Shown here: positions 1 to 64,000 of the stretch, piece by piece | Position numbering within the stretch: position 1 is the stretch's first letter | How the letters are laid out: the number at the start of each line of letters is the position of its first letter | NCBI RefSeq assembly: GCF_002261345.1 | Contig: NZ_NEVT01000008.1 | Location: 248,001-312,000 of the forward strand | Direction of reading: 5' to 3' | Length of the DNA: 64,000 bases | Origin: Bordetella genomosp. 2 | GTDB taxonomy: Bacteria; Pseudomonadota; Gammaproteobacteria; Burkholderiales; Burkholderiaceae_B | The notes under the pieces: model-generated | Databases searched by the model: none | What the model saw: only the letters and a program-made list of their open reading frames with translations | Told to the model about the DNA's origin: nothing | Program-made: the position numbers and the translations under genes

Positions 1-1
1 G

Positions 2-262
2 CAGACCGAGGCCGTGTTCGACCGCATCACCGAAACGCTGGCCCTGGCCCGCTGCACCCTGCACGACGTGGTGCGCGTCACGGTATGGCTGTCCGACCTG
101 GCGCTGTTCGCCGATTTCAACGAGGTCTACGCGGCGCGCTTCGGCAAGGCCCTGCCGGCCCGCTCGACGGTGCAGGCGCGGCTGGCGCTGGACGTCGACG
201 TGGAGATCGAAATGCAGGCGCTGCTGCCCGACCGCCGGCCCGGTCCGGTCTCGGAAGCCTGA
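2..262 (+). CDS. RidA-family deaminase, 5' end cut by window edge
   Basis: The frame is already open at the first bases, so the start lies outside the window; 86 residues are visible of a usual 125-135. The tail matches the RidA/YjgF/Rid family, small trimeric enzymes that hydrolyse reactive enamine/imine intermediates left by PLP enzymes. The block P-A-R-S-T-V-Q-A-R holds the arginine that binds the substrate carboxylate in RidA, and the closing V-E-I-E-M-Q-A-L strand is typical. The next gene starts 57 nt downstream on the same strand, so it probably belongs to the D-amino-acid/peptide locus that follows. Exact Rid subfamily cannot be told from a partial protein. Confidence 0.82.
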   Translation, partial: QTEAVFDRITETLALARCTLHDVVRVTVWLSDLALFADFNEVYAARFGKALPARSTVQARLALDVDVEIEMQALLPDRRPGPVSEA

Positions 263-319
263 CCGCCGCTTGCCCGGCGCCCGCGCGCCGGCCCGCCATT
301 CCAACCGTGGAGCCACCGC

Positions 320-1765
320 ATGAAGATCTTCTCCGGATCGCTGGCCACCGAGACGAACACGTTTTCGCCCATTCCCACCGGCCTGTCGGCCTACCGCGCG
401 CGCGGCTATTTTCCCGCCGGGCAGCACCCCGACCGCATGCAGATGTTCTCCGGCCCGCTGTGGGCGGCGCGCCAGCGCGCCCAGGGCCAGGACTGGACGC
501 TGATCGAAGGCATGGTGGCCGGCGCCATGCCGGCGGGGATCACCACGCGCCACGCCTACGAGACCCTGCGCGACGAATTGCTGGAAGACCTGCGCCGCGC
601 CGGCCCGGTCGATATCGCCTTGTTCGGCCTGCATGGCGCCATGGTGGCCGACGGTTATGACGACTGCGAAGGCGACCTGCTGCGCCGCGCGCGCGAGATC
701 GTCGGCCCAGGCACCGTCATCGGCGCCGAACTGGACCCGCATTGCCACCTGACGCAGACGATGACGCAGGCGGCCGATTTCCTGGTGTGCTTCAAGGAGT
801 ACCCGCATACCGACATCCTCGACCGCGCCTACGACCTGGTCGACCTGTGCGTGGCCAAGGCGCAGGGCCGCATCAAGCCGGCCTGTGCGGTGTACGACTG
901 CCAGATGATCTCCATCATGCACACCAGCCGCGAGCCGATGCGCGGCTTCGTCGACCGCCTGCTGGCCATGGAAGGCAGGGACGGCGTGCTGTCGGTGTCG
1001 ATCGCCCACGGCTTCCCCTGGGGCGACACGCCGGACATGGGCTCGAAAGTGCTGGTCTACACCGACGGCGACCAGGCCCAGGCCGACGCGCTGGCGCGCC
1101 GCCTGGGCGAGGAGATCATCGGCTTTCGCGACCAGCTGGCGCCGCCCTATCCCGGCGTCGACGAAGCGCTGGACCAGGCGCTGGCCCATGGCGAGTTCCC
1201 GGTGGTGCTGGCGGACTCGGCCGACAACGCCGGCGGCGGCGCGCCCAGCGATTCCACCTTCATCCTGGAACGCATTCTGGCGCGCGGCATCGACGGCGCG
1301 GCGCTCGGGCCGTTCTGGGATCCGGTTGCCGTACAGCTCTGCTTCGAAGCCGGCGAAGGAGCGCGGATGCGCCTGCGCCTGGGCGGCAAGGTGGCCCCGG
1401 TGTCGGGCCGGCCGCTCGACCTGGAATGCACGGTGCTGGCGCTCAGGCGCGACGCCGTCATGACCGGCCTGGCGGGCACGCCCGCCCAGCTGGGCGACTC
1501 GGTCGCGCTCGACTGCGGCGGCACGGTGCTGGTGCTCACTTCGTACCGCAACCAGGCCATGGGCACCGACCTGTTCACCCAGTTCGGCGTGGACCTGGCC
1601 AGCCGCAAGCTGATCGTCGTGAAGTCCTCGCAGCACTTCTACGCGGCGTATTCGCAGATCGCCAGGCGCGTCATCTACGTCGAGACGCCGGGCGCCATCA
1701 CGCAGGACTACAACGCCCTGCCCTACACCAAGGTCGCGCGCCCGAAGTGGCCCCTGACCGCCTGA
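320..1765 (+). CDS. M81-family metallopeptidase (MlrC-like)
   Basis: 481 residues, full length for the M81/microcystinase C family, whose characterised member cleaves linearised microcystin, a D-amino-acid-containing peptide. The N-terminus has the family block E-T-N-T-F-S-P (residues 11-17), followed by F-G-L-H-G-A-M (102-108) and E-L-D-P-H-C-H (137-143), which should supply zinc ligands. Many homologues have D-L-H-A-N in place of the last block, so the P-H-C-H variant is slightly unusual. No signal peptide, so it acts in the cytosol on imported substrate. It sits directly upstream of a peptide-type ABC importer. The real substrate is unknown; calling it a microcystinase would go beyond the sequence. 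Confidence 0.85.
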
Positions 1766-1811
1766 ACCATTTTCCGCGGCCCGCCCGGCCGCCATGCATG
1801 GGGGAACAACA

Positions 1812-3383
1812 ATGATGAAACGACTGAGCCTGCTGGGTGCCGCGGCGCTGGTGGCCATGGCGGCCGCCACCGGGGCGGCGGCCGAGCCCAAGACCCTGCG
1901 GCTGGTGCCGCACGCCGACCTGAAGACGCTGGACCCGCTGTTCAACACCGCGTACATCACGCGCAACCATGGCTACATGGTGTTCGACATGCTGTTCGCG
2001 CGCGACAGCAAGGACGAGGTGCGGCCGCAGATGGTGGATACCTGGACCCGCTCGGACGACGGCAAGACCTGGACCTTCAAGCTGCGTCCGGGCCTGAAGT
2101 TCAGCGACGGCACCCCGGTCACGGCCGAGGACTGCATCGCCTCGATCGAGCGCTGGGCCAAGAAGGACACCCTGGGGCAGGCCATGTTCGCGGCCGGCGC
2201 CAGCTTCACCGCCGACAGCCCCGACTCGTTCACGCTGACGCTCAAGGAGCCGTTCGGCCTGGTCCTGGACGCGCTGTCCAAGCCGTCCGGGCTGCCGCCC
2301 TTCATCATGCCCAAGCGCCTGGCCGCCACCGATCCCAATTCGCCGGTGACCGAAATGGTGGGCTCGGGCCCGTTCCTGTTCAAGCGCGACGAATGGGTGC
2401 CCGGCAACAAGGTGGTGTATGTGAAGAATCCCGCCTACGTGCCGCGCGACGAGCCGGCCGACGGCCTGGCCGGTGGCAAGCGGGTCAAGGTCGATCGGGT
2501 CGAGTGGGTGTACATCCCCGACGGCAATACGTCGACGGCGGCGCTGATGAACGGCGAAGTCGACATGATCGAGCAGGTCACGCCCGACTTCCTGCCCGTG
2601 CTGGAAAGCAGCAGCGACATCCAGTTGAGCACCTCGGTCGCCTCGCAGGGCATGGTGGTGGTGAACGCGCTGCATCCGCCGTTCAACGACGCGCGCGCCC
2701 GCCAGGCCCTGTACTACCTGGTCAACCAGACCGAGATGCTGGCCGCCATCGGCTACCCGGAGAAATACCGCGTCGACTATTGCCCCACGCTGTATATCTG
2801 CGGCTCGCCGCTGGCCACCGACGCCGGCGCGGCGCGCTATGCCAAGCCGGACGCGGACAAGGCCCGCCAGCTGCTGCAGGAAGCCGGCTACAAGGGCGAG
2901 AAGGTGGTGGTGCTGTACCCCACCGATCACCTCAGCGCCCCCGCGGTGATGGTGCTGGCGCAGAACATGAAAAAGGCCGGCATCAACGTCGACCTGCAAT
3001 CCATGGACTGGGCCTCGCTGGCGGCCCGGCGCCTGAAGAAAGATCCGCCCGCGCAAGGCGGCTGGAACATCTTCCTGACCTGGGGCGGCTACTTCGACGC
3101 CAGCACGCCGGTCACCAACCCGTGGCTGTCGGCGGCGTGCGGCAACAGCCTGCCGGGCTGGCCCTGCGACAAGGAACTCGACACGCTGCGCACCAGCTGG
3201 ATCCGCGAATCGGACCCCGCCAAACGCAAGGACCTGGCGGCCCGCATGCAGGCCCGCGCCTACGAAAGCGTGCCCTATGTCATGTGGGGCGAATTCAAGC
3301 CGGTCTTCGCGGTGCGCGGGCTGCAGCACGTCGAGCTGATCAAGACCGGCATCCCCGTCATGTGGAATATCGAGAAGCCCTAG
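1812..3383 (+). CDS. Peptide-type ABC transporter substrate-binding protein (SBP family 5)
   Basis: 523 residues. Start taken at the ATG-ATG pair preceded by GGGGAA; an in-frame ATG 18 nt upstream would put M-H-G-G-T-T before the signal and has no ribosome site. The signal peptide M-M-K-R-L-S-L-L-G...A-A-A is cleaved near residue 25. The mature protein has the DppA/OppA hallmarks: [17 protein letters not shown] near residue 95 and V-G-S-G-P-F near residue 180. It should bind a peptide or peptide-like ligand in the periplasm and deliver it to the two permeases that follow at once. The ligand is inferred from the neighbouring D-aminoacylase and carbamoylase, not from this protein. Confidence 0.93.
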
Positions 3384-3401
3384 GGCCCGGGAGTAGCCAG
3401 C

Positions 3402-4337
3402 GTGAAATACCTGCTGCGCCGCATCGCGGCTGTCATCCCCGTCATGGCGGTGGTGGCCGTGGTCGTGTTCCTGCTGATCCACCTGTCGCCGGGCGACCCG
3501 GCGGCGGTGATCGCGGGCGACAACGCCACCGCCGCCGACGTGGAAAAAATCCGCCAGAACCTGGGGCTGGACAAGCCGCTGCTGCAACAGTTCGGCATCT
3601 GGGTCGGCAACATCGCCACCGGCAACCTGGGCACCTCGATCGGCACGCAGATGCCGGTGTCCACGCTGATCGCGCAGCGCATGGGCCCGACCCTGTCGAT
3701 CGCGGCGTTCACCATCCTGTTCGCGGTGCTCGCCGCCATCCCGCTGGGCGTGCTGGCGGCCTGGCACGCCGGCCGCTGGCCGGACCGGCTGGTGATGATC
3801 GGCTCGGTCTGCGCGTTCTCCGTGCCGGTGTTCCTGATCGGCTACAGCCTGGTCTACGGCTTTTCCATCAAGCTGGGCTGGCTGCCGGTGCAGGGCTACC
3901 GCCCGCTCTCGCAGGGCCTCGGCCAGTACCTGCGGCACCTGGTGCTGCCCTGCCTGTCGCTGGGGCTGGTCTACATGGCGCTGCTGACGCGCATGACGCG
4001 CGCCACCATGCTGGAAGCCCTGTCGGAAGACTATATCCGCACCGCGCGCGCCAAGGGCCTGGGCACCTGGCCGGTGATCTGGCACGCCCTGAAGAACGCC
4101 GCCAACCCCATCGTCACCACCATCGGCGTGGGCATCGCGCTGCTGATCGGCGGCGTGGTGGTCACCGAAACGGTGTTCGCCATTCCCGGGCTGGGGCGGC
4201 TGACCATCGACGCCGTGCTGCGGCACGACTATCCGGTCATCCAGGGCGTGCTGCTGGTGGCCTCGGGCATCTACGTGCTGATCAACCTGCTGGCCGACCT
4301 GAGCTACAGGCTGTTCGACCCGCGCATCCGCTTCTGA
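3402..4337 (+). CDS. ABC transporter permease, DppB type
   Basis: 311 residues with a GTG start 18 nt after the binding-protein stop, preceded by GGGAG. About six membrane segments. The conserved EAA loop appears as [10 protein letters not shown] near residue 215, the contact point for the ATPases. The N-terminal R-R-I-A...[11 protein letters not shown] segment and the closing F-D-P-R-I-R-F are typical of the first permease of dipeptide/oligopeptide importers. It forms a heterodimer with the next gene. Confidence 0.93.
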
Positions 4338-4346
4338 GGCATCGCC

Positions 4347-5222
4347 ATGTCGACCATCGCCCTGCCCCTGCCGGCCCGCCGCCCCGCCCACCAGCGCGCG
4401 CTGCGCGCCTTGCGGCGCCAGCCCACCCTGTACCTGGGCGCCGCCATCCTGGTATTGCTGGCCTGCGCGGCGCTGGCCGCGCCATGGCTGGCCACCGCCG
4501 ACCCGCAGGATATCAACCCGCTGGCGCGCATGAAACCGCCCTCGGCCGAGCACTGGTTCGGCACCGACGCCCTGGGCCGCGACGTCTATTCGCGCACCGT
4601 CTGGGGCGCGCGCATCTCGCTGCTGGTGGGGCTGGCGGTGGCCGCCGCCGCCACCCTCGTCGGCGTGGCGCTGGGCATGGCCGCGGGTTATTTCCGCCGC
4701 ATCGACGCGCTGATCATGCGCATCATGGACGGCCTGATGGCCATCCCCGGGGTGCTGCTGGCCATCGCCCTGATGGCCACCCTGAAGGGCGGCCTGATGA
4801 CGGTCATCATCGCCATCGTCGTGCCGGAAGTGCCACGCGTGGTGCGCCTGGTGCGCGCACTGGTGCTCAGCATCCGCGAGCAGCCGTATATCGAGGCCGC
4901 GGTGTGCTGCGGCACGCGCGTGCCGGCCATCCTGGTCCGCCACGTGCTGCCCAACCTGTTCGCCCCGCTGATGGTCCAGGCCACTTTCATCGCCGCCTCC
5001 GCCATCCTGACCGAGGCGGTGCTGAGCTTCCTGGGGGTCGGCATCCCGCCGCATACGCCGAGCTGGGGCAACATCATGGCCGAGGGCCGCAACTTCGTGG
5101 CGGTGGCATTCCACATCATCCTCTATCCCGGCCTGTTCCTGGGCCTGGCCGTGCTGGCGGTCAACCTGGTGGGCGACGGCCTGCGCGACATGCTGGACCC
5201 GCGCCTGGCGCGCAAGCTCTGA
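4347..5222 (+). CDS. ABC transporter permease, DppC type
   Basis: 291 residues, 9 nt after the first permease. It has the N-terminal extension of DppC-type subunits, the block [15 protein letters not shown] near residue 70, an ABC-permease loop around residue 190 and the ending L-D-P-R-L-A-R-K-L. It is the second membrane half of the importer. It is distinct from the second peptide-type importer in the window (28220-31650), so the genome keeps two such systems here. Confidence 0.93.
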
Positions 5223-5238
5223 ACGGAGAGAAGCAGCC

Positions 5239-6252
5239 ATGCCTATCCCCCCGAGTCCCGCCCTGCGCGTGCAGGGCCTCACCACCTGTTTCGACGGCGA
5301 CGACACCACCGTGGTGGCCGTCGACGACCTGTCTTTCGAGGTCGCGCCCGGCGAGACGCTCGGCCTGGTCGGCGAATCGGGCTGCGGCAAGAGCGTCACC
5401 TCGCTGTCGATCATGCGGCTGCTGCGCGCGCCCGGACGGGTCGCGGCCGGCCGGGTCGAGCTGGACGGCCGCGACCTGCTGGCCCTGCCGGAGAAGGCGA
5501 TGCGCGCCATCCGGGGCAACCAGGTCTCGATGATCTTCCAGGAACCGATGACCTCACTCAACCCGGTGTTCACGGTCGGCCGCCAGATCGCCGAATCGAT
5601 CATGCTGCACCAGGGGAAATCGCGCCGCGCCGCCTACGCACAGGCGGCCGAGCTGCTGGAAATGGTGCAGATCGCCGACCCGGCCCGGCGCGTGCGCGAG
5701 TACCCATACCAGATGTCCGGCGGCATGCGACAGCGCGCGATGATCGCCATGGCGCTGGCCTGCCAGCCCAAGGTGCTGATCGCCGACGAGCCCACCACCG
5801 CCCTGGACGTGACCATCCAGGCGCAGATACTGGACTTGCTGCGCGACATCCAGGCGCGCTTGGGCACCGCCATCGTGCTCATCACCCACGACCTGGGGGT
5901 GGTGGCGCAAATGTGCCAGCGCGTCATCGTCATGTACGCCGGCCGCAAGGTCGAGGAAGGCACGGTGGACGACGTGCTCGACCGGCCGCAGCACCCGTAC
6001 ACGCGCGCGCTGATCCGCTCGCTGCCGGCCTTCGTGGACGGCCAGGACCACACCGCGCGCCTGGCCGAACTGCCCGGCATCGTGCCGGTCATGACGCCGG
6101 CCGCGCGCGGCTGCGCCTTCGCCGCCCGTTGCCCCGAAGCGCAGCCGCGCTGCGGCGCCGAAAAGCCGCCGGCGGTCGATGCCGGCGCCCGCCATCGCGC
6201 GTGGTGCTGGGCGCGCGCCGCGGCCCCCGTCCCGAACGCCGTTCCCGCATGA
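5239..6252 (+). CDS. ABC transporter ATP-binding protein, DppD type
   Basis: 337 residues. Walker A is G-E-S-G-C-G-K-S near residue 47, the signature is S-G-G-M-R-Q-R near residue 157 and Walker B is V-L-I-A-D-E-P. The C-terminal oligopeptide-transporter extension has four cysteines (C-A-F-A-A-R-C-P then C-G and C), the pattern that holds an iron-sulfur or structural metal site in Dpp/Opp ATPases. It energises the importer together with the following ATPase. Its TGA overlaps an upstream in-frame ATG of the next gene, so the pair is translationally coupled. Confidence 0.94.
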
Positions 6253-6260
6253 GGCCCGCC

Positions 6261-7235
6261 ATGGACGCCCCCGCCCTCCGCCCCGCCCCGGCCCTGCTGG
6301 AGGTCGCCGGGTTGAAAAAGCACTTCATGGTCCAGGGGCCCGACGGCCCGGCCATGCTGCGCGCCGTCGATGGCATCTCGCTGGCGGTGCCGCGCGGCCA
6401 GACGCTCAGCCTGGTCGGCGAGTCCGGCTGCGGCAAGTCGACCACCGGCAAGTGCCTGGTGCGCCTGACCGACCCGACCGATGGCCGCATCCTGCTGGAA
6501 GGACGCGACCTGGCCGAGATGGACGCGCGCGAACTGCGCGCCATGCGCCAGCGCATGCAGTTCATTTTCCAGGACCCGTTCTCGTCGATGAACCCGCGCA
6601 TGCGGGTGCGCGATATCGTGGGCGAGCCGCTGCGCAATTTCGGCCACGGCCGCGCGGCCATACGCGACCGCGTGGCCGAGCTGCTGCAGCGCGTCAGCCT
6701 GCGGCCCGAGGCGGCCGACCGCTATCCGCACGAGTTCTCCGGCGGCCAGCGCCAGCGCATCGTGATCGCCCGCGCGCTGGCCCTGCAGCCCGCGCTGATC
6801 GTCTGCGACGAGCCGGTATCGGCGCTGGACGTGTCGGTACAGGCCCAGGTCATCAACCTGCTGATGGACCTGCAGCGCGACATGGGCCTGACCTATGTCT
6901 TCATCTCGCACGACCTGAGCGTGGTGCGGCACATCAGCCACCATGTCGCCGTCATGTACCTGGGCAAGATCGTCGAGACCGGCACCCGCGACGCCATCTT
7001 CAACCAGCCCGCGCATCCGTACACCCGCGCCCTGCTGGCTTCCGTGCCCTCGGCCCGCCAGGGCGAGCGCCGGCCCGCGCAGACGCTCAAGGGCGAGATT
7101 CCCAGCCCGCTGAACCCGCCGTCCGGTTGTGCGTTCCGCACCCGCTGCCCGCTGGCGCAGGCGCGCTGCGCCAGCGAAGTGCCGGCGCCCCGTCCGGCCG
7201 GCGCCGGCCAGCAGGTCGCCTGTCATTTCGCTTGA
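6261..7235 (+). CDS. ABC transporter ATP-binding protein, DppF type
   Basis: 324 residues from the ATG preceded by GAGG at good spacing; an in-frame ATG 12 nt upstream overlaps the previous stop and is an alternative start. Walker [10 protein letters not shown] near residue 55, signature S-G-G-Q-R-Q-R, Walker B L-I-V-C-D-E-P and the C-terminal Cys-containing Dpp/Opp extension are all present. With the previous gene it makes the ATPase heterodimer. Its stop lies 16 nt before the D-aminoacylase start, which ties the importer to that enzyme. Confidence 0.94.
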
Positions 7236-7251
7236 ATCAACGGAGTCCCGC

Positions 7252-8706
7252 ATGTCCCAATCCGCTCAAGAACCATACGACTTCATCCTGGCCGGCGGCA
7301 CGCTGATCGACGGCAGCAATGCGCCGCGCCGCGTCGCGGACGTGGGCGTGCGCGGCGACCGCGTGGCCGCCGTGGGCGACCTGGCCGGCCAGCCGGCGCG
7401 CCGCCGCATCGACGTGGCCGGCAAGGTGGTGGCGCCCGGCTTCATCGATTCGCACACGCACGACGACAACTATCTGCTCGAACACCGCGACATGGCGCCG
7501 AAGATCTCGCAGGGCGTCACCACCGTGGTGACGGGCAACTGCGGCATCAGCCTGGCGCCGCTGCGGCACGACTCGCCGCCGGCGCCGCTGGACCTGCTGG
7601 ACGCCGGCGGGTCGTACCGCTACGCGCGCTTCTCGGACTACCTGGACGCGCTGCGCGCGCAGCCGCCAGCGGTCAACGCGGCCTGCATGGTCGGCCATTC
7701 GACCCTGCGCGCGGCCATCATGGCCGACCTGGACCGTCCCGCCACCGCCGCCGAGATCGACGCCATGCAGGCCCTGGCGGAGGACGCCATGGCCGGCGGC
7801 GCGATCGGCATCTCGACCGGCACGTTCTACCCGCCGGCCGCGCACGCCAGCACCGAGGAGATCATCGAGGTCTGCCGCCCGCTGAGCCCGCGCCGCGGCA
7901 TCTATGCCACCCACATGCGCGACGAAGGCGACCGCATCGTCGAGGCCCTGGAGGAAACCTTCCGCATCGGCCGCGAACTGGCGGTGCCGGTCGTCATCTC
8001 GCATCACAAGGTGATGGGCCAGCCGAACTTCGGCCGCTCGCGCGAGACGCTGGCCATCATCGAGGCCGCCATGGCCCAGCAGGACGTCTCGCTGGACGCC
8101 TACCCCTACGTGGCCGGCTCCACCATGCTGAAGAAGGACCGCGTGCTGCTGGCCGGCCGCACCATCGTGACCTGGTGCAAGCCCTATCCCGAACTGGCGG
8201 GCCGCGACCTGGACGAGGTGGCGGCCGAGCGCGGCAAGAGCAAGTACGACGTAGTGGAGGAACTGCAGCCGGCCGGCGCCATCTACTTCATGATGGACGA
8301 GCCCGATGTGCAGCGCATCCTGGCATTCCCGCCCACCATGATCGGCTCGGACGGCCTGCCGCACGACGAGCGCCCGCATCCGCGCCTGTGGGGCACCTTC
8401 CCGCGCGTGCTGGGCCACTATGCGCGCGACGTGGCGCTGTTCCCGCTCGAGACCGCGGTGTGGAAGATGTCCGGCCTGACCGCCGCCAAGTTCGGCCTGG
8501 CCGGGCGCGGGCAGGTGCAGCCGGGCTACTTCGCCGACCTGGTGGTGTTCGACCCGGACACCGTGGCCGATACCGCCACCTTCGAACACCCCATGGAGCG
8601 CGCCGCCGGCATCCATTCGGTATACGTGAACGGCGCGCCGGTCTGGGAAGCGCAGGCCTTCACCGGCAACCATGCCGGCCGCGTGCTGGAACGGAGCCCG
8701 CAATGA
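7252..8706 (+). CDS. D-aminoacylase (N-acyl-D-amino-acid deacylase)
   Basis: 484 residues, preceded by CGGAG. It belongs to the amidohydrolase superfamily and hydrolyses N-acyl-D-amino acids to a carboxylate and a D-amino acid. All metal-site blocks of characterised D-aminoacylases are present: H68 and H70 in D-S-H-T-H-D-D, C97 in T-G-N-C-G-I-S, His in A-T-H-M-R-D-E, His in V-I-S-H-H-K-V-M-G, and the Asp of I-G-S-D-G-L-P-H. The C-terminal [10 protein letters not shown] block is standard. It overlaps the next gene by ATGA, so product flow to the carbamoylase-type enzyme is likely co-regulated. Confidence 0.93.
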
Positions 8707-9647
8707 GCGCCGCCAAGAAACTGCGCCTGGCGGTGGCCCAGCTCGGGCCGGTGCAGCGCGCCGATACGCGCGCCCAGGTGGTGCGCCGGCTGGTCGACCT
8801 GCTGCACGAGGCCCATGGGCGCGGCGCGCGCTGGGTCACCTTTCCGGAACTGGCGCTGACGACCTTCTTCCCGCGCTGGTCGCTGGAAGACCCCGCCGAG
8901 GTGCGCAGCTTCTTCGAGACCGAGATGCCCGGCCCCGCGACCCGGCCGCTGTTCGACGCGGCGCGCGCCAAGGGCATCGGCTTCTACCTGGGCTACGCCG
9001 AGCTGGACGGCGAGACCCAGTACAACACCAGCATCCTGGTGGGGCCGGACGGCCGCATCATCGGCAAGTACCGCAAGATCCACATCCCCGGCGATGCCAG
9101 CAGCCGCGAGGGCGCGGCCCTGCAGCACCTGGAGAAGAAGTACTTCGCCGTGGGCGACCTGGGCTTCCCGGTGTGGGACACGCCCGACGCGGCCATCGGC
9201 ATGTGCATCTGCAACGACCGGCGCTGGCCCGAGACCTTCCGCGTCATGGGGCTGCAAGGCGTGGACGTGGTAATGGTCGGCTACAACACGCCGTCGGGCT
9301 ACGTGCAGTGGAACGAACCCATCCACCTGCGCATGCACCATCACCTGCTGTCGCTGCAGTCGGCCGCCTACCAGAACGCCTGCTGGATCGCCGCCGCGGC
9401 CAAGGCCGGCGTGGAGGAAGGCAGCCCCATGATCGGCGGCTCGTGCATCGTCGCGCCCGCCGGCGAGATCATGGTGCGCGCGTTCTCCGAGGACGACGAG
9501 GTCATCAACTATATGTGCGACCTGTCGGTGTCCGGGCACTACCGCGCCAACATCTTCAATTTCGCGGCGCACCGCCGGCCCGAGCACTACCGGCCGATCG
9601 TCGAACGCACCGGCGCCGGCGCGCCGCTGGGGGCCGCGCCGCCCTGA
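8703..9647 (+). CDS. N-carbamoyl-D-amino-acid hydrolase (nitrilase superfamily)
   Basis: 314 residues, close to the 304 of characterised D-carbamoylases, which release D-amino acid, CO2 and ammonia from N-carbamoyl-D-amino acids. The Glu-Lys-Cys triad is visible: E49 in F-P-E-L, K125 in Y-R-K-I-H-I-P-G, and C170 in C-I-C-N-D-R-R-W-P-E. The N-D-R-R-W block and M-H-H-H-L-L-S-L-Q-S favour D-carbamoylase over beta-ureidopropionase or amidase. The start codon overlaps the D-aminoacylase stop. Two enzymes that both unmask D-amino acids side by side define the theme of the locus. Confidence 0.9.
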   Translation: MSAAKKLRLAVAQLGPVQRADTRAQVVRRLVDLLHEAHGRGARWVTFPELALTTFFPRWSLEDPAEVRSFFETEMPGPATRPLFDAARAKGIGFYLGYAELDGETQYNTSILVGPDGRIIGKYRKIHIPGDASSREGAALQHLEKKYFAVGDLGFPVWDTPDAAIGMCICNDRRWPETFRVMGLQGVDVVMVGYNTPSGYVQWNEPIHLRMHHHLLSLQSAAYQNACWIAAAAKAGVEEGSPMIGGSCIVAPAGEIMVRAFSEDDEVINYMCDLSVSGHYRANIFNFAAHRRPEHYRPIVERTGAGAPLGAAPP

Positions 9648-9727
9648 ACCGCAGGCTTTACAATTGCCCTTGCATTGCGGCGGGCCCGCGGGCGCCGCCG
9701 CCCCGCCACAACAAGACCAAGCTTTCC

Positions 9728-10363
9728 ATGGCCCCTGCCGCCCCGCGCGTTCCCCCCGAAATCGTCGGCAAGAAAGAAATGGGCGCCCGGCTGCGCGCCG
9801 AGCGCAAGGCCCGCAAGATGACCTTGCACGACCTGTCCCGCGCCTCGGGCATCGCCGTCTCGACCATCTCCAAGGCGGAACTCGGCCAGATCGCCCTCAG
9901 CTACGAGAAATTCGCCTCGCTGGCGCGCGGTCTGGGCATAGACATGACCCGGCTCTTCATGCTGGGCGACAGTCCGCAGGCCGAGGTGCCGCCTACTTAC
10001 GTCAAGGCCACCCTGGACGAGGCGCGCGACTACGTCACCGAGAACTACCACTACCGGCTGCTGCTGGGCGAATATCCGGGCAAGAAGATGACCCCCATGC
10101 TGGGCATCATCGACTCGCGCAGCGTCGAGGAATTCGACGATTACATCCGCCATCCCGGCCAGGAATTCGTGGTGGTGCTGTCGGGCAAGGTGCGCATCCA
10201 GTTCGAGAACGGCGAGAGCGTAGTCCTGCAGCGCTTCGAATCGGCCTACTTCGACAGCAGCATGGGGCATGTCTACCTGACCCTCAGCAAGGCGCCCGCG
10301 CAGGTGCTGGCCGTCTGCACCGACCTGGACGAAGTGCCGCGGGGACGGCGGAACCGGCCCTAG
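9728..10363 (+). CDS. XRE-family regulator with C-terminal cupin
   Basis: 211 residues. An HTH_3 domain at residues 18-75 (R-L-R-A-E-R-K...S-G-I-A-V-S-T-I-S-K-A-E) is followed by a cupin at about 115-200 with H-P-G-Q-E-F-V-V-V-L-S-G-K-V. This domain order is common in regulators of amino-acid and polyamine catabolism, where the cupin senses the ligand. It follows the carboxylase-type operon on the same strand after 80 nt that contain a TACAAT hexamer (9659-9664) but no good -35, and is probably the local regulator. It ends tail to tail with the hydrolase on the other strand, overlapping it by 4 nt. Confidence 0.9.
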   Translation: MAPAAPRVPPEIVGKKEMGARLRAERKARKMTLHDLSRASGIAVSTISKAELGQIALSYEKFASLARGLGIDMTRLFMLGDSPQAEVPPTYVKATLDEARDYVTENYHYRLLLGEYPGKKMTPMLGIIDSRSVEEFDDYIRHPGQEFVVVLSGKVRIQFENGESVVLQRFESAYFDSSMGHVYLTLSKAPAQVLAVCTDLDEVPRGRRNRP

Positions 10364-11250
10364 CCGCCGGACACGAAGGCGGCCGCCCGCCGCAGGATGT
10401 CCGGGTCGCGCAGCGCCCGCGTGTGGCCCATTTTCTCGGTCGGCAGCAGCTCGGCGCCCGGCCAGCCCGCCGCCAGCAGCGCGCCGTCTTCATACGGGCT
10501 CTCGCGGTCGCCGCGGTCGTGGATCACCAGCAGCGGAACCGACATGGAAGGCGCGAGCCGCGCCGGCTCCATCTCGGCGAAGGTGACGCCCAGCCAGCGC
10601 TCGGCGTGGCGCGCGATGCGCGGCATGACCTGCGGCGGCAGGTTCATCATGCGGCGGGAATACTCCCACACGCTGTCGTACCGGCTGACGGGCCCGAGGA
10701 AGACCGCGCGGCGCGCCTGCAGCCCGCGCGACAGGGCGAAGGTCACGGCCGCGGCGCCCATGGAATGCGCGACGACGCCGTGGAACGGGCCATGGGCGCG
10801 CGCGGCGCTAGCGATGCACGCCTCGAAATGCCGCACCGAGGCCTGCCGGCCGCTCGACCGGCCGTGCGCCACCATGTCGATGGCCACCACCCGGTGGCCG
10901 GCCTGGCGCAGCGGCTCGACGAAGCCCGTCATCTGGGCGGCATCGCCGCCCCAGCCGTGCACCAGCAACACGCCGGGACCCGGCTCGCCCCAGCTGTAGC
11001 TGTACATCGTCTGCCCATCCACATGCAGCGGCTCGACCCGCGCCGTGGCCAGGATGCCGCGGCCCGGCTCCGATGGCGGCAGGCGCCGGGGCCGGAACAT
11101 CAGGCGCCGGGCCAGGCGCGCGGTCAGTCCCGGCGCCATGGCGCCGGCCAGGCCGAACGCGCCGCCCGCCATGGACGCGGCCCAGGAGGCCTGCTTCGGT
11201 TTCCTCGCCGGCGGGACGGAATCGGGCGGAATCTTGCTTGCGCTGTCCAT
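10360..11250 (-). CDS. Alpha/beta hydrolase
   Basis: 296 residues from the start M-D-S-A-S-K; a longer open frame upstream encodes Cys-rich sequence unlike the family. The fold is shown by L-V-H-G-W-G-G-D (oxyanion hole), the nucleophile elbow A-H-S-M-G, an Asp in V-I-H-D-R-G-D and the catalytic His in M-G-H-T-R-A-L. A hydrophobic, Ala/Gly-rich stretch near residues 25-55 may be a membrane-association segment. Substrate cannot be told. It is convergent with the XRE regulator and divergent from the DNA glycosylase. Confidence 0.88.
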   Translation of the reverse strand: MDSASKIPPDSVPPARKPKQASWAASMAGGAFGLAGAMAPGLTARLARRLMFRPRRLPPSEPGRGILATARVEPLHVDGQTMYSYSWGEPGPGVLLVHGWGGDAAQMTGFVEPLRQAGHRVVAIDMVAHGRSSGRQASVRHFEACIASAARAHGPFHGVVAHSMGAAAVTFALSRGLQARRAVFLGPVSRYDSVWEYSRRMMNLPPQVMPRIARHAERWLGVTFAEMEPARLAPSMSVPLLVIHDRGDRESPYEDGALLAAGWPGAELLPTEKMGHTRALRDPDILRRAAAFVSGG

Positions 11251-11338
11251 GGGTCCTGTATCCGGAAAACAGCCACACCTCAGGCAGGCTAGTATATGCG
11301 GCAAGCCGACCCGGCCCGCCATTCACCGACGCCCGCGC

Positions 11339-12001
11339 ATGCCCGCTCCGCTCCCCGCCCCCGCCCGCCTGACCACCCAGGACGCAGTCGACCAGCATCT
11401 GCGCCAGCTCATCGAACTCGATCCGCGCCTGCGGCCGGTGCGCGCAGCGGTCGGCGACGTCCCCTTGCGCGCGCGGCCGGCCGGCTTCGCCGGCCTGGCG
11501 CGCGTCATCTGCGGCCAGCAGGTGTCGGTGGCGTCGGCCGACGCGATCTGGCGGCGGCTCGAGGCGCTGCCGGGCGCCACGACGCCGGACGGCTTCCTGG
11601 CGCTGGGCGAGCGCGGCCTGCAGGGCGTGGGCCTGTCGCGCAGCAAATTCCAGGGGCTGACCGTGCTGGCCAACGCGCTGGCGGCGGGCGAGCTGGACCT
11701 GCCCGCCATCGAGGCCATGCCGACCGAGGCCGCCATCGCCGCGCTGACCCGCTACAAGGGCGTGGGGCCCTGGACGGCCGAGATCTACCTGATGTTCTGC
11801 GCCGGCCATCCCGACATCTTCCCGGCCGGCGACATCGCCCTGCAGAAAGCCGTGGGCGACGCCCTGACGCCGGGCCAGACGCCCGACCGTCCGCGCCTCA
11901 TCGCCATGGCGGCCGAGTGGTCGCCCTACCGGGCCGCCGCCGCGCTGCTGTTCTGGCGCTTCTACCGGGTGACGCGCCAGCGCGACGGCGTGGGCCTGTA
12001 G
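11339..12001 (+). CDS. DNA-3-methyladenine glycosylase II, AlkA type
   Basis: 220 residues, a compact AlkA without the N-terminal AlkA domain of the E. coli enzyme. The helix-hairpin-helix is Y-K-G-V-G-P-W-T-A-E-I-Y (139-150), followed by the conserved D165 in P-A-G-D-I-A-L, the catalytic aspartate of this superfamily. It excises alkylated purines from DNA. It stands alone between unrelated transport genes; no Ada-like regulator is present. The start is the ATG just after G-C-C-C-G-C-G-C; no strong ribosome site is seen. Confidence 0.92.
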   Translation: MPAPLPAPARLTTQDAVDQHLRQLIELDPRLRPVRAAVGDVPLRARPAGFAGLARVICGQQVSVASADAIWRRLEALPGATTPDGFLALGERGLQGVGLSRSKFQGLTVLANALAAGELDLPAIEAMPTEAAIAALTRYKGVGPWTAEIYLMFCAGHPDIFPAGDIALQKAVGDALTPGQTPDRPRLIAMAAEWSPYRAAAALLFWRFYRVTRQRDGVGL

Positions 12002-12195
12002 GCCGCCAGCTGCGCCATTGTCAGGGCATTCTCAGGGTTTTCCCCGCTTCGCGTGCCGTTAAGCGCGCGTTTCACAAACTCGAATTGCCGGCCGGCGGCG
12101 CGCTGGCCAACAATAGCGGGCTGGGCGGCCGACGCCGGCGCACCAATTGCGGCTGCGCCGGGTCCGCCCGCAATACCTAGAACACAGGAGATCGC

Positions 12196-13176
12196 ATGGC
12201 CTTCCGTCCGCCATTCACCATTGCCCTTTCCCTGCTCGCGCTTTCCCTGGCATCGGGGGCGCAGGCGGCCGACTACCCGTCGCGCGCCATCACCCTCGTC
12301 GTGCCGTTCGCGGCGGGCGGCCCGACCGACGTCGTGGCGCGCACACTGGGCGCCGAGCTCAGCAAGGAACTGGGCCAGCCCGTCGTGGTCGAGAACCGCA
12401 CCGGCGCGGGCGGCACGGTCGCCGCCACGTATGTCGCCAATGCCCAGCCCGACGGCTACACCTATTTCATCCACCACAATGGCATGGCCACCGCCACGGC
12501 CCTGTACCCGGCGCTGAAGTTCGATCCGCTCAAGAGCTTCGAATACGTCGGCGAAGTGGTCGACGTGCCCATGACGCTGCTGGCGCGCAAGAACTTCCCG
12601 CCCAGCAACATGGCGGAATTCATCCAGTACGCCAAGGCCAACGCCGACAAGATCAACCTCGCCAACGCCGGCCCCGGCGCGGTATCGCAATTGTGCGGCT
12701 CGCTGCTGCAGCAGGCGCTCGGCGTGAAGTTCACCACCATTCCGTACCAGGGCACCGGCCCGGCCATGTCGGCCCTGCTGGGCGAGCAGGTCGACGTGCT
12801 GTGCGACCAGACGACCCAGACGATCCCGCACATCCAGGCCGGCAACGTGAAGTTCTACGGCGTCACGACCCTGCAGCGCATCTCCAAGCTGCCCGACGCG
12901 CCGACGCTGGACGAACAAGGCCTGAAGGGGTTCGAAGTCAAGGTGTGGCACGGCATCTACGCGCCCGCCGGCACGCCCGCCCAGGACATCGCCGTCTTCA
13001 ACAAGGCGCTCAAGACGGCGCTGAAGTCGCCTGCCTTCACCAGCAAGATGGCCGACCTGGGCGCTGAGATCGTCTCGGAAGACCGCCAGACGCCCGAATC
13101 GCTCCAGAAATGGGTCAAGTCCGAAATCGACAAGTGGACGCCCGTCCTCAAGGCCGAGGGCATGAACGTCAACTGA
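12196..13176 (+). CDS. Bug-family periplasmic receptor (TctC-like) 1
   Basis: 326 residues with a Sec signal ending A-Q-A-A-D and an AGGAG ribosome site. Family blocks: Y-P-S-R-A-I-T-L-V-V-P-F-A-A-G-G-P-T-D, V-V-E-N-R-T-G-A-G-G and A-Q-P-D-G-Y-T. Bug proteins bind small carboxylates in the periplasm and either feed tripartite tricarboxylate transporters or act as sensors. No TctA/TctB membrane genes are near, so this is an orphan receptor whose partner, if any, lies elsewhere. It is a single-gene unit ending at a strong terminator. About 190 bp upstream hold no other gene. Confidence 0.92.
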   Translation: MAFRPPFTIALSLLALSLASGAQAADYPSRAITLVVPFAAGGPTDVVARTLGAELSKELGQPVVVENRTGAGGTVAATYVANAQPDGYTYFIHHNGMATATALYPALKFDPLKSFEYVGEVVDVPMTLLARKNFPPSNMAEFIQYAKANADKINLANAGPGAVSQLCGSLLQQALGVKFTTIPYQGTGPAMSALLGEQVDVLCDQTTQTIPHIQAGNVKFYGVTTLQRISKLPDAPTLDEQGLKGFEVKVWHGIYAPAGTPAQDIAVFNKALKTALKSPAFTSKMADLGAEIVSEDRQTPESLQKWVKSEIDKWTPVLKAEGMNVN

Positions 13177-13196
13177 TCCGCCCGCGGGGCAGGAAG

Positions 13197-13230
13197 AACC
13201 CGCCGGCGCAGGCGCGCCGGCGGGTTTTTT
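13197..13230 (+). terminator. Rho-independent terminator after Bug receptor 1
   Basis: A perfect GC-rich stem (AACCCGCCGGCGC paired with the facing GCGCCGGCGGGTT, short loop) is followed at once by a run of six T on the + strand. It lies 20 nt after the receptor stop and just before the convergent molybdenum hydroxylase gene. Confidence 0.92.
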
Positions 13231-13240
13231 ATCGCGCCGC

Positions 13241-15577
13241 TCAGGCCTTGAGCTGGTCGCGGATCGGCAGGCTGCGGATGCGCTTGCCGGTGGCGGCGAA
13301 GATGGCGTTGCACAGCGCCGGCGCGAACGGCGGCACCGCCGGTTCGCCCACCCCGCCCAGCGGCACGTCGAAGCCGTGCTCCACCAGGTGCACCTTGATG
13401 TCGCGCGGCGCCTCCGACATGCGCGTGACCTCGTACTGGTGGAAGTTGGTCTGGTTGGTGCGCCCCTTGGAGAACGAAATCTCGCTGCGCGTGGCCAGGC
13501 TCAGGCCCATGATGCAGGCGCCCTCGACCTGGGCCCGGACCCGGTCGGGATGCACCTGCGGGCCGCAATCGACCGCCACGTGCACCTGCGGCACCACCAG
13601 GCTGCCATCCTGGCCCACTTCGACCTCGACCACCGTGGCCACGTAGGTGACGAAGCTGTAGCTGACCGCCACCCCGAGCCCCCGGCCCGGCTCCAGCTTG
13701 CGCCCCCAGCCCGCCTGCTCGGTGGCCAGCTCGACCACCTTGCGCATGCGGCCGGTATCCAGCGGATACACCGAGGGCGATTCGCCGTAGTTCCAGCCAT
13801 CCGACATATCCGCCGGGGCGATCTTGCGCGCCGGGCCGATCAGCTCCAGCAGGTAATCGCGCGGATCGCGCCCGAGCGCGTGGGCCATCTCGGCCACGAA
13901 GCTCTGCACCGCGAAGACGTGCGGAATGTTGGACACCGAACGGAACCAGCCGATGCGGGTATGGGCCGGCACCGGCACCGATTCGACGCGGAAGTTGGGA
14001 ATGTCGAACGGGATGTTGACCGCCGACATGGCCAGCTCGAACGGCTGCTGGCCTTGCGCGTCGGCCACGAAAGTGGAGCCGATGGTGGGCGCCGCCGTGC
14101 GGTGCAGCCAGGCTACCGCCTTGCCCTGCGCATCGACGCCGGCCTCCAGGCGCTCGACCGAGACGGTATGGAAATAGTCGTTGGTGATGTCGTCTTCGCG
14201 CGACCAGGTCACCTTGACCGGCTTGCCGCCCATCTCGCGCGACAACAGCGCCGCCTCGACCGCGAAATCGGATTTGGACTTGCGGCCGAAGGCGCCGCCC
14301 AGCAGGGTCTGGTGCACCGTGACCGCGGCCATGTCCATGCCCAGGTGCTTGGCGACGTTCTCGCGCGTGCCGTAGGGCGACTGCACGCAGGCCCAGACTT
14401 CGCACTTGCCGTCGGCCACGCGGGCGGTCGCGGCGGGCGGCTCCATCGAGGCGTGGGCCAGGTGCGGCAGGTAGTACTCGGCCTCGATGCGCCGGGCCGC
14501 GCCGGCCAGCGCCTGCATGGCGTCGCCGTCGTTGCGCACGGCCTTGGCCGGCTTGCCCGCCCCTTCGCTCAGCGTCTTGCGGAAGGCCTCGGAATCGTAG
14601 CTGGCATGGGGCCCGTCGTCCCATTCGATTTCCAGGGCCTGGCGCCCCTTGAGCGCCGCCCAGGTATCGCGGGCGATCACGGCCACCCCGCCCAGCGGCG
14701 CGAACACCGGCGGGGTCGGCCCGGCCGGCAGCTCGACCACCTTCACCACGCCGGGCACCTTGAGCGCGGCGTCGGCCTGGTAGCGCTTGACCTTGCCGCC
14801 CAGCACGGCCGGCCGCGCGATGGATGCATACAACATGTCGTCCAGGCGCGTATCGATGCCGAAATGGGTCTTGCCGGTGACGATGTCCTGGATGTCGACG
14901 CTGCGCGTGCTCTGCTTGCCGATGTAGCGGAACTGCTCCGGCGTCTTCAGGCGCAGCGCGTCGCCGGCCGGCACCGGCAGCGCGGCGGCGGCCTCGGCCA
15001 GTTCGCCATAGCCGAGCTTGCGTCCGGATTTCTCGTGCACCACCTCGTGGTTGCGCGCGGCGACTTCCTCGACCGGCACGCCCCACTGCTTGGCGGCGGC
15101 CGCTTCGAGCATGCCGCGCGCCGCCGCGCCGACCCGGCGCATCGGCTGGAAGAAGTGGCGCGTGCTGCGCGAACCGTCGGTGTCCTGGTTGCCGTAGCGC
15201 GGCTCGTCGCCGGGCGCCTGGATGACGCGTACCTTGGTCCAGTCGGCCTCGAGCTCGTCGGCCACCACCATGGGCAGGCCGGTGCGCACGCCGGTGCCCA
15301 TCTCGGCGCGGTGGGCGATGATGGTCACGATGCCGTCGGCCCCGATCGAGACGAAGATCTGCGGGTCGTCGACCGTGCCGTGCGGCATGCCGTCGGCGCC
15401 GTATTTCTTTTCTTCCTTGGCGTCGGCTGCGCGCACGATGCCGGCGGCGCCCACCGCGAGCACCAGGCCGGTCAGCGCGCCGGCGGTCTTCAGCCAGTCG
15501 CGGCGCGCCATGGAAGCGGGCGCCGGGCCGGTCAGGCCGGCGGACAATTGCGGGATCAAACGCGAAAATTCGCTCAT
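13241..15577 (-). CDS. Molybdopterin-binding subunit, isoquinoline 1-oxidoreductase/aldehyde dehydrogenase type
   Basis: 778 residues. A twin-arginine motif R-R-D-W-L-K-T at about residue 25 precedes a hydrophobic segment and A-A-D, so the enzyme is exported folded by Tat. The molybdenum-hydroxylase features include L-L-G-G-A-F-G-R-K near residue 415 and the C-terminal [10 protein letters not shown], whose Glu is the catalytic base. This periplasmic clade oxidises N-heteroaromatics or aldehydes with water as oxygen donor. It overlaps the [2Fe-2S] subunit by ATGA. No cytochrome c subunit or XdhC-type maturation gene is adjacent. Substrate unknown. Confidence 0.9.
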
Positions 15578-16038
15578 TTGGCGGCTCCCTTGCTGGCGAC
15601 TTGCTTGATGGCGGCGCGGATGCGCGGATAGGTGCCGCAGCGGCAGATGTTGCCGCTCATGGCCGCGTCGATATCCGCGTCGGTCGGCTTGGGATTGCTC
15701 TTGATGAGCGCGGTGGCCGACATGATCTGGCCGGACTGGCAGTAGCCGCATTGCGGCACGCCGATGTCGGCCCAGGCCTCCTGCACGGCGCGCCCGACAT
15801 CGTCGTCGCCGACCGCCTCGATGGTGGTGATCTGCTTGCCGGCCGCCGCGGCAACCGGGGTGACACACGAACGGATCGGCTGGCCGTCCATGTGCACCGT
15901 ACAGGCGCCGCACATGGCCATGCCACAGCCGAACTTGGTGCCGGTCATGCCGAGCCGGTCGCGGATCACCCACAACAGGGGCATGTCGTCGGGAGCGTCT
16001 ATGTCTTGGGTCTTGCCATTGATCGTCAGACTGGCCAT
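15574..16038 (-). CDS. [2Fe-2S] subunit of molybdenum hydroxylase
   Basis: 154 residues, the normal length for the small subunit of isoquinoline oxidoreductase-type enzymes. The plant-type cluster uses C38, C43, C46 and C58; the second cluster uses C97, C100, C132 and C134 in C-G-Y-C...C-R-C. It passes electrons from the molybdenum centre to an external acceptor. It has no signal peptide, so it should be carried out as a complex with the Tat-bearing large subunit. It is the first gene of a two-gene leftward operon; AAAGGAG precedes the start. Confidence 0.95.
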
Positions 16039-16146
16039 GAAGGCTCCTTTGGCAAAGAAAAGGGGGGCAGATCATACTAGCGCGGGCGCCGCGGCAAGTC
16101 ACTATGCCGCGCGGGTCGGCGGCGCGGCGGGGGCCAGCCCCGCCTG

Positions 16147-16174
16147 TACGTATTTTTGTACGTAGCTGCACGTA
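16147..16174. promoter_or_regulatory. Triple TACGTA-like operator
   Basis: Three copies of an 8-base box lie in direct orientation: TGTACGTA (16145-16152), TGTACGTA (16157-16164) and TGCACGTA (16167-16174). The core TACGTA is itself a palindrome. The boxes overlap the -35 and spacer of the promoter described next, which is the place for a repressor or for cooperative binding. No regulator gene is adjacent. Confidence 0.55.
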
Positions 16175-16184
16175 TGGATATACG
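16156..16184 (+). promoter_or_regulatory. Putative sigma-70 promoter of the thiolase-ligase-TRAP operon
   Basis: TTGTAC (16156-16161), a 17-nt spacer and TATACG (16179-16184) point at the thiolase gene, about 50 nt upstream of its start. The spacer is optimal and both hexamers keep the key first bases. Read from sequence only. Confidence 0.5.
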
Positions 16185-16233
16185 GGGTGGCGCCGCCCAT
16201 ACTAAAAAACCAGAAAAATCAACGGAGACGACG

Positions 16234-17412
16234 ATGCCCGGCATACCGGTATCCATCGTGGGCAGCGGCCATACGCCCTTCGGCCGCCTGGACGCCCTGA
16301 ATCTCGAACAGCTTATCGTCATGGCCGCCACGGAGGCGATCGAGGATGCCGGCGTGGACCCGGCCCGGATCGACGCGGTGTTCCTGGGCAATTTCAACGC
16401 CGGGCTGGTGCCCGACGCCTTCGCCGCGTCGCTGGTCCTGCAGGCCTCGCCGGCGCTGCGCTTCAAGCCGGCCACCCGCTGCGAGAACGCCTGCGCGTCC
16501 GGCGCGGCGGCGCTGCACGCCGGCATGCGGGCCATCCAGGCGGGCGCCGCGCGCACCGTGCTGGTGGTGGGCGCCGAGAAAATGACCGCGCGCAGCACCG
16601 CCGAGGTCACCACCGCGCTGGCCGGCGCGGGCTACAAGAACGATGCCGCCGAAGCGGGGCTGAGCTTCCCCCAGCTGTTCGCCCTGGCGGCCACCCAGTA
16701 CGCCGAGCGCTACGCCGATCCCCTGCCCGCCATGGCCCGGATCGCCGCCAAGAACCATGGCAACGCCATGGACAACCCGCTGGCGCAGATGCACCGGCCC
16801 ATGGACGCGGACTTCTGCAATACCGTGTCCGACAAGAACCCGCTCATCGCGCCGCCCCTGCGCCTGACGGACTGCTCGCTGATCACCGACGGCGCGGCGG
16901 CGGTGGTCCTGACCGCCGCCGACCAGGCGGCGTCGTTCGCCCGCGAAGTGCGCTTTCGCGCCGCCTGCCAGGTCAACGACTTCCTGCCGCTGCGCGGCCG
17001 CGACCTGCTGGCCTTCGAGGGCCCGCGCCGCGCGATCTCGCAGGCCTATGCCGATGCGGGCATCGCCGTGGCCGACCTGGATTTCGCCGAAGTGCACGAC
17101 TGCTTCACCATCGCCGAGCTGCTGATCTACGAAGCCATGGGGCTGGCGCCGGCAGGACAGGGCCACCGCGCCCTCGACGACGGCACCGTGCTGCGCGACG
17201 GCGGCCTGCCGGTGAACCTGTCCGGCGGCCTCAAGGCCAAGGGACACCCGGTCGGCGCCACCGGCGTGTCCATGCACGCCCTGGCGTTCCGCCAGCTCAC
17301 CGGCCGCGCCGGCGGCATCCAGCGGCCCGGTGCGGAACTGGGCCTGGTCTTCAACATGGGCGGAGCGGCCGTGGCCAACTATGCCTCGATCCTGCAGGCA
17401 GCCCGGGCCTGA
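16234..17412 (+). CDS. Thiolase-family protein (acetyl-CoA acetyltransferase/SCPx type)
   Basis: 392 residues, start preceded by AACGGAGACG. The nucleophile is C87 in C-E-N-A-C-A-S-G; the second-site block is E-V-H-D-C-F-T and the C-terminal acid/base block is A-K-G-H-P-V-G-A-T-G. The H-D-C-F form places it with SCP2/SCPx-type thiolases, often found in degradation of branched, steroid or aromatic acyl-CoAs without a partner OB-fold protein. No DUF35/OB partner gene is present. It leads an operon with an acyl-CoA ligase, TRAP transporter and SDR. Confidence 0.9.
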   Translation: MPGIPVSIVGSGHTPFGRLDALNLEQLIVMAATEAIEDAGVDPARIDAVFLGNFNAGLVPDAFAASLVLQASPALRFKPATRCENACASGAAALHAGMRAIQAGAARTVLVVGAEKMTARSTAEVTTALAGAGYKNDAAEAGLSFPQLFALAATQYAERYADPLPAMARIAAKNHGNAMDNPLAQMHRPMDADFCNTVSDKNPLIAPPLRLTDCSLITDGAAAVVLTAADQAASFAREVRFRAACQVNDFLPLRGRDLLAFEGPRRAISQAYADAGIAVADLDFAEVHDCFTIAELLIYEAMGLAPAGQGHRALDDGTVLRDGGLPVNLSGGLKAKGHPVGATGVSMHALAFRQLTGRAGGIQRPGAELGLVFNMGGAAVANYASILQAARA

Positions 17413-17430
17413 GCCTTCATTTCCCGCATC

Positions 17431-18981
17431 ATGAATATCGCGAACTGGCTGCATGGCGCGGCCCTGCTGCATCCCGACAACCCCGCCCTGTTCCGGGCCG
17501 ACCGCCTGCACGCCGACTACCGGGCGTTCGCGCAGCGCGCCGCCGGCCTGGCGCGCTGGCTGGCCGGACACGGCGTGACCGAGGGCGACCGCGTCGCCCT
17601 CTTCATGAAGAACCGGGTCGAATACCTGGAGCTGTTCTACGCCTGCTGGTGGATCGGCGCCATGGTCGTGCCGGTCAACCCGAAACTGCATCCCAAGGAA
17701 GTGGCCTGGATCCTCGGCGATTCGCAGGCCCGGATCGTGCTGACGGATACGCCGCGGGACCTGCCGGGCGACTGCGTGCCCGCGGCCTGCCTGCACCTGG
17801 CGGTCGACAGCCCCGCCTACGAGCAGGCGGCCCGCGCCGGCCTGGCGGACGGCCTGCGCGCCCCGCTCGCCCTGGCGCCGGAAGCCCTGGCGTGGCTGTT
17901 CTATACCTCCGGCACCACCGGCCGCCCCAAGGGGGTGATGCTCAGCCACCGCAACCTGGCGGCCATGGCGCTGTGCTATGCCGCCGACGTCGAGACCGTG
18001 ACGGCCGGCGACAGCATGCTGTACGCGGCCCCCATGTCGCACGGCGCCGGGTTGTACCACTTCGTGTACGTGCGCCGCGCCGCGCGCCACATCGTGCCCG
18101 CCAGCCGCGGCTTCGACCCGGCCGAGATCCTCGACACCGCCGAAGCATGCGGCTCGCTGTCGCTGTTCGCCGCCCCCACCATGGTCAAGCGGCTGGTGGA
18201 GCAGGCGCGCCGCGACGGACGCGACGGACGCGGCCTGCACACCATCATCTACGGCGGCGGCCCCATGTACCAGGCCGACATGCTCGACGCCCTGCAGGTG
18301 CTGGGGCCGCGCTTCGCCCAGATCTACGGCCAGGGCGAAAGCCCCATGACCATCACCGCGCTGGCGCGCGAGATCATCGCCGACAGCGGGCATCCGCGCT
18401 GGCAGGCGCGCCTGGCCTCGGTCGGCGTGGCCCAGAGCTGCATGGAGGTGCGCGTGGTCGATTCCGCCATGGCCGACGTGCCGGCCGGCGCCGAGGGGGA
18501 AGTGATCGTGCGCGGCGACGCCGTCATGGCGGGCTACTGGAACAACGAGGCGGCCACGCGCGCGACCCTGGTCGACGGCTGGCTGCGCACCGGCGACATC
18601 GGGCGCCTGGACCAGGACGGCTTCCTGACGCTGACCGACCGCTGCAAGGACGTGATCATCTCGGGCGGGTCGAACATCTACCCGCGCGAAGTCGAAGAAG
18701 TGCTGGCCCGCCATCCGGCCGTGCACGAAGTGGCCGTGGTCGGCGCGCCCAGCGCCCAGTGGGGCGAGGAAGTGGTCGCCTTCGTGGTGCTGCGGCCGGG
18801 CGCCGCGGCGGCCGCGGACGAGCTGGACCGCTGGTGCCGCGCCGAGATCGCCGCGTTCAAGACGCCCAAGCGGTATTGCTTCCGCGCCGAGCTGCCCAAG
18901 AACAGCTACGGCAAGATTCCCAAGACGCAGTTGCGCGAAGCGCTGCAGGCCGAAACGGCAGCGCGCCCCGGCACGGCCTGA
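17431..18981 (+). CDS. Acyl-CoA synthetase (AMP-binding, ANL superfamily)
   Basis: 516 residues, 18 nt after the thiolase. The ATP loop is Y-T-S-G-T-T-G-R-P-K-G (about 158-168), followed by Y-G-Q-G-E-S, the hinge block R-T-G-D-I-G and D-R-C-K-D-V-I-I-S-G-G, and the catalytic lysine of Y-G-K-I-P-K-T near the end. It should activate the imported carboxylic acid to its CoA thioester in the cytosol. The chain-length or ring preference cannot be read. Operon order suggests it works on the TRAP substrate. Confidence 0.92.
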   Translation: MNIANWLHGAALLHPDNPALFRADRLHADYRAFAQRAAGLARWLAGHGVTEGDRVALFMKNRVEYLELFYACWWIGAMVVPVNPKLHPKEVAWILGDSQARIVLTDTPRDLPGDCVPAACLHLAVDSPAYEQAARAGLADGLRAPLALAPEALAWLFYTSGTTGRPKGVMLSHRNLAAMALCYAADVETVTAGDSMLYAAPMSHGAGLYHFVYVRRAARHIVPASRGFDPAEILDTAEACGSLSLFAAPTMVKRLVEQARRDGRDGRGLHTIIYGGGPMYQADMLDALQVLGPRFAQIYGQGESPMTITALAREIIADSGHPRWQARLASVGVAQSCMEVRVVDSAMADVPAGAEGEVIVRGDAVMAGYWNNEAATRATLVDGWLRTGDIGRLDQDGFLTLTDRCKDVIISGGSNIYPREVEEVLARHPAVHEVAVVGAPSAQWGEEVVAFVVLRPGAAAAADELDRWCRAEIAAFKTPKRYCFRAELPKNSYGKIPKTQLREALQAETAARPGTA

Positions 18982-19018
18982 CGCACAGGCCGGCCCAACC
19001 AACCACGAGGAGACAACA

Positions 19019-20113
19019 ATGAAAAGACGCGATTTCATCAAGACCGCCGGCCTGCTGGCCGGCGTCTCGGCCCCGGCGGTCTGGCCGTCCCGGCTGCTGG
19101 CGGCGGACAAGCCCGTGTCCATCAAGTTCGACAGCTACATCGCCGAAACGGCCGGGCCGTCGCGCCTGGACGACTGGTTCCTGAAGCAGCTGGAAACGCG
19201 CAGCAACGGCGCGGTCAAGGTGCGCCGCTACTGGGCGCAGTCGCTCAACAAAGTGGGCGAGCACCTGTCGGCGGTGCGCGACGGCACGTCCGAGATGTCG
19301 CTGATCTCGCCGGGCTACTACCAGGCGCAGCTGCCGGTCACGCGCGGCCTGGAATGGTATTACCGCATGAACCGCGCCGACGCGCTGCACCTGGTGTGCC
19401 GCGATGTCTACGAGCAATTCCAGCCGTTGCGCGACGAATGGGAAAAGCGCTACCGCGCCAAGGTCATGTACTGGACCAACTGGTATTACGCGCCGCTGGT
19501 CACGCGCGAGCCGATCAAGTCGGTCGAGGACATCCGCGGCAAGCGCATCCGCGGCTACGGGGTCGCCAATGACGTGATCCAGCGGCTGGGCGGCACCGCC
19601 GTGCCGATGGCCGCGCCCGAGGTCTACACCGCGCTGGAGCGCGGCGTGCTGGACGGCGTGTACGGCTTCGATTTCATCACCGCGGTCGGCTACAAGCTGC
19701 ACGAGATCGCGCCCTACTTCACCGACATCGGCGACGGCCCGCACGGGCCGTCCGCCACCATCATCAACATGCGCACCTGGGAAGCCTTCCCGGAGCCGGT
19801 CAAGGCGCTGTGCAACGACATCGTCGGCGAGATCTACGGCGGCAAGTACACCGAGATCTTCGACGCCGCCGCGCGGCAGTACGTCAAGACGGCCCTGGCG
19901 GAAGGCGCCAAGTTCTCCTCGCTGCCCGACGAGGAAAAGCGCAAGGCCAAGGCGCTGGTGCAGCCCGCCGAGGTCCAGGCCTGGCTCGACAACGTCGCCA
20001 AGCCCGCCGGCATCGACGGCCCGCGCATGCAGTCGCTGATCGACGCCGCCATCGCCAAGTACGACCCACAGGGCACGCTCAAGCGCTTCGACGAGCTGGC
20101 CGCCCAGGCATGA
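19019..20113 (+). CDS. TRAP transporter substrate-binding protein, DctP type
   Basis: 364 residues. The N-terminus carries a twin-arginine signal (M-K-R-R-D-F-I-K-T-A-G) ending near L-L-A-A-D. The DctP fold shows I-R-G-K-R-I-R-G-Y-G near residue 175, whose arginine normally pairs with the ligand carboxylate, and the helical V-Y-T-A-L-E-R-G-V-L-D-G-V-Y-G block. It captures an organic acid in the periplasm for the DctQM membrane pair encoded next. The Tat leader is a common feature of TRAP receptors of this group. GAGGAGACAAC precedes the start. Confidence 0.93.
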   Translation: MKRRDFIKTAGLLAGVSAPAVWPSRLLAADKPVSIKFDSYIAETAGPSRLDDWFLKQLETRSNGAVKVRRYWAQSLNKVGEHLSAVRDGTSEMSLISPGYYQAQLPVTRGLEWYYRMNRADALHLVCRDVYEQFQPLRDEWEKRYRAKVMYWTNWYYAPLVTREPIKSVEDIRGKRIRGYGVANDVIQRLGGTAVPMAAPEVYTALERGVLDGVYGFDFITAVGYKLHEIAPYFTDIGDGPHGPSATIINMRTWEAFPEPVKALCNDIVGEIYGGKYTEIFDAAARQYVKTALAEGAKFSSLPDEEKRKAKALVQPAEVQAWLDNVAKPAGIDGPRMQSLIDAAIAKYDPQGTLKRFDELAAQA

Positions 20114-20122
20114 CCCATGGCG

Positions 20123-20151
20123 GCGGCGGGGCCCCGCGCGGGCCCCGCCGC
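20123..20151 (+). repeat. Strong intercistronic hairpin between DctP and DctQ
   Basis: A perfect 12-bp stem (GCGGCGGGGCCC paired with GGGCCCCGCCGC) closes on a 5-nt loop, with no T run behind it. It lies 9 nt after the DctP stop. Such structures in transporter operons usually protect or attenuate the message so that the binding protein is made in excess; that role is inferred. Confidence 0.65.
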
Positions 20152-20178
20152 GCGCCCCATTCTTCGAACGGCCTCCAC

Positions 20179-20712
20179 ATGAAAGAAGAAACCCCGCTCG
20201 GCAAGCTGCTGCTTGCCCTCTCCAACGTCATGGGCGCGATCGCCCTCGCCCTCCTGTTGTTCATGATGCTCGGCACCACCATCGACGCGGTGTTCCGCAC
20301 CATCGCCGGCAGCCCCCTGCCGGGGTTGTTCGAGATGTCCGAGCTCAGCATGGTGATGATCGTCTTCATGGGCCTGGGCTGGACGCAGTTCGACGACGCG
20401 CACATCCGCGTGACCATGGCCCGCAAGTGGCTGCCGGAAGCGGCCGGGCGCGCGCTCGACTGCCTGGCATGGCTGCTGGCGGCCGCGATGCTGGCCGTGC
20501 TGGCCTACCCGGCCACCGGCGAGGCGATCGAATCGGTGGCCATCCGCGAGTTTCGCTGGGGCTATGTGGAAGTGCCGATCTGGTGGACCAAGGTGGCCGT
20601 CGCCATCGGCCTGTGGTTCGGCGCGCTGCAGATGCTGTTCTGCGCCGCCCGGGCTCTGTGCGGTCGCGCGCCGCGGCGCACGGCCGATGTCGCCGTCGCC
20701 GCGTCGCACTGA
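20179..20712 (+). CDS. TRAP transporter small permease, DctQ type
   Basis: 177 residues with four predicted membrane segments (about 15-37, 50-70, 90-110 and 135-157) and the family block F-E-M-S-E-L-S-M-V-M-I-V-F-M-G-L-G-W near residue 52. It is the small membrane subunit that pairs with DctM and docks the DctP receptor. The start chosen gives M-K-E-E-T-P; upstream codons in frame are low-complexity Gly/Arg. Confidence 0.92.
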   Translation: MKEETPLGKLLLALSNVMGAIALALLLFMMLGTTIDAVFRTIAGSPLPGLFEMSELSMVMIVFMGLGWTQFDDAHIRVTMARKWLPEAAGRALDCLAWLLAAAMLAVLAYPATGEAIESVAIREFRWGYVEVPIWWTKVAVAIGLWFGALQMLFCAARALCGRAPRRTADVAVAASH

Positions 20713-20721
20713 GGAGCCGGC

Positions 20722-22038
20722 ATGGACACCACCACCGCCACGCTGATCGCCACCGGCCTGATCTTCGTTCTCATGCTGCTGGGCACGCCGGTGTTCGCCG
20801 CGCTGGGCCTGGCCGGCGTCGCCGGCATCGTCATGGTCGAGGACTTCGGCTTCGTCCTCAACCGCCTGAAATCGTTCTCCTATGCGCAGTCGGCCTCCTA
20901 CTTGCTGACGGTCATCCCGCTGTTCATCCTGATGGGCGCCTTCGCGCATCATGCGGGCGTCGGCGCGCGGCTGTTCAACGTGGCGCGCAAATGGGTGGGG
21001 CACTTCCCCGGCGGCCTGGCGATGTCATCGGTGCTGACCTGCGCCGGCTTCGCCGCCACCTCCGGCTCCAGCGTGGCCACCGCCGCCACGGTCGGGGCGG
21101 TGGCCATCCCGGAAATGAAGCGCGCCGGCTACGACCCGCGGCTGTCGGCCGGCGCGGTGGCCGCCGGCGGCGTGCTGGGCGTGCTGATCCCCCCCAGCGT
21201 GCTGTTGATCTTCTACGCCGCCCTGACCGAAGTCTCGGCCGGCAAGATGCTGGTGGCCGGCGTGCTGCCGGGCCTGCTGTCCACGCTGGTATTCGTGGTG
21301 GGCATCTGGGTCGTCGCGGCCAGCGGCCGGGTCGGCGCCGCCCCCTTGCCGCGCCATGGCTGGGGCGAGCGCCTGGCATCGCTCAAGGACGGCTGGCAAG
21401 TGGCGATGCTGTTCGTGATCGTGCTGGGCGGCATCTACCTGGGCATCGTCACGGCCACCGAGGCCGCCGCCGTGGGCGCCCTGGCCGCGCTGATCATGCT
21501 GCTGTGCGCGGCGCAGGCGCGCGGCGCGCTGCGCGGCAAGCTCTACGAGAGCTTCCGCAACGCCATCACCACCACCGTGATGATCCTCTTCACCATGCTG
21601 GGCGCGGGCATCTTCAGCTTCTTCCTGAGCCTGGTGCAGGTGCCGCAGCAGATCGCCGAGTTGATCGTCGCGTCCGACGTCCCGCCCACCCTGATCGTCA
21701 TCCTGCTGCTGCTGGCCTATGTGCCGATGGGCATGTTCCTGGATGCCTTCTCGATGCTGGTGATCACCTTGCCGATCATGTTCCCGACCATCGTGTCGCT
21801 GGGCTTCGACCCGATCTGGTTCGGCATCCTGGCGGTCAAGATGTGCGAGATCGGCCTGATCACCCCGCCCGTCGGCCTGAATGTCTTCGTCATCGCCGGC
21901 ATCGACCGTTCCACGCCGCTGACCAAAATCTTCCAGGGCGCCTGGTGGTTCGTCATCATGGAGTTCGTCGCCACCGCCATCCTGTTCGCCTTCCCCATCA
22001 TCGTCACCATCCTGCCCGAGATGATGCTGGGCAAATGA
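20722..22038 (+). CDS. TRAP transporter large permease, DctM type
   Basis: 438 residues and about twelve membrane segments. DctM marks: G-T-P-V-F-A-A-L-G-L near residue 19, the S-V-A-T-A-A-T-V-G-A-V-A-I-P-E-M block near residue 118 and G-L-I-T-P-P-V-G-L-N-V-F near residue 380. It is the sodium-coupled channel subunit of the importer. Its start is 9 nt after the small permease, preceded by GAGGAG. Confidence 0.95.
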   Translation: MDTTTATLIATGLIFVLMLLGTPVFAALGLAGVAGIVMVEDFGFVLNRLKSFSYAQSASYLLTVIPLFILMGAFAHHAGVGARLFNVARKWVGHFPGGLAMSSVLTCAGFAATSGSSVATAATVGAVAIPEMKRAGYDPRLSAGAVAAGGVLGVLIPPSVLLIFYAALTEVSAGKMLVAGVLPGLLSTLVFVVGIWVVAASGRVGAAPLPRHGWGERLASLKDGWQVAMLFVIVLGGIYLGIVTATEAAAVGALAALIMLLCAAQARGALRGKLYESFRNAITTTVMILFTMLGAGIFSFFLSLVQVPQQIAELIVASDVPPTLIVILLLLAYVPMGMFLDAFSMLVITLPIMFPTIVSLGFDPIWFGILAVKMCEIGLITPPVGLNVFVIAGIDRSTPLTKIFQGAWWFVIMEFVATAILFAFPIIVTILPEMMLGK

Positions 22039-22065
22039 CGCCGGGCAGCCGGCAAGGGAGCTTCC

Positions 22066-22845
22066 ATGCAACAAGAACAAACCCGCGTCGCGCTGGTCAC
22101 GGGCGGCGCCTCGGGCCTGGGCCGGGCCGCCGCGCTGGCGCTGGCCGCGCGCGGCGACAAGGTGGCGGTAGCCGACCTGCAGCGCGACGGCGCGCTGTCA
22201 TGCGCGCAGGAAATCGCCCAGGCCGGCGGCCAGGCCGCCGCGCTGGCCATCGACGTGACCGACGACGCTTCGGTGGAGCGGGCCTTCCAGGAAGCCGAGG
22301 CCGCGCTCGGCCCGGTCGACATCCTGGTCAACAGCGCCGGCATCATGGGCGTGGCGCCGCTGCTCGACTACCCTATCGCGGACTGGGAACGGATTCTCGC
22401 CGTCAACGTCACCGGCACCTTTCGCTGCGCCCGCCGGGCCGGCGTCGGCATGGCCGCGCGCGGCTACGGCCGCATCGTCAACCTCGCCTCGATCAGCGGC
22501 GTGCGCGCGGGCATCGGCCGCGCCGCCTATGGCACGTCCAAGGCCGCGGTCATCGGCCTGACCCGCCAACTGGCCATGGAGCTGGGACCGCTCGGCATTA
22601 CCGCCAATGCGGTCGCGCCGGGACCGGTCGTCACGGCCATGACGGCCGACGCCTACACGCCGGAAACCCGCGCGGCGTTCGAAGCCATGCTGCCGGTCGG
22701 CCGCCTGGGCACGCCGGAAGAGATCGCCGAGGCCATCGTGTTCCTGGCGTCGCCCGGCGCCGGCTACATCAACGGCCATGTCCTGGCGGTCGACGGCGGC
22801 TACCTGGCCGCCGGAGTGAACCGCACCGGCAGCCTGTCGCGCTGA
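22066..22845 (+). CDS. SDR-family NAD(P)-dependent oxidoreductase
   Basis: 259 residues with a classical SDR layout: T-G-G-A-S-G-L-G dinucleotide loop (about 13-20), N-S-A-G-I, catalytic Ser in L-A-S-I-S-G and the Y-G-T-S-K catalytic pair. Ends with V-D-G-G-Y typical of 3-oxoacyl reductase-like SDRs. It closes the thiolase-ligase-TRAP operon, so it may act on a hydroxyacyl or oxoacyl-CoA intermediate. AAGGGAG precedes the start. It is convergent with the PAS-LuxR regulator, 19 nt apart. Confidence 0.92.
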   Translation: MQQEQTRVALVTGGASGLGRAAALALAARGDKVAVADLQRDGALSCAQEIAQAGGQAAALAIDVTDDASVERAFQEAEAALGPVDILVNSAGIMGVAPLLDYPIADWERILAVNVTGTFRCARRAGVGMAARGYGRIVNLASISGVRAGIGRAAYGTSKAAVIGLTRQLAMELGPLGITANAVAPGPVVTAMTADAYTPETRAAFEAMLPVGRLGTPEEIAEAIVFLASPGAGYINGHVLAVDGGYLAAGVNRTGSLSR

Positions 22846-22864
22846 CGCCCGCCCGCCGGGCGCC

Positions 22865-23425
22865 TCAGGCCTTGCGGTCGACCATGATGATGCGCGAGAC
22901 CAGCTCGGCGGTGTTCTTGACCTCGAGCTTGCGCATGATGCGGCCGCGGTGTACCTCGACCGTGCGGTGCGAGATCTTCAGGCGCGCGGCGATTTCCTTG
23001 CAGCTCAGGCCGTTGACCACGTAGCCCGAGATCTCGCGCTCGCGGCGGGTCAGGTTGGCGGTCTTGACCGGATTGTCGGCGATCCGCTCGAAGCTCCAGA
23101 TCATCAGGTCGAAGGGGTCGTCGGAAGTGAGCGTGATGCCGCGCGCGCGGGCCCAGAAGATCTCGCGGTTGCGGTGCTGCATGAAGCGCTCGTCCTCGTA
23201 GTAGCAATTGCTCTGCAAGTGCTTCAGGCAGCGCTGGCCGATCTCGTGGTAGTCGGCCAGCGACGGGTACAGCTTGAGGATGGATTCGCCCACCAGCTCT
23301 TCGCGCTTGTAGCCAAACAGGTGCGCGAACGCGTGGTTGCACTCGGATATCTTGCGCGAGCGGCAGACGACCTGCGGAGCAGGCGATTCCGTGAATGCCA
23401 ACAGCGCCAGGTGGTGGTCCCGCAT
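22865..23425 (-). CDS. PAS-LuxR (GerE) one-component regulator
   Basis: 186 residues. A PAS domain covers about 8-110 (S-E-C-N-H-A-F-A-H-L-F-G-Y-K-R-E-E-L-V-G) and a LuxR/GerE DNA-binding domain covers 120-180 (L-T-R-R-E-R-E-I...C-K-E-I-A-A-R-L-K-I-S-H-R-T-V-E-V-H). No receiver domain, so it senses directly through PAS. The start is supported by GGAGAGG; frame continues upstream but without family similarity. It is divergent from the porin and convergent with the SDR, so either neighbour could be its target. Confidence 0.88.
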   Translation of the reverse strand: MRDHHLALLAFTESPAPQVVCRSRKISECNHAFAHLFGYKREELVGESILKLYPSLADYHEIGQRCLKHLQSNCYYEDERFMQHRNREIFWARARGITLTSDDPFDLMIWSFERIADNPVKTANLTRREREISGYVVNGLSCKEIAARLKISHRTVEVHRGRIMRKLEVKNTAELVSRIIMVDRKA

Positions 23426-23858
23426 GCTTGCCTCTCCGTGTATCGACCCCCGCCATTTTCCGTGACACGCGGGTGACGACATATATACCGCAGCGGCGGC
23501 CGGCGGCACAACGACCCTGCGGCCGCCGCGCCCGCATGGGGCGGTTGTCTGATCCGCGCCACAGCATGCCGGGCCGCCGGACGCGTGCCGGACCGGAAAA
23601 TGGCCGGCCTTTGCCGCGCTGTCGGTGCGAACCGGGCCGCCGGTTCTGCGGTATCGCGCGAGCAACGCGCACGCGCGATGCCATGTCTTTATTACAGCAG
23701 ATCGCACGGACTGTTCCGTTGCGCGGAAAACTCTTTTTGAACTGCGCCGAAATATTTCCAAAGCTCTCCGTCTTCTAGACTGCGGGCCATGCCGATGTCG
23801 GGGCACGGATTTCCGGACTTCGATGCCGGCCGTCATATGGCAAACACAGGAGCATTAC
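23426..23858. other. 433-bp intergenic region upstream of the porin
   Basis: No coding gene can be supported here. It holds an 8-bp inverted repeat ATCGCGCG/CGCGCGAT (23653-23660 and 23672-23679) followed by a locally A/T-rich stretch up to about 23775. A TTGAAC hexamer near 23738 is a weak -35 candidate and TAGACT near 23776 a weak -10 candidate; they do not form one good promoter. The space is large for this compact window and probably carries the porin promoter and 5' leader. Confidence 0.5.
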
Positions 23859-24962
23859 ATGAAGAAAACCTTGCTCGCTGCCGCTCTGGCAACGGGATTC
23901 GCCGGCGCGGCGCACGCGGCCGATACCAGCGTCACGCTGTACGGCCTGATCGACACCGGTATCGGCTATGAACAGGTCAAGGGCCCCAACGGTTTCAAGG
24001 AAAGCCGCGTCGGCGGCGTCAGCGGCGTCAGCGGCGGCTCGCGCTGGGGCCTGAAGGGCACCGAGGACCTGGGCGACGGCCTGAAGGCCATCTTCACGCT
24101 TGAATCCGGCTTCGACAGCCAGAACGGCACCTCGTCGCAAGGCGGCCGCCTGTTCGGCCGCCAGGCCACGGTGGGCCTGGCCGGCGATTCGTGGGGCAAG
24201 CTCGAGTTCGGCCGCCAGACCAACATGGCCTCGAAGTACATCGGCGGCATCAGCCCGTTCGGCACCGACTACGGCATCGCCGGCATCGGCAGCGCCTTCG
24301 GCTCGGCCAAGTCGCTGCGCCTGGACAACATGGTGATGTACCAGTCGCCCAACCTGTCGGGCTTCAGCTTCGGCGTCGGCTACTCGTTCAACGCCGACGA
24401 CGAGAAGGACGGCAACTTCGCCACCGGCGACAACAACCGCGTCATCACGGTGGGCGCCAAGTACAGCAACGGCCCGCTGACCGTGGCCGCCGCCTACGAC
24501 CGCCTGAACCCGACCAACGCCGTGTCGGACGAGCAGGACACCAGCCTGCAGGAATACATCATCGGCGCCGAGTACGACTTCGAAGTGGTCGCGCTGCACG
24601 CCGCCTGGGGCCAGACGTACGACGGCTGGTTCTCGGGCATCAGCATGGGCACCAGCCCCGACGACTTCAAGTCGCTGGGCAGCCTGCGCGTGGTCGACGG
24701 CGCGCGCGTGAACTCGATGATGCTGGGCCTGACCGTGCCGCTGGGCGCCACCAAGATCTTCGGCGGCTGGCAGCGCGCCGACCCGAAGAACAGCAAGCTC
24801 ACCGGCGACGACGAAGCCTTCAACATCTTCGCCCTGGGCGCCACCTACGACCTGAGCAAGCGCACCAACCTGTACGCCTACGGCGCGTACGGCGACAACT
24901 TCGCTTTCCAGGAAGACGTGAAGAACACGGCCTTCGCCGTGGGTATTCGCCACCGGTTCTGA
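23859..24962 (+). CDS. Gram-negative general porin, 16-stranded type
   Basis: 367 residues. Signal peptide M-K-K-T-L-L-A-A-A...A-H-A is cut before A-D-T-S-V-T-L-Y-G-L-I-D-T-G, the first strand of betaproteobacterial porins. The loop block G-S-R-W-G-L-K-G-T-E-D-L-G-D-G-L-K-A-I-F-T-L is diagnostic and the protein ends in the outer-membrane signature ...R-H-R-F with a terminal Phe. It forms a trimeric diffusion channel in the outer membrane. CAGGAG precedes the start. The codon choice is more uniform than in neighbours, as expected for a highly expressed protein. Confidence 0.95.
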   Translation: MKKTLLAAALATGFAGAAHAADTSVTLYGLIDTGIGYEQVKGPNGFKESRVGGVSGVSGGSRWGLKGTEDLGDGLKAIFTLESGFDSQNGTSSQGGRLFGRQATVGLAGDSWGKLEFGRQTNMASKYIGGISPFGTDYGIAGIGSAFGSAKSLRLDNMVMYQSPNLSGFSFGVGYSFNADDEKDGNFATGDNNRVITVGAKYSNGPLTVAAAYDRLNPTNAVSDEQDTSLQEYIIGAEYDFEVVALHAAWGQTYDGWFSGISMGTSPDDFKSLGSLRVVDGARVNSMMLGLTVPLGATKIFGGWQRADPKNSKLTGDDEAFNIFALGATYDLSKRTNLYAYGAYGDNFAFQEDVKNTAFAVGIRHRF

Positions 24963-25210
24963 CCGACCGGAAAGGCGGGGCCGTCCTTCCGGGACGGGGC
25001 GGCCTCGCCTGACGCAGCACGGGTGTCCCCTCTGATCACGCGGCTTTCCCTCCGTTGTCCGCGAGTGACGATCTCCCCGGCCCGGCTGCGCCTTCCGGCG
25101 TTCCGAAGGGTCGGGCCTCCCCTGCGGGGAGGCCCACTCCGCTTGGACAGCGCGCCGGACGCCCCGCGGGCGATATGATCGGGCTGTCGCCCCCGCACGC
25201 CTGCCGTCCG

Positions 25211-25576
25211 ATGCCCGTCGAACACTCCCCATCCCTGATCGCCGCCCTGCGCGCCGCGGCCGAACCGCACGGCGAGGTGGACGAACGCCTCATGTTCGGC
25301 TGCCACTGCATCCTGCTCAACGGCAAGATCTGCTTCGGCGTGCGTGAAGACGACCTGCTGGTGCGCCTGCCTCCGGATACCCACGAAACGGTCGCCGAAT
25401 CGCCGGCCGTGCGCGAGCTCGACCCGCGCGGCGGCATGCGCGGGTACTTCTGGGTCGAGCCGGCCGGCTACGCCACCCGCGCACAATGGGAGCACTGGGT
25501 CGCCGCCGCCCTGGCGTACAACCCGCTAGCCAAGGCGTCGCCGCGCAGGAACCGCCAGCGCGCCCTCGGCCGCTAG
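25211..25576 (+). CDS. TfoX N-terminal-domain protein
   Basis: 121 residues from M-P-V-E-H-S; earlier in-frame starts would add proline-rich sequence unlike the family. It matches the TfoX/Sxy N-terminal fold: L-R-A-A-A-E-P...V-D-E-R-L-M-F-G-C-H-C-I-L-L-N-G-K-I-C-F-G-V followed by G-Y-F-W-V. The C-terminal TfoX domain is missing, as in many stand-alone homologues, so a competence role cannot be assumed. Convergent with the hydroxyacid dehydrogenase, overlapping its stop by 4 nt. Confidence 0.75.
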   Translation: MPVEHSPSLIAALRAAAEPHGEVDERLMFGCHCILLNGKICFGVREDDLLVRLPPDTHETVAESPAVRELDPRGGMRGYFWVEPAGYATRAQWEHWVAAALAYNPLAKASPRRNRQRALGR

Positions 25577-26562
25577 GCCGGGCCCGACGGCGCGCGGATC
25601 ACGCAGGCGGGTCGCCCGCCGCTGAAGCAGGCATCCACATTCGCCGCCATGGCGCGCGCCCGGCGGCGGATGGTGCCGTCGGTCCACGCCGACATGTGCG
25701 GCGTCATGAGAACGTTGTCCAGTTCCGCGAACGGCAGCCGCGAAGGCGCGGCGGCCTGGCCCGCCGCCGCGGGATACTGGTACCAGGTATCGATCACCGC
25801 CCCGCCGATGCGCCGCCGCGACAGGGCGTCATAGAGGGCCTGCTCGTCCACCACCGGCCCGCGCCCCACATTGACGAGCACGGCATGCGGCTGCATCCGC
25901 GCGAAGGCCGCCGCATCCACCAGGCCATGCGTGCCGTCCAGCAATGGCAGGGACACCACGATGAAATCGGCGTCCGCGTAGAAGCGGTCCAGGTCCTGCA
26001 ACCCATACCAGGCATCGACCGTGTCCGACAGCGGCACCGGGCTGCGGTTGGCGGCCAGCACCCGCATGCCGAAGGCCTGGGCGCGCTGGGCGATCGCCCG
26101 TCCGATGTGGCCGTAGCCCAGCAACCCCAGCGTCGCCGCGCCGATCTCGCCGTGCAGGCCGTCCGGCGAGCCGGCCCGATAGGGCCACTGCCCCTGCCGC
26201 AAGCGGACATCCGCGTCGGCCAGCGGGATGCGGCGGGCCAGGATGGCCGCCATGACATATTCGGCGATCGCCTGCTCGTGGCCATAGCAATTGCACACCG
26301 TGACGCCGGCCGGCAGCAAGTCCAGGTCGATGCGGTCGTAGCCGGTGGCGCACACCTGGTACAGCCGCGCGCGCCCGGGCACCGGCATGGACGCGTCGAG
26401 GCGATTGCCGACCACCACGTCGGCCTGGCGCAGCGCCTGGATATCGTCCGGCTCGCGCACGGCCTCGGGCACGGCGCGTATGCGCGCCTCGCAGCGCAGG
26501 GCCGCGCGGAAATCGTCGAGGTATGCAGCGGCGGTGCGGCCATGGAACACGATATCGATCAT
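25573..26562 (-). CDS. D-2-hydroxyacid dehydrogenase (NAD(P)-dependent)
   Basis: 329 residues. Rossmann loop G-Y-G-H-I-G (149-154), catalytic Arg in N-V-G-R-G-P and His in T-P-H-M-S-A-W, all in the usual order. It should reduce a 2-oxoacid such as glyoxylate or hydroxypyruvate, or run the reverse reaction. Start overlaps the stop of the fused ATPase gene (ATGA), making it the last gene of the leftward ABC/KdgD operon. Substrate cannot be read from sequence. Confidence 0.9.
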   Translation of the reverse strand: MIDIVFHGRTAAAYLDDFRAALRCEARIRAVPEAVREPDDIQALRQADVVVGNRLDASMPVPGRARLYQVCATGYDRIDLDLLPAGVTVCNCYGHEQAIAEYVMAAILARRIPLADADVRLRQGQWPYRAGSPDGLHGEIGAATLGLLGYGHIGRAIAQRAQAFGMRVLAANRSPVPLSDTVDAWYGLQDLDRFYADADFIVVSLPLLDGTHGLVDAAAFARMQPHAVLVNVGRGPVVDEQALYDALSRRRIGGAVIDTWYQYPAAAGQAAAPSRLPFAELDNVLMTPHMSAWTDGTIRRRARAMAANVDACFSGGRPACVIRAPSGPA

Positions 26563-28223
26563 GCGGCCCCCGACAGATCCGCCGCCAGCCACTTGGGCCG
26601 CGGCGTGGCCGCCAGCAGGCTGCGCGTGTACTCGTGGCGCGGCCGCTCGAAAATCGCCTGGGTATCGCCCTGCTCCACCACCTTGCCCTGCTGCATCACC
26701 AGGATGCGATCGGCGAAATGGCGCGCAATCGGCAGGTCGTGGGTGATGAACAGGTACGACAGGCCGAGCCGCTGCCGCAGGTCGGCCAGCAAGTCGATGA
26801 CCTGCGCCTGGATCGACACGTCCAAAGCCGACACGGCCTCGTCGCAGACCACCAGTTCGGGCTCGCTGGCCAGCGCGCGCGCGATGGCGATGCGCTGGCG
26901 CTGGCCGCCCGAGAACTGGTGCGGGTAGCGCAGCGCGTGCTCGGGCTTCATGCCCACCAGCTCCAGCAGCTCGGCCACCCGGTCGCGCCAGCGCGGCCGG
27001 GGCAGGATGTCGCCGTGAATGGCCCACGGCTCCGAGATGATGTCATGCACGTTCATGCGCGGGTTCATCGAACCGAAGGGGTCCTGGAACACCATCTGCA
27101 CCTTGCGGCGGAACACTCGCATCTGCGCGTCGTCCATGCGGAAAATGTCCTGGCCCTGGTAGTGCGCGGCGCCGGATGTCGCATCGAACAGCCGCAGCAA
27201 GAGGCGCGCCATGCTCGATTTGCCGGAGCCGGATTCGCCCACGATGCCCAGCGTCTCGCCTTTGCACAATTCGAAGCTGACGTCGTCCACGGCGCGCAGC
27301 ATCCGCCGGGCCCCGAACAGGCCGGACGACAGCGGATACTCCTTCACCAGGTGCTCGACGCGCAGCAGCACCTCGCGCCGGCCCGCCGGCGCGCGCCGGT
27401 GCTGTTGATCCGCCGCGGGGCCGTGCGGCAGCGCGGTGGTCAGCTTGCGCGTGTACGCATGCCGCGGCTGCGTGAAGACCTCGCGCGCCGGCCCCGCTTC
27501 GACGATCTGGCCGGCATTCATGACGATCACGCGGTCGGCCATCGCCGCCGCCACTTCCAGGTCGTGGGTGATCAGGATCAGCGCCATGCGGCGCTCGCGC
27601 TGCAGGTCGCGCAGCAGGTCGAGGATCTGCGCCTGCACGCTGACGTCCAGCGCCGTGGTCGGCTCGTCGGCGATCAGGATGTCCGGTTCGAGCGCGATGG
27701 CCATGGCGATCATCACGCGCTGGCGCTGGCCGCCCGAGAACTGGTGCGGGTAGCAATCGACCCGGGTCTCCGGCTCGGGGATACCCACCCGCCGCAGCAG
27801 GTCGATGGCCCGCGCGCGCGCCTGGGCGCCCGCCGCCACGCCATGGCTGGTGTACACCTCGGCGATCTGGCGGCCCACCGTGTACACCGGATTCAGGTAG
27901 GCCAGCGGGTCCTGGAAGATCATCGCGATACGGCGGCCGTTGACGGCGCGCCGGGCCTCGTCGCCCAGGCGCGCGAGGTCCATGCCCTGGAAGTGGATCG
28001 CCCCCGCGACGATATCCCCGGGCGGGCAATCGACCAGGCCCATCACCGTGCTGGTGCTGACGCTCTTGCCCGAGCCGCTCTCGCCCAGGATCACCAGCGT
28101 CTCGCCCGGGCATACATGGAACGACACTTCATCCACCGCGCGCACCGGCTCGTCGTCGGACAGGAAATCGACGGTCAGCCCGTCGATGCGCAAGATGGGT
28201 TGCGTCAGCTCGGCATCGCTCAT
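26559..28223 (-). CDS. Fused double ATPase of a peptide-type ABC importer
   Basis: 554 residues made of two complete ABC modules, a DppD-like and a DppF-like half. First module: Walker A G-E-S-G-S-G-K-S near residue 48, signature S-G-G-Q-R-Q-R, Walker B I-L-I-A-D-E-P. Second module: G-E-S-G-S-G-K-S near 332, S-G-G-Q-R-Q-R, then L-V-V-C-D-E-A, where Ala replaces the usual Pro after the catalytic Glu. It powers the two permeases upstream and overlaps both neighbours by ATGA. Contrast with the separate DppD and DppF genes at 5239-7235. Confidence 0.94.
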
Positions 28224-29149
28224 CGGGCGGCCCTCTTCAGTTGTTGCAGGCGCCAGCGCTGCTGCGGGTCCGCCACCGTGCGCGCCCAGCTGGACAGGAT
28301 GTTCAGCGACAGCGTGGCCAGCATGATGGCCATGCCGGGCCAGAAGGCGATCCACCAGGCGCTGGCCAGGTAGCCGCGCCCGTTGGCCACCATCGCGCCC
28401 CAGGTGAAATCGGGCGGCTGGATGCCCAGGCCCAGGAAGCTCAGCGCCGATTCGGCCAGGATCACGGTGGCGAAGTCGATCGCCAGGATGGTGACCAGGG
28501 TGGGCGCCACCAGCGGCGCGATATGGCGCAGCAGGATGCGCAGCGAACTGGCGCCCATGGCGCGCGCCGCCGTCACGAACATGCGCTCGCGCAGTTCCAG
28601 CACCTCGGCGCGGGCCGTGCGCAGGTAGACCGGCATGCGGGTGATGGCCAGCACGATCACCAGGTTGGTGACGCTGGGCCCCAGCGTGTACAGCACGATC
28701 AACGCCAGCAGCAGCGACGGGAAGCTCATAATGATGTCGGCCGCGCGCAGGATGAGGTGGCTGTACCAGCGTTCCGAATAGCCGGCCACCAGCCCCAGCA
28801 GGCCGCCCACGATCATCGACGTGAATACCGCCGCCGCGGCGATGCCCAGCGTGTTGCGCGCGCCCAGCACCAGGCGCGGCAGGATCGGCCGGCCCAGGGT
28901 GTCGGCGCCCAGCACATACAGCCAGCCGGCGTCCAGGCTGAACGGCGCCAGGTTGCGGTGGCGCAGGCCCAGCCGGGTCGCCGTGTCGCCCACCAGCCAC
29001 GGGCCGAACAGCGCCGCCAGCACCAGCAACAGCAGGAACACGGCGGCGGCCAGGGCCAGCCGGTCGCGCTTGAGGTAATCGAACAGCAGGCGCGCGCGCG
29101 TGCGGCCGGACGACGCGGCGGCTGGGCGGGCGGATAGCATGGCGGTCAT
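28220..29149 (-). CDS. ABC transporter permease, DppC type (second importer)
   Basis: 309 residues. It has an N-terminal membrane segment, the V-L-G-A-D-T-L-G-R-P-I-L-P-R block near residue 75 and the ABC-permease loop near residue 195, followed by E-S-A-L-S-F-L-G-L-G-I-Q-P-P-D-F-T-W-G. A start three codons downstream (M-L-S-A-R) is possible. It is the second membrane half of the importer and is translationally coupled to the fused ATPase. Confidence 0.92.
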   Translation of the reverse strand: MTAMLSARPAAASSGRTRARLLFDYLKRDRLALAAAVFLLLLVLAALFGPWLVGDTATRLGLRHRNLAPFSLDAGWLYVLGADTLGRPILPRLVLGARNTLGIAAAAVFTSMIVGGLLGLVAGYSERWYSHLILRAADIIMSFPSLLLALIVLYTLGPSVTNLVIVLAITRMPVYLRTARAEVLELRERMFVTAARAMGASSLRILLRHIAPLVAPTLVTILAIDFATVILAESALSFLGLGIQPPDFTWGAMVANGRGYLASAWWIAFWPGMAIMLATLSLNILSSWARTVADPQQRWRLQQLKRAAR

Positions 29150-29150
29150 G

Positions 29151-30065
29151 TCAGTACCGGACGCGGGGATCGAGCACCGCGTACAGCACGTCGATCACGA
29201 TGTTGAGGATGAAGATCGCGGTGGCGGTGACCAGGATGGTGGACTGCACCACGGCGAAGTCGCGCTGGATGATCGAATCGATCATCAGCTTGCCGATGCC
29301 CGGCCAGCCGAAGATCGACTCCACCACCACCGCGCCGTTGATCAGGCCGGTCGCCAGGTCGCCGGCCACCGTAATGACCGGCAGCAGCGAATTGCGCAGC
29401 GCGTGGCCGAACACAATGGCGTGGCGGCCCAGCCCCTTGGCGCGCGCCGTCTTGATGTACGGCGAGGCCAGCGACGACAGCATGGTGCCGCGCACCACCT
29501 GCACCAGCAGGCCGAACGGACGCAGCATCAGGACGAAGATCGGCATGACCCAGTACTGCCAGCCGCCGGTGCCCGAGGTGGGCAACACATCCAGCCCCAC
29601 GGCGAACACCAGGATGGCCACGATGGCCACCCAGAAATCCGGCGCGCTGGCGCCCGCCAGCGAGGCCACGCTGGCCAGGCGGTCGAATACGCCGCGCGGA
29701 CGCGCCGCCGCCAGCGCGCCCACCAGGATGGCCAGCGATACCGACAGCAGCATGGCCACGAAGGCCAGCTTGAGCGTCTGCGGAAACGCCTGCAGCGCCA
29801 CCGCCATGGCCGAGCGGTGCTGGCGCATGGACTCGCCGAAGTCGAGCCGCGCCAGGTCGGACAGGTAATGCCAGAACTGGATGTAGATCGGCTGGTCCAG
29901 CCCGTTCAGCTTGGCGAACGCGGCGCGCGCCTCGGGCGTGGAATCCAGCGGCAAGTAGAGCGCGGAGGGGTCGCCGGTCAGCCGGACCAGGAAGAAAACC
30001 AGTATCAGCAGGCCCAGTATGGAAATGACACTGTGCGAGGCCCGCCGGCCAAGATAATTCAGCAT
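29151..30065 (-). CDS. ABC transporter permease, DppB type (second importer)
   Basis: 304 residues with six membrane segments, the EAA loop [10 protein letters not shown] near residue 208 and the terminal L-D-P-R-V-R-Y. It begins 73 nt after the binding-protein stop, a gap that holds a hairpin. The N-terminal half is slightly divergent from standard DppB (S-T-P-E-A-R-A-A-F), in line with a non-peptide ligand, but this is only suggestive. Confidence 0.92.
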   Translation of the reverse strand: MLNYLGRRASHSVISILGLLILVFFLVRLTGDPSALYLPLDSTPEARAAFAKLNGLDQPIYIQFWHYLSDLARLDFGESMRQHRSAMAVALQAFPQTLKLAFVAMLLSVSLAILVGALAAARPRGVFDRLASVASLAGASAPDFWVAIVAILVFAVGLDVLPTSGTGGWQYWVMPIFVLMLRPFGLLVQVVRGTMLSSLASPYIKTARAKGLGRHAIVFGHALRNSLLPVITVAGDLATGLINGAVVVESIFGWPGIGKLMIDSIIQRDFAVVQSTILVTATAIFILNIVIDVLYAVLDPRVRY

Positions 30066-30090
30066 GAAACTCCCCGACTGCCGTGATGCG

Positions 30091-30112
30091 GGCGGCGGGC
30101 GGCGCCGCCGCC
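30091..30112 (-). repeat. GC hairpin between binding protein and permease
   Basis: GGCGGC (30091-30096) pairs with GCCGCC (30107-30112) around an inner perfect palindrome GGCGGCGCCGCC (30098-30109). There is no T run. Its position after the binding-protein gene matches the hairpin in the TRAP operon, so it may set the receptor-to-permease ratio. Confidence 0.45.
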
Positions 30113-30138
30113 ATACGGACGGCGCGCCCCGGCCGCGA

Positions 30139-31650
30139 TCAGTTCTTGAAATGCAGGTTGGCCAGCGGGATCTCGCTGTTGGTCGTGATGTCCGGCTTCC
30201 AGTCCAGGCGCTCGCCCACGCGGGTGTAGCCGATCATGTGGAACATGGGAATGTCCGGCACCACTTCCTTGCGCATCTGGTCGAAGATCTTCTTGAAGGC
30301 ATCCTCGCGCGCCTGGCCGGTGGCGGCCATGGCGGCGTCGATCTCCTTGTCGACGGCCGGGTCGTTCATCATCGAATACTGGCCGCTGGAACGGTAGAAG
30401 ATGGGAATGGTGAAGGCCGCGTCGCCCTTGTTGTTGTCGTGCATCATCTGCAGCAGGTTGGCGCCGCGCTCGGCCGGGTACGGCTTCTGCAGGTAGCGCA
30501 GCCAGTCGGCCACGTCCAGCATCACCAGCTTGACGTTCAGGCCCGCCGCCTGCCACATGGTCATCATGGCCTCCATGGCTTCGGCGCCGTTCGGGTAGAT
30601 GCCGTTGCGGCCGATCAGCTTGATCTCGGTATCCACCTTGACGCCGTCGGCGCGCGCCGCGTCGACCAGCTTCCTGGCTTCGGCCGCGTCATATTTCCAG
30701 GGCTCCAGCTTGTCGTCGTGGCCGACAATGCCCGGCACCACCATCTGCGCGGCGCGCTCGATGTCGTCGCCGAACAGCTGGCCCAGGCCGTCCCAGTCGA
30801 TCGCCAGGTTGAGCGCCTTGCGGATGCGCACGTCATCGAGCGGCGGCTGCGCCACGTCGATGCGGATCGCCGTGGTCTCCGAATTCAGGTAAGAAAAATC
30901 CGTCTTGAGGTTGGTCGCGTCCTGGATGGCGATGGAGGGCGTCAGGTCGGCTTCGCCGGTTTCCACCATGGCGGCGCGGATCGACGATTCCTGGCGCCAC
31001 ACATAAGTGGCCTTCGAGACCTCCGGCTGCTTGCCCCAATAGCCGTCGAACCGCTCCAGCACGACCGTCTGCGGCGTGAAGGTCGCCAGCTTGTAGGGCC
31101 CGGTGCCGACCGGGTCGTTGACCGCCTTGTCGGCGGGCGTATTGGGCGACACCGCCATGACCACGCTCAGCAGCGTCGGCAGAATGGGCTCGGGCCGGTC
31201 GGACTTGATCTCGACGGTGTATTCGTCGACCGGCGTGACCGTCAGCTTGGCGTTGCCGAACTTGGCCATGTTGCTGCATGTCACCTTGCCGCCGGTCATG
31301 CGTTCGATCGAGTAGGCCACCGCCTTGGCGTTGAAAGGCGCGCCGTCATGGAACTTCACCCCCTGCCGCAGCTTGATGCGCCAGGTGTTCGGGTCCAGCT
31401 GCTCCCAGCCGGCGGCCAGCTTGGGCTCGGCCTTGCCGGTCTTGGGATTGATGACCGACAGCGGCTCGGTGACGTTCTGGTTCAGGATCTGCCCGATATT
31501 GGTCACGATGGTGCCGCACGGCTCCAGGTTGGCCGGCTGCTCCGGCAGCACGATGCGCACTTCCCGGCTGGCGTCCTGCGCGGCGGCCGGCCCGGCCAGG
31601 GCGGCCGCGAGGGCCGCCGAGACCAGGGAAACGATACCTGCTCGATTCAT
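30139..31650 (-). CDS. ABC transporter substrate-binding protein, SBP family 5 (second importer)
   Basis: 503 residues, Sec signal ending P-A-A-A-Q-D and a strong AAGGAGGA ribosome site. SBP5 marks: L-R-Q-G-V-K-F-H-D-G-A-P-F near residue 98 and V-G-T-G-P-Y near 183. It collects the ligand in the periplasm. It lies directly after a KdgD-like gene, which hints that the ligand could be a sugar acid rather than a peptide, since family 5 receptors also handle sugars and other solutes. Confidence 0.93.
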   Translation of the reverse strand: MNRAGIVSLVSAALAAALAGPAAAQDASREVRIVLPEQPANLEPCGTIVTNIGQILNQNVTEPLSVINPKTGKAEPKLAAGWEQLDPNTWRIKLRQGVKFHDGAPFNAKAVAYSIERMTGGKVTCSNMAKFGNAKLTVTPVDEYTVEIKSDRPEPILPTLLSVVMAVSPNTPADKAVNDPVGTGPYKLATFTPQTVVLERFDGYWGKQPEVSKATYVWRQESSIRAAMVETGEADLTPSIAIQDATNLKTDFSYLNSETTAIRIDVAQPPLDDVRIRKALNLAIDWDGLGQLFGDDIERAAQMVVPGIVGHDDKLEPWKYDAAEARKLVDAARADGVKVDTEIKLIGRNGIYPNGAEAMEAMMTMWQAAGLNVKLVMLDVADWLRYLQKPYPAERGANLLQMMHDNNKGDAAFTIPIFYRSSGQYSMMNDPAVDKEIDAAMAATGQAREDAFKKIFDQMRKEVVPDIPMFHMIGYTRVGERLDWKPDITTNSEIPLANLHFKN

Positions 31651-31762
31651 GTCTTCCTCCTTGGGGTTGGTCTTGCGCGACGGTCTGGCACAGTTCTGCC
31701 TGCGTGCTTGCTCGTCGCCGGCCCGCCGCCGGGCGGGCCGTTCGCGGCCGAAGCCGCCCGGC

Positions 31763-32677
<915 letters not shown>

Positions 32678-32682
32678 TCAAC

Positions 32683-32715
32683 TAATAATATGAATTTTGG
32701 AAAATCATATTATTA
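32683..32715. promoter_or_regulatory. Perfect 11-bp inverted repeat, likely GntR operator of kdgD
   Basis: TAATAATATGA and TCATATTATTA are perfect inverted copies with an 11-nt spacer, in a strongly A/T-rich island within very GC-rich DNA. The site lies 15 nt upstream of kdgD and just after the GntR regulator stop, so it probably covers the kdgD promoter. No clear sigma-70 pair is visible beside it. Confidence 0.65.
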
Positions 32716-32729
32716 ATATTCAGGCAGTG

Positions 32730-33479
32730 TCAATCCTCGGAAGCCCCGGCCGTCTTGCGGCGCGTAACGGCGCGATAGCGCTGGATGCCCGACAGTAGAT
32801 GGCGCCGCATGGCATCGCGCGCGCGGTCCACGTCACTGGCGAAGATGGCCTCGGCGATCTCGGCGTGTTCGGCCAGGATGATGTGGTCGCGGTTCGGCAG
32901 CGGGTCGACCCCGCCCATCACCGTGCGGAACTTCACCCGCGGGATCATGCGCCGGCCGATGTGCTCCAGGAACGCCTTGAAGCGGCCGTTGTTGGTGGCG
33001 GCGGCAATGGCCATGTGGAAGCGGAAATCGGAGTCGTCGGTGGACTGCCCGGCCGCCATCAGCTCGCCGAACCGGTCCAGTTCGGCCTGGATGGCGGCTT
33101 CCTGGGCCGGCGAACTGCGGGCCGCGGCCAGACCGGCGGCCTCGACCTCGATGCCGATGCGCAGCTCGAGCTCCTCGATGATGTCCGAGATCTTGTCGGT
33201 CGCGTGGGTGAACAGCATCAGGGTCTCGGGCGACTGGCGCGGCCCCAGCACGAACACCCCGGCGCCCTGGCGCGATTCCAGCAAGCCGTCGGCGCGCAGG
33301 GTGGCGATGGCTTCGCGGATGACGGTGCGGCTGAAGCCGAACTTCTCTACCAGTACCGGTTCGGTGGGCAGCTTGTCGCCCGGCGCGTACATGCCGCTCT
33401 CGATGCGGGCGCGCAGTTCATCGGCGACTTGCGCCGACAGGGTTTTTTTCTTGGCGGGAACGGGTGGGGGCGTGGTCAA
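32730..33479 (-). CDS. GntR-family regulator, FadR subfamily
   Basis: 249 residues. A winged-helix domain at about 12-75 (V-A-D-E-L-R-A-R-I-E-S-G-M-Y-A-P-G-D-K-L-P-T-E) is followed by an all-helical FCD ligand domain at 95-230. The open frame begins at a TTG preceded by GGGGGAG at 7-8 nt; no ATG or GTG lies suitably upstream, so TTG is the likely start. Orientation and position make it the regulator of the kdgD-ABC-dehydrogenase operon through the palindrome downstream of its stop. Confidence 0.88.
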   Translation of the reverse strand: MTTPPPVPAKKKTLSAQVADELRARIESGMYAPGDKLPTEPVLVEKFGFSRTVIREAIATLRADGLLESRQGAGVFVLGPRQSPETLMLFTHATDKISDIIEELELRIGIEVEAAGLAAARSSPAQEAAIQAELDRFGELMAAGQSTDDSDFRFHMAIAAATNNGRFKAFLEHIGRRMIPRVKFRTVMGGVDPLPNRDHIILAEHAEIAEAIFASDVDRARDAMRRHLLSGIQRYRAVTRRKTAGASED

Positions 33480-33520
33480 TCTGTATCTCCCCCGGCATGA
33501 CTGCCGGCCCGGTCATCATA

Positions 33521-34777
33521 TCATTCGACCTCCAGGCCGCGTTCGATGCCGGCATGCAGGACCCGGGCGGGCGCATGGGTGCCGTAGCTATAGCAGAGCT
33601 CGGCCAGGTCGGCTACCGGCCAGAATGCCAGGTCGGCCTGCTTGCCCACCTCCAGGCTACCCACCCGATCGGCCATGCCCAGCGCGCGCGCCGCGGCGTA
33701 TGTCACGCCGTTCAAGGCTTCCGCCGGCGTCATGCGGAACAGCGTGCAGGCCATGTTCAACATCAGCAGCAGCGACGCGAACGGCGACGTGCCGGGATTG
33801 CAATCGGTCGCCACCGCCATCGGCACCCCGTGCTGGCGCAGCAAGGCAATGGGCGGCGTGTGCGTATCGCGCAGGAAGTAATAAGCGCCGGGCAACAACA
33901 CCGCCACCGTGCCGGCCGCGGCCAGCGCACGCGCGCCGGCCTCGTCCAGGTGCTCGAGATGGTCCGCTGACAACGCGCCGAAGCGCGCCGCCAGCTCGCT
34001 GCCCCCCAGGTTGCTCAGCTGTTCGGCATGCAGCTTCACGGGCAGGCCCAGCGCCGTGGCGGCCTTGAACACCCGTTCGACCTGTCCGGCATCGAAGCCG
34101 ATGTTCTCGCAGAAGGCGTCCACGGCATCGGCCAGCCCGGCGGCCGCCACTGCGGGCAGCATCTCGTCGCAGACATGGTCGATATAGGCGTCGGCCCGGC
34201 CGGCATATTCCGGCGGCAGCGCATGCGCGCCCAGGAAGGTCGCGCGCACCGTGACGGCTTCCGTTTCGCCCAGGCGCCGCGCCGCGCGCAGCATGGCGAG
34301 CTCGGTGTCGCGATCGAGCCCATAGCCCGACTTGATCTCCACGGTCGTGACACCTTCGCGCATCAGCGCCTGGAGCCGCGGCCGGGCTTGCTCGAACAGC
34401 GCGGCCGTGCCGGCCTCGCGCGTCGCGCGCACGGTCGAGGCAATGCCGCCGCCGGCGCGGGAGATCTCTTCGTAGCTGGCGCCCTTCAACCGCAATGCGA
34501 ATTCGCGCGCCCGCGAACCCGCATACACAAGGTGCGTGTGGCAGTCGACCAGGCCGGGCGTGACCCACTGGCCGCCAGCGTCGACAGTGGCCGTCACCCG
34601 CATCCGGGCCGGCCGTTCGGCCGCGCGGCCGATCCAGGCGATGCGGCCGCCGGCGATCGCCAACGCGTCCGCGTCGTCGGCCACCCCGTAATCACCCGCG
34701 CGCCCGGGCGCGAAAGTGGCCAGCCGGGCATTGACGACCAAGGTATCCCAGGCCTGGGGTATTCCCTGATGCTCCAT
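33521..34777 (-). CDS. hutI: Imidazolonepropionase
   Basis: 418 residues, full length. It opens 4-imidazolone-5-propanoate to N-formimino-L-glutamate, the third step of histidine breakdown. Metal ligands H80 and H82 sit in [11 protein letters not shown], with further His in K-L-H-A-E-Q-L and D-H-L-E-H, and the metal Asp in [15 protein letters not shown] precedes the start. It is divergent from hutC and hutU over a shared promoter-operator region; formiminoglutamate hydrolase is not in the window. Confidence 0.95.
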
Positions 34778-34811
34778 GGAACGGCTCCTTTCGGGATATG
34801 CATAGCACCAA

Positions 34812-34840
34812 AGTTTACTTGACTATACTTGTATATCCAA
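34812..34840 (-). promoter_or_regulatory. Putative hutI promoter
   Basis: On the minus strand TTGGAT, a 17-nt spacer and TAAACT face hutI. The elements overlap the hutC promoter head to head and share the HutC operator. Confidence 0.45.
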
Positions 34841-34847
34841 GTTAAAT
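34819..34847 (+). promoter_or_regulatory. Putative hutC-hutU promoter
   Basis: TTGACT (34819-34824), exactly 17 nt, then TTAAAT (34842-34847). A near-consensus sigma-70 pair 35 nt upstream of hutC. The 17-nt spacer is almost filled by the palindromic operator. Confidence 0.65.
34827..34842. promoter_or_regulatory. HutC-type operator
   Basis: ACTTG-TATATC-CAAGT: perfect 5-bp arms around a 6-bp core, matching the CTTGTATATACAAG-like sites known for HutC of Pseudomonas. A second ACTTG lies 10 nt to the left (34817-34821), giving a possible extra half-site. Position between -35 and -10 fits repression of both divergent promoters. Confidence 0.75.
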
Positions 34848-34881
34848 CCTCCTGTCGACATCGCTTTTCGGAACCCTGTCC

Positions 34882-35637
34882 ATGAACGCCACGCTACGCG
34901 ACCAGCCCCTCGCCCCCTATGCCCGCATCAAGCAGCACATCATCGAGAACATCGAATCGGGCCAGTGGGCAGTCAATGAACAAGTGCCCTCCGAGAACCA
35001 GTTGGCCGCGCAATTCGACGTATCCCGCATGACCGCGCGCCGCGCCATCCTGGAACTCACGCAGGACGGCATGCTGGTGCGCAGCCAGGGCGTGGGCACC
35101 TTCGTGGCCGAACGCCGGCCTGTACTGCCGGTGCTGGAAGTGCGCAACATCGCCGACGAGATCGCCGAGCGCGGCCACCACTACAGCAACCGCGTGATCA
35201 CGCTAGAACAGGACGCGGCCACCGACGGTATCGCCATCGCGCTGGGCATCGCGCCCGGCAGCCCGGTGTTCCATTCAGTCCTGCTGCACCTGGACAATGG
35301 CGTGGCGGTGCAACTGGAAGACCGCTACGTCAATCCGCAGGCCGCCCCGGGATATCTCGAGCAGGACTTCAGCCAGGAAACCCCCAATGCCTACCTGAGC
35401 CGCGTCGCGCCCCTCTCGGCGGTCGAACACACCATCGAAGCCATCCTGCCCAACGCCGAAGTCGCCGGCTGGCTTGGCCTGGCAGGCCCGCAAGCCTGCC
35501 TGCAGGTGCTGCGGCGCACCTGGACCGCGCCCCATGTCGCGACCTTCGCCCGCCTGATCCATCCGGGCAACTCGTATCGCCTCAGCGGCTATGCCACGGT
35601 GTCCGCGCCGGCCGCCCGGACTGCGGCGCCCAAATAG
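34882..35637 (+). CDS. hutC: Histidine-utilisation repressor, GntR/HutC subfamily
   Basis: 251 residues. Winged helix at about 12-75 ([14 protein letters not shown]...[21 protein letters not shown]) and a UTRA ligand domain at 95-240. In Pseudomonas and Klebsiella the homologue represses hut genes and is released by urocanate. Gene order hutI-hutC-hutU and the operator just upstream support the name and autoregulation. Confidence 0.93.
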
Positions 35638-35657
35638 AAACCCGACGGAGACACGCC

Positions 35658-37340
35658 ATGAGCGCCCCCACGCCCACCCGCCACGACGCCTCGCGCAGCA
35701 TCCGCGCCCCTCGCGGCAACACCCTGAGCTGCAAGAACTGGCTGATCGAGGCCGCCTACCGGATGCTCCAGAACAACCTGGATCCCGAGGTCGCCGAACA
35801 CCCGCACGAGCTGGTGGTGTACGGCGGCATCGGCCGCGCCGCCCGCAACTGGCAGGCCTACGACAAGATCCTGGAGGTACTGCGCCGTCTCGAGGCCGAC
35901 GAAACCCTGCTGATCCAGTCCGGCAAGCCGGTCGGCGTATTCAAGACGCACGCCGACGCGCCGCGCGTATTGCTGGCCAACTCCAACCTGGTGCCGCACT
36001 GGGCCACCTGGGAGCATTTCCATGAGCTCGACCGCAAGGGCCTCATGATGTTCGGACAGATGACGGCCGGCAGTTGGATCTACATCGGCTCCCAGGGCAT
36101 CGTCCAGGGCACCTACGAAACGTTCTACGCGGTCGCCAACCAACATTTCGGCGGCGACCCCAAGGGCCGCTGGATCCTGACCGCCGGGCTGGGCGGCATG
36201 GGCGGAGCGCAGCCGTTGGCGGCGACCATGGCGGGCTTCAGCATGATTGCCGTGGAATGCGACGAATCGCGTATCGACTTCCGGCTGCGCACTCGCTATA
36301 TCGACGTCAAGGCCACCTCCCTCGACCAAGCGCTGGCGCTTATCGAGCAGGCCCGCGCCGATGGGCGTGCGGTGTCGGTGGGCCTGCTGGGCAACGCCGC
36401 GGACGTGGTCCAGGAAATGGTCCGCCGCAATATCACGCCCGACTGCCTGACCGACCAGACGTCGGCCCACGATCCATTGAACGGCTACCTGCCGCAGGGC
36501 TGGTCCATGGACGCCTGGCGCGACAAGCGCCAGAGCGATCCCGCCGCCGTGGTGGCAGCCGCCAGGCAATCGATGGCTGCGCATGTGCGCGCCATGCTGG
36601 AACTGCAGCAGCGCGGCGCGGCCACGCTGGACTACGGCAACAACATCCGGCAGGTCGCGCTGGAAGAAGGCGTGGCCAATGCCTTCGACTTTCCCGGCTT
36701 CGTGCCGGCCTATATCCGGCCGCTGTTCTGCGAGGGCATCGGGCCATTCCGCTGGGCGGCGCTGTCGGGCGATCCGGACGACATCTACAAGACCGACGCG
36801 AAGGTCAAGGAACTCATTCCCGACGACAAGCACCTGCACAACTGGCTCGACATGGCGCGCGAACGGATCGCCTTCCAGGGGCTGCCGGCGCGCATCTGCT
36901 GGGTCGGCGTGCGCGACCGTGCGCGGCTGGCCCTGGCCTTCAATGAAATGGTGCGCAGCGGCGAGCTGAGCGCGCCCATCGTGATCGGCCGCGACCACCT
37001 CGACTCCGGTTCGGTAGCCAGCCCCAATCGCGAGACCGAATCGATGCGCGACGGCTCCGATGCGGTGTCGGACTGGCCGCTGCTGAACGCACTGCTCAAC
37101 ACCGCCAGCGGTGCCACCTGGGTATCGCTGCACCACGGCGGCGGCGTGGGCATGGGGTTTTCGCAGCATGCCGGCGTGGTCATCGTGTGCGATGGCACGG
37201 CCGAGGCCGACCGGCGTCTGGCGCGCGTACTGCACAACGATCCGGCCACCGGCGTGATGCGCCACGCGGACGCGGGCTACGACATCGCCGTCGAGTGCGC
37301 CCGGTCGGTCGGCCTGGATTTGCCCATGCTGCGGCCGTAG
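35658..37340 (+). CDS. hutU: Urocanate hydratase
   Basis: 560 residues, full length. It adds water to urocanate to form imidazolonepropionate using NAD+ as an electrophile. The NAD-binding loop [10 protein letters not shown] is at 177-186, the active-site cysteine lies in [12 protein letters not shown], and the [11 protein letters not shown] block is near residue 495. Start 20 nt after hutC with ACGGAG. In most hut operons hutH comes next; here the following gene is a divergent HAL homologue. Confidence 0.97.
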
Positions 37341-37371
37341 CCCCGTCTTCCATCGACCCCAAGGAGCTGTG

Positions 37372-39156
37372 ATGCATGATCCCCTACCGACTGCTGGCAG
37401 CGCCTTGAGGGTTCTGCGGCAGGCATCGCGACGCAGGGCGGGCCTGGCCCTGATGGCCCTGGCCACCATGACCTGCGTCTTGACCGGGCCCGACGCACGG
37501 GCGAACGACGCCGCCGTGGTGGCCGCGCAGCCCGCGGCGACCGCCGCCACGCCTGCCCGGCAGGCGCCGCTGGCGCTGGACGGCCGCTCGCTCACGCCGA
37601 AGCAGGTGCTCGAAGTGGCGCGCGGCCACCGGCCCGTGGCTCCTGCCGAAAGCGCGTGGCAGCGGGTGGACCGCTCGCACCAGCTGCTGCTCGAATACGC
37701 GCGGCTCGGCCAGCCAGTCTATGGGCTGAACCGCGGCGTCGGCCAGAACAAGGACCAGACGATTTTCTCCGGCGACACGCTTTCGGACGAGGCGCGGGCA
37801 TTGTCCGAGGCATTCAACCACCGCATGCTGCTCTCGCATACGGTCGCTTATGGCGAGCCCGCGCCGGCCGACGCCGTGCGCGCCGCAATGCTCGTGCGCC
37901 TGAATACCGCGCTCTTCGGCGGCACTGGCATGAGCCCGGCGCTGGTGCGCCAATATGTGGCATTTCTCAACCATGGGCTGACGCCGGTCGTACTCGGCCA
38001 GGGCTCGGTCGGCGAGGCAGATATCGGCATCCTGCCCCAAATCGGCCTGGCCATGATGGGCGAAGGCCAGATCGAACTCGGCGGCAAGCTCATGACGGCG
38101 GCCGACGCCCTGCGGCAGGCGGGCGTCGAGCCGGTCAGGCCCTACGCCAAGGACTCGCTGTCCCTACTCAGTTCGAATGCCTACAGCGCCGCCCTGGCCA
38201 TCCTGGCCGCGCACGATGCCGGGCGGCTCGTCGACCGCGCCGACGAGATCGCCGCCTTGTCGCTGGAAGGCCTGAACGGCAACGTCGCCCCGTTGCTGCC
38301 GGCTACCCAGGCGCAACGCCCTTATGTAGGGCAGCGCCAGTCCGCCCGGCACATTCTTGCCATGCTGGAAGGCAGCGCGCTCTGGCAAACCGACGAGCAG
38401 CGCGCGCTGCAAGATCCCCTGAGTTTCCGTACCGCCAGCCAGGTACACGGCGCCGCCCGCGACGCGCTGCGGGCGCTGGAAGCCCAACTGGCCATCCAGA
38501 TCAACAGCTCCGACGACAATCCCACCGTGGCGCTGGACGCGGTCCCGCCGCCGGGCGTCCATCCGCAGGAAGCGCGCTACTACGTGACTCGGGGCGCGGT
38601 ACGGGGCGCGGTACTGCCCAGTGCCGGCTTCGACCCCACGGCATGGGTGCTGCCGCTGCAGTCGGTCGGGGTGGCGTTGTCGCATATCGCGCAGTCATCG
38701 GCGCAACGCGTGCTGCGCCTGGGCGACCCCGGATTCTCGAAACTTTCGCGCTTCCTGTCGCCTGACAGCAAGACCTTGGCCTACACCACCATCCAGAAGC
38801 CCGTATCAACGCTGGCGACGGAAATCCGCGCACTGTCGCAGCCTGTATCGTCGGACGTGCTGGTGGTGGCCGGTCACATCGAAGACGTGGGCACCAACGC
38901 GCCCCTGGTCGCACAACGGATTCAACAGCAAGTGCAGCGGCTGCGCACGCTGCTGGGTATCGAACTGATTCACGCGGCGCAAGCCGTGGACCTGCGCACG
39001 CGCGCCGATCCACAGCGCTCACTGGGCAAGGGAACCAGCGCGCTGCTCGCGGCATTCCGCCAAGAAGTGCCGTTTCTATCGGAAGACCGGCGACTGGCCA
39101 TCGATATCGCGAGCGCCAGCCGCTTTCTTGAACGGGACCACGACGCCGGACAGTAG
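37372..39156 (+). CDS. Exported HAL/PAL-family protein lacking the MIO-forming triad
   Basis: 594 residues, start at ATG after AAGGAG. The first 45 residues form a Sec-type leader: R-R-R, then a hydrophobic A-G-L-A-L-M-A-L-A-T-M-T-C-V-L, then a probable cut at A-R-A before N-D. The rest aligns with histidine/phenylalanine ammonia-lyases: Y117 in V-Y-G-L-N-R-G-V-G (catalytic-loop Tyr kept), Asn in L-S-S-N-A-Y-S, Glu in H-I-E-D-V-G-T-N. However, the invariant A-S-G that cyclises to the MIO electrophile in G-S-V-G-A-S-G-D-L is here E215-A216-D217, and the second catalytic Tyr (Q-D-P-Y-S-L-R) is L350 in Q-D-P-L-S-F-R. HutH proteins are about 510 residues and cytosolic. It is unlikely to be a working MIO ammonia-lyase; a periplasmic binding or different lyase role is possible. 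Confidence 0.85.
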   Translation: MHDPLPTAGSALRVLRQASRRRAGLALMALATMTCVLTGPDARANDAAVVAAQPAATAATPARQAPLALDGRSLTPKQVLEVARGHRPVAPAESAWQRVDRSHQLLLEYARLGQPVYGLNRGVGQNKDQTIFSGDTLSDEARALSEAFNHRMLLSHTVAYGEPAPADAVRAAMLVRLNTALFGGTGMSPALVRQYVAFLNHGLTPVVLGQGSVGEADIGILPQIGLAMMGEGQIELGGKLMTAADALRQAGVEPVRPYAKDSLSLLSSNAYSAALAILAAHDAGRLVDRADEIAALSLEGLNGNVAPLLPATQAQRPYVGQRQSARHILAMLEGSALWQTDEQRALQDPLSFRTASQVHGAARDALRALEAQLAIQINSSDDNPTVALDAVPPPGVHPQEARYYVTRGAVRGAVLPSAGFDPTAWVLPLQSVGVALSHIAQSSAQRVLRLGDPGFSKLSRFLSPDSKTLAYTTIQKPVSTLATEIRALSQPVSSDVLVVAGHIEDVGTNAPLVAQRIQQQVQRLRTLLGIELIHAAQAVDLRTRADPQRSLGKGTSALLAAFRQEVPFLSEDRRLAIDIASASRFLERDHDAGQ

Positions 39157-39198
39157 GCGCTGGCCCGATACAGCAGCGAGCTCTGCACAGGGGAAACC

Positions 39199-40185
39199 AT
39201 GAATACCTCTCTCGTCATCCGCATGAGCGCCGCCATCCTGGCCGGCGCGCTGTCCACGTCGGCGGCATGCGCCGCCGGCGGCAAGTATCCCGAGCGGCCC
39301 GTCACCATAGTGGTGCCATTCGGGGCCGGCGGCATCGCCGACGCCCTGCCTCGCATCGTCGGGCAGGAACTCGGCGACAAGTGGGGCGTGCCGGTCATCA
39401 TCGAGAACAAGGTCGGCGCGTCCGGCAATATCGGTATGGACTACGTGGCCCGCGCCAAGCCCGACGGCTATACACTGGCCCTCGCGCCGGCGGGCAATTT
39501 GACCGTCAACCCCTTGCTCTACACCAAGCTGCCGTTCGACACGGCCAAGGATTTCGCGCCGGTCACCATGCTGGCCACGTCGCCCAACGTGCTGGTAGTC
39601 AATGAGCGCGTACCCGCGAGCACTTTCAAGGAACTGGTGGACTACGCCCGCCAGCATCCCGACAAACTCAATTACTCGTCCCCCGGACCCGGCAGCGGCG
39701 CCCACCTGGCCGGCGAACTGCTGAACCAATCGGCTGGCATTGTCGTGCGGCACATCCCCTACAACGCGATGGCCGCCGCGGTCAATGATGTGGTCGCCGG
39801 CAACGTCGACATGATGTTCGCGGGCGTCTCGACGGTGCTGCCGCAGATCCAGGCCGGCAAACTGCGCGCGCTGGCCGTGGCCGGTCCCGCGCGCCTGCCA
39901 CAGCTGCCGGACGTTCCCACCGTGGCGGAAAGCGGCTACCCCGGCTTCGACGTGACCTCTTGGTACGGCATCGTGGCGCCCGCCGAGGTCCCGGCCGAAA
40001 TCCTCGACCGGCTGCAGGCCGACATCGCCGCCGCCGTCGGCATGGAAGCCGTGCGCCAGAAATTCACCGGCTTGGGCGTGGAGCCGGCCGGCTCGAGCCG
40101 CGCCGACTTCGCCCGCACCATCCAGGACGAGAGCCGCAAGTGGGCGGCCATCGTCAAGAAAGCCGGCATCCAGCCTATCCAATGA
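39199..40185 (+). CDS. Bug-family periplasmic receptor 2 (hut region)
   Basis: 328 residues, Sec signal ending A-C-A-A-G-G, AGGGGAAA ribosome site. Family blocks Y-P-E-R-P-V-T-I-V-V-P-F-G-A-G-G-I-A-D, I-E-N-K-V-G-A-S-G-N-I-G and A-K-P-D-G-Y-T are present. It lies 42 nt after the exported HAL homologue; both proteins should meet in the periplasm. It may bind histidine-derived or other carboxylates. No TctAB genes nearby. Confidence 0.92.
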   Translation: MNTSLVIRMSAAILAGALSTSAACAAGGKYPERPVTIVVPFGAGGIADALPRIVGQELGDKWGVPVIIENKVGASGNIGMDYVARAKPDGYTLALAPAGNLTVNPLLYTKLPFDTAKDFAPVTMLATSPNVLVVNERVPASTFKELVDYARQHPDKLNYSSPGPGSGAHLAGELLNQSAGIVVRHIPYNAMAAAVNDVVAGNVDMMFAGVSTVLPQIQAGKLRALAVAGPARLPQLPDVPTVAESGYPGFDVTSWYGIVAPAEVPAEILDRLQADIAAAVGMEAVRQKFTGLGVEPAGSSRADFARTIQDESRKWAAIVKKAGIQPIQ

Positions 40186-40198
40186 CCGAGGAGACCTC

Positions 40199-41203
40199 AT
40201 GCAGTCCATCGACATCACCTACCTGAACGGACCCGACGTACGTGCGCTGGCGCTCACCGACGCCGAAATTCTCGCCGCCGTGGAAAGCGCGCTGGACGCA
40301 CAAGGACGCGGCAAGACCGTCATCGAGCCACGGGTGCACCTGGTGCCGGAATCCTCGACCAAAGGCCATTTCAATGTGCTGCGCGGCTATATCGAACCGC
40401 TGCACGTCGCCGGCGTGAAAGTAGTCAGCGACTTTGTCGACAACTACAAGATCGATCTGCCATCTGAAATGGCCCTGCTGAACCTGTTCGACCCAGTCAA
40501 CGGCAAGCCGCTGGCCGTCGTCGACGCCACCGCCATCACCGACATGCGCACCGGCGCGGTCACGGCCCTGGGCGCCAAGTACCTGGCGCCGAAGCGGAGC
40601 AAGGTGCTGGGCCACATCGGCTCGCGCGGCACTTCGTACTGGAATGTCCGCCTTCTCGACAGCCTCTACGATTTCGACGAGATCCGCGTGCACTCCCGCC
40701 GTCCCGAAAGCCGCCAGGCATTCGGCGAGCGCCTGTCGCGCGACCTGGGCAAGCCGGTCAAGGTGGTGGACGACTGGGAGTCCTGCGTGCGCGACGCCGA
40801 CATCGTCGTCGAGGCCTCGCGCCTGCCCGAGCCCACGCCACTGCTCAGGACGGAATGGATCAAGCCCGGCGCCCTGGTCATGCCCTACGGCACCATGAGC
40901 GCGGTGGAATTGAGCCTGACTGACATCATGAGCAAAGTGGTCGTCGACGACTGGGGCCAATGCCGCAAGGGGCTCCCCTACGGCGCGCTGCGCGCCCACG
41001 TTGACAGCGACCGCATCACCGAGGAAAACCTGCACGCCGAGATCGGCCAGATCGTCGCGGGGGCCAAGCCGGGCCGCGAGCGTGACGACGAGACCATTCT
41101 GTTCTGGCACCGCGGCCTGTCAACCACCGACATCGCGCTGGGCCATGCCATGCTCGAGAAGGCCCGCAAGATGGGCCTGGGCCAGACGCTCAAGTTCGCC
41201 TAG
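40199..41203 (+). CDS. Ornithine cyclodeaminase/mu-crystallin-family protein
   Basis: 334 residues with GAGGAG before the start. The core matches the family: K-V-V-S-D-F-V-D-N-Y, P-L-A-V-V-D-A-T-A-I-T-D-M-R-T-G-A-V-T-A-L-G-A-K-Y-L-A. The nucleotide loop reads L-G-H-I-G-S-R-G-T-S, a variant of the usual G-x-G-x-Q-A. Members include ornithine cyclodeaminase, alanine dehydrogenase, ketimine reductases and opine-type enzymes, so the reaction is not fixed. Start is 13 nt after the Bug receptor; probably one operon from hutC. Confidence 0.87.
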   Translation: MQSIDITYLNGPDVRALALTDAEILAAVESALDAQGRGKTVIEPRVHLVPESSTKGHFNVLRGYIEPLHVAGVKVVSDFVDNYKIDLPSEMALLNLFDPVNGKPLAVVDATAITDMRTGAVTALGAKYLAPKRSKVLGHIGSRGTSYWNVRLLDSLYDFDEIRVHSRRPESRQAFGERLSRDLGKPVKVVDDWESCVRDADIVVEASRLPEPTPLLRTEWIKPGALVMPYGTMSAVELSLTDIMSKVVVDDWGQCRKGLPYGALRAHVDSDRITEENLHAEIGQIVAGAKPGRERDDETILFWHRGLSTTDIALGHAMLEKARKMGLGQTLKFA

Positions 41204-41213
41204 GCACTGCGCC

Positions 41214-42032
41214 ATGGAGCTGATCGCTTCCACACGCATGTACGACGCGGCCCCCGCGGCGCGCGCCGCCTGGCACGCGCTGCTCCAGGCCGCGCACGCG
41301 CGCGCCGGCCTGGAGATCCGGTTCGTCGAACACGGCTGGCCGACTCCCATCGGTGAACTGTGGGACCGGCCCGGCCTGTGCGGCGCCTTCATGTGCGGCT
41401 GGCCCTTCGCCACCGCCTTGCGGGCGGGACGCGCCTACACGGCCATCGCCGGCGTGGTCCCGGCCTGGCCCGCCTATCGAGGGTTGCCGCGTTACCGCAG
41501 CGAGTTCCTGGTGCGCGTCGACAGCCCCTGGCGCACGCTGGCCGACGCGACCGGCAGCCGCTATGGCTGGATGGTGCGCGACTCGCAATCCGGCTGGAAC
41601 GCGCCGCGCGCCACTCTGGCCCGGCACATCCCGCCGGGCGGCTCGCGGTTCGCCGAATCCAAAGGGCCATACGGCAACCCGCGCGGCCTGCTGCGCGCCC
41701 TGGTGGATAAGCAAATCGACCTCACCGCGGTGGACGGCTGGTACCTGGACTTGCTGCGCGCGCACGACCCGGACACATTGGCCGGGCTGCGTACCCTGGC
41801 CTATACGCCCTGGACCCCCAACCCGTTGCTGGTGGCCGGACCCGACGTAGACCCGGCCGTCGCCGCGCGCCTGTCGCGCGCGCTGCTGATCCTGCACGAA
41901 GACCCGCGCGATGCGTCGCTGCTACGCAATGCGCACGTGGCGCGCTTCGTGCGGCCCGCACCCGCGCGCTACGGGGCGCTGATAGACATGGAGCAGGCGG
42001 CGCTCGCCCGCGGCTATCCGGAGATCCGCTGA
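41214..42032 (+). CDS. PhnD-like substrate-binding-fold protein without signal peptide
   Basis: 272 residues. It resembles the phosphate/phosphonate and small-ligand binding family: E-L-I-A-S-T-R-M-Y at the N-terminus, C-G-A-F-M-C-G-W-P-F-A, R-Y-R-S-E-F-L-V-R near residue 100 and T-P-W-T-P-N-P-L-L-V near residue 200. The N-terminus runs straight into the first strand, so no export signal is seen and no in-frame extension offers one. ABC permease and ATPase genes are absent. It may be a cytosolic ligand-binding protein or enzyme, close to the OCD gene (10 nt). Function unknown. Confidence 0.7.
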   Translation: MELIASTRMYDAAPAARAAWHALLQAAHARAGLEIRFVEHGWPTPIGELWDRPGLCGAFMCGWPFATALRAGRAYTAIAGVVPAWPAYRGLPRYRSEFLVRVDSPWRTLADATGSRYGWMVRDSQSGWNAPRATLARHIPPGGSRFAESKGPYGNPRGLLRALVDKQIDLTAVDGWYLDLLRAHDPDTLAGLRTLAYTPWTPNPLLVAGPDVDPAVAARLSRALLILHEDPRDASLLRNAHVARFVRPAPARYGALIDMEQAALARGYPEIR

Positions 42033-42043
42033 AACAGGCGCCG

Positions 42044-43171
42044 TCACGAGCCGGCGCCATGGACGCACAACTGCCCGGCGCCAAAACCAGCGACGTGAGG
42101 CACCCCCATCAGGATCATGGTGCGCTCCAGCTCGGCGCGCAGCAAGGACAGCACGCCGTGCACGCCCCGCTCGCCGCCCCCGGCCAGACCATATGCCATC
42201 GGCCGGCCCACCCATACCCCTTGCGCGCCGCAGGCCAGCGCCTTGGCGATATCCGAGCCGCGCCGGAAGCCGCCGTCGACGAACACCAGCGCCTTGCCGT
42301 CCACCGCATCCCGCACGCGCGGCAGCATCTGCATGGTGGCGGGCGCGGCGTCCAGCTGCCGGCCGCCGTGGTTGGAAACGATGAGCCCGTCCAGGCCCAG
42401 CGCCACGGCGCGGCGCGCATCGTCCGGATGCAGCACGCCCTTGACCAGCAGCGGCCCGTCCCACAAGGAGCGGAGCCAGGCCAGGTCCTCCCATACCAGG
42501 GACCGGTCCATGGCGCGCGACAGCAGCGCGGCCTGCGCCTGCGCCGACGCGGCGCCGTCGGCCGGCGCCAGGTTGACGAACTGCGGCGCGCCGGCGCGCG
42601 CCATGCGGGCCAGCCAGCGCGGGTGGGTCAGCATGTCCCACAGCATGGCCGGCCCCGGCCTGAAGGGCAGCGCGAAGCCATTGCGCACATCGCGCTCGCG
42701 GTAGCCGCTGACCGGCACATCGATAGTCAGCACCAGCGCGTCGAACCCGGCCTGCCGCGCGCGCCGCACGATCTGCGCGGCCAGGTCGCGCGCCTGCATG
42801 ACATACAGCTGCATCCAGCAGGGGCCGGCGGTGGCGGCGCGCACGGCCTCCAGCCGGCTGTTGGACGCGGTCGACAGGATGAACGGCAGGCCCGCGGCGC
42901 CCGCCGCCCGCGCGGCCAGCACATCGCCGTCCGGGCGCAACAGGCCGTTCAGCCCGACGGGCGCCACGCCGAACGGCGCGGCCCAGCGCTGGCCGTACAC
43001 CTGGACGCCGGTATCGACGCCGGTCGTGTCGCGCAGGCCGCCGGGCAGTAAGCCCAACCGTTCCAGACTGTGCGCGTTGCGCCGCAAACAGCGCTCATCC
43101 TCCGCGCCGCCCTCGACATAATCGAACACGAAGCGCGCCAGCTCGCGGTAGTCCGCGACGTTCAGTTGCAT
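42044..43171 (-). CDS. FMN-dependent 2-hydroxyacid oxidase/dehydrogenase
   Basis: 375 residues, member of the lactate/mandelate/glycolate oxidase family. FMN-site and catalytic blocks: F-D-Y-V-E-G-G-A-E-D-E near the N-terminus, S-N-H-G-G-R-Q-L-D with the catalytic His and Arg, and V-D-G-G-F-R-R-G-S-D-I-A-K-A-L. It oxidises an L-2-hydroxyacid to the 2-oxoacid. It is the last gene of the leftward ior operon, 13 nt after iorB, so its 2-oxoacid product could feed the Ior complex. Confidence 0.92.
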   Translation of the reverse strand: MQLNVADYRELARFVFDYVEGGAEDERCLRRNAHSLERLGLLPGGLRDTTGVDTGVQVYGQRWAAPFGVAPVGLNGLLRPDGDVLAARAAGAAGLPFILSTASNSRLEAVRAATAGPCWMQLYVMQARDLAAQIVRRARQAGFDALVLTIDVPVSGYRERDVRNGFALPFRPGPAMLWDMLTHPRWLARMARAGAPQFVNLAPADGAASAQAQAALLSRAMDRSLVWEDLAWLRSLWDGPLLVKGVLHPDDARRAVALGLDGLIVSNHGGRQLDAAPATMQMLPRVRDAVDGKALVFVDGGFRRGSDIAKALACGAQGVWVGRPMAYGLAGGGERGVHGVLSLLRAELERTMILMGVPHVAGFGAGQLCVHGAGS

Positions 43172-43184
43172 GGCCGGTCTCCCG

Positions 43185-44783
43185 TCAAGACGACACGGGC
43201 TTGCGCACGAACCGCAGCGGGTGCTCGACCAGGTCCGGCGCAGGCAGGTCCAGGGCGCGCGCCAGCGCCTGCCCCTGCGGATCGGCCAGCGCCGCCGCGC
43301 GCGCCTTGGCGATGCGCCCGGCCAGCGATTCCCCGGGGCTGTCGTCGGTCCGGGCCGCGGCCAGCCAGGCCTGCACATCGTCCAGGATCGCACGCAGACT
43401 GCGATGGCCGCGCTCGCTGGTCTCGCCGTAGCCCTTGACCACATTGCCGCACAACGCCAGTTCCAGGGCGGCGCGCGGATCATGCGCCAACAGGCCACGC
43501 ACGGCCGCCAGCCAGCGCCCGATCATCCTCTGTTCGGCCGCATAGCGTTCGGTGCGCGGGCGCCAGCGGCGCAAGCCGCGCAGGAGGCACAGCAGGGCAA
43601 ACCCGCTGACGCTGCTGGTGCGCACGCGCAGGCCCGTGGCCAGACGGCCGGCATGCCTGCCCAGGCGGCGGCGCAGCCACCCGGCCAGCGCCGGAGGCAG
43701 CACCGAGCACAACTCGTCCAGGCCCGGCTTCAGGAACTCGGTCACGCGCACCGGCTCGTCCGGCGCCGCGCCCACTTCACGCCGGACGCGCTGCAGCCGT
43801 GCGCGCCGCGTCTTCAAATCCGCGACGCGGATCACGTCTTCGTAGCTCATCCACAGGGCCAGGAAGCGCGCCGTCTCGCGGGTCACCTCCAGGCCCTCGC
43901 CGCCGTGCGCCTGCTCGCTTTGCAGGATCGACTCGACACGGTCCAGATACAGGTCCGCATAGGCCGGCCCCTGGTAATCGATGAGCTGGGCGACGCCCGC
44001 GCCGGCCAGCGGCCTCACCTGGACAGGCAACACCGCGACGCGAGCCGGCATCGGCGCCGCCGGCTCGCCATCGACCGGGCCGTGCACAGCGGAAAGTGCC
44101 GGGCCCGCCGCGGCGGCCACATCCGGCATGCCCGCGCCGGCCGCCCCGGCCAGCGCCCGGGCCTGCTCGTAGCCGGCCGCGAAGCCGGCCAGGCTGGCAT
44201 CCACCGCCTTGCCGGCCTGGCGGATGGCGTCCTCGCATGCCGCGCGGCTGAAGGGCAAGGCGCCGCTGCCGGCCATCGCGCCGAACAGCACGGTGTTGAT
44301 GACGGTGCGATGGCGCGCCGCCAGGGCCGCCATGTCGAACAGCACGGTCTGCCTGGCCAGCGCCTCGGCCGCGCGCAGCACACGCTCGGCGCGATAGCGG
44401 CCGTCGCCCATCGCCGCCTTCTCGGACACCGCGAACTCGCGATGCGTGGAAGCCACCAGCACCGTCTTGTGCGGGTTGACATAGCCGCCTTGCAGCATGC
44501 GGCCGGCCTCGACCAGCTCGGAGGCGGCCACGATCGCCACGTCCCCGGGATAGGGCACCAGGGAAAAGACTGGCTCGCGTCCCTGCAGCGCCGCGCGCGG
44601 CGCCGGCAGGATCTCCAGGTAATAGTTGGTGGCCCCGGTACGCTGCGCCACCCCGGGCACGGACGTGCCCTGGACAGGAAAGTCGTGCGCGCGCGCCGCG
44701 GCGATGATCCAGTCGGCCAGCACGCCGCCGCCTTCGCCTCCCAGCGCGGCGACCAGCACGGTGATCGGTGCGGGAATGGTCAT
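43185..44783 (-). CDS. iorB: 2-Oxoacid (indolepyruvate) oxidoreductase gamma-type subunit with C-terminal extension
   Basis: 532 residues. Residues 8-200 form the gamma domain of 2-oxoacid:ferredoxin oxidoreductases (A-L-G-G-E-G-G-G-V-L-A-D-W at 13-25, then G-V-A-Q-R-T-G-A-T-N-Y-Y). The C-terminal half, about 310-520, with V-V-K-G-Y-G-E-T-S-E-R-G-H-R-S matches the extra domain found in large fused indolepyruvate oxidoreductases. The two halves of the large enzyme are thus split between this gene and iorA. Overlaps iorA by ATGA. Confidence 0.88.
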   Translation of the reverse strand: MTIPAPITVLVAALGGEGGGVLADWIIAAARAHDFPVQGTSVPGVAQRTGATNYYLEILPAPRAALQGREPVFSLVPYPGDVAIVAASELVEAGRMLQGGYVNPHKTVLVASTHREFAVSEKAAMGDGRYRAERVLRAAEALARQTVLFDMAALAARHRTVINTVLFGAMAGSGALPFSRAACEDAIRQAGKAVDASLAGFAAGYEQARALAGAAGAGMPDVAAAAGPALSAVHGPVDGEPAAPMPARVAVLPVQVRPLAGAGVAQLIDYQGPAYADLYLDRVESILQSEQAHGGEGLEVTRETARFLALWMSYEDVIRVADLKTRRARLQRVRREVGAAPDEPVRVTEFLKPGLDELCSVLPPALAGWLRRRLGRHAGRLATGLRVRTSSVSGFALLCLLRGLRRWRPRTERYAAEQRMIGRWLAAVRGLLAHDPRAALELALCGNVVKGYGETSERGHRSLRAILDDVQAWLAAARTDDSPGESLAGRIAKARAAALADPQGQALARALDLPAPDLVEHPLRFVRKPVSS

Positions 44784-46927
44784 GGCGCCACTCCTTCGAT
44801 CCCGCGGGCGCGGCCGGCCAGCGCGCCGATGATGCGCCGGCGCCAGCGGTCGGCGCGCCGCTCCCAGGCGGTCGGGTTCTGCACCACCTCGGCCTTGAAG
44901 AACGATGGGCACAGCTGTGCCGCATGCGCCACTTCGCCGCACAGCCCGCAGCCGACGCAGCCCTGGTTGACGGTGGCGACCGGGTCGGTGCGCAGCGCGC
45001 TGGGATTGGGCTTGATCGACAGCGACGGACAGCCCGACAGCCGGATACAGGAATGATCGCCGGTGCACACGTCCTCGTCGATGCCGAAGCGGGTGCGCAC
45101 CACGCGCTCGCCGTTCTTGAGCTTGCGCGCAGTCAGCGGCTTGAGGCGGCGCTGCCGTTCCAGCTGGCATTCGCCGTCGGCGATGATCACCTTCAGCCCG
45201 CCCTCGGGCGTGCTCATCGCCTCGTCCAGGGTGCGGCGCATGTCGGCGACCTGGTAGCTGGGGACCTTGCGCAACCACTTCACCCCCACGCCGCGCAGCG
45301 CCGCCTCGATATCCAGCGTCAGGGGCTTGGCCGCCGGCTGCGAAGGCGAGGAAGGAATCGCCTGCGTGCCGGTCGCCGAGGTATAGCCGTTCTTGAGGAT
45401 CACCAGCACGGAGTCCTGGCCGTTGTACATGGCATTGACGACGCCGCTGGTGAAGCCGTTGTGCCAGAACCCGCCGTCGCCCATCACGCTGACCACCCGC
45501 TTTTGCATCAGCGGCGCGATGCCGGACGAACTGGCCAGCCCCAGGCCATACCCCAGCACGGTGCTGCCGATGTTGAACGGCGCCAGCGTGCCGAACGTGT
45601 GGCAGCCTATGTCGGCGCTCACGTGCAATGGCCCCAGCTGCTGCTGCGCCAGCTTGATCGCGGAAAACACCGGCCGCTCCGGGCAGCCGACGCAGAACCC
45701 CGGCGGACGGTTCGGCACCGGCTCGCCCAGCGCCTGGAGCGCCGCCCGCTTGTACCCTGTCAGCGCCCCGGCGGCCTGGTGCAACCGTTCGCCTTCGCGC
45801 GCCAGTCCGGCCTGCCGCAGGTAATCCGCCAGGCCACGCAACATGACTTCGCCGGTGTACTCCCCCGCCAGCGGGAACACGTCCTTGCCATGCACGCGCG
45901 TGGCCGCGCCCGCCTTGCGCAACAGCGCGTTCAGCGCCTCTTCGATATAGTCCGGCTGGCCTTCCTCCACCACCAGCACCGCGTCCTTGCCCTGGCAAAA
46001 AGCCTGCAGCTCCTCCGGCACCAGCGGGTACACGACGTTGAGCACGTAGATGGGCACCTCGCTGGCGCCGAAGACGTCGGCCAGCCCCAGCTGCTGCAAG
46101 GCGCGGATGACGCCGTTGTACAGCCCGCCCGGCACGACCAGCCCGAGGTTCGCGCGCGCGCCGGGAAAATGCTCGTTCAACCGCGCCCGGCGTATGTGTT
46201 CCAGCGCCGCCGGCCAGCGCACCTGCACCTTCTGGCGTTCGTGCTCGTAGGTCGATGGCGGCAGGTTGATCTTGGCGTAGTCGAACTTGCCGTCGCGCAG
46301 CCCCAGGCGCGTCGATACCTGCGGCGCCACGTTGTCCTTGCACACGAAGCTGCCGTGCACGTGGCAGGCGCGGATGCGCAGCTGCATCATCACGGGCGTC
46401 TGGCTGGCTTCCGACAGCTCGAACGCCTGCTCCACCGCGTCGACGATCGACGTCAGGTTGGGGCGCGGGTCCATCAGCCAGATCTGCGACTTCATGGCGA
46501 AGGCGTGGGTGCGCTCCTGGATGATGCTGGAGCCGTCGCCGTAGTCTTCGCCCAGGATGATCAGCGCGCCGCCCGTCACGCCGGCCGACGCCAGGTTCGA
46601 CAGCGCGTCCGACGCGACATTGGTGCCCACCGTGGATTTCCACGTAACCGCCCCGCGCACCGGGTAATGGATCGAGGCGCCCAACATCGCCGCCGCGCCG
46701 GCCTCGGAGGCGCTGTTCTCGAAGTAGATGCCCAGTTCCTGCAGCAAGCCCTGCGCATCGCCCAGCACGTCGATCAGGTGCGACACCGGGGCGCCCTGGT
46801 AGCCGCCGATATAGCTGACGCCGGACTGCAGCAGCGCCTTGGTGACGGCCAGGATGCCCTCGCCGTGAAAAACCTGGCCAGCGCCCAGCGAGAGATTGCC
46901 GACCTCGCGCGCGAACGAACGTTCCAT
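44780..46927 (-). CDS. iorA: Indolepyruvate ferredoxin oxidoreductase, TPP-binding subunit
   Basis: 715 residues, start preceded by GGAGGCAGG. The N-terminal pyrimidine-binding half has G-Y-Q-G-A-P-V-S-H-L and the TPP block is G-D-G-G-F-W-H-N-G-F-T with K-N-G-Y-T about 30 residues later. The C-terminus has ferredoxin-type clusters C-T-G-D-H-S-C...C-P and C-V-G-C-G-L-C...C-P. The complex oxidatively decarboxylates aryl-pyruvates or related 2-oxoacids to acyl-CoA. It is divergent from a LysR gene. The start gives a 178-bp intergenic space; an upstream in-frame extension encodes no family sequence. Confidence 0.92.
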   Translation of the reverse strand: MERSFAREVGNLSLGAGQVFHGEGILAVTKALLQSGVSYIGGYQGAPVSHLIDVLGDAQGLLQELGIYFENSASEAGAAAMLGASIHYPVRGAVTWKSTVGTNVASDALSNLASAGVTGGALIILGEDYGDGSSIIQERTHAFAMKSQIWLMDPRPNLTSIVDAVEQAFELSEASQTPVMMQLRIRACHVHGSFVCKDNVAPQVSTRLGLRDGKFDYAKINLPPSTYEHERQKVQVRWPAALEHIRRARLNEHFPGARANLGLVVPGGLYNGVIRALQQLGLADVFGASEVPIYVLNVVYPLVPEELQAFCQGKDAVLVVEEGQPDYIEEALNALLRKAGAATRVHGKDVFPLAGEYTGEVMLRGLADYLRQAGLAREGERLHQAAGALTGYKRAALQALGEPVPNRPPGFCVGCPERPVFSAIKLAQQQLGPLHVSADIGCHTFGTLAPFNIGSTVLGYGLGLASSSGIAPLMQKRVVSVMGDGGFWHNGFTSGVVNAMYNGQDSVLVILKNGYTSATGTQAIPSSPSQPAAKPLTLDIEAALRGVGVKWLRKVPSYQVADMRRTLDEAMSTPEGGLKVIIADGECQLERQRRLKPLTARKLKNGERVVRTRFGIDEDVCTGDHSCIRLSGCPSLSIKPNPSALRTDPVATVNQGCVGCGLCGEVAHAAQLCPSFFKAEVVQNPTAWERRADRWRRRIIGALAGRARGIEGVAP

Positions 46928-46985
46928 GCCTGCCTCCTGGACAACGCCGCGCCATAGGGCGACGCGGGCGCCGATGTAATGGGTA

Positions 46986-47014
46986 TTGGGCGATAGTAGG
47001 AGCGGGCATACAAT
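46986..47014 (+). promoter_or_regulatory. Putative promoter of the LysR gene
   Basis: TTGGGC, 17 nt, TACAAT on the + strand, about 90 nt before the LysR start. It interlocks with the minus-strand promoter of iorA. Confidence 0.45.
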
Positions 47015-47022
47015 CCATACAA
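46993..47022 (-). promoter_or_regulatory. Putative iorA promoter
   Basis: On the minus strand TTGTAT (47017-47022), 18 nt, TACTAT (46993-46998). The -35 overlaps the inverted repeat TCCAT-N7-ATGGA at 47014-47030, a good candidate for the LysR binding site, with CATACAATC repeated beside it. Confidence 0.45.
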
Positions 47023-47030
47023 TCGATGGA
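47014..47030. promoter_or_regulatory. Inverted repeat, candidate LysR site for iorA
   Basis: TCCAT (47014-47018) and ATGGA (47026-47030) are perfect inverted copies with a 7-nt spacer, placed between divergent iorA and lysR promoters. The T-N11-A form is not exact, so the assignment is tentative. Confidence 0.4.
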
Positions 47031-47105
47031 CGGTATGTTTCATATCGAATCCATCTATACAACATCAATAACACGCTGGCGCGCCGCGCCAGGGAGACAA
47101 AGCGC

Positions 47106-48038
47106 ATGGCAGCCTCGGCCCCTGACGCCGGCGGCGCGCACCGGCTCGACCTGAACCTGGTGCGCCTGATGGTGGCGGTATTCGAGACGGGCAGCGTCAG
47201 CCTGGCAGCCGAACGGCTGGCGCTGACCCAGCCCACGGTCAGCTACGGGCTCGCCAAGCTGCGCCAGTCATACGGCGACGCCCTATTCGTGCGCGACGGC
47301 CGCGGCATGACGCCCACTCCGCGCGCCGAGCAGATATACGCCGCATTCCAGGAAGCGCTCGCCTGCATCGACAGCACCCAGGAACTGGCCGGCCCCTTCG
47401 TGCCGGCCAGCACGACGCGACGCTTCCGGGTCGCGATGTCGGATATCGGCGGACTGTGCTTCCTGCCGCCGCTGATGGCCCACCTGCGCCGCGTGGCGCC
47501 GCAGGCCAACCTGGAGGTGCTGCAGGTGCCGGTGGACACGCTGATCGAGCAACTGGCCTCGGGCAAGGCCGACGCCGCCGTCGGCAACCTGCCGATGCTG
47601 CACGACAAACTGCGCAACCGGCCGCTGTTTCGCGAACACTACGTCTGCCTGATGGCGCGCGGGCATGCGGCCGCCGCGCACGGCGAGCTATCGCTGGCCG
47701 CGTTCCTGGCCACGCCACACGTGCTGGTATCGTCGCCCTTCTTCGCGCACCAGCGCATGGAAGAAACCCTGCGCGCCCAGGGCGTACACCGCAAGATCGC
47801 GCTGCGCATCCCGCACTTCACCATCCTGCCCGGCCTGATCGCGCAAAGCGACCTGATCGCCATCCTGCCATCGCGGGTGGCGCGCGTGTTCGAATCCTAC
47901 GGAGGCCTGCAGTCGCTGCCGCTGCCGGTGGCCATTCCGGAGTTCGAAGTATGCGTGCACACGCACGCCTACCATGCCGCCCAGCCCGCCGTGCACTGGT
48001 TCGCCGGGCAGATCGTATCGGCCTTGCAGGATCTCTGA
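47106..48038 (+). CDS. LysR-family regulator (divergent from iorA)
   Basis: 310 residues from M-A-A-S-A-P; the HTH at about 15-75 reads L-D-L-N-L-V-R-L-M-V-A-V-F-E-T-G-S-V-S-L-A-A-E-R. The substrate domain spans 100-305. The frame is open further upstream but starts in promoter DNA. Its place opposite iorA makes the ior-hydroxyacid-oxidase operon the likely target. Confidence 0.92.
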   Translation: MAASAPDAGGAHRLDLNLVRLMVAVFETGSVSLAAERLALTQPTVSYGLAKLRQSYGDALFVRDGRGMTPTPRAEQIYAAFQEALACIDSTQELAGPFVPASTTRRFRVAMSDIGGLCFLPPLMAHLRRVAPQANLEVLQVPVDTLIEQLASGKADAAVGNLPMLHDKLRNRPLFREHYVCLMARGHAAAAHGELSLAAFLATPHVLVSSPFFAHQRMEETLRAQGVHRKIALRIPHFTILPGLIAQSDLIAILPSRVARVFESYGGLQSLPLPVAIPEFEVCVHTHAYHAAQPAVHWFAGQIVSALQDL

Positions 48039-48043
48039 CCATC

Positions 48044-48952
48044 GTGAGCACCCTGTCCCAACTCGACATCGCCGCGCTGCGCCTGCTGATCGCCGTGGCC
48101 GACAGCGGCAGCATCAGCGCGGGCGCGGCGCGCAGCCATGTCTCCGTGGCCGCCGCCAGCAAGCGCATCAGCGACCTGGAAGCGCGGGTCGGCGTGGCCC
48201 TGTTGCTGCGGCACCGGCGCGGCGTCAAGCCCACCCCGGCGGGCGACATCTTCATCGCCCACGCGCGCCGCATGGCGGGCCTGGCCGGCGCCATGGAAGA
48301 GGACTTGCGCGATTATGCGCATGGCGTCGAGGACCGCGTCCGCATCGTCGCCAACTCGGCCTGTATTGTGCAGTTCCTGCCGGAAGACCTCAACGGCTTC
48401 ATGCAAGGCAACCCGCGCGTGCGCATCGATCTCGAAGAACACACCAGCCGCTCCGCCGTCGAAATGCTGCAGACCGACCGCGCCGACCTGGGCCTGTTCG
48501 ACGGCGGCTATGCGGCAGGCAACGTGCACTGCCGCCCCTATCGCACCGATACGCTGGTGTGCGTCATGCACCCGCGGCACAGCCTGGCGCGCCACCGGCG
48601 CGCGCTGCGCTTCGAACAGACGCTGCAGCACGACCAGGTCGGCCTGTACCGGGGCACCGCCATCCTGACCCAGATGGAACGCGCCGCCACCGAGGCCGGC
48701 CGCGCGCTGCGCCTGCGCATCCAGGTCACCAGCTTCGACGCTGTCTGCCGGATGGCCGAAAGCGGCATTGGCATCGGCATCGTGCCCGACCGCGTGGCGC
48801 AGCCCTACGTCGCGCTGGGCCGGCTGCACCAGGCGCGCCTGCGCGATGCCTGGGCCACGCGGCAGCTCATGCTCGGCTGGCCGCAGCAGCGCGAGCCGTC
48901 GCCGGGCACCCAGGGTCTGATCGCCCATCTGCTGGATGCCGCGGCGCGCTGA
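48044..48952 (+). CDS. LysR-family regulator (upstream of enolase-superfamily gene)
   Basis: 302 residues with a GTG start 5 nt after the previous LysR stop. HTH at about 5-65 (L-D-I-A-A-L-R-L-L-I-A-V-A-D-S-G-S-I-S-A-G-A-A-R). The N-terminal domain differs clearly from the first LysR, so this is not a recent duplicate. It is followed by a T-N11-A repeat and a promoter leading to the enolase-superfamily gene, which is its likely target on the same strand. Confidence 0.92.
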   Translation: MSTLSQLDIAALRLLIAVADSGSISAGAARSHVSVAAASKRISDLEARVGVALLLRHRRGVKPTPAGDIFIAHARRMAGLAGAMEEDLRDYAHGVEDRVRIVANSACIVQFLPEDLNGFMQGNPRVRIDLEEHTSRSAVEMLQTDRADLGLFDGGYAAGNVHCRPYRTDTLVCVMHPRHSLARHRRALRFEQTLQHDQVGLYRGTAILTQMERAATEAGRALRLRIQVTSFDAVCRMAESGIGIGIVPDRVAQPYVALGRLHQARLRDAWATRQLMLGWPQQREPSPGTQGLIAHLLDAAAR

Positions 48953-48953
48953 T

Positions 48954-48974
48954 GCTTTCGGGTTTGTCGAAAGC
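48954..48974. promoter_or_regulatory. LysR T-N11-A box
   Basis: GCTTTC and GAAAGC are perfect inverted copies with a 9-nt spacer; within it T48958-N11-A48970 fits the LysR consensus. Its centre lies about 65 bp upstream of the start site predicted from the adjacent promoter, the classical position of a LysR recognition site. Confidence 0.65.
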
Positions 48975-48992
48975 TGCTTGAAAAAAACTCGA

Positions 48993-49022
48993 TTGCCCGT
49001 CCGGCGTCGGCAAACCTATAAC
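48993..49022 (+). promoter_or_regulatory. Putative promoter of the enolase-superfamily/Bug operon
   Basis: TTGCCC (48993-48998), 18 nt, TATAAC (49017-49022), 43 nt before the gene. A weak -35 with a good -10, as expected for an activator-dependent promoter. Confidence 0.5.
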
Positions 49023-49064
49023 CGCAACCAGGCGGTGAGCGCCGATCCAGACACGGAGACAATC

Positions 49065-50255
49065 ATGCAGCATGCAGCACCCGGCGCGCCCGCGCGCGAC
49101 CTGACCATCGAGCGGGTCCAGGCCATCCCCCTGCACATCGAAGTCGCGATGCAAGTGCCGGGCGGCCAGAAGCGCAGCGCGCTGTCGTGTGTGCTGGTGC
49201 GCGTCGATACCGCGTGCGGGCTCACCGGCTGCGGTTTCACGGCGATCACCGAGGAAGAAGTGGTGGCCGCCGCCATCGACCATGTCGCGGCCGATGCGCC
49301 GGTCGGCGCGTCCGCGCTGGACACCGAGAAGCTGTGGGAACGCCTGTACTGGCTGCTGGCGCCGCGCGGGCAGAGCGGCTACGCCGCGCATGCCATGGCG
49401 GCCGTGGATATCGCGCTGTGGGATCTGAAAGCCCAGCGGCTCGGCCTGCCCCTGTGGCGGCTGCTGGGCGGCGCGCGGCCCGCCGTGCCGGTCTACGCCA
49501 CCTTCGGCTTCAATTTCCTGGATCGCGACCAACTTGCCGAGGCGGCCGCGCAATGGGTCGCGCGCGGTTTCTCGCGCCTGAAGATGACGGTCGGCAACCA
49601 CGGCCTGCAGCGCCGCGACGAGCCGCGCCCGCTGTCCGACCTGATCCGGGAAGACGAGGCGCGCGTGCGCGCGGTGCGCCAACGCGTCGGCCCGCAGGTC
49701 GAGCTGTGCATCGACGCGAATTGCAGCCTGGACCCCTACCATGCGCGCATACTGGCCGCGCGCCTGGCCGACTGCGACATCGCCTTCTTCGAAGAGCCGG
49801 TCACGCAGAACGACGCGCGCGCCCTGGCGGACCTGCGCCGGCGCGCGCCCATGCCGCTGGCGGGCGGCCAGAACGAAGGACAGGCCGCGCGCTTCGCCGA
49901 CTTCTTCCACGAGCAGTCGCTCGACATCGTGCAGCCCAATGTCGCCATCACCGGCGGCTACACCCAATGCCTGCGCATTGCCGGCATGGCGCAGGCCTGC
50001 AATGTCGCCATCGCCAATGGCGGGGCCTGGCCGTTCCACAACATGCACCTGCATGCCGGCCTGGCGCACGGCGGCTTCATTGAATATCACACGGTCGCGG
50101 TGCAGGTCTGCGAGCAGATCTACACCGGCCTGCCGGCGCCGGATGCCGGGTGGCTGCCGCTGCCCGAAACGCCCGGCCTGGGTTTCGCGCCGGACTGGAG
50201 CGCGATCGCCGAGATCGCCAGGCGCCCGCTGTCGCGCGGGCACGGCAAGCACTAG
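49065..50255 (+). CDS. Mandelate racemase/muconate lactonising enzyme-family protein
   Basis: 396 residues, ACGGAGAC before the start. Metal ligands of the enolase superfamily appear in I-D-A-N-C-S, F-F-E-E-P-V and G-G-Q-N-E-G; the acid/base block is R-L-K-M-T, with only one lysine of the usual K-x-K kept. These enzymes abstract the proton next to a carboxylate (racemases, sugar-acid dehydratases, cycloisomerases). It forms a unit with the Bug receptor 57 nt downstream. The precise substrate cannot be told. Confidence 0.9.
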   Translation: MQHAAPGAPARDLTIERVQAIPLHIEVAMQVPGGQKRSALSCVLVRVDTACGLTGCGFTAITEEEVVAAAIDHVAADAPVGASALDTEKLWERLYWLLAPRGQSGYAAHAMAAVDIALWDLKAQRLGLPLWRLLGGARPAVPVYATFGFNFLDRDQLAEAAAQWVARGFSRLKMTVGNHGLQRRDEPRPLSDLIREDEARVRAVRQRVGPQVELCIDANCSLDPYHARILAARLADCDIAFFEEPVTQNDARALADLRRRAPMPLAGGQNEGQAARFADFFHEQSLDIVQPNVAITGGYTQCLRIAGMAQACNVAIANGGAWPFHNMHLHAGLAHGGFIEYHTVAVQVCEQIYTGLPAPDAGWLPLPETPGLGFAPDWSAIAEIARRPLSRGHGKH

Positions 50256-50311
50256 GGCCGCAGGCCCGGCGTTTACCAACAACCCGCGCCATGACGCGGC
50301 AGGAGACAAGC

Positions 50312-51328
50312 ATGCACCATACCCGCCCCCAAGGACCTTCCCGACGTCGCCGCCTGGTCGCCGCCCTCGCGCTGGCCGGCTGTGCGCCGCTGGCCGGCCT
50401 GCTCGCCGGCGCGCCGGCCCGCGCCGCCGACTGGCCGGCGCAGCAGCCGATCCGGCTGGTGGTGCCGGCTCCCGCGGGCGGCTCGCTGGACATCCTGTCC
50501 CGCCCGCTTGCCGCCAAGCTGGCGGGCATCCTGGGCCAGGCCGTGGTGGTCGAGAACCGGGGCGGCGCGGGCGGCATGGTGGGGGCCGACTATGTCTCCA
50601 AGGCGACGCCGGACGGCTATACCTTCCTGATGGGAGCCATCCACCATGCCATCGGCGCCACCGTCAATCGGAACCTGGTGTTCGACCCCGCCAGGGAACT
50701 GGTCGGCGTGGCCAACATCGGCACCACGCCCAACGTGGCCATCGTCAACAACCGCCTGCCGGTGCGCACGCCCCAGGAGTTGGTGGCATGGCTGAAGCAG
50801 CGGGGCGACAAGGCCAACTACGCCACCGGCGGGCCCGGCACCCTGCAGCACCTGAGCATGGAATGGTTCAAGTCGCTGACCGGCGTGCAGGCCATGACCG
50901 TCCACTATCGGGGCAGTTCGCCGGCCATGAGCGACCTGCTCGGCGGCCAGGTCGACCTGATGTTCGAGACCATGCCGCTGGCCCTGGCGCAAACCCGCGC
51001 CGATGCGGTCCGCGCCGTCGCCGTCACCAGCCGGGAGCGCTCGCCCGCCCTGCCCGACCTGCCCACCTTCAACGAAACCGTCGCCCCCGGCTTCGCGGTG
51101 TCGAGCTGGTACGGCGTGATGGCGCCCGCCGCCACGCCACGTCCCATCCTGGAGCGCATGCACCAGGCCATCGAGCAGGCGCTGGCCATGCCGGACATCG
51201 TGCAGACCTGGCAGTCGGCCGGCGTGCAGCCCCAGCCCATGTCGCAGGCCGAATTCCAGGCCTTCTGGCTGGGCGAGATCGACCGCTGGGGCCAGATTGC
51301 CGACGAGCACGACATACGCATCGAATGA
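50312..51328 (+). CDS. Bug-family periplasmic receptor 3
   Basis: 338 residues, start after AGGAGACAAG. The leader begins with R-R-R-R and runs through A-A-L-A-L-A-G-C-A-P-L; a cysteine in this hydrophobic part is not in a good lipobox, so Sec cleavage at A-R-A-A-D is more likely. Family blocks: P-I-R-L-V-V-P-A-P-A-G-G-S-L-D and T-P-D-G-Y-T. Likely receptor for the substrate of the enolase-superfamily enzyme. Confidence 0.92.
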   Translation: MHHTRPQGPSRRRRLVAALALAGCAPLAGLLAGAPARAADWPAQQPIRLVVPAPAGGSLDILSRPLAAKLAGILGQAVVVENRGGAGGMVGADYVSKATPDGYTFLMGAIHHAIGATVNRNLVFDPARELVGVANIGTTPNVAIVNNRLPVRTPQELVAWLKQRGDKANYATGGPGTLQHLSMEWFKSLTGVQAMTVHYRGSSPAMSDLLGGQVDLMFETMPLALAQTRADAVRAVAVTSRERSPALPDLPTFNETVAPGFAVSSWYGVMAPAATPRPILERMHQAIEQALAMPDIVQTWQSAGVQPQPMSQAEFQAFWLGEIDRWGQIADEHDIRIE

Positions 51329-51440
51329 CGCCGTGGCGCGGGCCCGCGCCATCGCCGCCCGGGCGCAGCCGGACGGCGCGCCCGCGGGGCGGTCGCGCTG
51401 ATAACATGGCCCGGGTATTCCACTCCGACAATCTCCCGCC

Positions 51441-51863
51441 ATGCTCCTGCCTGAACGTCGCGCCCACCCGCGCCTCCGCCTGGCCGCCCTGGCCCTCGGC
51501 ACGGCGCTGGCGGCCGCTGCCTCCGCGGCGGCCGCCGCCAGCGCCGACCGGCAGCCCGCCCCCTATCGCCCCATCAGCGCGCAGGAACTCTACGATGGCA
51601 TCATGCAGGGCGGCCTCGCGTCATGGGTCGAGGACCCGGCGCAGCGCACCATGCTGTCGACCCTGATGGCCACCTCGTACATCCTCGGCATTGCCGACAG
51701 CGCCGCCGGCAAGCAATGGTGTCCGGCGTCCGGCCTGGACACCGAGGCCATGCCGGGACCCGTGCTCGACTACCTGGCCGACCTGCCCGAGGCGCGCCGG
51801 TCCGAGCCGGCGGCCGGCATCGTGGTCGAAGCGCTGGGCCGCGCCCACCCCTGCGCGCATTGA
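51441..51863 (+). CDS. Small exported Rap1a/Tai-like protein
   Basis: 140 residues with an Ala-rich Sec signal (cut near A-A-S-A-D, residue 36). The mature part has Q-E-L-Y-D, then Y-I-L-G-I-A-D, W-C-P-A-S-G, V-L-D-Y-L and a final A-L-G-R-A-H-P-C, the spacing and two cysteines of the Rap1a/Tai fold known as immunity proteins to type VI amidases of the Ssp/Tae4 kind. No amidase effector or T6SS gene is present, so a toxin-antitoxin role is not shown. It could be an orphan or domesticated member. Convergent with the IclR gene. Confidence 0.65.
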   Translation: MLLPERRAHPRLRLAALALGTALAAAASAAAAASADRQPAPYRPISAQELYDGIMQGGLASWVEDPAQRTMLSTLMATSYILGIADSAAGKQWCPASGLDTEAMPGPVLDYLADLPEARRSEPAAGIVVEALGRAHPCAH

Positions 51864-51920
51864 ACTGTCGGCCACGCTGGCCAGGAAGCCGCGCCGGCGC
51901 CCCCGCAGACGCCAGCCGGG

Positions 51921-52667
51921 TCAGTCCGCGGATTCGCCCGCCATGGCCAGGCTGGCCTGCCGGCCGGCCTCGACCACCAGCGGCACGATCTCTTTCACCC
52001 TGGCCAGCGTCAGGCGCGAAGCCGGCCCCGACAGGCCGATCGCCGCGACGGTGCGGCCGGTCGGATCGATGACCGGCGCCGCCAGCCCGCAGACGTCGTC
52101 GTGCCATTCGCCCCGGTTGCTGGCCCAGCCGCGCACGCGCGTGCGCCGGATGTCCTCGTCGAACTTGCGCGCAGCCGCTGCGGCATCGGCTTGGCCGGCG
52201 GCGGCCAGCTCGCGGTAGCGCGCCTGGGCGTGCTCGGGCAGGGTCGCGATCAGCATCTTGCCCGAGGCGGTCCGCACGCTCGGCGCCCGGCCGCCCACCT
52301 CGGTGTGCGACCGCACTTTCTCCAGGCTGTCGAGCTTGGCGATGAAGACGATATCGTCGCCTTCCAGCACCGAAAGCAGGATCGACTCATGCGTCAGTTG
52401 CTGCAACCGCGTCATGGCGGGCATGGACAACGACCGCACGTCGAGCCGCTCCACCAGCGGCACGCCCACCTGCCATAGCTTCAGGGTGGCCCGATAGGCG
52501 TTGCCCTCCTTCCTGACATAGCCCAGCTCGATCCACGTCTGCAGCAGCCGATGGACCATGCTGGGCACCATCGACAGCGCCTCGCCCAGATCGGTGATGC
52601 CGGCCGTGCCGCCGTGCCTGGCCAGGTATTCGAGCAATTGCATGCCCTTGACGAGCGTGTTGTTCAT
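51921..52667 (-). CDS. IclR-family regulator
   Basis: 248 residues from M-N-N-T-L-V-K-G, the usual N-terminus of the family; in-frame ATG and GTG starts 72 and 87 nt upstream would add an atypical leader and cannot be excluded. Winged HTH at about 1-65 and an IclR ligand domain at 75-245 (R-T-A-S-G-K-M-L-I-A-T-L, W-H-D-D-V-C-G-L-A-A-P-V). It faces the enoyl-CoA hydratase operon across a strong promoter with a palindromic operator, so it probably represses that operon. Confidence 0.9.
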   Translation of the reverse strand: MNNTLVKGMQLLEYLARHGGTAGITDLGEALSMVPSMVHRLLQTWIELGYVRKEGNAYRATLKLWQVGVPLVERLDVRSLSMPAMTRLQQLTHESILLSVLEGDDIVFIAKLDSLEKVRSHTEVGGRAPSVRTASGKMLIATLPEHAQARYRELAAAGQADAAAAARKFDEDIRRTRVRGWASNRGEWHDDVCGLAAPVIDPTGRTVAAIGLSGPASRLTLARVKEIVPLVVEAGRQASLAMAGESAD

Positions 52668-52760
52668 GCCGATAGCGTCCGCGAAGTCTGAAGAATCGAT
52701 TGAGCAAGACGAATTATCGCCAAATCGGTTCCGGTCCATGGCCCACCCTGTCACGCAGGG

Positions 52761-52789
52761 TTGACGGTCTCGTTGAACGCACCTATTAT
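52761..52789 (+). promoter_or_regulatory. Strong sigma-70 promoter of the ech-Bug-CoA-transferase operon
   Basis: TTGACG (52761-52766), exactly 17 nt, TATTAT (52784-52789). It is the best sigma-70 match I see in the window. Transcription should start near 52797, inside the operator that follows. Confidence 0.8.
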
Positions 52790-52826
52790 TTCTACATACT
52801 AGATTTCATTTTCTATTATGTAGAAA
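52789..52826. promoter_or_regulatory. 10-bp inverted repeat, likely IclR operator
   Basis: TTTCTACATA (52789-52798) and TATGTAGAAA (52817-52826) are perfect inverted copies with an 18-nt spacer. They cover the predicted start site of the operon. A repressor bound here would block initiation. Confidence 0.7.
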
Positions 52827-52913
52827 ACAAAACAGCCCGCAGTTCCCGGCAGCAAGTGATCCGCTTTGATAACCAGGCCGCGCGGCGCAAGCGCTGGCCA
52901 AATGGAGAGAGAC

Positions 52914-53654
52914 ATGGAAAGGATTGCTGTACAGAACTTCCCCGACCGCACCACCCTCATCACCATCAACCGGCCCGAACGGCGCAACGCCATCTGTTCG
53001 CAGACGGCGATCGAACTGCAGCAGGCCTTCCAGGCCTTCGATGCGTCCGAGCAGCGGGTGGCGGTGCTTACCGGGGCCGGCGACCAGGCCTTCAGCGCGG
53101 GCGCCGATGTGGCCGACGTGCCGGAACTCTGGCGCTGTGTGCCAACCGTCGGCGTCACCACCGAAAAGCCGATCATCGTGGCCGTCTCCGGCTGGTGCGT
53201 GGGCGGCGGGCTGACGTTGGCCATGATGGCCGACCTGGCCGTGGCGGCCGAAAATGCCAAGTTCTCCTACCCCGAAGCCAGGTTGGGCCTCACCCAGGGC
53301 ATGATCGCCGGCCTGGCGGGCCGGATCCCCCACAAGCTCGCCATGGAAATGATGCTGCTGGCGCGGGTCTTCGATGCGCGGCGCGCCGCCGAGGCGGGGC
53401 TGGTCAACGAGGTCGTGCCCAACGGCCGCCATGTCGAGGCGGCGCTGGCGATGGCGCGCGACATGGCGCAGATGGCGCCGCTGGTGCTCAAGACCCTCAA
53501 GCGCGTCGTCACCACGGCCATCCTTCCGGTCGGTCCCACGGAACACTTCGGCCGCGCCAAGTACGCGATGGAAGCCGTGGCCGGCAGCGCCGACTGCGCC
53601 GAGGGCTTCGCGGCCCACAAGGAAAAGCGCGCGCCGGTCTTCCACGGCCATTGA
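52914..53654 (+). CDS. Enoyl-CoA hydratase/isomerase-family protein
   Basis: 246 residues from M-E-R-I-A-V, preceded by GGAGAGA; the crotonase fold has its oxyanion block S-G-W-C-V-G-G-G-L-T-L. Both catalytic glutamates of enoyl-CoA hydratase are kept at E121 and E145, so hydration of an enoyl-CoA is the best guess. First gene of a five-gene operon with two CoA-enzymes and two Bug receptors. Confidence 0.9.
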   Translation: MERIAVQNFPDRTTLITINRPERRNAICSQTAIELQQAFQAFDASEQRVAVLTGAGDQAFSAGADVADVPELWRCVPTVGVTTEKPIIVAVSGWCVGGGLTLAMMADLAVAAENAKFSYPEARLGLTQGMIAGLAGRIPHKLAMEMMLLARVFDARRAAEAGLVNEVVPNGRHVEAALAMARDMAQMAPLVLKTLKRVVTTAILPVGPTEHFGRAKYAMEAVAGSADCAEGFAAHKEKRAPVFHGH

Positions 53655-53711
53655 TCGCCCGCGGCATCAGCCGCGCCCCCGCCGTCCATCCCCATCCTGG
53701 AGGAGAGAGCC

Positions 53712-54686
53712 ATGGCTCACCTGCTCAAGCAGTTGCTGTCCGCCTGCCTGCTGTTCCTCGCTGCACAATCGCCGGCCGCACTGGCCGACACCTATCCGTC
53801 CCGTCCGATCAAGCTAGTGGTGCCGTTCCCGCCGGGCGGCACCTCCGACACCGTCGCCCGCGTGCTCGCCAAGGGCATGGGCGAACGGCTGGGACAGTCC
53901 GTGATCGTCTACAACCAGGGCGGCGGCGGCACCATCATCGGCACCGAGGCGGTGGCCCGCAGCGCGCCGGACGGCTACACCCTGCTCTGGATGACGACCC
54001 CGTTCGCCATCAATCACACGCTGTTCGCCAAGCGGCCCTACGACACGTTCGAGGACTTCATCCCGGTGGTCGACGTCATCTCGGTGCCGCTGGTATTGAT
54101 CGTGCCGTCGAACTCGCCGGCCAAGACCCTCCAGGACCTGATCGCCATGGCGAAGAAGGCGCCCGGCAAAGTGGCCTATGGGTCTTCGGGGCCGGGCGGA
54201 TCCCCGCACCTGGCCACCGCCATGTTCGCCAGCAAGGCCGGCCTGCAGCTCAACCACATTCCCTACAAGGGCAGCGCCCCGGCAGTCATGGACCTGGTCG
54301 CCGGCCAGACCGATTTCGTCATCGACACGCTGTTCCTCACCCGTTCGCAGATCGAGGCCGGCAAGGCGCGCGCGCTGGCGCAGACCGGGGCCGCGCGCTC
54401 CCCGCTGTTGCCCGATGTGCCGACGATGCGGGAAGCGGGCCTGGACGACTACGAGGCGAGCTCATGGCTGTCGCTGGCGGCGCCGGCCGGCACGCCGGAA
54501 ACCATCGTGTCGCGGCTCAACGCGACCGCGAACGAGGTGCTGCAAGACGACGCCGTGCGCCGGTCGCTCGAAGACCAGGGGCTGGTCATCGCCGGCGGCA
54601 GTCCGGAGCGCGCCAGGACGCACCTGCGTGCGGAAGTCGAGCGCTGGGGCCAGGCCGTGCGCGATTCCGGCGCGACCATCAACTGA
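53712..54686 (+). CDS. Bug-family periplasmic receptor 4
   Basis: 324 residues, GGAGGAGAGA ribosome site, Sec signal ending P-A-A-L-A-D. Family blocks Y-P-S-R-P-I-K-L-V-V-P-F-P-P-G-G-T-S-D and S-A-P-D-G-Y-T are intact. Placed between the hydratase and the CoA-transferase, so it should bind the acid that this operon activates. Confidence 0.93.
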   Translation: MAHLLKQLLSACLLFLAAQSPAALADTYPSRPIKLVVPFPPGGTSDTVARVLAKGMGERLGQSVIVYNQGGGGTIIGTEAVARSAPDGYTLLWMTTPFAINHTLFAKRPYDTFEDFIPVVDVISVPLVLIVPSNSPAKTLQDLIAMAKKAPGKVAYGSSGPGGSPHLATAMFASKAGLQLNHIPYKGSAPAVMDLVAGQTDFVIDTLFLTRSQIEAGKARALAQTGAARSPLLPDVPTMREAGLDDYEASSWLSLAAPAGTPETIVSRLNATANEVLQDDAVRRSLEDQGLVIAGGSPERARTHLRAEVERWGQAVRDSGATIN

Positions 54687-54700
54687 AGAGGGGAAACAGC

Positions 54701-55918
54701 ATGTCTGATGCACAAGGGCCGGCGAGAAGCGGGCCGCTGACCGCGCTGCGCGTGCTCGACCTGGGCACCATGGTGGCCGGTCCGGTAGCCGCCACGCTGA
54801 TGGGCGACTTCGGCGCCGACGTGATCAAGATCGAGCAGCCCGGCGTGGGCGACACCATCCGCGGGCTGGGGCCGTTCGTGAACGAGGAAGGCCTGTGGTG
54901 GACGGTGGAGGGCCGCAACAAGCGCTCCATCACCCTCGACCTGCGCCAGGAAGCCGGGCAGGACCTGCTCAAGCGCCTGGTGGCGGACGCCGACGTGCTG
55001 GTGGAGAACTTCCGCCCCGGCACGCTGGAGCGCTGGGGCCTGGATTATGAGGCGCTGGCGCGGGTGAACCCGGGCCTGGTGATGCTGAGCGTTTCGGGCT
55101 TCGGCCAGACCGGTCCGAACGCGCAGCGCGCGGGCTACGACCGCATCGCCCTGGCCTTCAGCGGCGTGATGGACATGACCGGCTTTCCCGATCGCCCGCC
55201 GGTGCGCGTGGGCGTCTCGGTGGCCGACTACAGCACCGCCACCATGGGCGCATTCGCGGTCATGATGGCGCTGTACCACCGCGACACCGGCGGCGGCCGC
55301 GGCCAGCACATCGACCTGGCCCTGTATGAGTCGATGTTCCGCTTCACCGACTCGATGTGCGCCGCCTACGACCGGCTCGGCATGGTGCGCAAGCGCACCG
55401 GCAATGTGCACCAGGCCGCGGCCCCGGGCAAGACCTTCCCCACCCGCGACGGCCGCTACATCATCCTGACGATCTCGGGCGATACGCTGTTCCGGCGCCT
55501 GATGCAGGCTATCGACCGCCCCGACCTGGGCGAGGATCCCGGCCTGGCCACGCATGAACAGCGTTGGCGCCGCATCGAAGAACTGAACCAGGTAGTGGAA
55601 GACTGGATCGCCGCGCGGCCGGTCGACGCGGTCGGCCAGGCACTCGACCGCCATGGCATCCCGTTCTCGCTGGTGCTGTCGGTGGAAGATATCTTCCGCG
55701 ACCCCCACTACGCGGCGCGCGGCAACCTGGTCACCACCCAGCACCCGCGCATGGGCCCGGTCACCATGCAGGGCATCGTGCCGCGCCTGTCCGGCACGCC
55801 GGGCGAGATTGCGTGCGCCGCGCCGTCGCTGGGCCAGCACAATGCCGAAGTCTATGGCGGGCTGCTCGGGCTGGACGACGCCGCCCTGGCCGCCCTGCAA
55901 GAACGCGCCGTGATCTGA
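54701..55918 (+). CDS. Class III CoA-transferase (CaiB/BaiF family)
   Basis: 405 residues. L-D-L-G-T-M-V-A-G-P opens the fold; the catalytic aspartate is D176 in V-S-V-A-D-Y-S-T-A-T, and N-K-R-S-I-T-L-D-L and F-R-P-G-T-L-E are present. It should move CoA from a donor thioester to a carboxylate without ATP. Start 14 nt after the Bug receptor, GAGGGGAAA ribosome site. It probably activates the imported acid. Confidence 0.92.
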   Translation: MSDAQGPARSGPLTALRVLDLGTMVAGPVAATLMGDFGADVIKIEQPGVGDTIRGLGPFVNEEGLWWTVEGRNKRSITLDLRQEAGQDLLKRLVADADVLVENFRPGTLERWGLDYEALARVNPGLVMLSVSGFGQTGPNAQRAGYDRIALAFSGVMDMTGFPDRPPVRVGVSVADYSTATMGAFAVMMALYHRDTGGGRGQHIDLALYESMFRFTDSMCAAYDRLGMVRKRTGNVHQAAAPGKTFPTRDGRYIILTISGDTLFRRLMQAIDRPDLGEDPGLATHEQRWRRIEELNQVVEDWIAARPVDAVGQALDRHGIPFSLVLSVEDIFRDPHYAARGNLVTTQHPRMGPVTMQGIVPRLSGTPGEIACAAPSLGQHNAEVYGGLLGLDDAALAALQERAVI

Positions 55919-55934
55919 CGAAGAGGAACAGACC

Positions 55935-57002
55935 ATGCGCATACTCGATGGACTCAAAGTGCTGGAAGTCGCCTCGCTGGGGCCCGTCCCCTGGGGCGGC
56001 ATGCTGCTGGCGGACATGGGCGCTTCGCTGATACGCGTGGACCGCCCCGACGGCGGCCCGGCCGGCGCCGACCGCGATCCGGTCCGGCGCGGACGCAGCG
56101 CCGTGCGCCTGGACCTCAAATCGGCGCAAGGGCGGGCCGGTTTCCTGCGGCTGGCCGCGCGCGCCGACGTGCTCATGGAGGGCATGCGGCCGGGCGTCAT
56201 GGAAAGGCTCGGCGTGGGCCCCGACCCGTGCCTGCAGGCCAACCCCCGGCTGGTCTACGCCCGCATGACCGGCTGGGGCCAGGCCGGCCCCCTGGCGCCG
56301 CGCGCGGGCCACGACATCAACTACATCGCCACCACCGGCGCGCTGCATGCCATCGGCACCGCGCAAGCGCCGGTCGTGCCGCTCAATCTGGTGGCCGACT
56401 ACGGCGGCGGCGGCGCCTTCCTTGTCATGGGTATCCTGGCGGCGGTGCTGCAGGCCCGGCAATCCGGGCAAGGGCGCGTGCTGGATATCGCCATGATCGA
56501 CGGCGTGGCCAGTCTCATGACCGCCGCATACGGCCGCCTGGCGAACGGCTCGTGGCAGGACCGGCGCGCCGCCAATGCCCTGGACGGCGGCGCCCCCTGG
56601 TACGGGGTCTACGAGACGCGCGACGGCAAGCACGTGGCGGTGGGCGCCGTCGAAGCGCCGTTCTACCGGGAGCTGCTCCAGAAACTCGCGCTCACCCACT
56701 TGCCGGACCGCGCCGACGCCGCGCACTGGCCGGCCATCCGCGCGGCCCTGGCGCAGGCTTTCGCCAGCCGCACCCGCGACGAATGGGCCGGTTACTTCGC
56801 CGACAGCGATGCCTGCGTGACGCCCGTGCTCTCGCTGCGCGAGGCCCCCGATCATCCCCACAATCGCGCGCGCGGCCTGTTCGCTTCCTGGCAGGGCGCG
56901 CCCACGCCGGCTCCCGCGCCGCGCACCGGCGACCTGCCGGCCGCCCTCTCGCCCCCCTCCCATACGGTGCCGCTCGAGCAGGCCCTGGAAACCTGGAAAT
57001 GA
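55935..57002 (+). CDS. Alpha-methylacyl-CoA racemase-like protein
   Basis: 355 residues and a member of the same superfamily, but of the racemase branch: H126-D127 in G-H-D-I-N-Y-I-A and D155 in L-V-A-D-Y-G-G are the general acid/base residues of AMACR enzymes. A role in epimerising an alpha-methyl-branched CoA ester is suggested. It follows the CoA-transferase by 16 nt. Both superfamily members in tandem with a hydratase point to breakdown of a branched or hydroxylated acid. Confidence 0.88.
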   Translation: MRILDGLKVLEVASLGPVPWGGMLLADMGASLIRVDRPDGGPAGADRDPVRRGRSAVRLDLKSAQGRAGFLRLAARADVLMEGMRPGVMERLGVGPDPCLQANPRLVYARMTGWGQAGPLAPRAGHDINYIATTGALHAIGTAQAPVVPLNLVADYGGGGAFLVMGILAAVLQARQSGQGRVLDIAMIDGVASLMTAAYGRLANGSWQDRRAANALDGGAPWYGVYETRDGKHVAVGAVEAPFYRELLQKLALTHLPDRADAAHWPAIRAALAQAFASRTRDEWAGYFADSDACVTPVLSLREAPDHPHNRARGLFASWQGAPTPAPAPRTGDLPAALSPPSHTVPLEQALETWK

Positions 57003-57012
57003 AGGAGACAGC

Positions 57013-57987
57013 ATGAAAGCGCCCCCCTTTGCCGCAGTGCTGCTGTACGTCCTGGCCCTGTGCGCGGCCGGCCCGGCCATGGCCGCCGATGCCTTTCCGG
57101 CCAAGCCGATCAAGTTCGTCATTCCCTATCCGCCCGGCGGCACCTCCGACACCCTGGGCCGGGTGGTCGCCGACGGCATGGCCAGGCGGCTGGGCCAGAG
57201 CGTCATTGTCGAGAACCGCCCCGGATCCGGCACCGTCATCGGCGCGGACCACCTCGCCAAGAGCGCGCCGGACGGCTACACCGTGCTGCTCACCAGCCCG
57301 GGCGTGGCCATCAACGCCGCCCTGCGCACGGACCTGCCGTACGACACCCGGCGCGACATCGAGCACATCTCCACCGTCGCCCAGCTGCCCATGGCGATTT
57401 TCGCGTCCGCGGGCAGCCGCTACGGCACGGTGGAAGACATCGTGGCGGCAGCCCGCAAAGCGCCCCGGGAGATCTCCTACGGCACGGCGGGCACCGGGTC
57501 CACCGGCCACCTCACCATGACCTTGATGGAACACCTGGCGGGCGTCGAGCTGCTGCACATCCCGTTCCAAGGGTCCGCGCCATCCGTCAACGCGGCGGCC
57601 GGCAACCACGTCATGATGGCGGTCGACACGGTCTACCTCGGCAAGCCCATGGTGGATGCCGGCAAGCTGAAAGCCATCGTGGTGTTCGACGACCAGCGCT
57701 CGCCGCTCCTGCCCGACACGCCGACGGCGCAGGAAAGCGGGCTGCCGAAGCTCGTATCGACCGCCTGGTACGCCATCGCCGTCAAGCGCGGCACCCCCGC
57801 GGCCATCAACCAGAAAATCAACGCGGCCATCAACGCGACACTGGCCGAACCCAAGGTCGCGCAGACATTCCGGGAGATGGGGCTGCAGATCATCGCGGAC
57901 AGCCCATCCCAGGCCGACGCGCATTTCGCGGGCGAGCTGCAAAAAATGCAGGATGCCGTGAAGCTGTCGGGCGTTTCCGCGCCCTAG
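57013..57987 (+). CDS. Bug-family periplasmic receptor 5
   Basis: 324 residues, Sec signal ending P-A-M-A-A-D, AAGGAGACAGC before the start. Blocks K-P-I-K-F-V-I-P-Y-P-P-G-G-T-S-D and S-A-P-D-G-Y-T. It is clearly related to receptor 4 of the same operon but has diverged, so the operon may read two ligands or two forms of one. Last gene of the operon and convergent with the AraC regulator. Confidence 0.93.
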   Translation: MKAPPFAAVLLYVLALCAAGPAMAADAFPAKPIKFVIPYPPGGTSDTLGRVVADGMARRLGQSVIVENRPGSGTVIGADHLAKSAPDGYTVLLTSPGVAINAALRTDLPYDTRRDIEHISTVAQLPMAIFASAGSRYGTVEDIVAAARKAPREISYGTAGTGSTGHLTMTLMEHLAGVELLHIPFQGSAPSVNAAAGNHVMMAVDTVYLGKPMVDAGKLKAIVVFDDQRSPLLPDTPTAQESGLPKLVSTAWYAIAVKRGTPAAINQKINAAINATLAEPKVAQTFREMGLQIIADSPSQADAHFAGELQKMQDAVKLSGVSAP

Positions 57988-57997
57988 CCGGCGGCCG

Positions 57998-58981
57998 TCA
58001 CATGCGCGCGGCCTCGCCCGACAGCCCGCGCGCATGCACCCCGGCCGCCACCACCGGCGACGCCAGCGACAACAATGCCTTCAGGTGCCGTGTCTCGTCG
58101 GTCGGGCTGCGTCCGAACAGGCGCTTGAATTCGCGGCTGAACTGCGAGGGACTCTCGTAGCCGACTTGTTCGCAGGCGCTGGCCGCGTTCATCCCCTGGC
58201 GGATCATCATCAGCCGCGCCTGGTGCAGGCGGATCGCCTTGATGTACTGAATGGGCGAAGTGGCCGTCACCGCCTTGAAATGCACGTGGAAGGCCGGCAC
58301 GCTCAGGTTCGCCTCGCTGGCCAGCGTGGCCACGTCCAGCCCGCGATCGTACTGCGTGTGAATGCGCCGCAGCACCTTGGCGATGCGGCCGAAGCTGCCG
58401 CCCTGTTGCAGCGCCGCGCGCAGGCCGCCGCCCTGGTCGCCCGTCAGCACCCGGTAGGTGATCTCCCGGTAGATCGACGGCCCCAGCAAGCGCGCCTCGA
58501 CGGGCGAACTCAGCGCCTCCAGCATGCGCAGCGCCGCGTCCTCCAGTTTGTCGTCCATCCGCGTCGCATACATGGTCACGGGCTTGGCCTTCGTGCCGGA
58601 TGCCGCCTCGTCCACCTCCATCACCAGCTCGGCCGTCATGGCGGGGTCGATGCGCAGCGCCAGTCCCAGCAGGGGCTCGGCCGGGCTGGCTTCGGTCTCG
58701 ATGCTGAAAGGCAGCGGCACCGACAGCACCAGGTAATGCTGCGCGTCGTAGACATACATGGCGCCGCCATGAAAGCCGCGCTTGCGGCCCTGCACCACGA
58801 TGACGATGCTGGGTTCGTAAAGCGCCTGGGTGCATGAGAGCGGGTGGTTCGACCGCATGAAGGTCACGCCGTCCAGCAGCGACTGGGTGTAGCCCTCGGC
58901 GGGCGCAAGATCCTTCAGCAGCGCGATCATGCGCGCCTGGCGCGGCGAGTGGGCAGGAGCGGCATGGGCCATGGGCGACAT
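57998..58981 (-). CDS. AraC-family regulator with AraC_N domain
   Basis: 327 residues. Residues about 25-185 form the AraC_N (type 06719) sensing domain (F-M-R-S-N-H-P-L-S-C-T-Q-A-L-Y-E-P-S), and the C-terminal two HTHs lie at 205-310 (V-A-T-L-A-S-E-A-N-L-S-V-P-A-F-H and A-S-A-C-E-Q-V-G-Y-E-S-P-S-Q-F). A start three codons on (M-A-H-A) is possible. Regulators of this subgroup usually activate a divergent oxidoreductase gene, here the SDR. Confidence 0.92.
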   Translation of the reverse strand: MSPMAHAAPAHSPRQARMIALLKDLAPAEGYTQSLLDGVTFMRSNHPLSCTQALYEPSIVIVVQGRKRGFHGGAMYVYDAQHYLVLSVPLPFSIETEASPAEPLLGLALRIDPAMTAELVMEVDEAASGTKAKPVTMYATRMDDKLEDAALRMLEALSSPVEARLLGPSIYREITYRVLTGDQGGGLRAALQQGGSFGRIAKVLRRIHTQYDRGLDVATLASEANLSVPAFHVHFKAVTATSPIQYIKAIRLHQARLMMIRQGMNAASACEQVGYESPSQFSREFKRLFGRSPTDETRHLKALLSLASPVVAAGVHARGLSGEAARM

Positions 58982-59028
58982 TCCCGGGATCAGTAGCTAT
59001 AGGCCAGGAGCATAGCAATCCGGCCGCC

Positions 59029-59069
59029 GTTTTGGGAGGCGGCCAATAGTTTTGGGCAAGCATCCAATA
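59029..59069. promoter_or_regulatory. Tandem direct repeat, likely AraC operator
   Basis: The motif GTTTTGGG-N6-7-CCAATA occurs twice head to tail (59029-59048 and 59049-59069), giving CCAATA boxes 21 bp apart, two helical turns as in AraC half-sites. It lies between the AraC gene and the SDR gene, about 100 bp upstream of the latter. Confidence 0.65.
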
Positions 59070-59171
59070 AGAACAGGCCTTAACGGCGGCGGCGCCTGTC
59101 CTTAGCATGACTCCATGACGCGAGACCGGCGGCATACCGCCCCGGCAATCGTCCCACCAGGAGAACCCGCA

Positions 59172-59906
59172 ATGTCCCAAGCCACCGAAGCAAAAGTCAT
59201 TCTTGTCACCGGCGCCAGCAGCGGCATCGGCGCAGCCACCGTCAAGCTGCTGGCCCGCCAGGGCCATCGACTGGTGATCGGCGCGCGCCGCACCGAGCGG
59301 CTGGCGGCGCTGGCCGAAACGCTGCGCGCGGCGGGCGGCCAGGTCGAATACCGCGCCGTCGACGTCACACAGCGCGCCGACGTGCAGGCCTTCGCCGATT
59401 TCGCGCTGCAGCTCCACGGCCGCATCGACGTCATCATCAACAACGCCGGGGTCATGCCGTTGTCGCCCATGGCCTCGCTGAAGGTCGACGAATGGGACCG
59501 CATGATCGACGTCAACATCCGCGGCGTGCTGCATGGCGTGGCCGCCGTGCTGCCTGCCATGCAGCGCCAGGGCAGCGGACAGATCATCAACATTTCCTCG
59601 ATCGGCGGCCTCTACGTGGTGCCGACGGCGGCCGTGTACTGCGCCACCAAGTACGCCGTGCGCGCGATTTCCGACGGGCTGCGCCAGGAGAACGACAAGC
59701 TGCGCGTGACGTGCGTCTACCCCGGCGTGGTCGAATCGGAGCTGGCGGACACCATCACCGACCCGGCCGCCGCCCGCGCCATGGAAACCTACCGGCAGAT
59801 CGCCCTGAAACCCGAGGCCATCGCCGCGGCCATCGCGCACGTCATCGCCCAGCCCGCCGATGTGGACACGAGCGAGATCGTCGTGCGCCCGACCGCCAGC
59901 CAGTAA
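59172..59906 (+). CDS. SDR-family NAD(P)-dependent oxidoreductase
   Basis: 244 residues from M-S-Q-A-T, preceded by AGGAGAACC; an in-frame ATG 57 nt upstream gives a Pro/Arg leader and no good ribosome site. T-G-A-S-S-G-I-G loop, N-N-A-G-V, Ser in I-S-S-I-G-G and Y-C-A-T-K pair. It resembles the YdfG/serine-3-dehydrogenase-like group. Divergent from AraC and followed by a CMD-family gene 29 nt on. Confidence 0.92.
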   Translation: MSQATEAKVILVTGASSGIGAATVKLLARQGHRLVIGARRTERLAALAETLRAAGGQVEYRAVDVTQRADVQAFADFALQLHGRIDVIINNAGVMPLSPMASLKVDEWDRMIDVNIRGVLHGVAAVLPAMQRQGSGQIINISSIGGLYVVPTAAVYCATKYAVRAISDGLRQENDKLRVTCVYPGVVESELADTITDPAAARAMETYRQIALKPEAIAAAIAHVIAQPADVDTSEIVVRPTASQ

Positions 59907-59935
59907 TGACTTTCCGCCGTCCACGAGGAGCTGTG

Positions 59936-60391
59936 ATGAACCGCCTGCATTCCGCCCTGGCCTGCCTGCTGCTGGCCGCCACCCCCTCCCTGTCACACGC
60001 CACCAGCACCGAAGCGCGCGCTCAGCGTGGCGCCGAAGTCATCCGCGCACTCAACAACGGCGAAGCACAGCCGACGCTGGAAGCCATGCGGGGCGAATTC
60101 CCGTTCCTGGCGGAAGCCACCGAAGCCTACGCGCTGGGCGACGTGTGGAGCCGTCCCGGGCTGGACAATCGCACCCGCCAGCTTGCCGCGGTAGCGGTGA
60201 TGGCCGCGCTCGGCGAGACCGCCATGATGCGGGTGCACGCCGGCTACGCGCTGAATATCGGCGTGTCCGAGGACGAGCTGAAGGAGGCCATCTACCTGAT
60301 CACGGTGCCGGTGGGGTTCCCGCGCGCCATCGCGGCATCGCAGGCGCTGGCGCAACTGTTCCAGCAGCGGCGCGCCGCCGCGGGCGGCTGA
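59936..60391 (+). CDS. Exported carboxymuconolactone-decarboxylase-family protein
   Basis: 151 residues with a Sec signal (cut near S-H-A-T, residue 22) and GAGGAG before the start. The CMD helix block R-Q-L-A-A-V-A-V-M-A-A-L-G...M-R-V-H-A-G-Y-A is present and keeps the conserved His, but the AhpD-type C-x-x-C is absent, so it is not a thiol peroxidase partner. Exported CMD proteins often sit beside SDR or AraC genes. Function unknown. Confidence 0.85.
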   Translation: MNRLHSALACLLLAATPSLSHATSTEARAQRGAEVIRALNNGEAQPTLEAMRGEFPFLAEATEAYALGDVWSRPGLDNRTRQLAAVAVMAALGETAMMRVHAGYALNIGVSEDELKEAIYLITVPVGFPRAIAASQALAQLFQQRRAAAGG

Positions 60392-60409
60392 CCGCCCCTC
60401 CGCCCGCGC

Positions 60410-61171
60410 TCAGGCCGGCACGGCGCGCGGGGCCAGCAGCGCCCCCGCGCCCGGCACGACCGGCTCCAGCCCCAGGTGGTCCAGCATGCGCCACACCGTG
60501 CAGACCGCGGTCGACACGACCGGCACGTCCATCCGGTCCTGCACCGCCTGGATGGCGGGCAGCGACGGCATCTGCACGCAGGCCGACAGCACCACGGCAT
60601 CGACGCCGCGGGTATCAAGGGACTTCACATCCTCCACCAGCTGCATCGGGTCGCGCCGGCCGACCTCCAGGTTGTCGGCAATCTCGAAACACTTGGCATC
60701 CGCCACCTCGATGCCTTCGTGCTCGATGTAGGCCACCACCTGGTCGGTCAGCGGCCGCATATAGGGCGCCATCAGCGAGATCCGGCGCGCGCCGAGGCGG
60801 CGCAGGCCGTCGATGAGCGCGCCCGCCGACGTCATGACGGGCGCCTGGCAAAGGTTGGCGCGCGCCACCTCGCTCAGCTCGCGCTCCGTCTGGCGGTGGT
60901 ATCCCGGCCCCATGGCCATGATGGCCACCAGGCAGGCGGTGCTGATCACGTCCATGCGCGCGTCCGCCAGTTCGGCGGCGCAGCGCAGTCCCTCCCGGTT
61001 CATCGCCTCCAGCTCGGCGCGCGTCACTTTGTGCATGCGCATGCGGCTGCTGTGGAAGGTGAAGCGCTCCGGCCGGATCGCTTCCCGGGCGCGCAGCATG
61101 GCCGGAATCTCCGTCTCCATGGTGATGTTCGAACTGGGCACGATCTGGCCGATGCGATAGACGCGGCTCAT
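60410..61171 (-). CDS. maiA: Maleate cis-trans isomerase
   Basis: 253 residues, strongly like the maleate isomerases of Pseudomonas (MaiA/NicE). The two catalytic cysteines are C80 in S-T-A-C-L-V-A-I-M and C198 in L-S-A-C-V-Q-M-P-S-L. The N-terminus reads I-V-P-S-S-N-I-T-M-E-T-E, with Ile where the usual sequence has Thr just after the active-site Asn. It converts maleate to fumarate. Last gene of the leftward operon with the aromatic CoA enzymes, which fits maleate formed through gentisate. Arylmalonate decarboxylase is excluded because both cysteines are kept. Confidence 0.93.
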   Translation of the reverse strand: MSRVYRIGQIVPSSNITMETEIPAMLRAREAIRPERFTFHSSRMRMHKVTRAELEAMNREGLRCAAELADARMDVISTACLVAIMAMGPGYHRQTERELSEVARANLCQAPVMTSAGALIDGLRRLGARRISLMAPYMRPLTDQVVAYIEHEGIEVADAKCFEIADNLEVGRRDPMQLVEDVKSLDTRGVDAVVLSACVQMPSLPAIQAVQDRMDVPVVSTAVCTVWRMLDHLGLEPVVPGAGALLAPRAVPA

Positions 61172-61188
61172 GGCGGTTCCTTTGCGGT

Positions 61189-62163
61189 TCATTCCAGGGA
61201 AATACTGGCCTGCTTGACGATCCCGGCGAAGCGCGCCGAATCCTCCTCCTGCGCGCGCGCCACGGCGGCGGCGTCGGCGGCCCAGGCGTCGAAGCCGAAG
61301 GTCTCGAAACGCTGCCGCACGGACGGCGCCGCCAGCGCGGCCGTGATGTCGGCGTTCAGGCGCTTGACCACTTCCGGCGGCGTGCCCTTCGGCGCGAAAG
61401 CGGCCACCCAGGTCTTCAACTCGAAGCCGGCCGGCCCGCCCGCCTGCGCCACCGTGGGCACATCGGGGTACAGCGCCAGGCGCCTGGGGGCCGCCAGCGC
61501 CAGCAGCTTCACCCGCCCCGCCTGATACAAGTTCTGCACCGTGGCGGCTGTGCCGAACGCCCAGTCGACCTCGCCGTTGGCGACGGCGGTATACAGCTGC
61601 GGCAGCTCCTTGAAAGGCACGTGGGTCATGGAAGTCCCGGTATCCCGCTGGAACATGGTGGCGCCCACATGGGCCACGCTGCCCATGCCCCAAGTGCCAT
61701 AGGTCTGCCGCCCGGGGTCGCGGCGCGCGGCCTCGACCAGGTCGCCGACATCGCGCCACGGCGAATCGGCGGCCACCACAATGAAGAAATGGGTGGTATA
61801 GATGGGCGCCACCGCGATGAAGTCGCGCGAGGGGTCGAACGGCATCTTGCTGTACAGGTGCGGCTGCAGCGTCATGTGCGTGTTGTCCACCACCGCCACC
61901 GAATAGCCGTCGGGCGCCGACCGCTTGACCTCGCCGATGGCCAGCCAGCCGTTGGCGCCCGGCTTGTTCTCGACAATAAAGGGCTGGCGCCACGCCGCCG
62001 CCAATTGCTCGCCGATCATGCGGGTGACGGCGTCGGGGCCGCTGCCCACCGAGTACGGCAGCACGGCGCGCACGCTGCGGGCCGGGAAGTCGCTCGCCTG
62101 CGCGTGCGCCGCGCCGGCCAGGACGCCCAGGGCGAGCGTCGCCAGGATCAGGGTCTTTTTCAT
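61189..62163 (-). CDS. Bug-family periplasmic receptor 6
   Basis: 324 residues from M-K-K-T-L-I-L; GGAGGAGAC stands before it and the longer start six codons upstream has none. Sec signal ending A-H-A-Q-A. Blocks F-P-A-R-S-V-R-A-V-L-P-Y and K-R-S-A-P-D-G-Y-S are kept, with some change in the usual V-P-F-P-P-G-G (here L-P-Y-S-V-G-S-G). It probably binds the aromatic acid degraded by this operon. Confidence 0.92.
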   Translation of the reverse strand: MKKTLILATLALGVLAGAAHAQASDFPARSVRAVLPYSVGSGPDAVTRMIGEQLAAAWRQPFIVENKPGANGWLAIGEVKRSAPDGYSVAVVDNTHMTLQPHLYSKMPFDPSRDFIAVAPIYTTHFFIVVAADSPWRDVGDLVEAARRDPGRQTYGTWGMGSVAHVGATMFQRDTGTSMTHVPFKELPQLYTAVANGEVDWAFGTAATVQNLYQAGRVKLLALAAPRRLALYPDVPTVAQAGGPAGFELKTWVAAFAPKGTPPEVVKRLNADITAALAAPSVRQRFETFGFDAWAADAAAVARAQEEDSARFAGIVKQASISLE

Positions 62164-62187
62164 GTCTCCTCCATGCCTCATGGCTGG

Positions 62188-63366
62188 TTATCGGACGCTG
62201 TGTGCGTCTGCTTGTGCAACGGGCTCGCCGGACCGCTCCGGGTGCCGCGCCTCGTAGGTCGCGGTGAAGCCCGGATCGCGCTGGCGCAGGTCGTCGTGGC
62301 TGACCTGGCCGGTGCGCCGCATGTAGTCGTAGGCGAACGACACCGGGTCCAGGTGCATCTTGTCGGCGACGTTCTCATACCAATCCAGGCTGCGCGCCGC
62401 CGCGGCCTGGAAACTGGCCGACGCCGGGCGGCGCCCCGCCTCGAACAGCGCGAAGGCGGCCGCCACGTCGTCGGGGTGCCGCGCCAGCCCTTGATGCAGG
62501 GCAATCGCATCCTGCATGGCCATGCGCGTGCCCGAGCCGAGCGAAAAGTGCACGGTGCGCAGGGCGTCGCCCAGCAGGACGATGTTGCGGTGCGACCAGG
62601 CCTCGTTGCGCACGATGTTCGCCTCGAACCACAACGACCGGTTCGTCAGCAGCTCATGGGCGCCCAGGTCGGCCCGGAACACATCGGCACAGTAGCGGCG
62701 GCTGGCCTCCTCGTCGGCCTCGTCCAGGCCGGCGCGGCGCCAGGTATCCGGGTCCACCTCCACCAGGAAGGTGCTCAACTCGGGGCTGTACTGATAGCTG
62801 TGCGCGATGAAGATGCCGTGCGGCGTTTCGCGGAAGATCAGCGACACCGGATGGAAGCGCTGGCGCGTGCCGTACCAGGCGAACTTGTTGCGGCGCCGCT
62901 CGAAGCTCGGGCGGAAGTGGTCGGCGAACTGCTTGCGCACCGCGCTGTTGCTGCCGTCGGCGGCGACCACCATGTCCACTTCGCCGGCCAGCCGCTCTAC
63001 GTCCTCGATGCGGCGATCGTGGGCGATGCGCACGCCCGCGCGCAGGCACGCCTGCTCCAGCACTTCCAGCATGTCCAGGCGGGCGGTGCGCGAGAAATGG
63101 TTGCCCTGCACCTGCACCCGCGTGCCCCGGTGGACGATTTCCATATAGTCGCAGCGCTCGTGATGGGCCACGAATGTCTGGAAAAACTCCGGGTCCGCCT
63201 CGCGCAGGAACGCCAGTCCGATATCCGAGAACACCACGCCCCAGCCGTAAGTGGCCCCGCGCGGGTTCTGCTCGTAGACCTGGATGTCGTGGCGCGGGTT
63301 GTGCTTCTTGGCCAGCAACGCGAAGTACAGGCCGGCCGGGCCGGCCCCGATGACGGCGATCTTCAT
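62188..63366 (-). CDS. FAD-dependent aromatic monooxygenase, salicylyl-CoA 5-hydroxylase-like
   Basis: 392 residues. FAD block I-G-A-G-P-A-G-L-Y-F-A-L-L (6-18), then Y-G-W-G-V-V-F-S-D, which is the pattern of salicylyl-CoA 5-hydroxylase and 2-aminobenzoyl-CoA monooxygenase, and the second FAD block L-L-G-D-A-L-R-T-V-H-F-S-L-G-S-G. It should hydroxylate a CoA-bound aromatic acid with NADH and O2. The thioesterase and ligase just upstream supply and release the CoA ester. Overlaps the thioesterase stop by ATGA. Which aromatic acid is used remains open. Confidence 0.88.
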   Translation of the reverse strand: MKIAVIGAGPAGLYFALLAKKHNPRHDIQVYEQNPRGATYGWGVVFSDIGLAFLREADPEFFQTFVAHHERCDYMEIVHRGTRVQVQGNHFSRTARLDMLEVLEQACLRAGVRIAHDRRIEDVERLAGEVDMVVAADGSNSAVRKQFADHFRPSFERRRNKFAWYGTRQRFHPVSLIFRETPHGIFIAHSYQYSPELSTFLVEVDPDTWRRAGLDEADEEASRRYCADVFRADLGAHELLTNRSLWFEANIVRNEAWSHRNIVLLGDALRTVHFSLGSGTRMAMQDAIALHQGLARHPDDVAAAFALFEAGRRPASASFQAAAARSLDWYENVADKMHLDPVSFAYDYMRRTGQVSHDDLRQRDPGFTATYEARHPERSGEPVAQADAHSVR

Positions 63367-63839
63367 TGCATCGAACTCCTGGACAATGCCGCCTGCCCGC
63401 AGGCGGCCTGGTAGGCAAGCAGCGCGTCGCGCATGACAGGCGGCACCGGGATCGCCCGGCGTTCGCCGCGCGCCACGCAGATGGGCGTCAGCCGCGCGTC
63501 GAACGCCGGCTCGCCGCGCACGCTGCCGGCGATATGCAGCGTGTACGTCCGCTGGCCGATGTGCTCGACCGCGACGCTCATGTCGAACTCCTCGTCGGGC
63601 CACAGCGAGGCGCGGAAATCGAACGCCAGCGCCCGCGTCGGCGTGCCGAAGCCGTGCTCGTCCTTCAGCCGCTGCGGCGTGCCGCCCAGCAGCCGGCCAT
63701 AGAAGAGCTCCGCGGCCGATATGACGTACTCGCCGAACATCACCGTGTAGACCACGCCGGCCGGATCGCAATCGCCCCACTTGACCCGGCGCCGGATCAC
63801 GAACGGCGTTTCGCTGATGACATGCTCAGTGCTGATCAT
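63363..63839 (-). CDS. Acyl-CoA thioesterase, 4-hydroxybenzoyl-CoA type
   Basis: 158 residues with the hot-dog fold opening K-W-G-D-C-D-P-A-G-V-V-Y, where the second Asp is the catalytic residue in 4-hydroxybenzoyl-CoA thioesterase. It should release the hydroxylated aromatic acid (gentisate or similar) from CoA. Its start overlaps the stop of the ligase by 14 nt, a tight coupling. Confidence 0.9.
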   Translation of the reverse strand: MISTEHVISETPFVIRRRVKWGDCDPAGVVYTVMFGEYVISAAELFYGRLLGGTPQRLKDEHGFGTPTRALAFDFRASLWPDEEFDMSVAVEHIGQRTYTLHIAGSVRGEPAFDARLTPICVARGERRAIPVPPVMRDALLAYQAACGQAALSRSSMQ

Positions 63840-64000
63840 GATCGGCTCCCGCGGCCGCCCGGGCCTCCTGGTTGAGCATCTCGGCGATCATGGCGCGCAG
63901 CGCCGCCTTGTCGAGCTTGCCGACCTTGGTGACCGGGAACGCCTCGATGACCTCCACGCGCTCCGGGCACTTGTACTTGGCCAGCCCCTGGCCCACCAGG
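63826..64000 (-). CDS. Acyl/aryl-CoA ligase, C-terminal part only
   Basis: 58 residues up to the TGA; the rest lies beyond the right edge. The end has L-A-K-Y-K-C-P-E-R and the block F-P-V-T-K-V-G-K-L-D-K-A-A-L-R, whose lysine after G is the catalytic residue of ANL adenylate-forming enzymes. It is the first visible gene of the aromatic-CoA operon and should make the substrate of the hydroxylase, for example salicylyl-CoA. Substrate not readable from this tail. Confidence 0.85.
   Translation of the reverse strand, partial: LVGQGLAKYKCPERVEVIEAFPVTKVGKLDKAALRAMIAEMLNQEARAAAGADHDQH

Follow-up and report, generated by a model that had tools for sequence, protein, structure and literature searches.

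The gene directly after hutU in this stretch of Bordetella genomosp. 2 DNA (the window, 64,000 nucleotides long) is best explained as encoding an exported, MIO-independent trimethylamine (TMA) lyase of the hut regulon, acting most likely on ergothioneine-2-sulfonate, with an OCD/mu-crystallin family protein of the same operon leading the product on to urocanate; taken as a whole, we consider this explanation reasonably probable. The protein is, by its sequence, MIO-free, having no A-S-G to cyclise, and family matches and phylogeny make it very probably an ergothionase-type lyase. The features on which the argument draws are as follows.

33521..34777, minus strand: hutI, imidazolonepropionase, divergent from the operon (NCBIfam TIGR01224, 488.8 bits, cut-off 298)
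34828..34841, plus strand: HutC-type operator CTTGTATATCCAAG, between hutI and hutC (motif match)
34882..35637, plus strand: hutC, GntR/UTRA repressor (TIGR02018, 293.8 bits, cut-off 220)
35658..37340, plus strand: hutU, canonical urocanase (TIGR01228, 980 bits, cut-off 375)
37372..39156, plus strand: MIO-less lyase, very probably of ergothionase type, with N-terminal leader (ORF, Pfam, PDB match, alignment, leader rule)
37372..37503, plus strand: putative leader peptide, residues 1-44, cleavage by eye between ARA and ND (sequence, crude rule from the ATG, group comparison)
38014..38022, plus strand: E215-A216-D217, at the position of the MIO triad and shorter by one residue than the site in histidine ammonia-lyase (HAL) (alignment)
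39199..40185, plus strand: TctC/Bug-type substrate-binding protein (PF03401; nearest solved chain a terephthalate-binding protein)
40199..41203, plus strand: OCD/mu-crystallin family protein, a proposed reductive desulfonase (PF02423)
41214..42032, plus strand: PhnD-like protein, no leader visible (PF12974)

The lyase, its family and its leader

The open reading frame encodes 594 amino acids counted from the ATG, with no internal stops, and matches the Pfam family Lyase_aromatic at 424.9 bits against a cut-off of 27.3. An earlier sequence-only reading had described a lyase-fold frame with a leader and without A-S-G directly after hutU, and Pfam, the alignment and the leader rule all confirmed it. 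That reading also held that E-A-D replaces the triad. E215-A216-D217 does occupy the site, but the alignment sets G-E-A-(gap)-D-I of the window lyase against G-A-S-G-D-L of HAL, so that a deletion removes one residue of the triad and D217 stands in the column of the conserved Asp after the triad, not in that of its Gly; the A-S-G that forms MIO in HutH is not there. L350 was correctly placed at the second catalytic Tyr of HAL. Y117, R353 and E504 align with their HAL counterparts, and the claim of kept HAL blocks therefore stands for the Tyr and the Glu, but N269 (of SSNA) lies two columns past the Asn of HAL's N-G-T-Q. The residues common to ergothionases, namely the Tyr, the Lys and Asp of NKD, the Lys of IQK and the Glu of IED, are all present (Y117, K127, D128, K476 and E504); a 2019 study of ergothionase reportedly named four catalytic residues. 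In 23 of 23 aligned rows the triad site begins with E, Q, A or D and continues with A and D, and pN/pS of the lyase domain is 0.16-0.23 in four pairs, indicating purifying selection; a sequencing error at the site is therefore very unlikely, and we reject both error and gene decay as its origin.

Among solved structures the closest is the ergothionase of Treponema denticola (PDB 6s7j/6s7q) at 331 bits, followed by a probable histidine ammonia-lyase at 165, and a 46-row tree places the window lyase among 32 ergothionase-type lyases with support of 100/99, apart from HutH. L119, a partial match with a stop inside, was excluded from alignment and tree, and L140 and L141 are absent from the tree; the T. 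denticola row is the first branch of the group, on a long branch and with its exact placement unsure. A score of 291.9 bits against the NCBIfam HutH model (TIGR01225, cut-off 539), together with the triad and the tree, led us to reject HutH as its identity: HutH shares the fold and the operon position, but has the MIO triad and the second Tyr, has no leader and forms a separate clade. With the T. denticola enzyme the window lyase shares the fold, the missing triad with its one-residue deletion (G-E-G-D there), the Leu at the second Tyr and the NKD, IQK and IED motifs; it differs in that the solved chain is leaderless and begins at the domain, although that construct could have been trimmed. 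Ergothionase converts ergothioneine to TMA and thiourocanic acid without MIO, according to the accessible part of PMC13405746. MIO-free lyases of the aromatic-lyase fold are thus already known, and the generalization that every active member needs MIO fails on the very enzyme that is the closest solved structure.

The window lyase is the only PF00221 gene in its genome, so it does sit where hutH would be expected, as the sequence-only reading held. A phylum-wide profile search at E 1e-100, which scored no more than three candidates in each genome, matched at least 3 of 398 genomes, this one among them. A third MIO-less kind of lyase was seen in L072 (7156-8589, minus strand), L094 and L099, with GSVGY followed by L-T/S-H-M, a site three residues shorter and no visible leader; the copy in L072 is adjoined by hutC, hutU and hutI.

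Seen by eye, the window lyase begins with a leader, MHDPL...RRRAGLALMALATMTCVLTGPDARA followed by ND, with cleavage at residue 44, whereas a crude rule (a hydrophobic stretch, a preceding Arg/Lys and small cleavage-site residues; not SignalP) cleaves at residue 39. In a comparison that left out window copies (L001, L086, L137) and rows with identical domains, the rule was passed by 33 of the 36 lyases with the group's defining motif, NKD (or ARQ), the window lyase counted among them, and by none of 64 MIO enzymes and none of the five GVAD-type lyases, a second MIO-less group. Three group members missed it: L004 is cut by a contig end, and L003 and L062 are leader-like by eye. Change is fast in the leader region, with pN/pS of 0.57-0.80 for two pairs, against the constrained domain. 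These observations argue strongly for export of the window lyase, which the sequence-only reading had also placed outside the cytoplasm, and, given the leaders across the group and their contrast with the domain, export is probably a trait of the whole sampled proteobacterial group and not of the window gene alone. Tat export was rejected as a group trait, a twin Arg being confined, by eye, to the window and some relatives.

The hut operon, its operator and its partners

The order hutC-hutU-lyase-tctC-ocd-phnD is kept together by gaps of 10-42 bp, hutU ending 31 bp upstream of the lyase. The operator, searched for with a consensus that we take to be that of HutC, is the window's sole match with two mismatches allowed, where 0.02 would be expected, and with hutC, hutU and hutI it places these genes in the hut regulon. 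The genome holds one urocanase, of canonical type; this hutU reaches 703 bits with the thiourocanate hydratase model NF058530, under the cut-off of 930, and that identity was rejected. No thiourocanate hydratase, the mark of thio-branch ergothioneine operons, was found in the genome, and thiohydantoin desulfurase, ErtD and ErtE are not among the genes identified in the window operon. HutF above cut-off was not found in the genome either, which we count against our explanation where the route after HutI is concerned. For the substrate, the most telling features are the partners TctC, OCD and PhnD-like. Alanine dehydrogenase and pyrroline-2-carboxylate reductase are among the relatives that OCD has in the PDB; the nearest solved relatives of the PhnD-like protein are an Aio-designated PtxB-like protein, ArrX and HtxB, and it may be an enzyme or may act as a binding protein in the cytosol.

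The operator recurs in 10 of 12 distinct Alcaligenaceae loci of the window's lyase clade (clade A), with loci on the same contig, as judged from its length, counted once (L050 with L008, L051 with L003, L053 with L002, L054 with L007 and L057 with L005); in L002 and L004 the contig ends before the operator region. It precedes hutC in the window, L003 and L048. In seven Achromobacter-type loci where no hut gene was found beside the lyase (L005, L006, L007, L008, L055, L056 and L058), it stands in every case some 40-190 bp ahead of the lyase, with two mismatches in L006 and L056. The two MIO-less groups together contribute 28 further lyase loci, of which 1 (L084) has a match. A two-mismatch match in Polaromonas (L077) falls inside a LysR gene and is probably due to chance, and in P. 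saliphilus a wider stretch places the operator between ocd and the gene of a YeiH-type transporter.

Partner genes across the relatives

Genomic context was compared over 44 listed loci. Clade B, the sister of clade A (58-63% identical), belongs to ergothioneine-degradation operons: its nine loci carry thiourocanate hydratase and an MFS transporter alongside the lyase, and those that reach far enough also thiohydantoin desulfurase and ErtD. The lyases of L064-L066 (47%) stand alongside S-methyl thiourocanate hydratase, ErtD and ErtE; enzyme names are those of NCBIfam for L061, L064 and L062, and the remaining loci were classed by best match to these. In L064-L066, ARQ replaces NKD and the IQK segment is altered, which makes this change a candidate substrate switch. 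The bacterial ergothioneine operon (thiourocanate hydratase, thiohydantoin desulfurase, ErtD, ErtE), whose lyases include the sister clade with its leaders, therefore differs from the window operon, which has canonical HutU and OCD instead.

An OCD orthologue accompanies the lyase in 13 of 13 distinct clade A loci; where the hydratase is of thiourocanate or S-methyl type, it was found at none of 15 loci. Searched at E up to 1e-60, the P. denitrificans, B. arboris and S. meliloti plasmid records with other group lyases did not contain it. Canonical HutU was named by NCBIfam in L082, L081, L042 and L048. OCD lies next to hutU in L082 and, on the L081 plasmid, 9 kb from the lyase, past hutF/I/H/G/U; HutU conservation equals or exceeds that of OCD in both. 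Three times an OCD-linked lyase is sister to a thiourocanate-hydratase-linked one (clade A with clade B, L082 with L079, and L081 with L083), with the hydratase classed by best match. OCD goes with two types of lyase, across alpha- and betaproteobacteria and at 70-96% identity, and for that reason probably has a fixed substrate. The PhnD-like gene is found with OCD in most OCD loci, though not, by the reference sequences used, in L082, L154, L155, L149 or L150. Neither kind of urocanase nor OCD was found in the stretches covered for L052, L063, L078, L116, L117 and L118, some of whose contigs end close by, and we count this against our explanation. L078 (S. meliloti pSymA, 8935-10575) is an exported group lyase annotated hutH, with urocanase and OCD not found nearby.

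NKD lyases are often accompanied by carboxylate uptake genes (TctC, MFS, TRAP). The GVAD-type lyases are leaderless and have OpuAC-type betaine-binding proteins nearby in L041, L042, L080 and L084, not in L085; the rhizobial OCD-linked lyases of L080 and L084 lie beside betaine-type ABC genes. EgtU, according to the accessible part of PMC9732360, binds ergothioneine with high affinity and is discussed as analogous to betaine-binding proteins. These patterns fit two architectures, cleavage outside the cytoplasm in the NKD group and inside it in the GVAD group. The GVAD-type lyases of L080 and L085 also lie near LLM flavin-dependent oxidoreductase genes, and that of L085 near CoA-transferase and MaoC genes, a context that perhaps indicates another aromatic betaine.

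Among 250 family genomes (OCD orthologue threshold E 1e-120), OCD was present in 18: in 10/10 clade A genomes versus 0/12 with only other group lyases, in both genomes with a GVAD-type lyase, and in 6 of the remaining 226. With urocanases classed by best tblastn match, each of the 10 clade A genomes has a canonical enzyme and seven lack the thiourocanate type (six with a single canonical urocanase, and G103 with a second canonical one); G199, G224 and G231, which hold a clade B lyase too, have the thiourocanate type besides. The window's own genome (G000) and G141 each have one urocanase, and their sole PF00221 gene is the clade A lyase. In six of the 18 OCD genomes PF00221 finds no MIO-less lyase, and in four of these six it has no match of any kind; this too counts against our explanation. 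The OCD loci of the six include L152 and L153, with hutI, hutC-hutU-tctC-ocd-phnD and the operator, L154 and L155 (hutC, tctC, ocd), L156 (tctC-ocd-phnD) and L157 (hutC, ocd, phnD, hutU, hutI). The occurrence of tctC-ocd-phnD in loci that lack the lyase suggests a role for these genes downstream of it; alternatively, OCD could serve another source of urocanate-like acids. If the lyase product is diffusible and these genes act on it, lyase-less hutC-hutU-tctC-ocd-phnD operons are what one would expect, and L152 and L153 are possible scavengers of that product.

The likely substrate and the fate of its product

In the route that we favor, the lyase would eliminate TMA from a histidine betaine in the periplasm to leave a urocanate-type acid, most likely converting ergothioneine-2-sulfonate to 2-sulfourocanate, and TctC would capture this acid for uptake. 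In the cytosol OCD would put a hydride on ring C2 of 2-sulfourocanate and expel sulfite to give urocanate, which HutU and then HutI would degrade. Urocanate is the inducer of HutC, and could in this way turn the operon on. A flux into urocanate, to which the operon context points through a canonical HutU in the company of OCD, is the part that we hold with good confidence; a sulfonate substrate with OCD as desulfonase has, on the present comparisons, about an even chance. Still more tentative is the full picture of a periplasmic ergothioneine branch, in which an exported MIO-free TMA-lyase acts on the sulfonate outside, a dedicated OCD desulfonates the imported sulfourocanate, HutC exerts control, and lyase-less neighbors would scavenge the released acid.

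Several clues bear on the sulfonate. A YeiH-type transporter gene lies near three OCD-lyase clusters, once divergent from ocd with the operator between them, which fits a release of sulfite, since YeiH drives sulfite resistance in Salmonella (PMC12880088, in its accessible part). YeiH was near the lyase in none of 12 Alcaligenaceae genomes tested, each with one copy elsewhere, and we count this against our explanation. Positions that split OCD-linked from thiourocanate-linked lyases numbered 4, versus 8, 5 and 6 in label-swapped controls, so that the substrate cannot be read off the lyase sequence. The T. denticola ergothionase is said to accept ergothioneine sulfonate as well, in work by Maurer from 2019; one promiscuous lyase could serve both branches and, if the sulfonate is accepted, would fit the three sister pairs with different partners. 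The chemistry is possibly shared with the ergothioneine sulfonate pathway of Agrobacterium radiobacter, reportedly described by Yan in 2022, which may include an OCD-type step. Ergothioneine sulfonate has been detected in spent mushroom substrate, where hercynine is present also, as the accessible part of PMC12785439 indicates.

Hercynine (histidine betaine) was the substrate that we initially favored: an exported TMA-lyase would yield TMA and urocanate directly, for uptake by TctC and degradation by HutU and HutI, which suits the canonical HutU, the HutC-type operator, HutI, the missing HutH and the occurrence of hercynine just noted. It was demoted because OCD, common to both lyase types and persisting without a lyase, would be left without a role; our literature search also found nothing that combines hercynine, urocanate and a lyase, and we now think it unlikely. 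Slightly less likely again is a plain ergothionase forming thiourocanate and TMA, with OCD or another enzyme removing the sulfur as H2S to give urocanate, or with thiourocanate staying outside. The family match and the ergothioneine-degradation operons of the sister clade, with their thiourocanate hydratase, speak for it, but the genome's sole urocanase scores under the thiourocanate-hydratase cut-off, OCD was found at none of the 15 hydratase loci, and YeiH points to sulfite. The sequence-only reading had proposed that the scaffold was reused for another chemistry or for ligand sensing; the former survives, with catalysis favored, and the latter found no support. A non-catalytic or sensing protein would account for the missing triad and the replaced second Tyr, but ergothionase, an enzyme, has identical replacements, and the motif residues are kept in relatives under purifying selection, so that we regard it as very improbable. 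An MIO-independent histidine ammonia-lyase replacing HutH, suggested by the hut operon position and the lack of another PF00221 gene, is scarcely credible beside a HutH score of 292 against 539 bits, the grouping with ergothionase-type lyases and the leader.

An exported or hut-linked MIO-free lyase was not found in the literature searched, although most subscription papers fell outside that search and the evidence of absence is weak. For annotation, the result means that the MIO triad is missing from some genes which records of Polaromonas, Paracoccus, Sinorhizobium and Rhizobium call hutH or "aromatic amino acid ammonia-lyase", as it is from their relatives in Bordetella and Achromobacter, and that these are probably not ammonia-lyases. 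Exported lyases of this kind would free trimethylamine outside the cytoplasm from an antioxidant of mushroom origin, or from the product of its oxidation, and cleavage there would make the product available to neighbors. The link between OCD and HutU offers a testable route by which oxidized ergothioneine may be returned to histidine catabolism.
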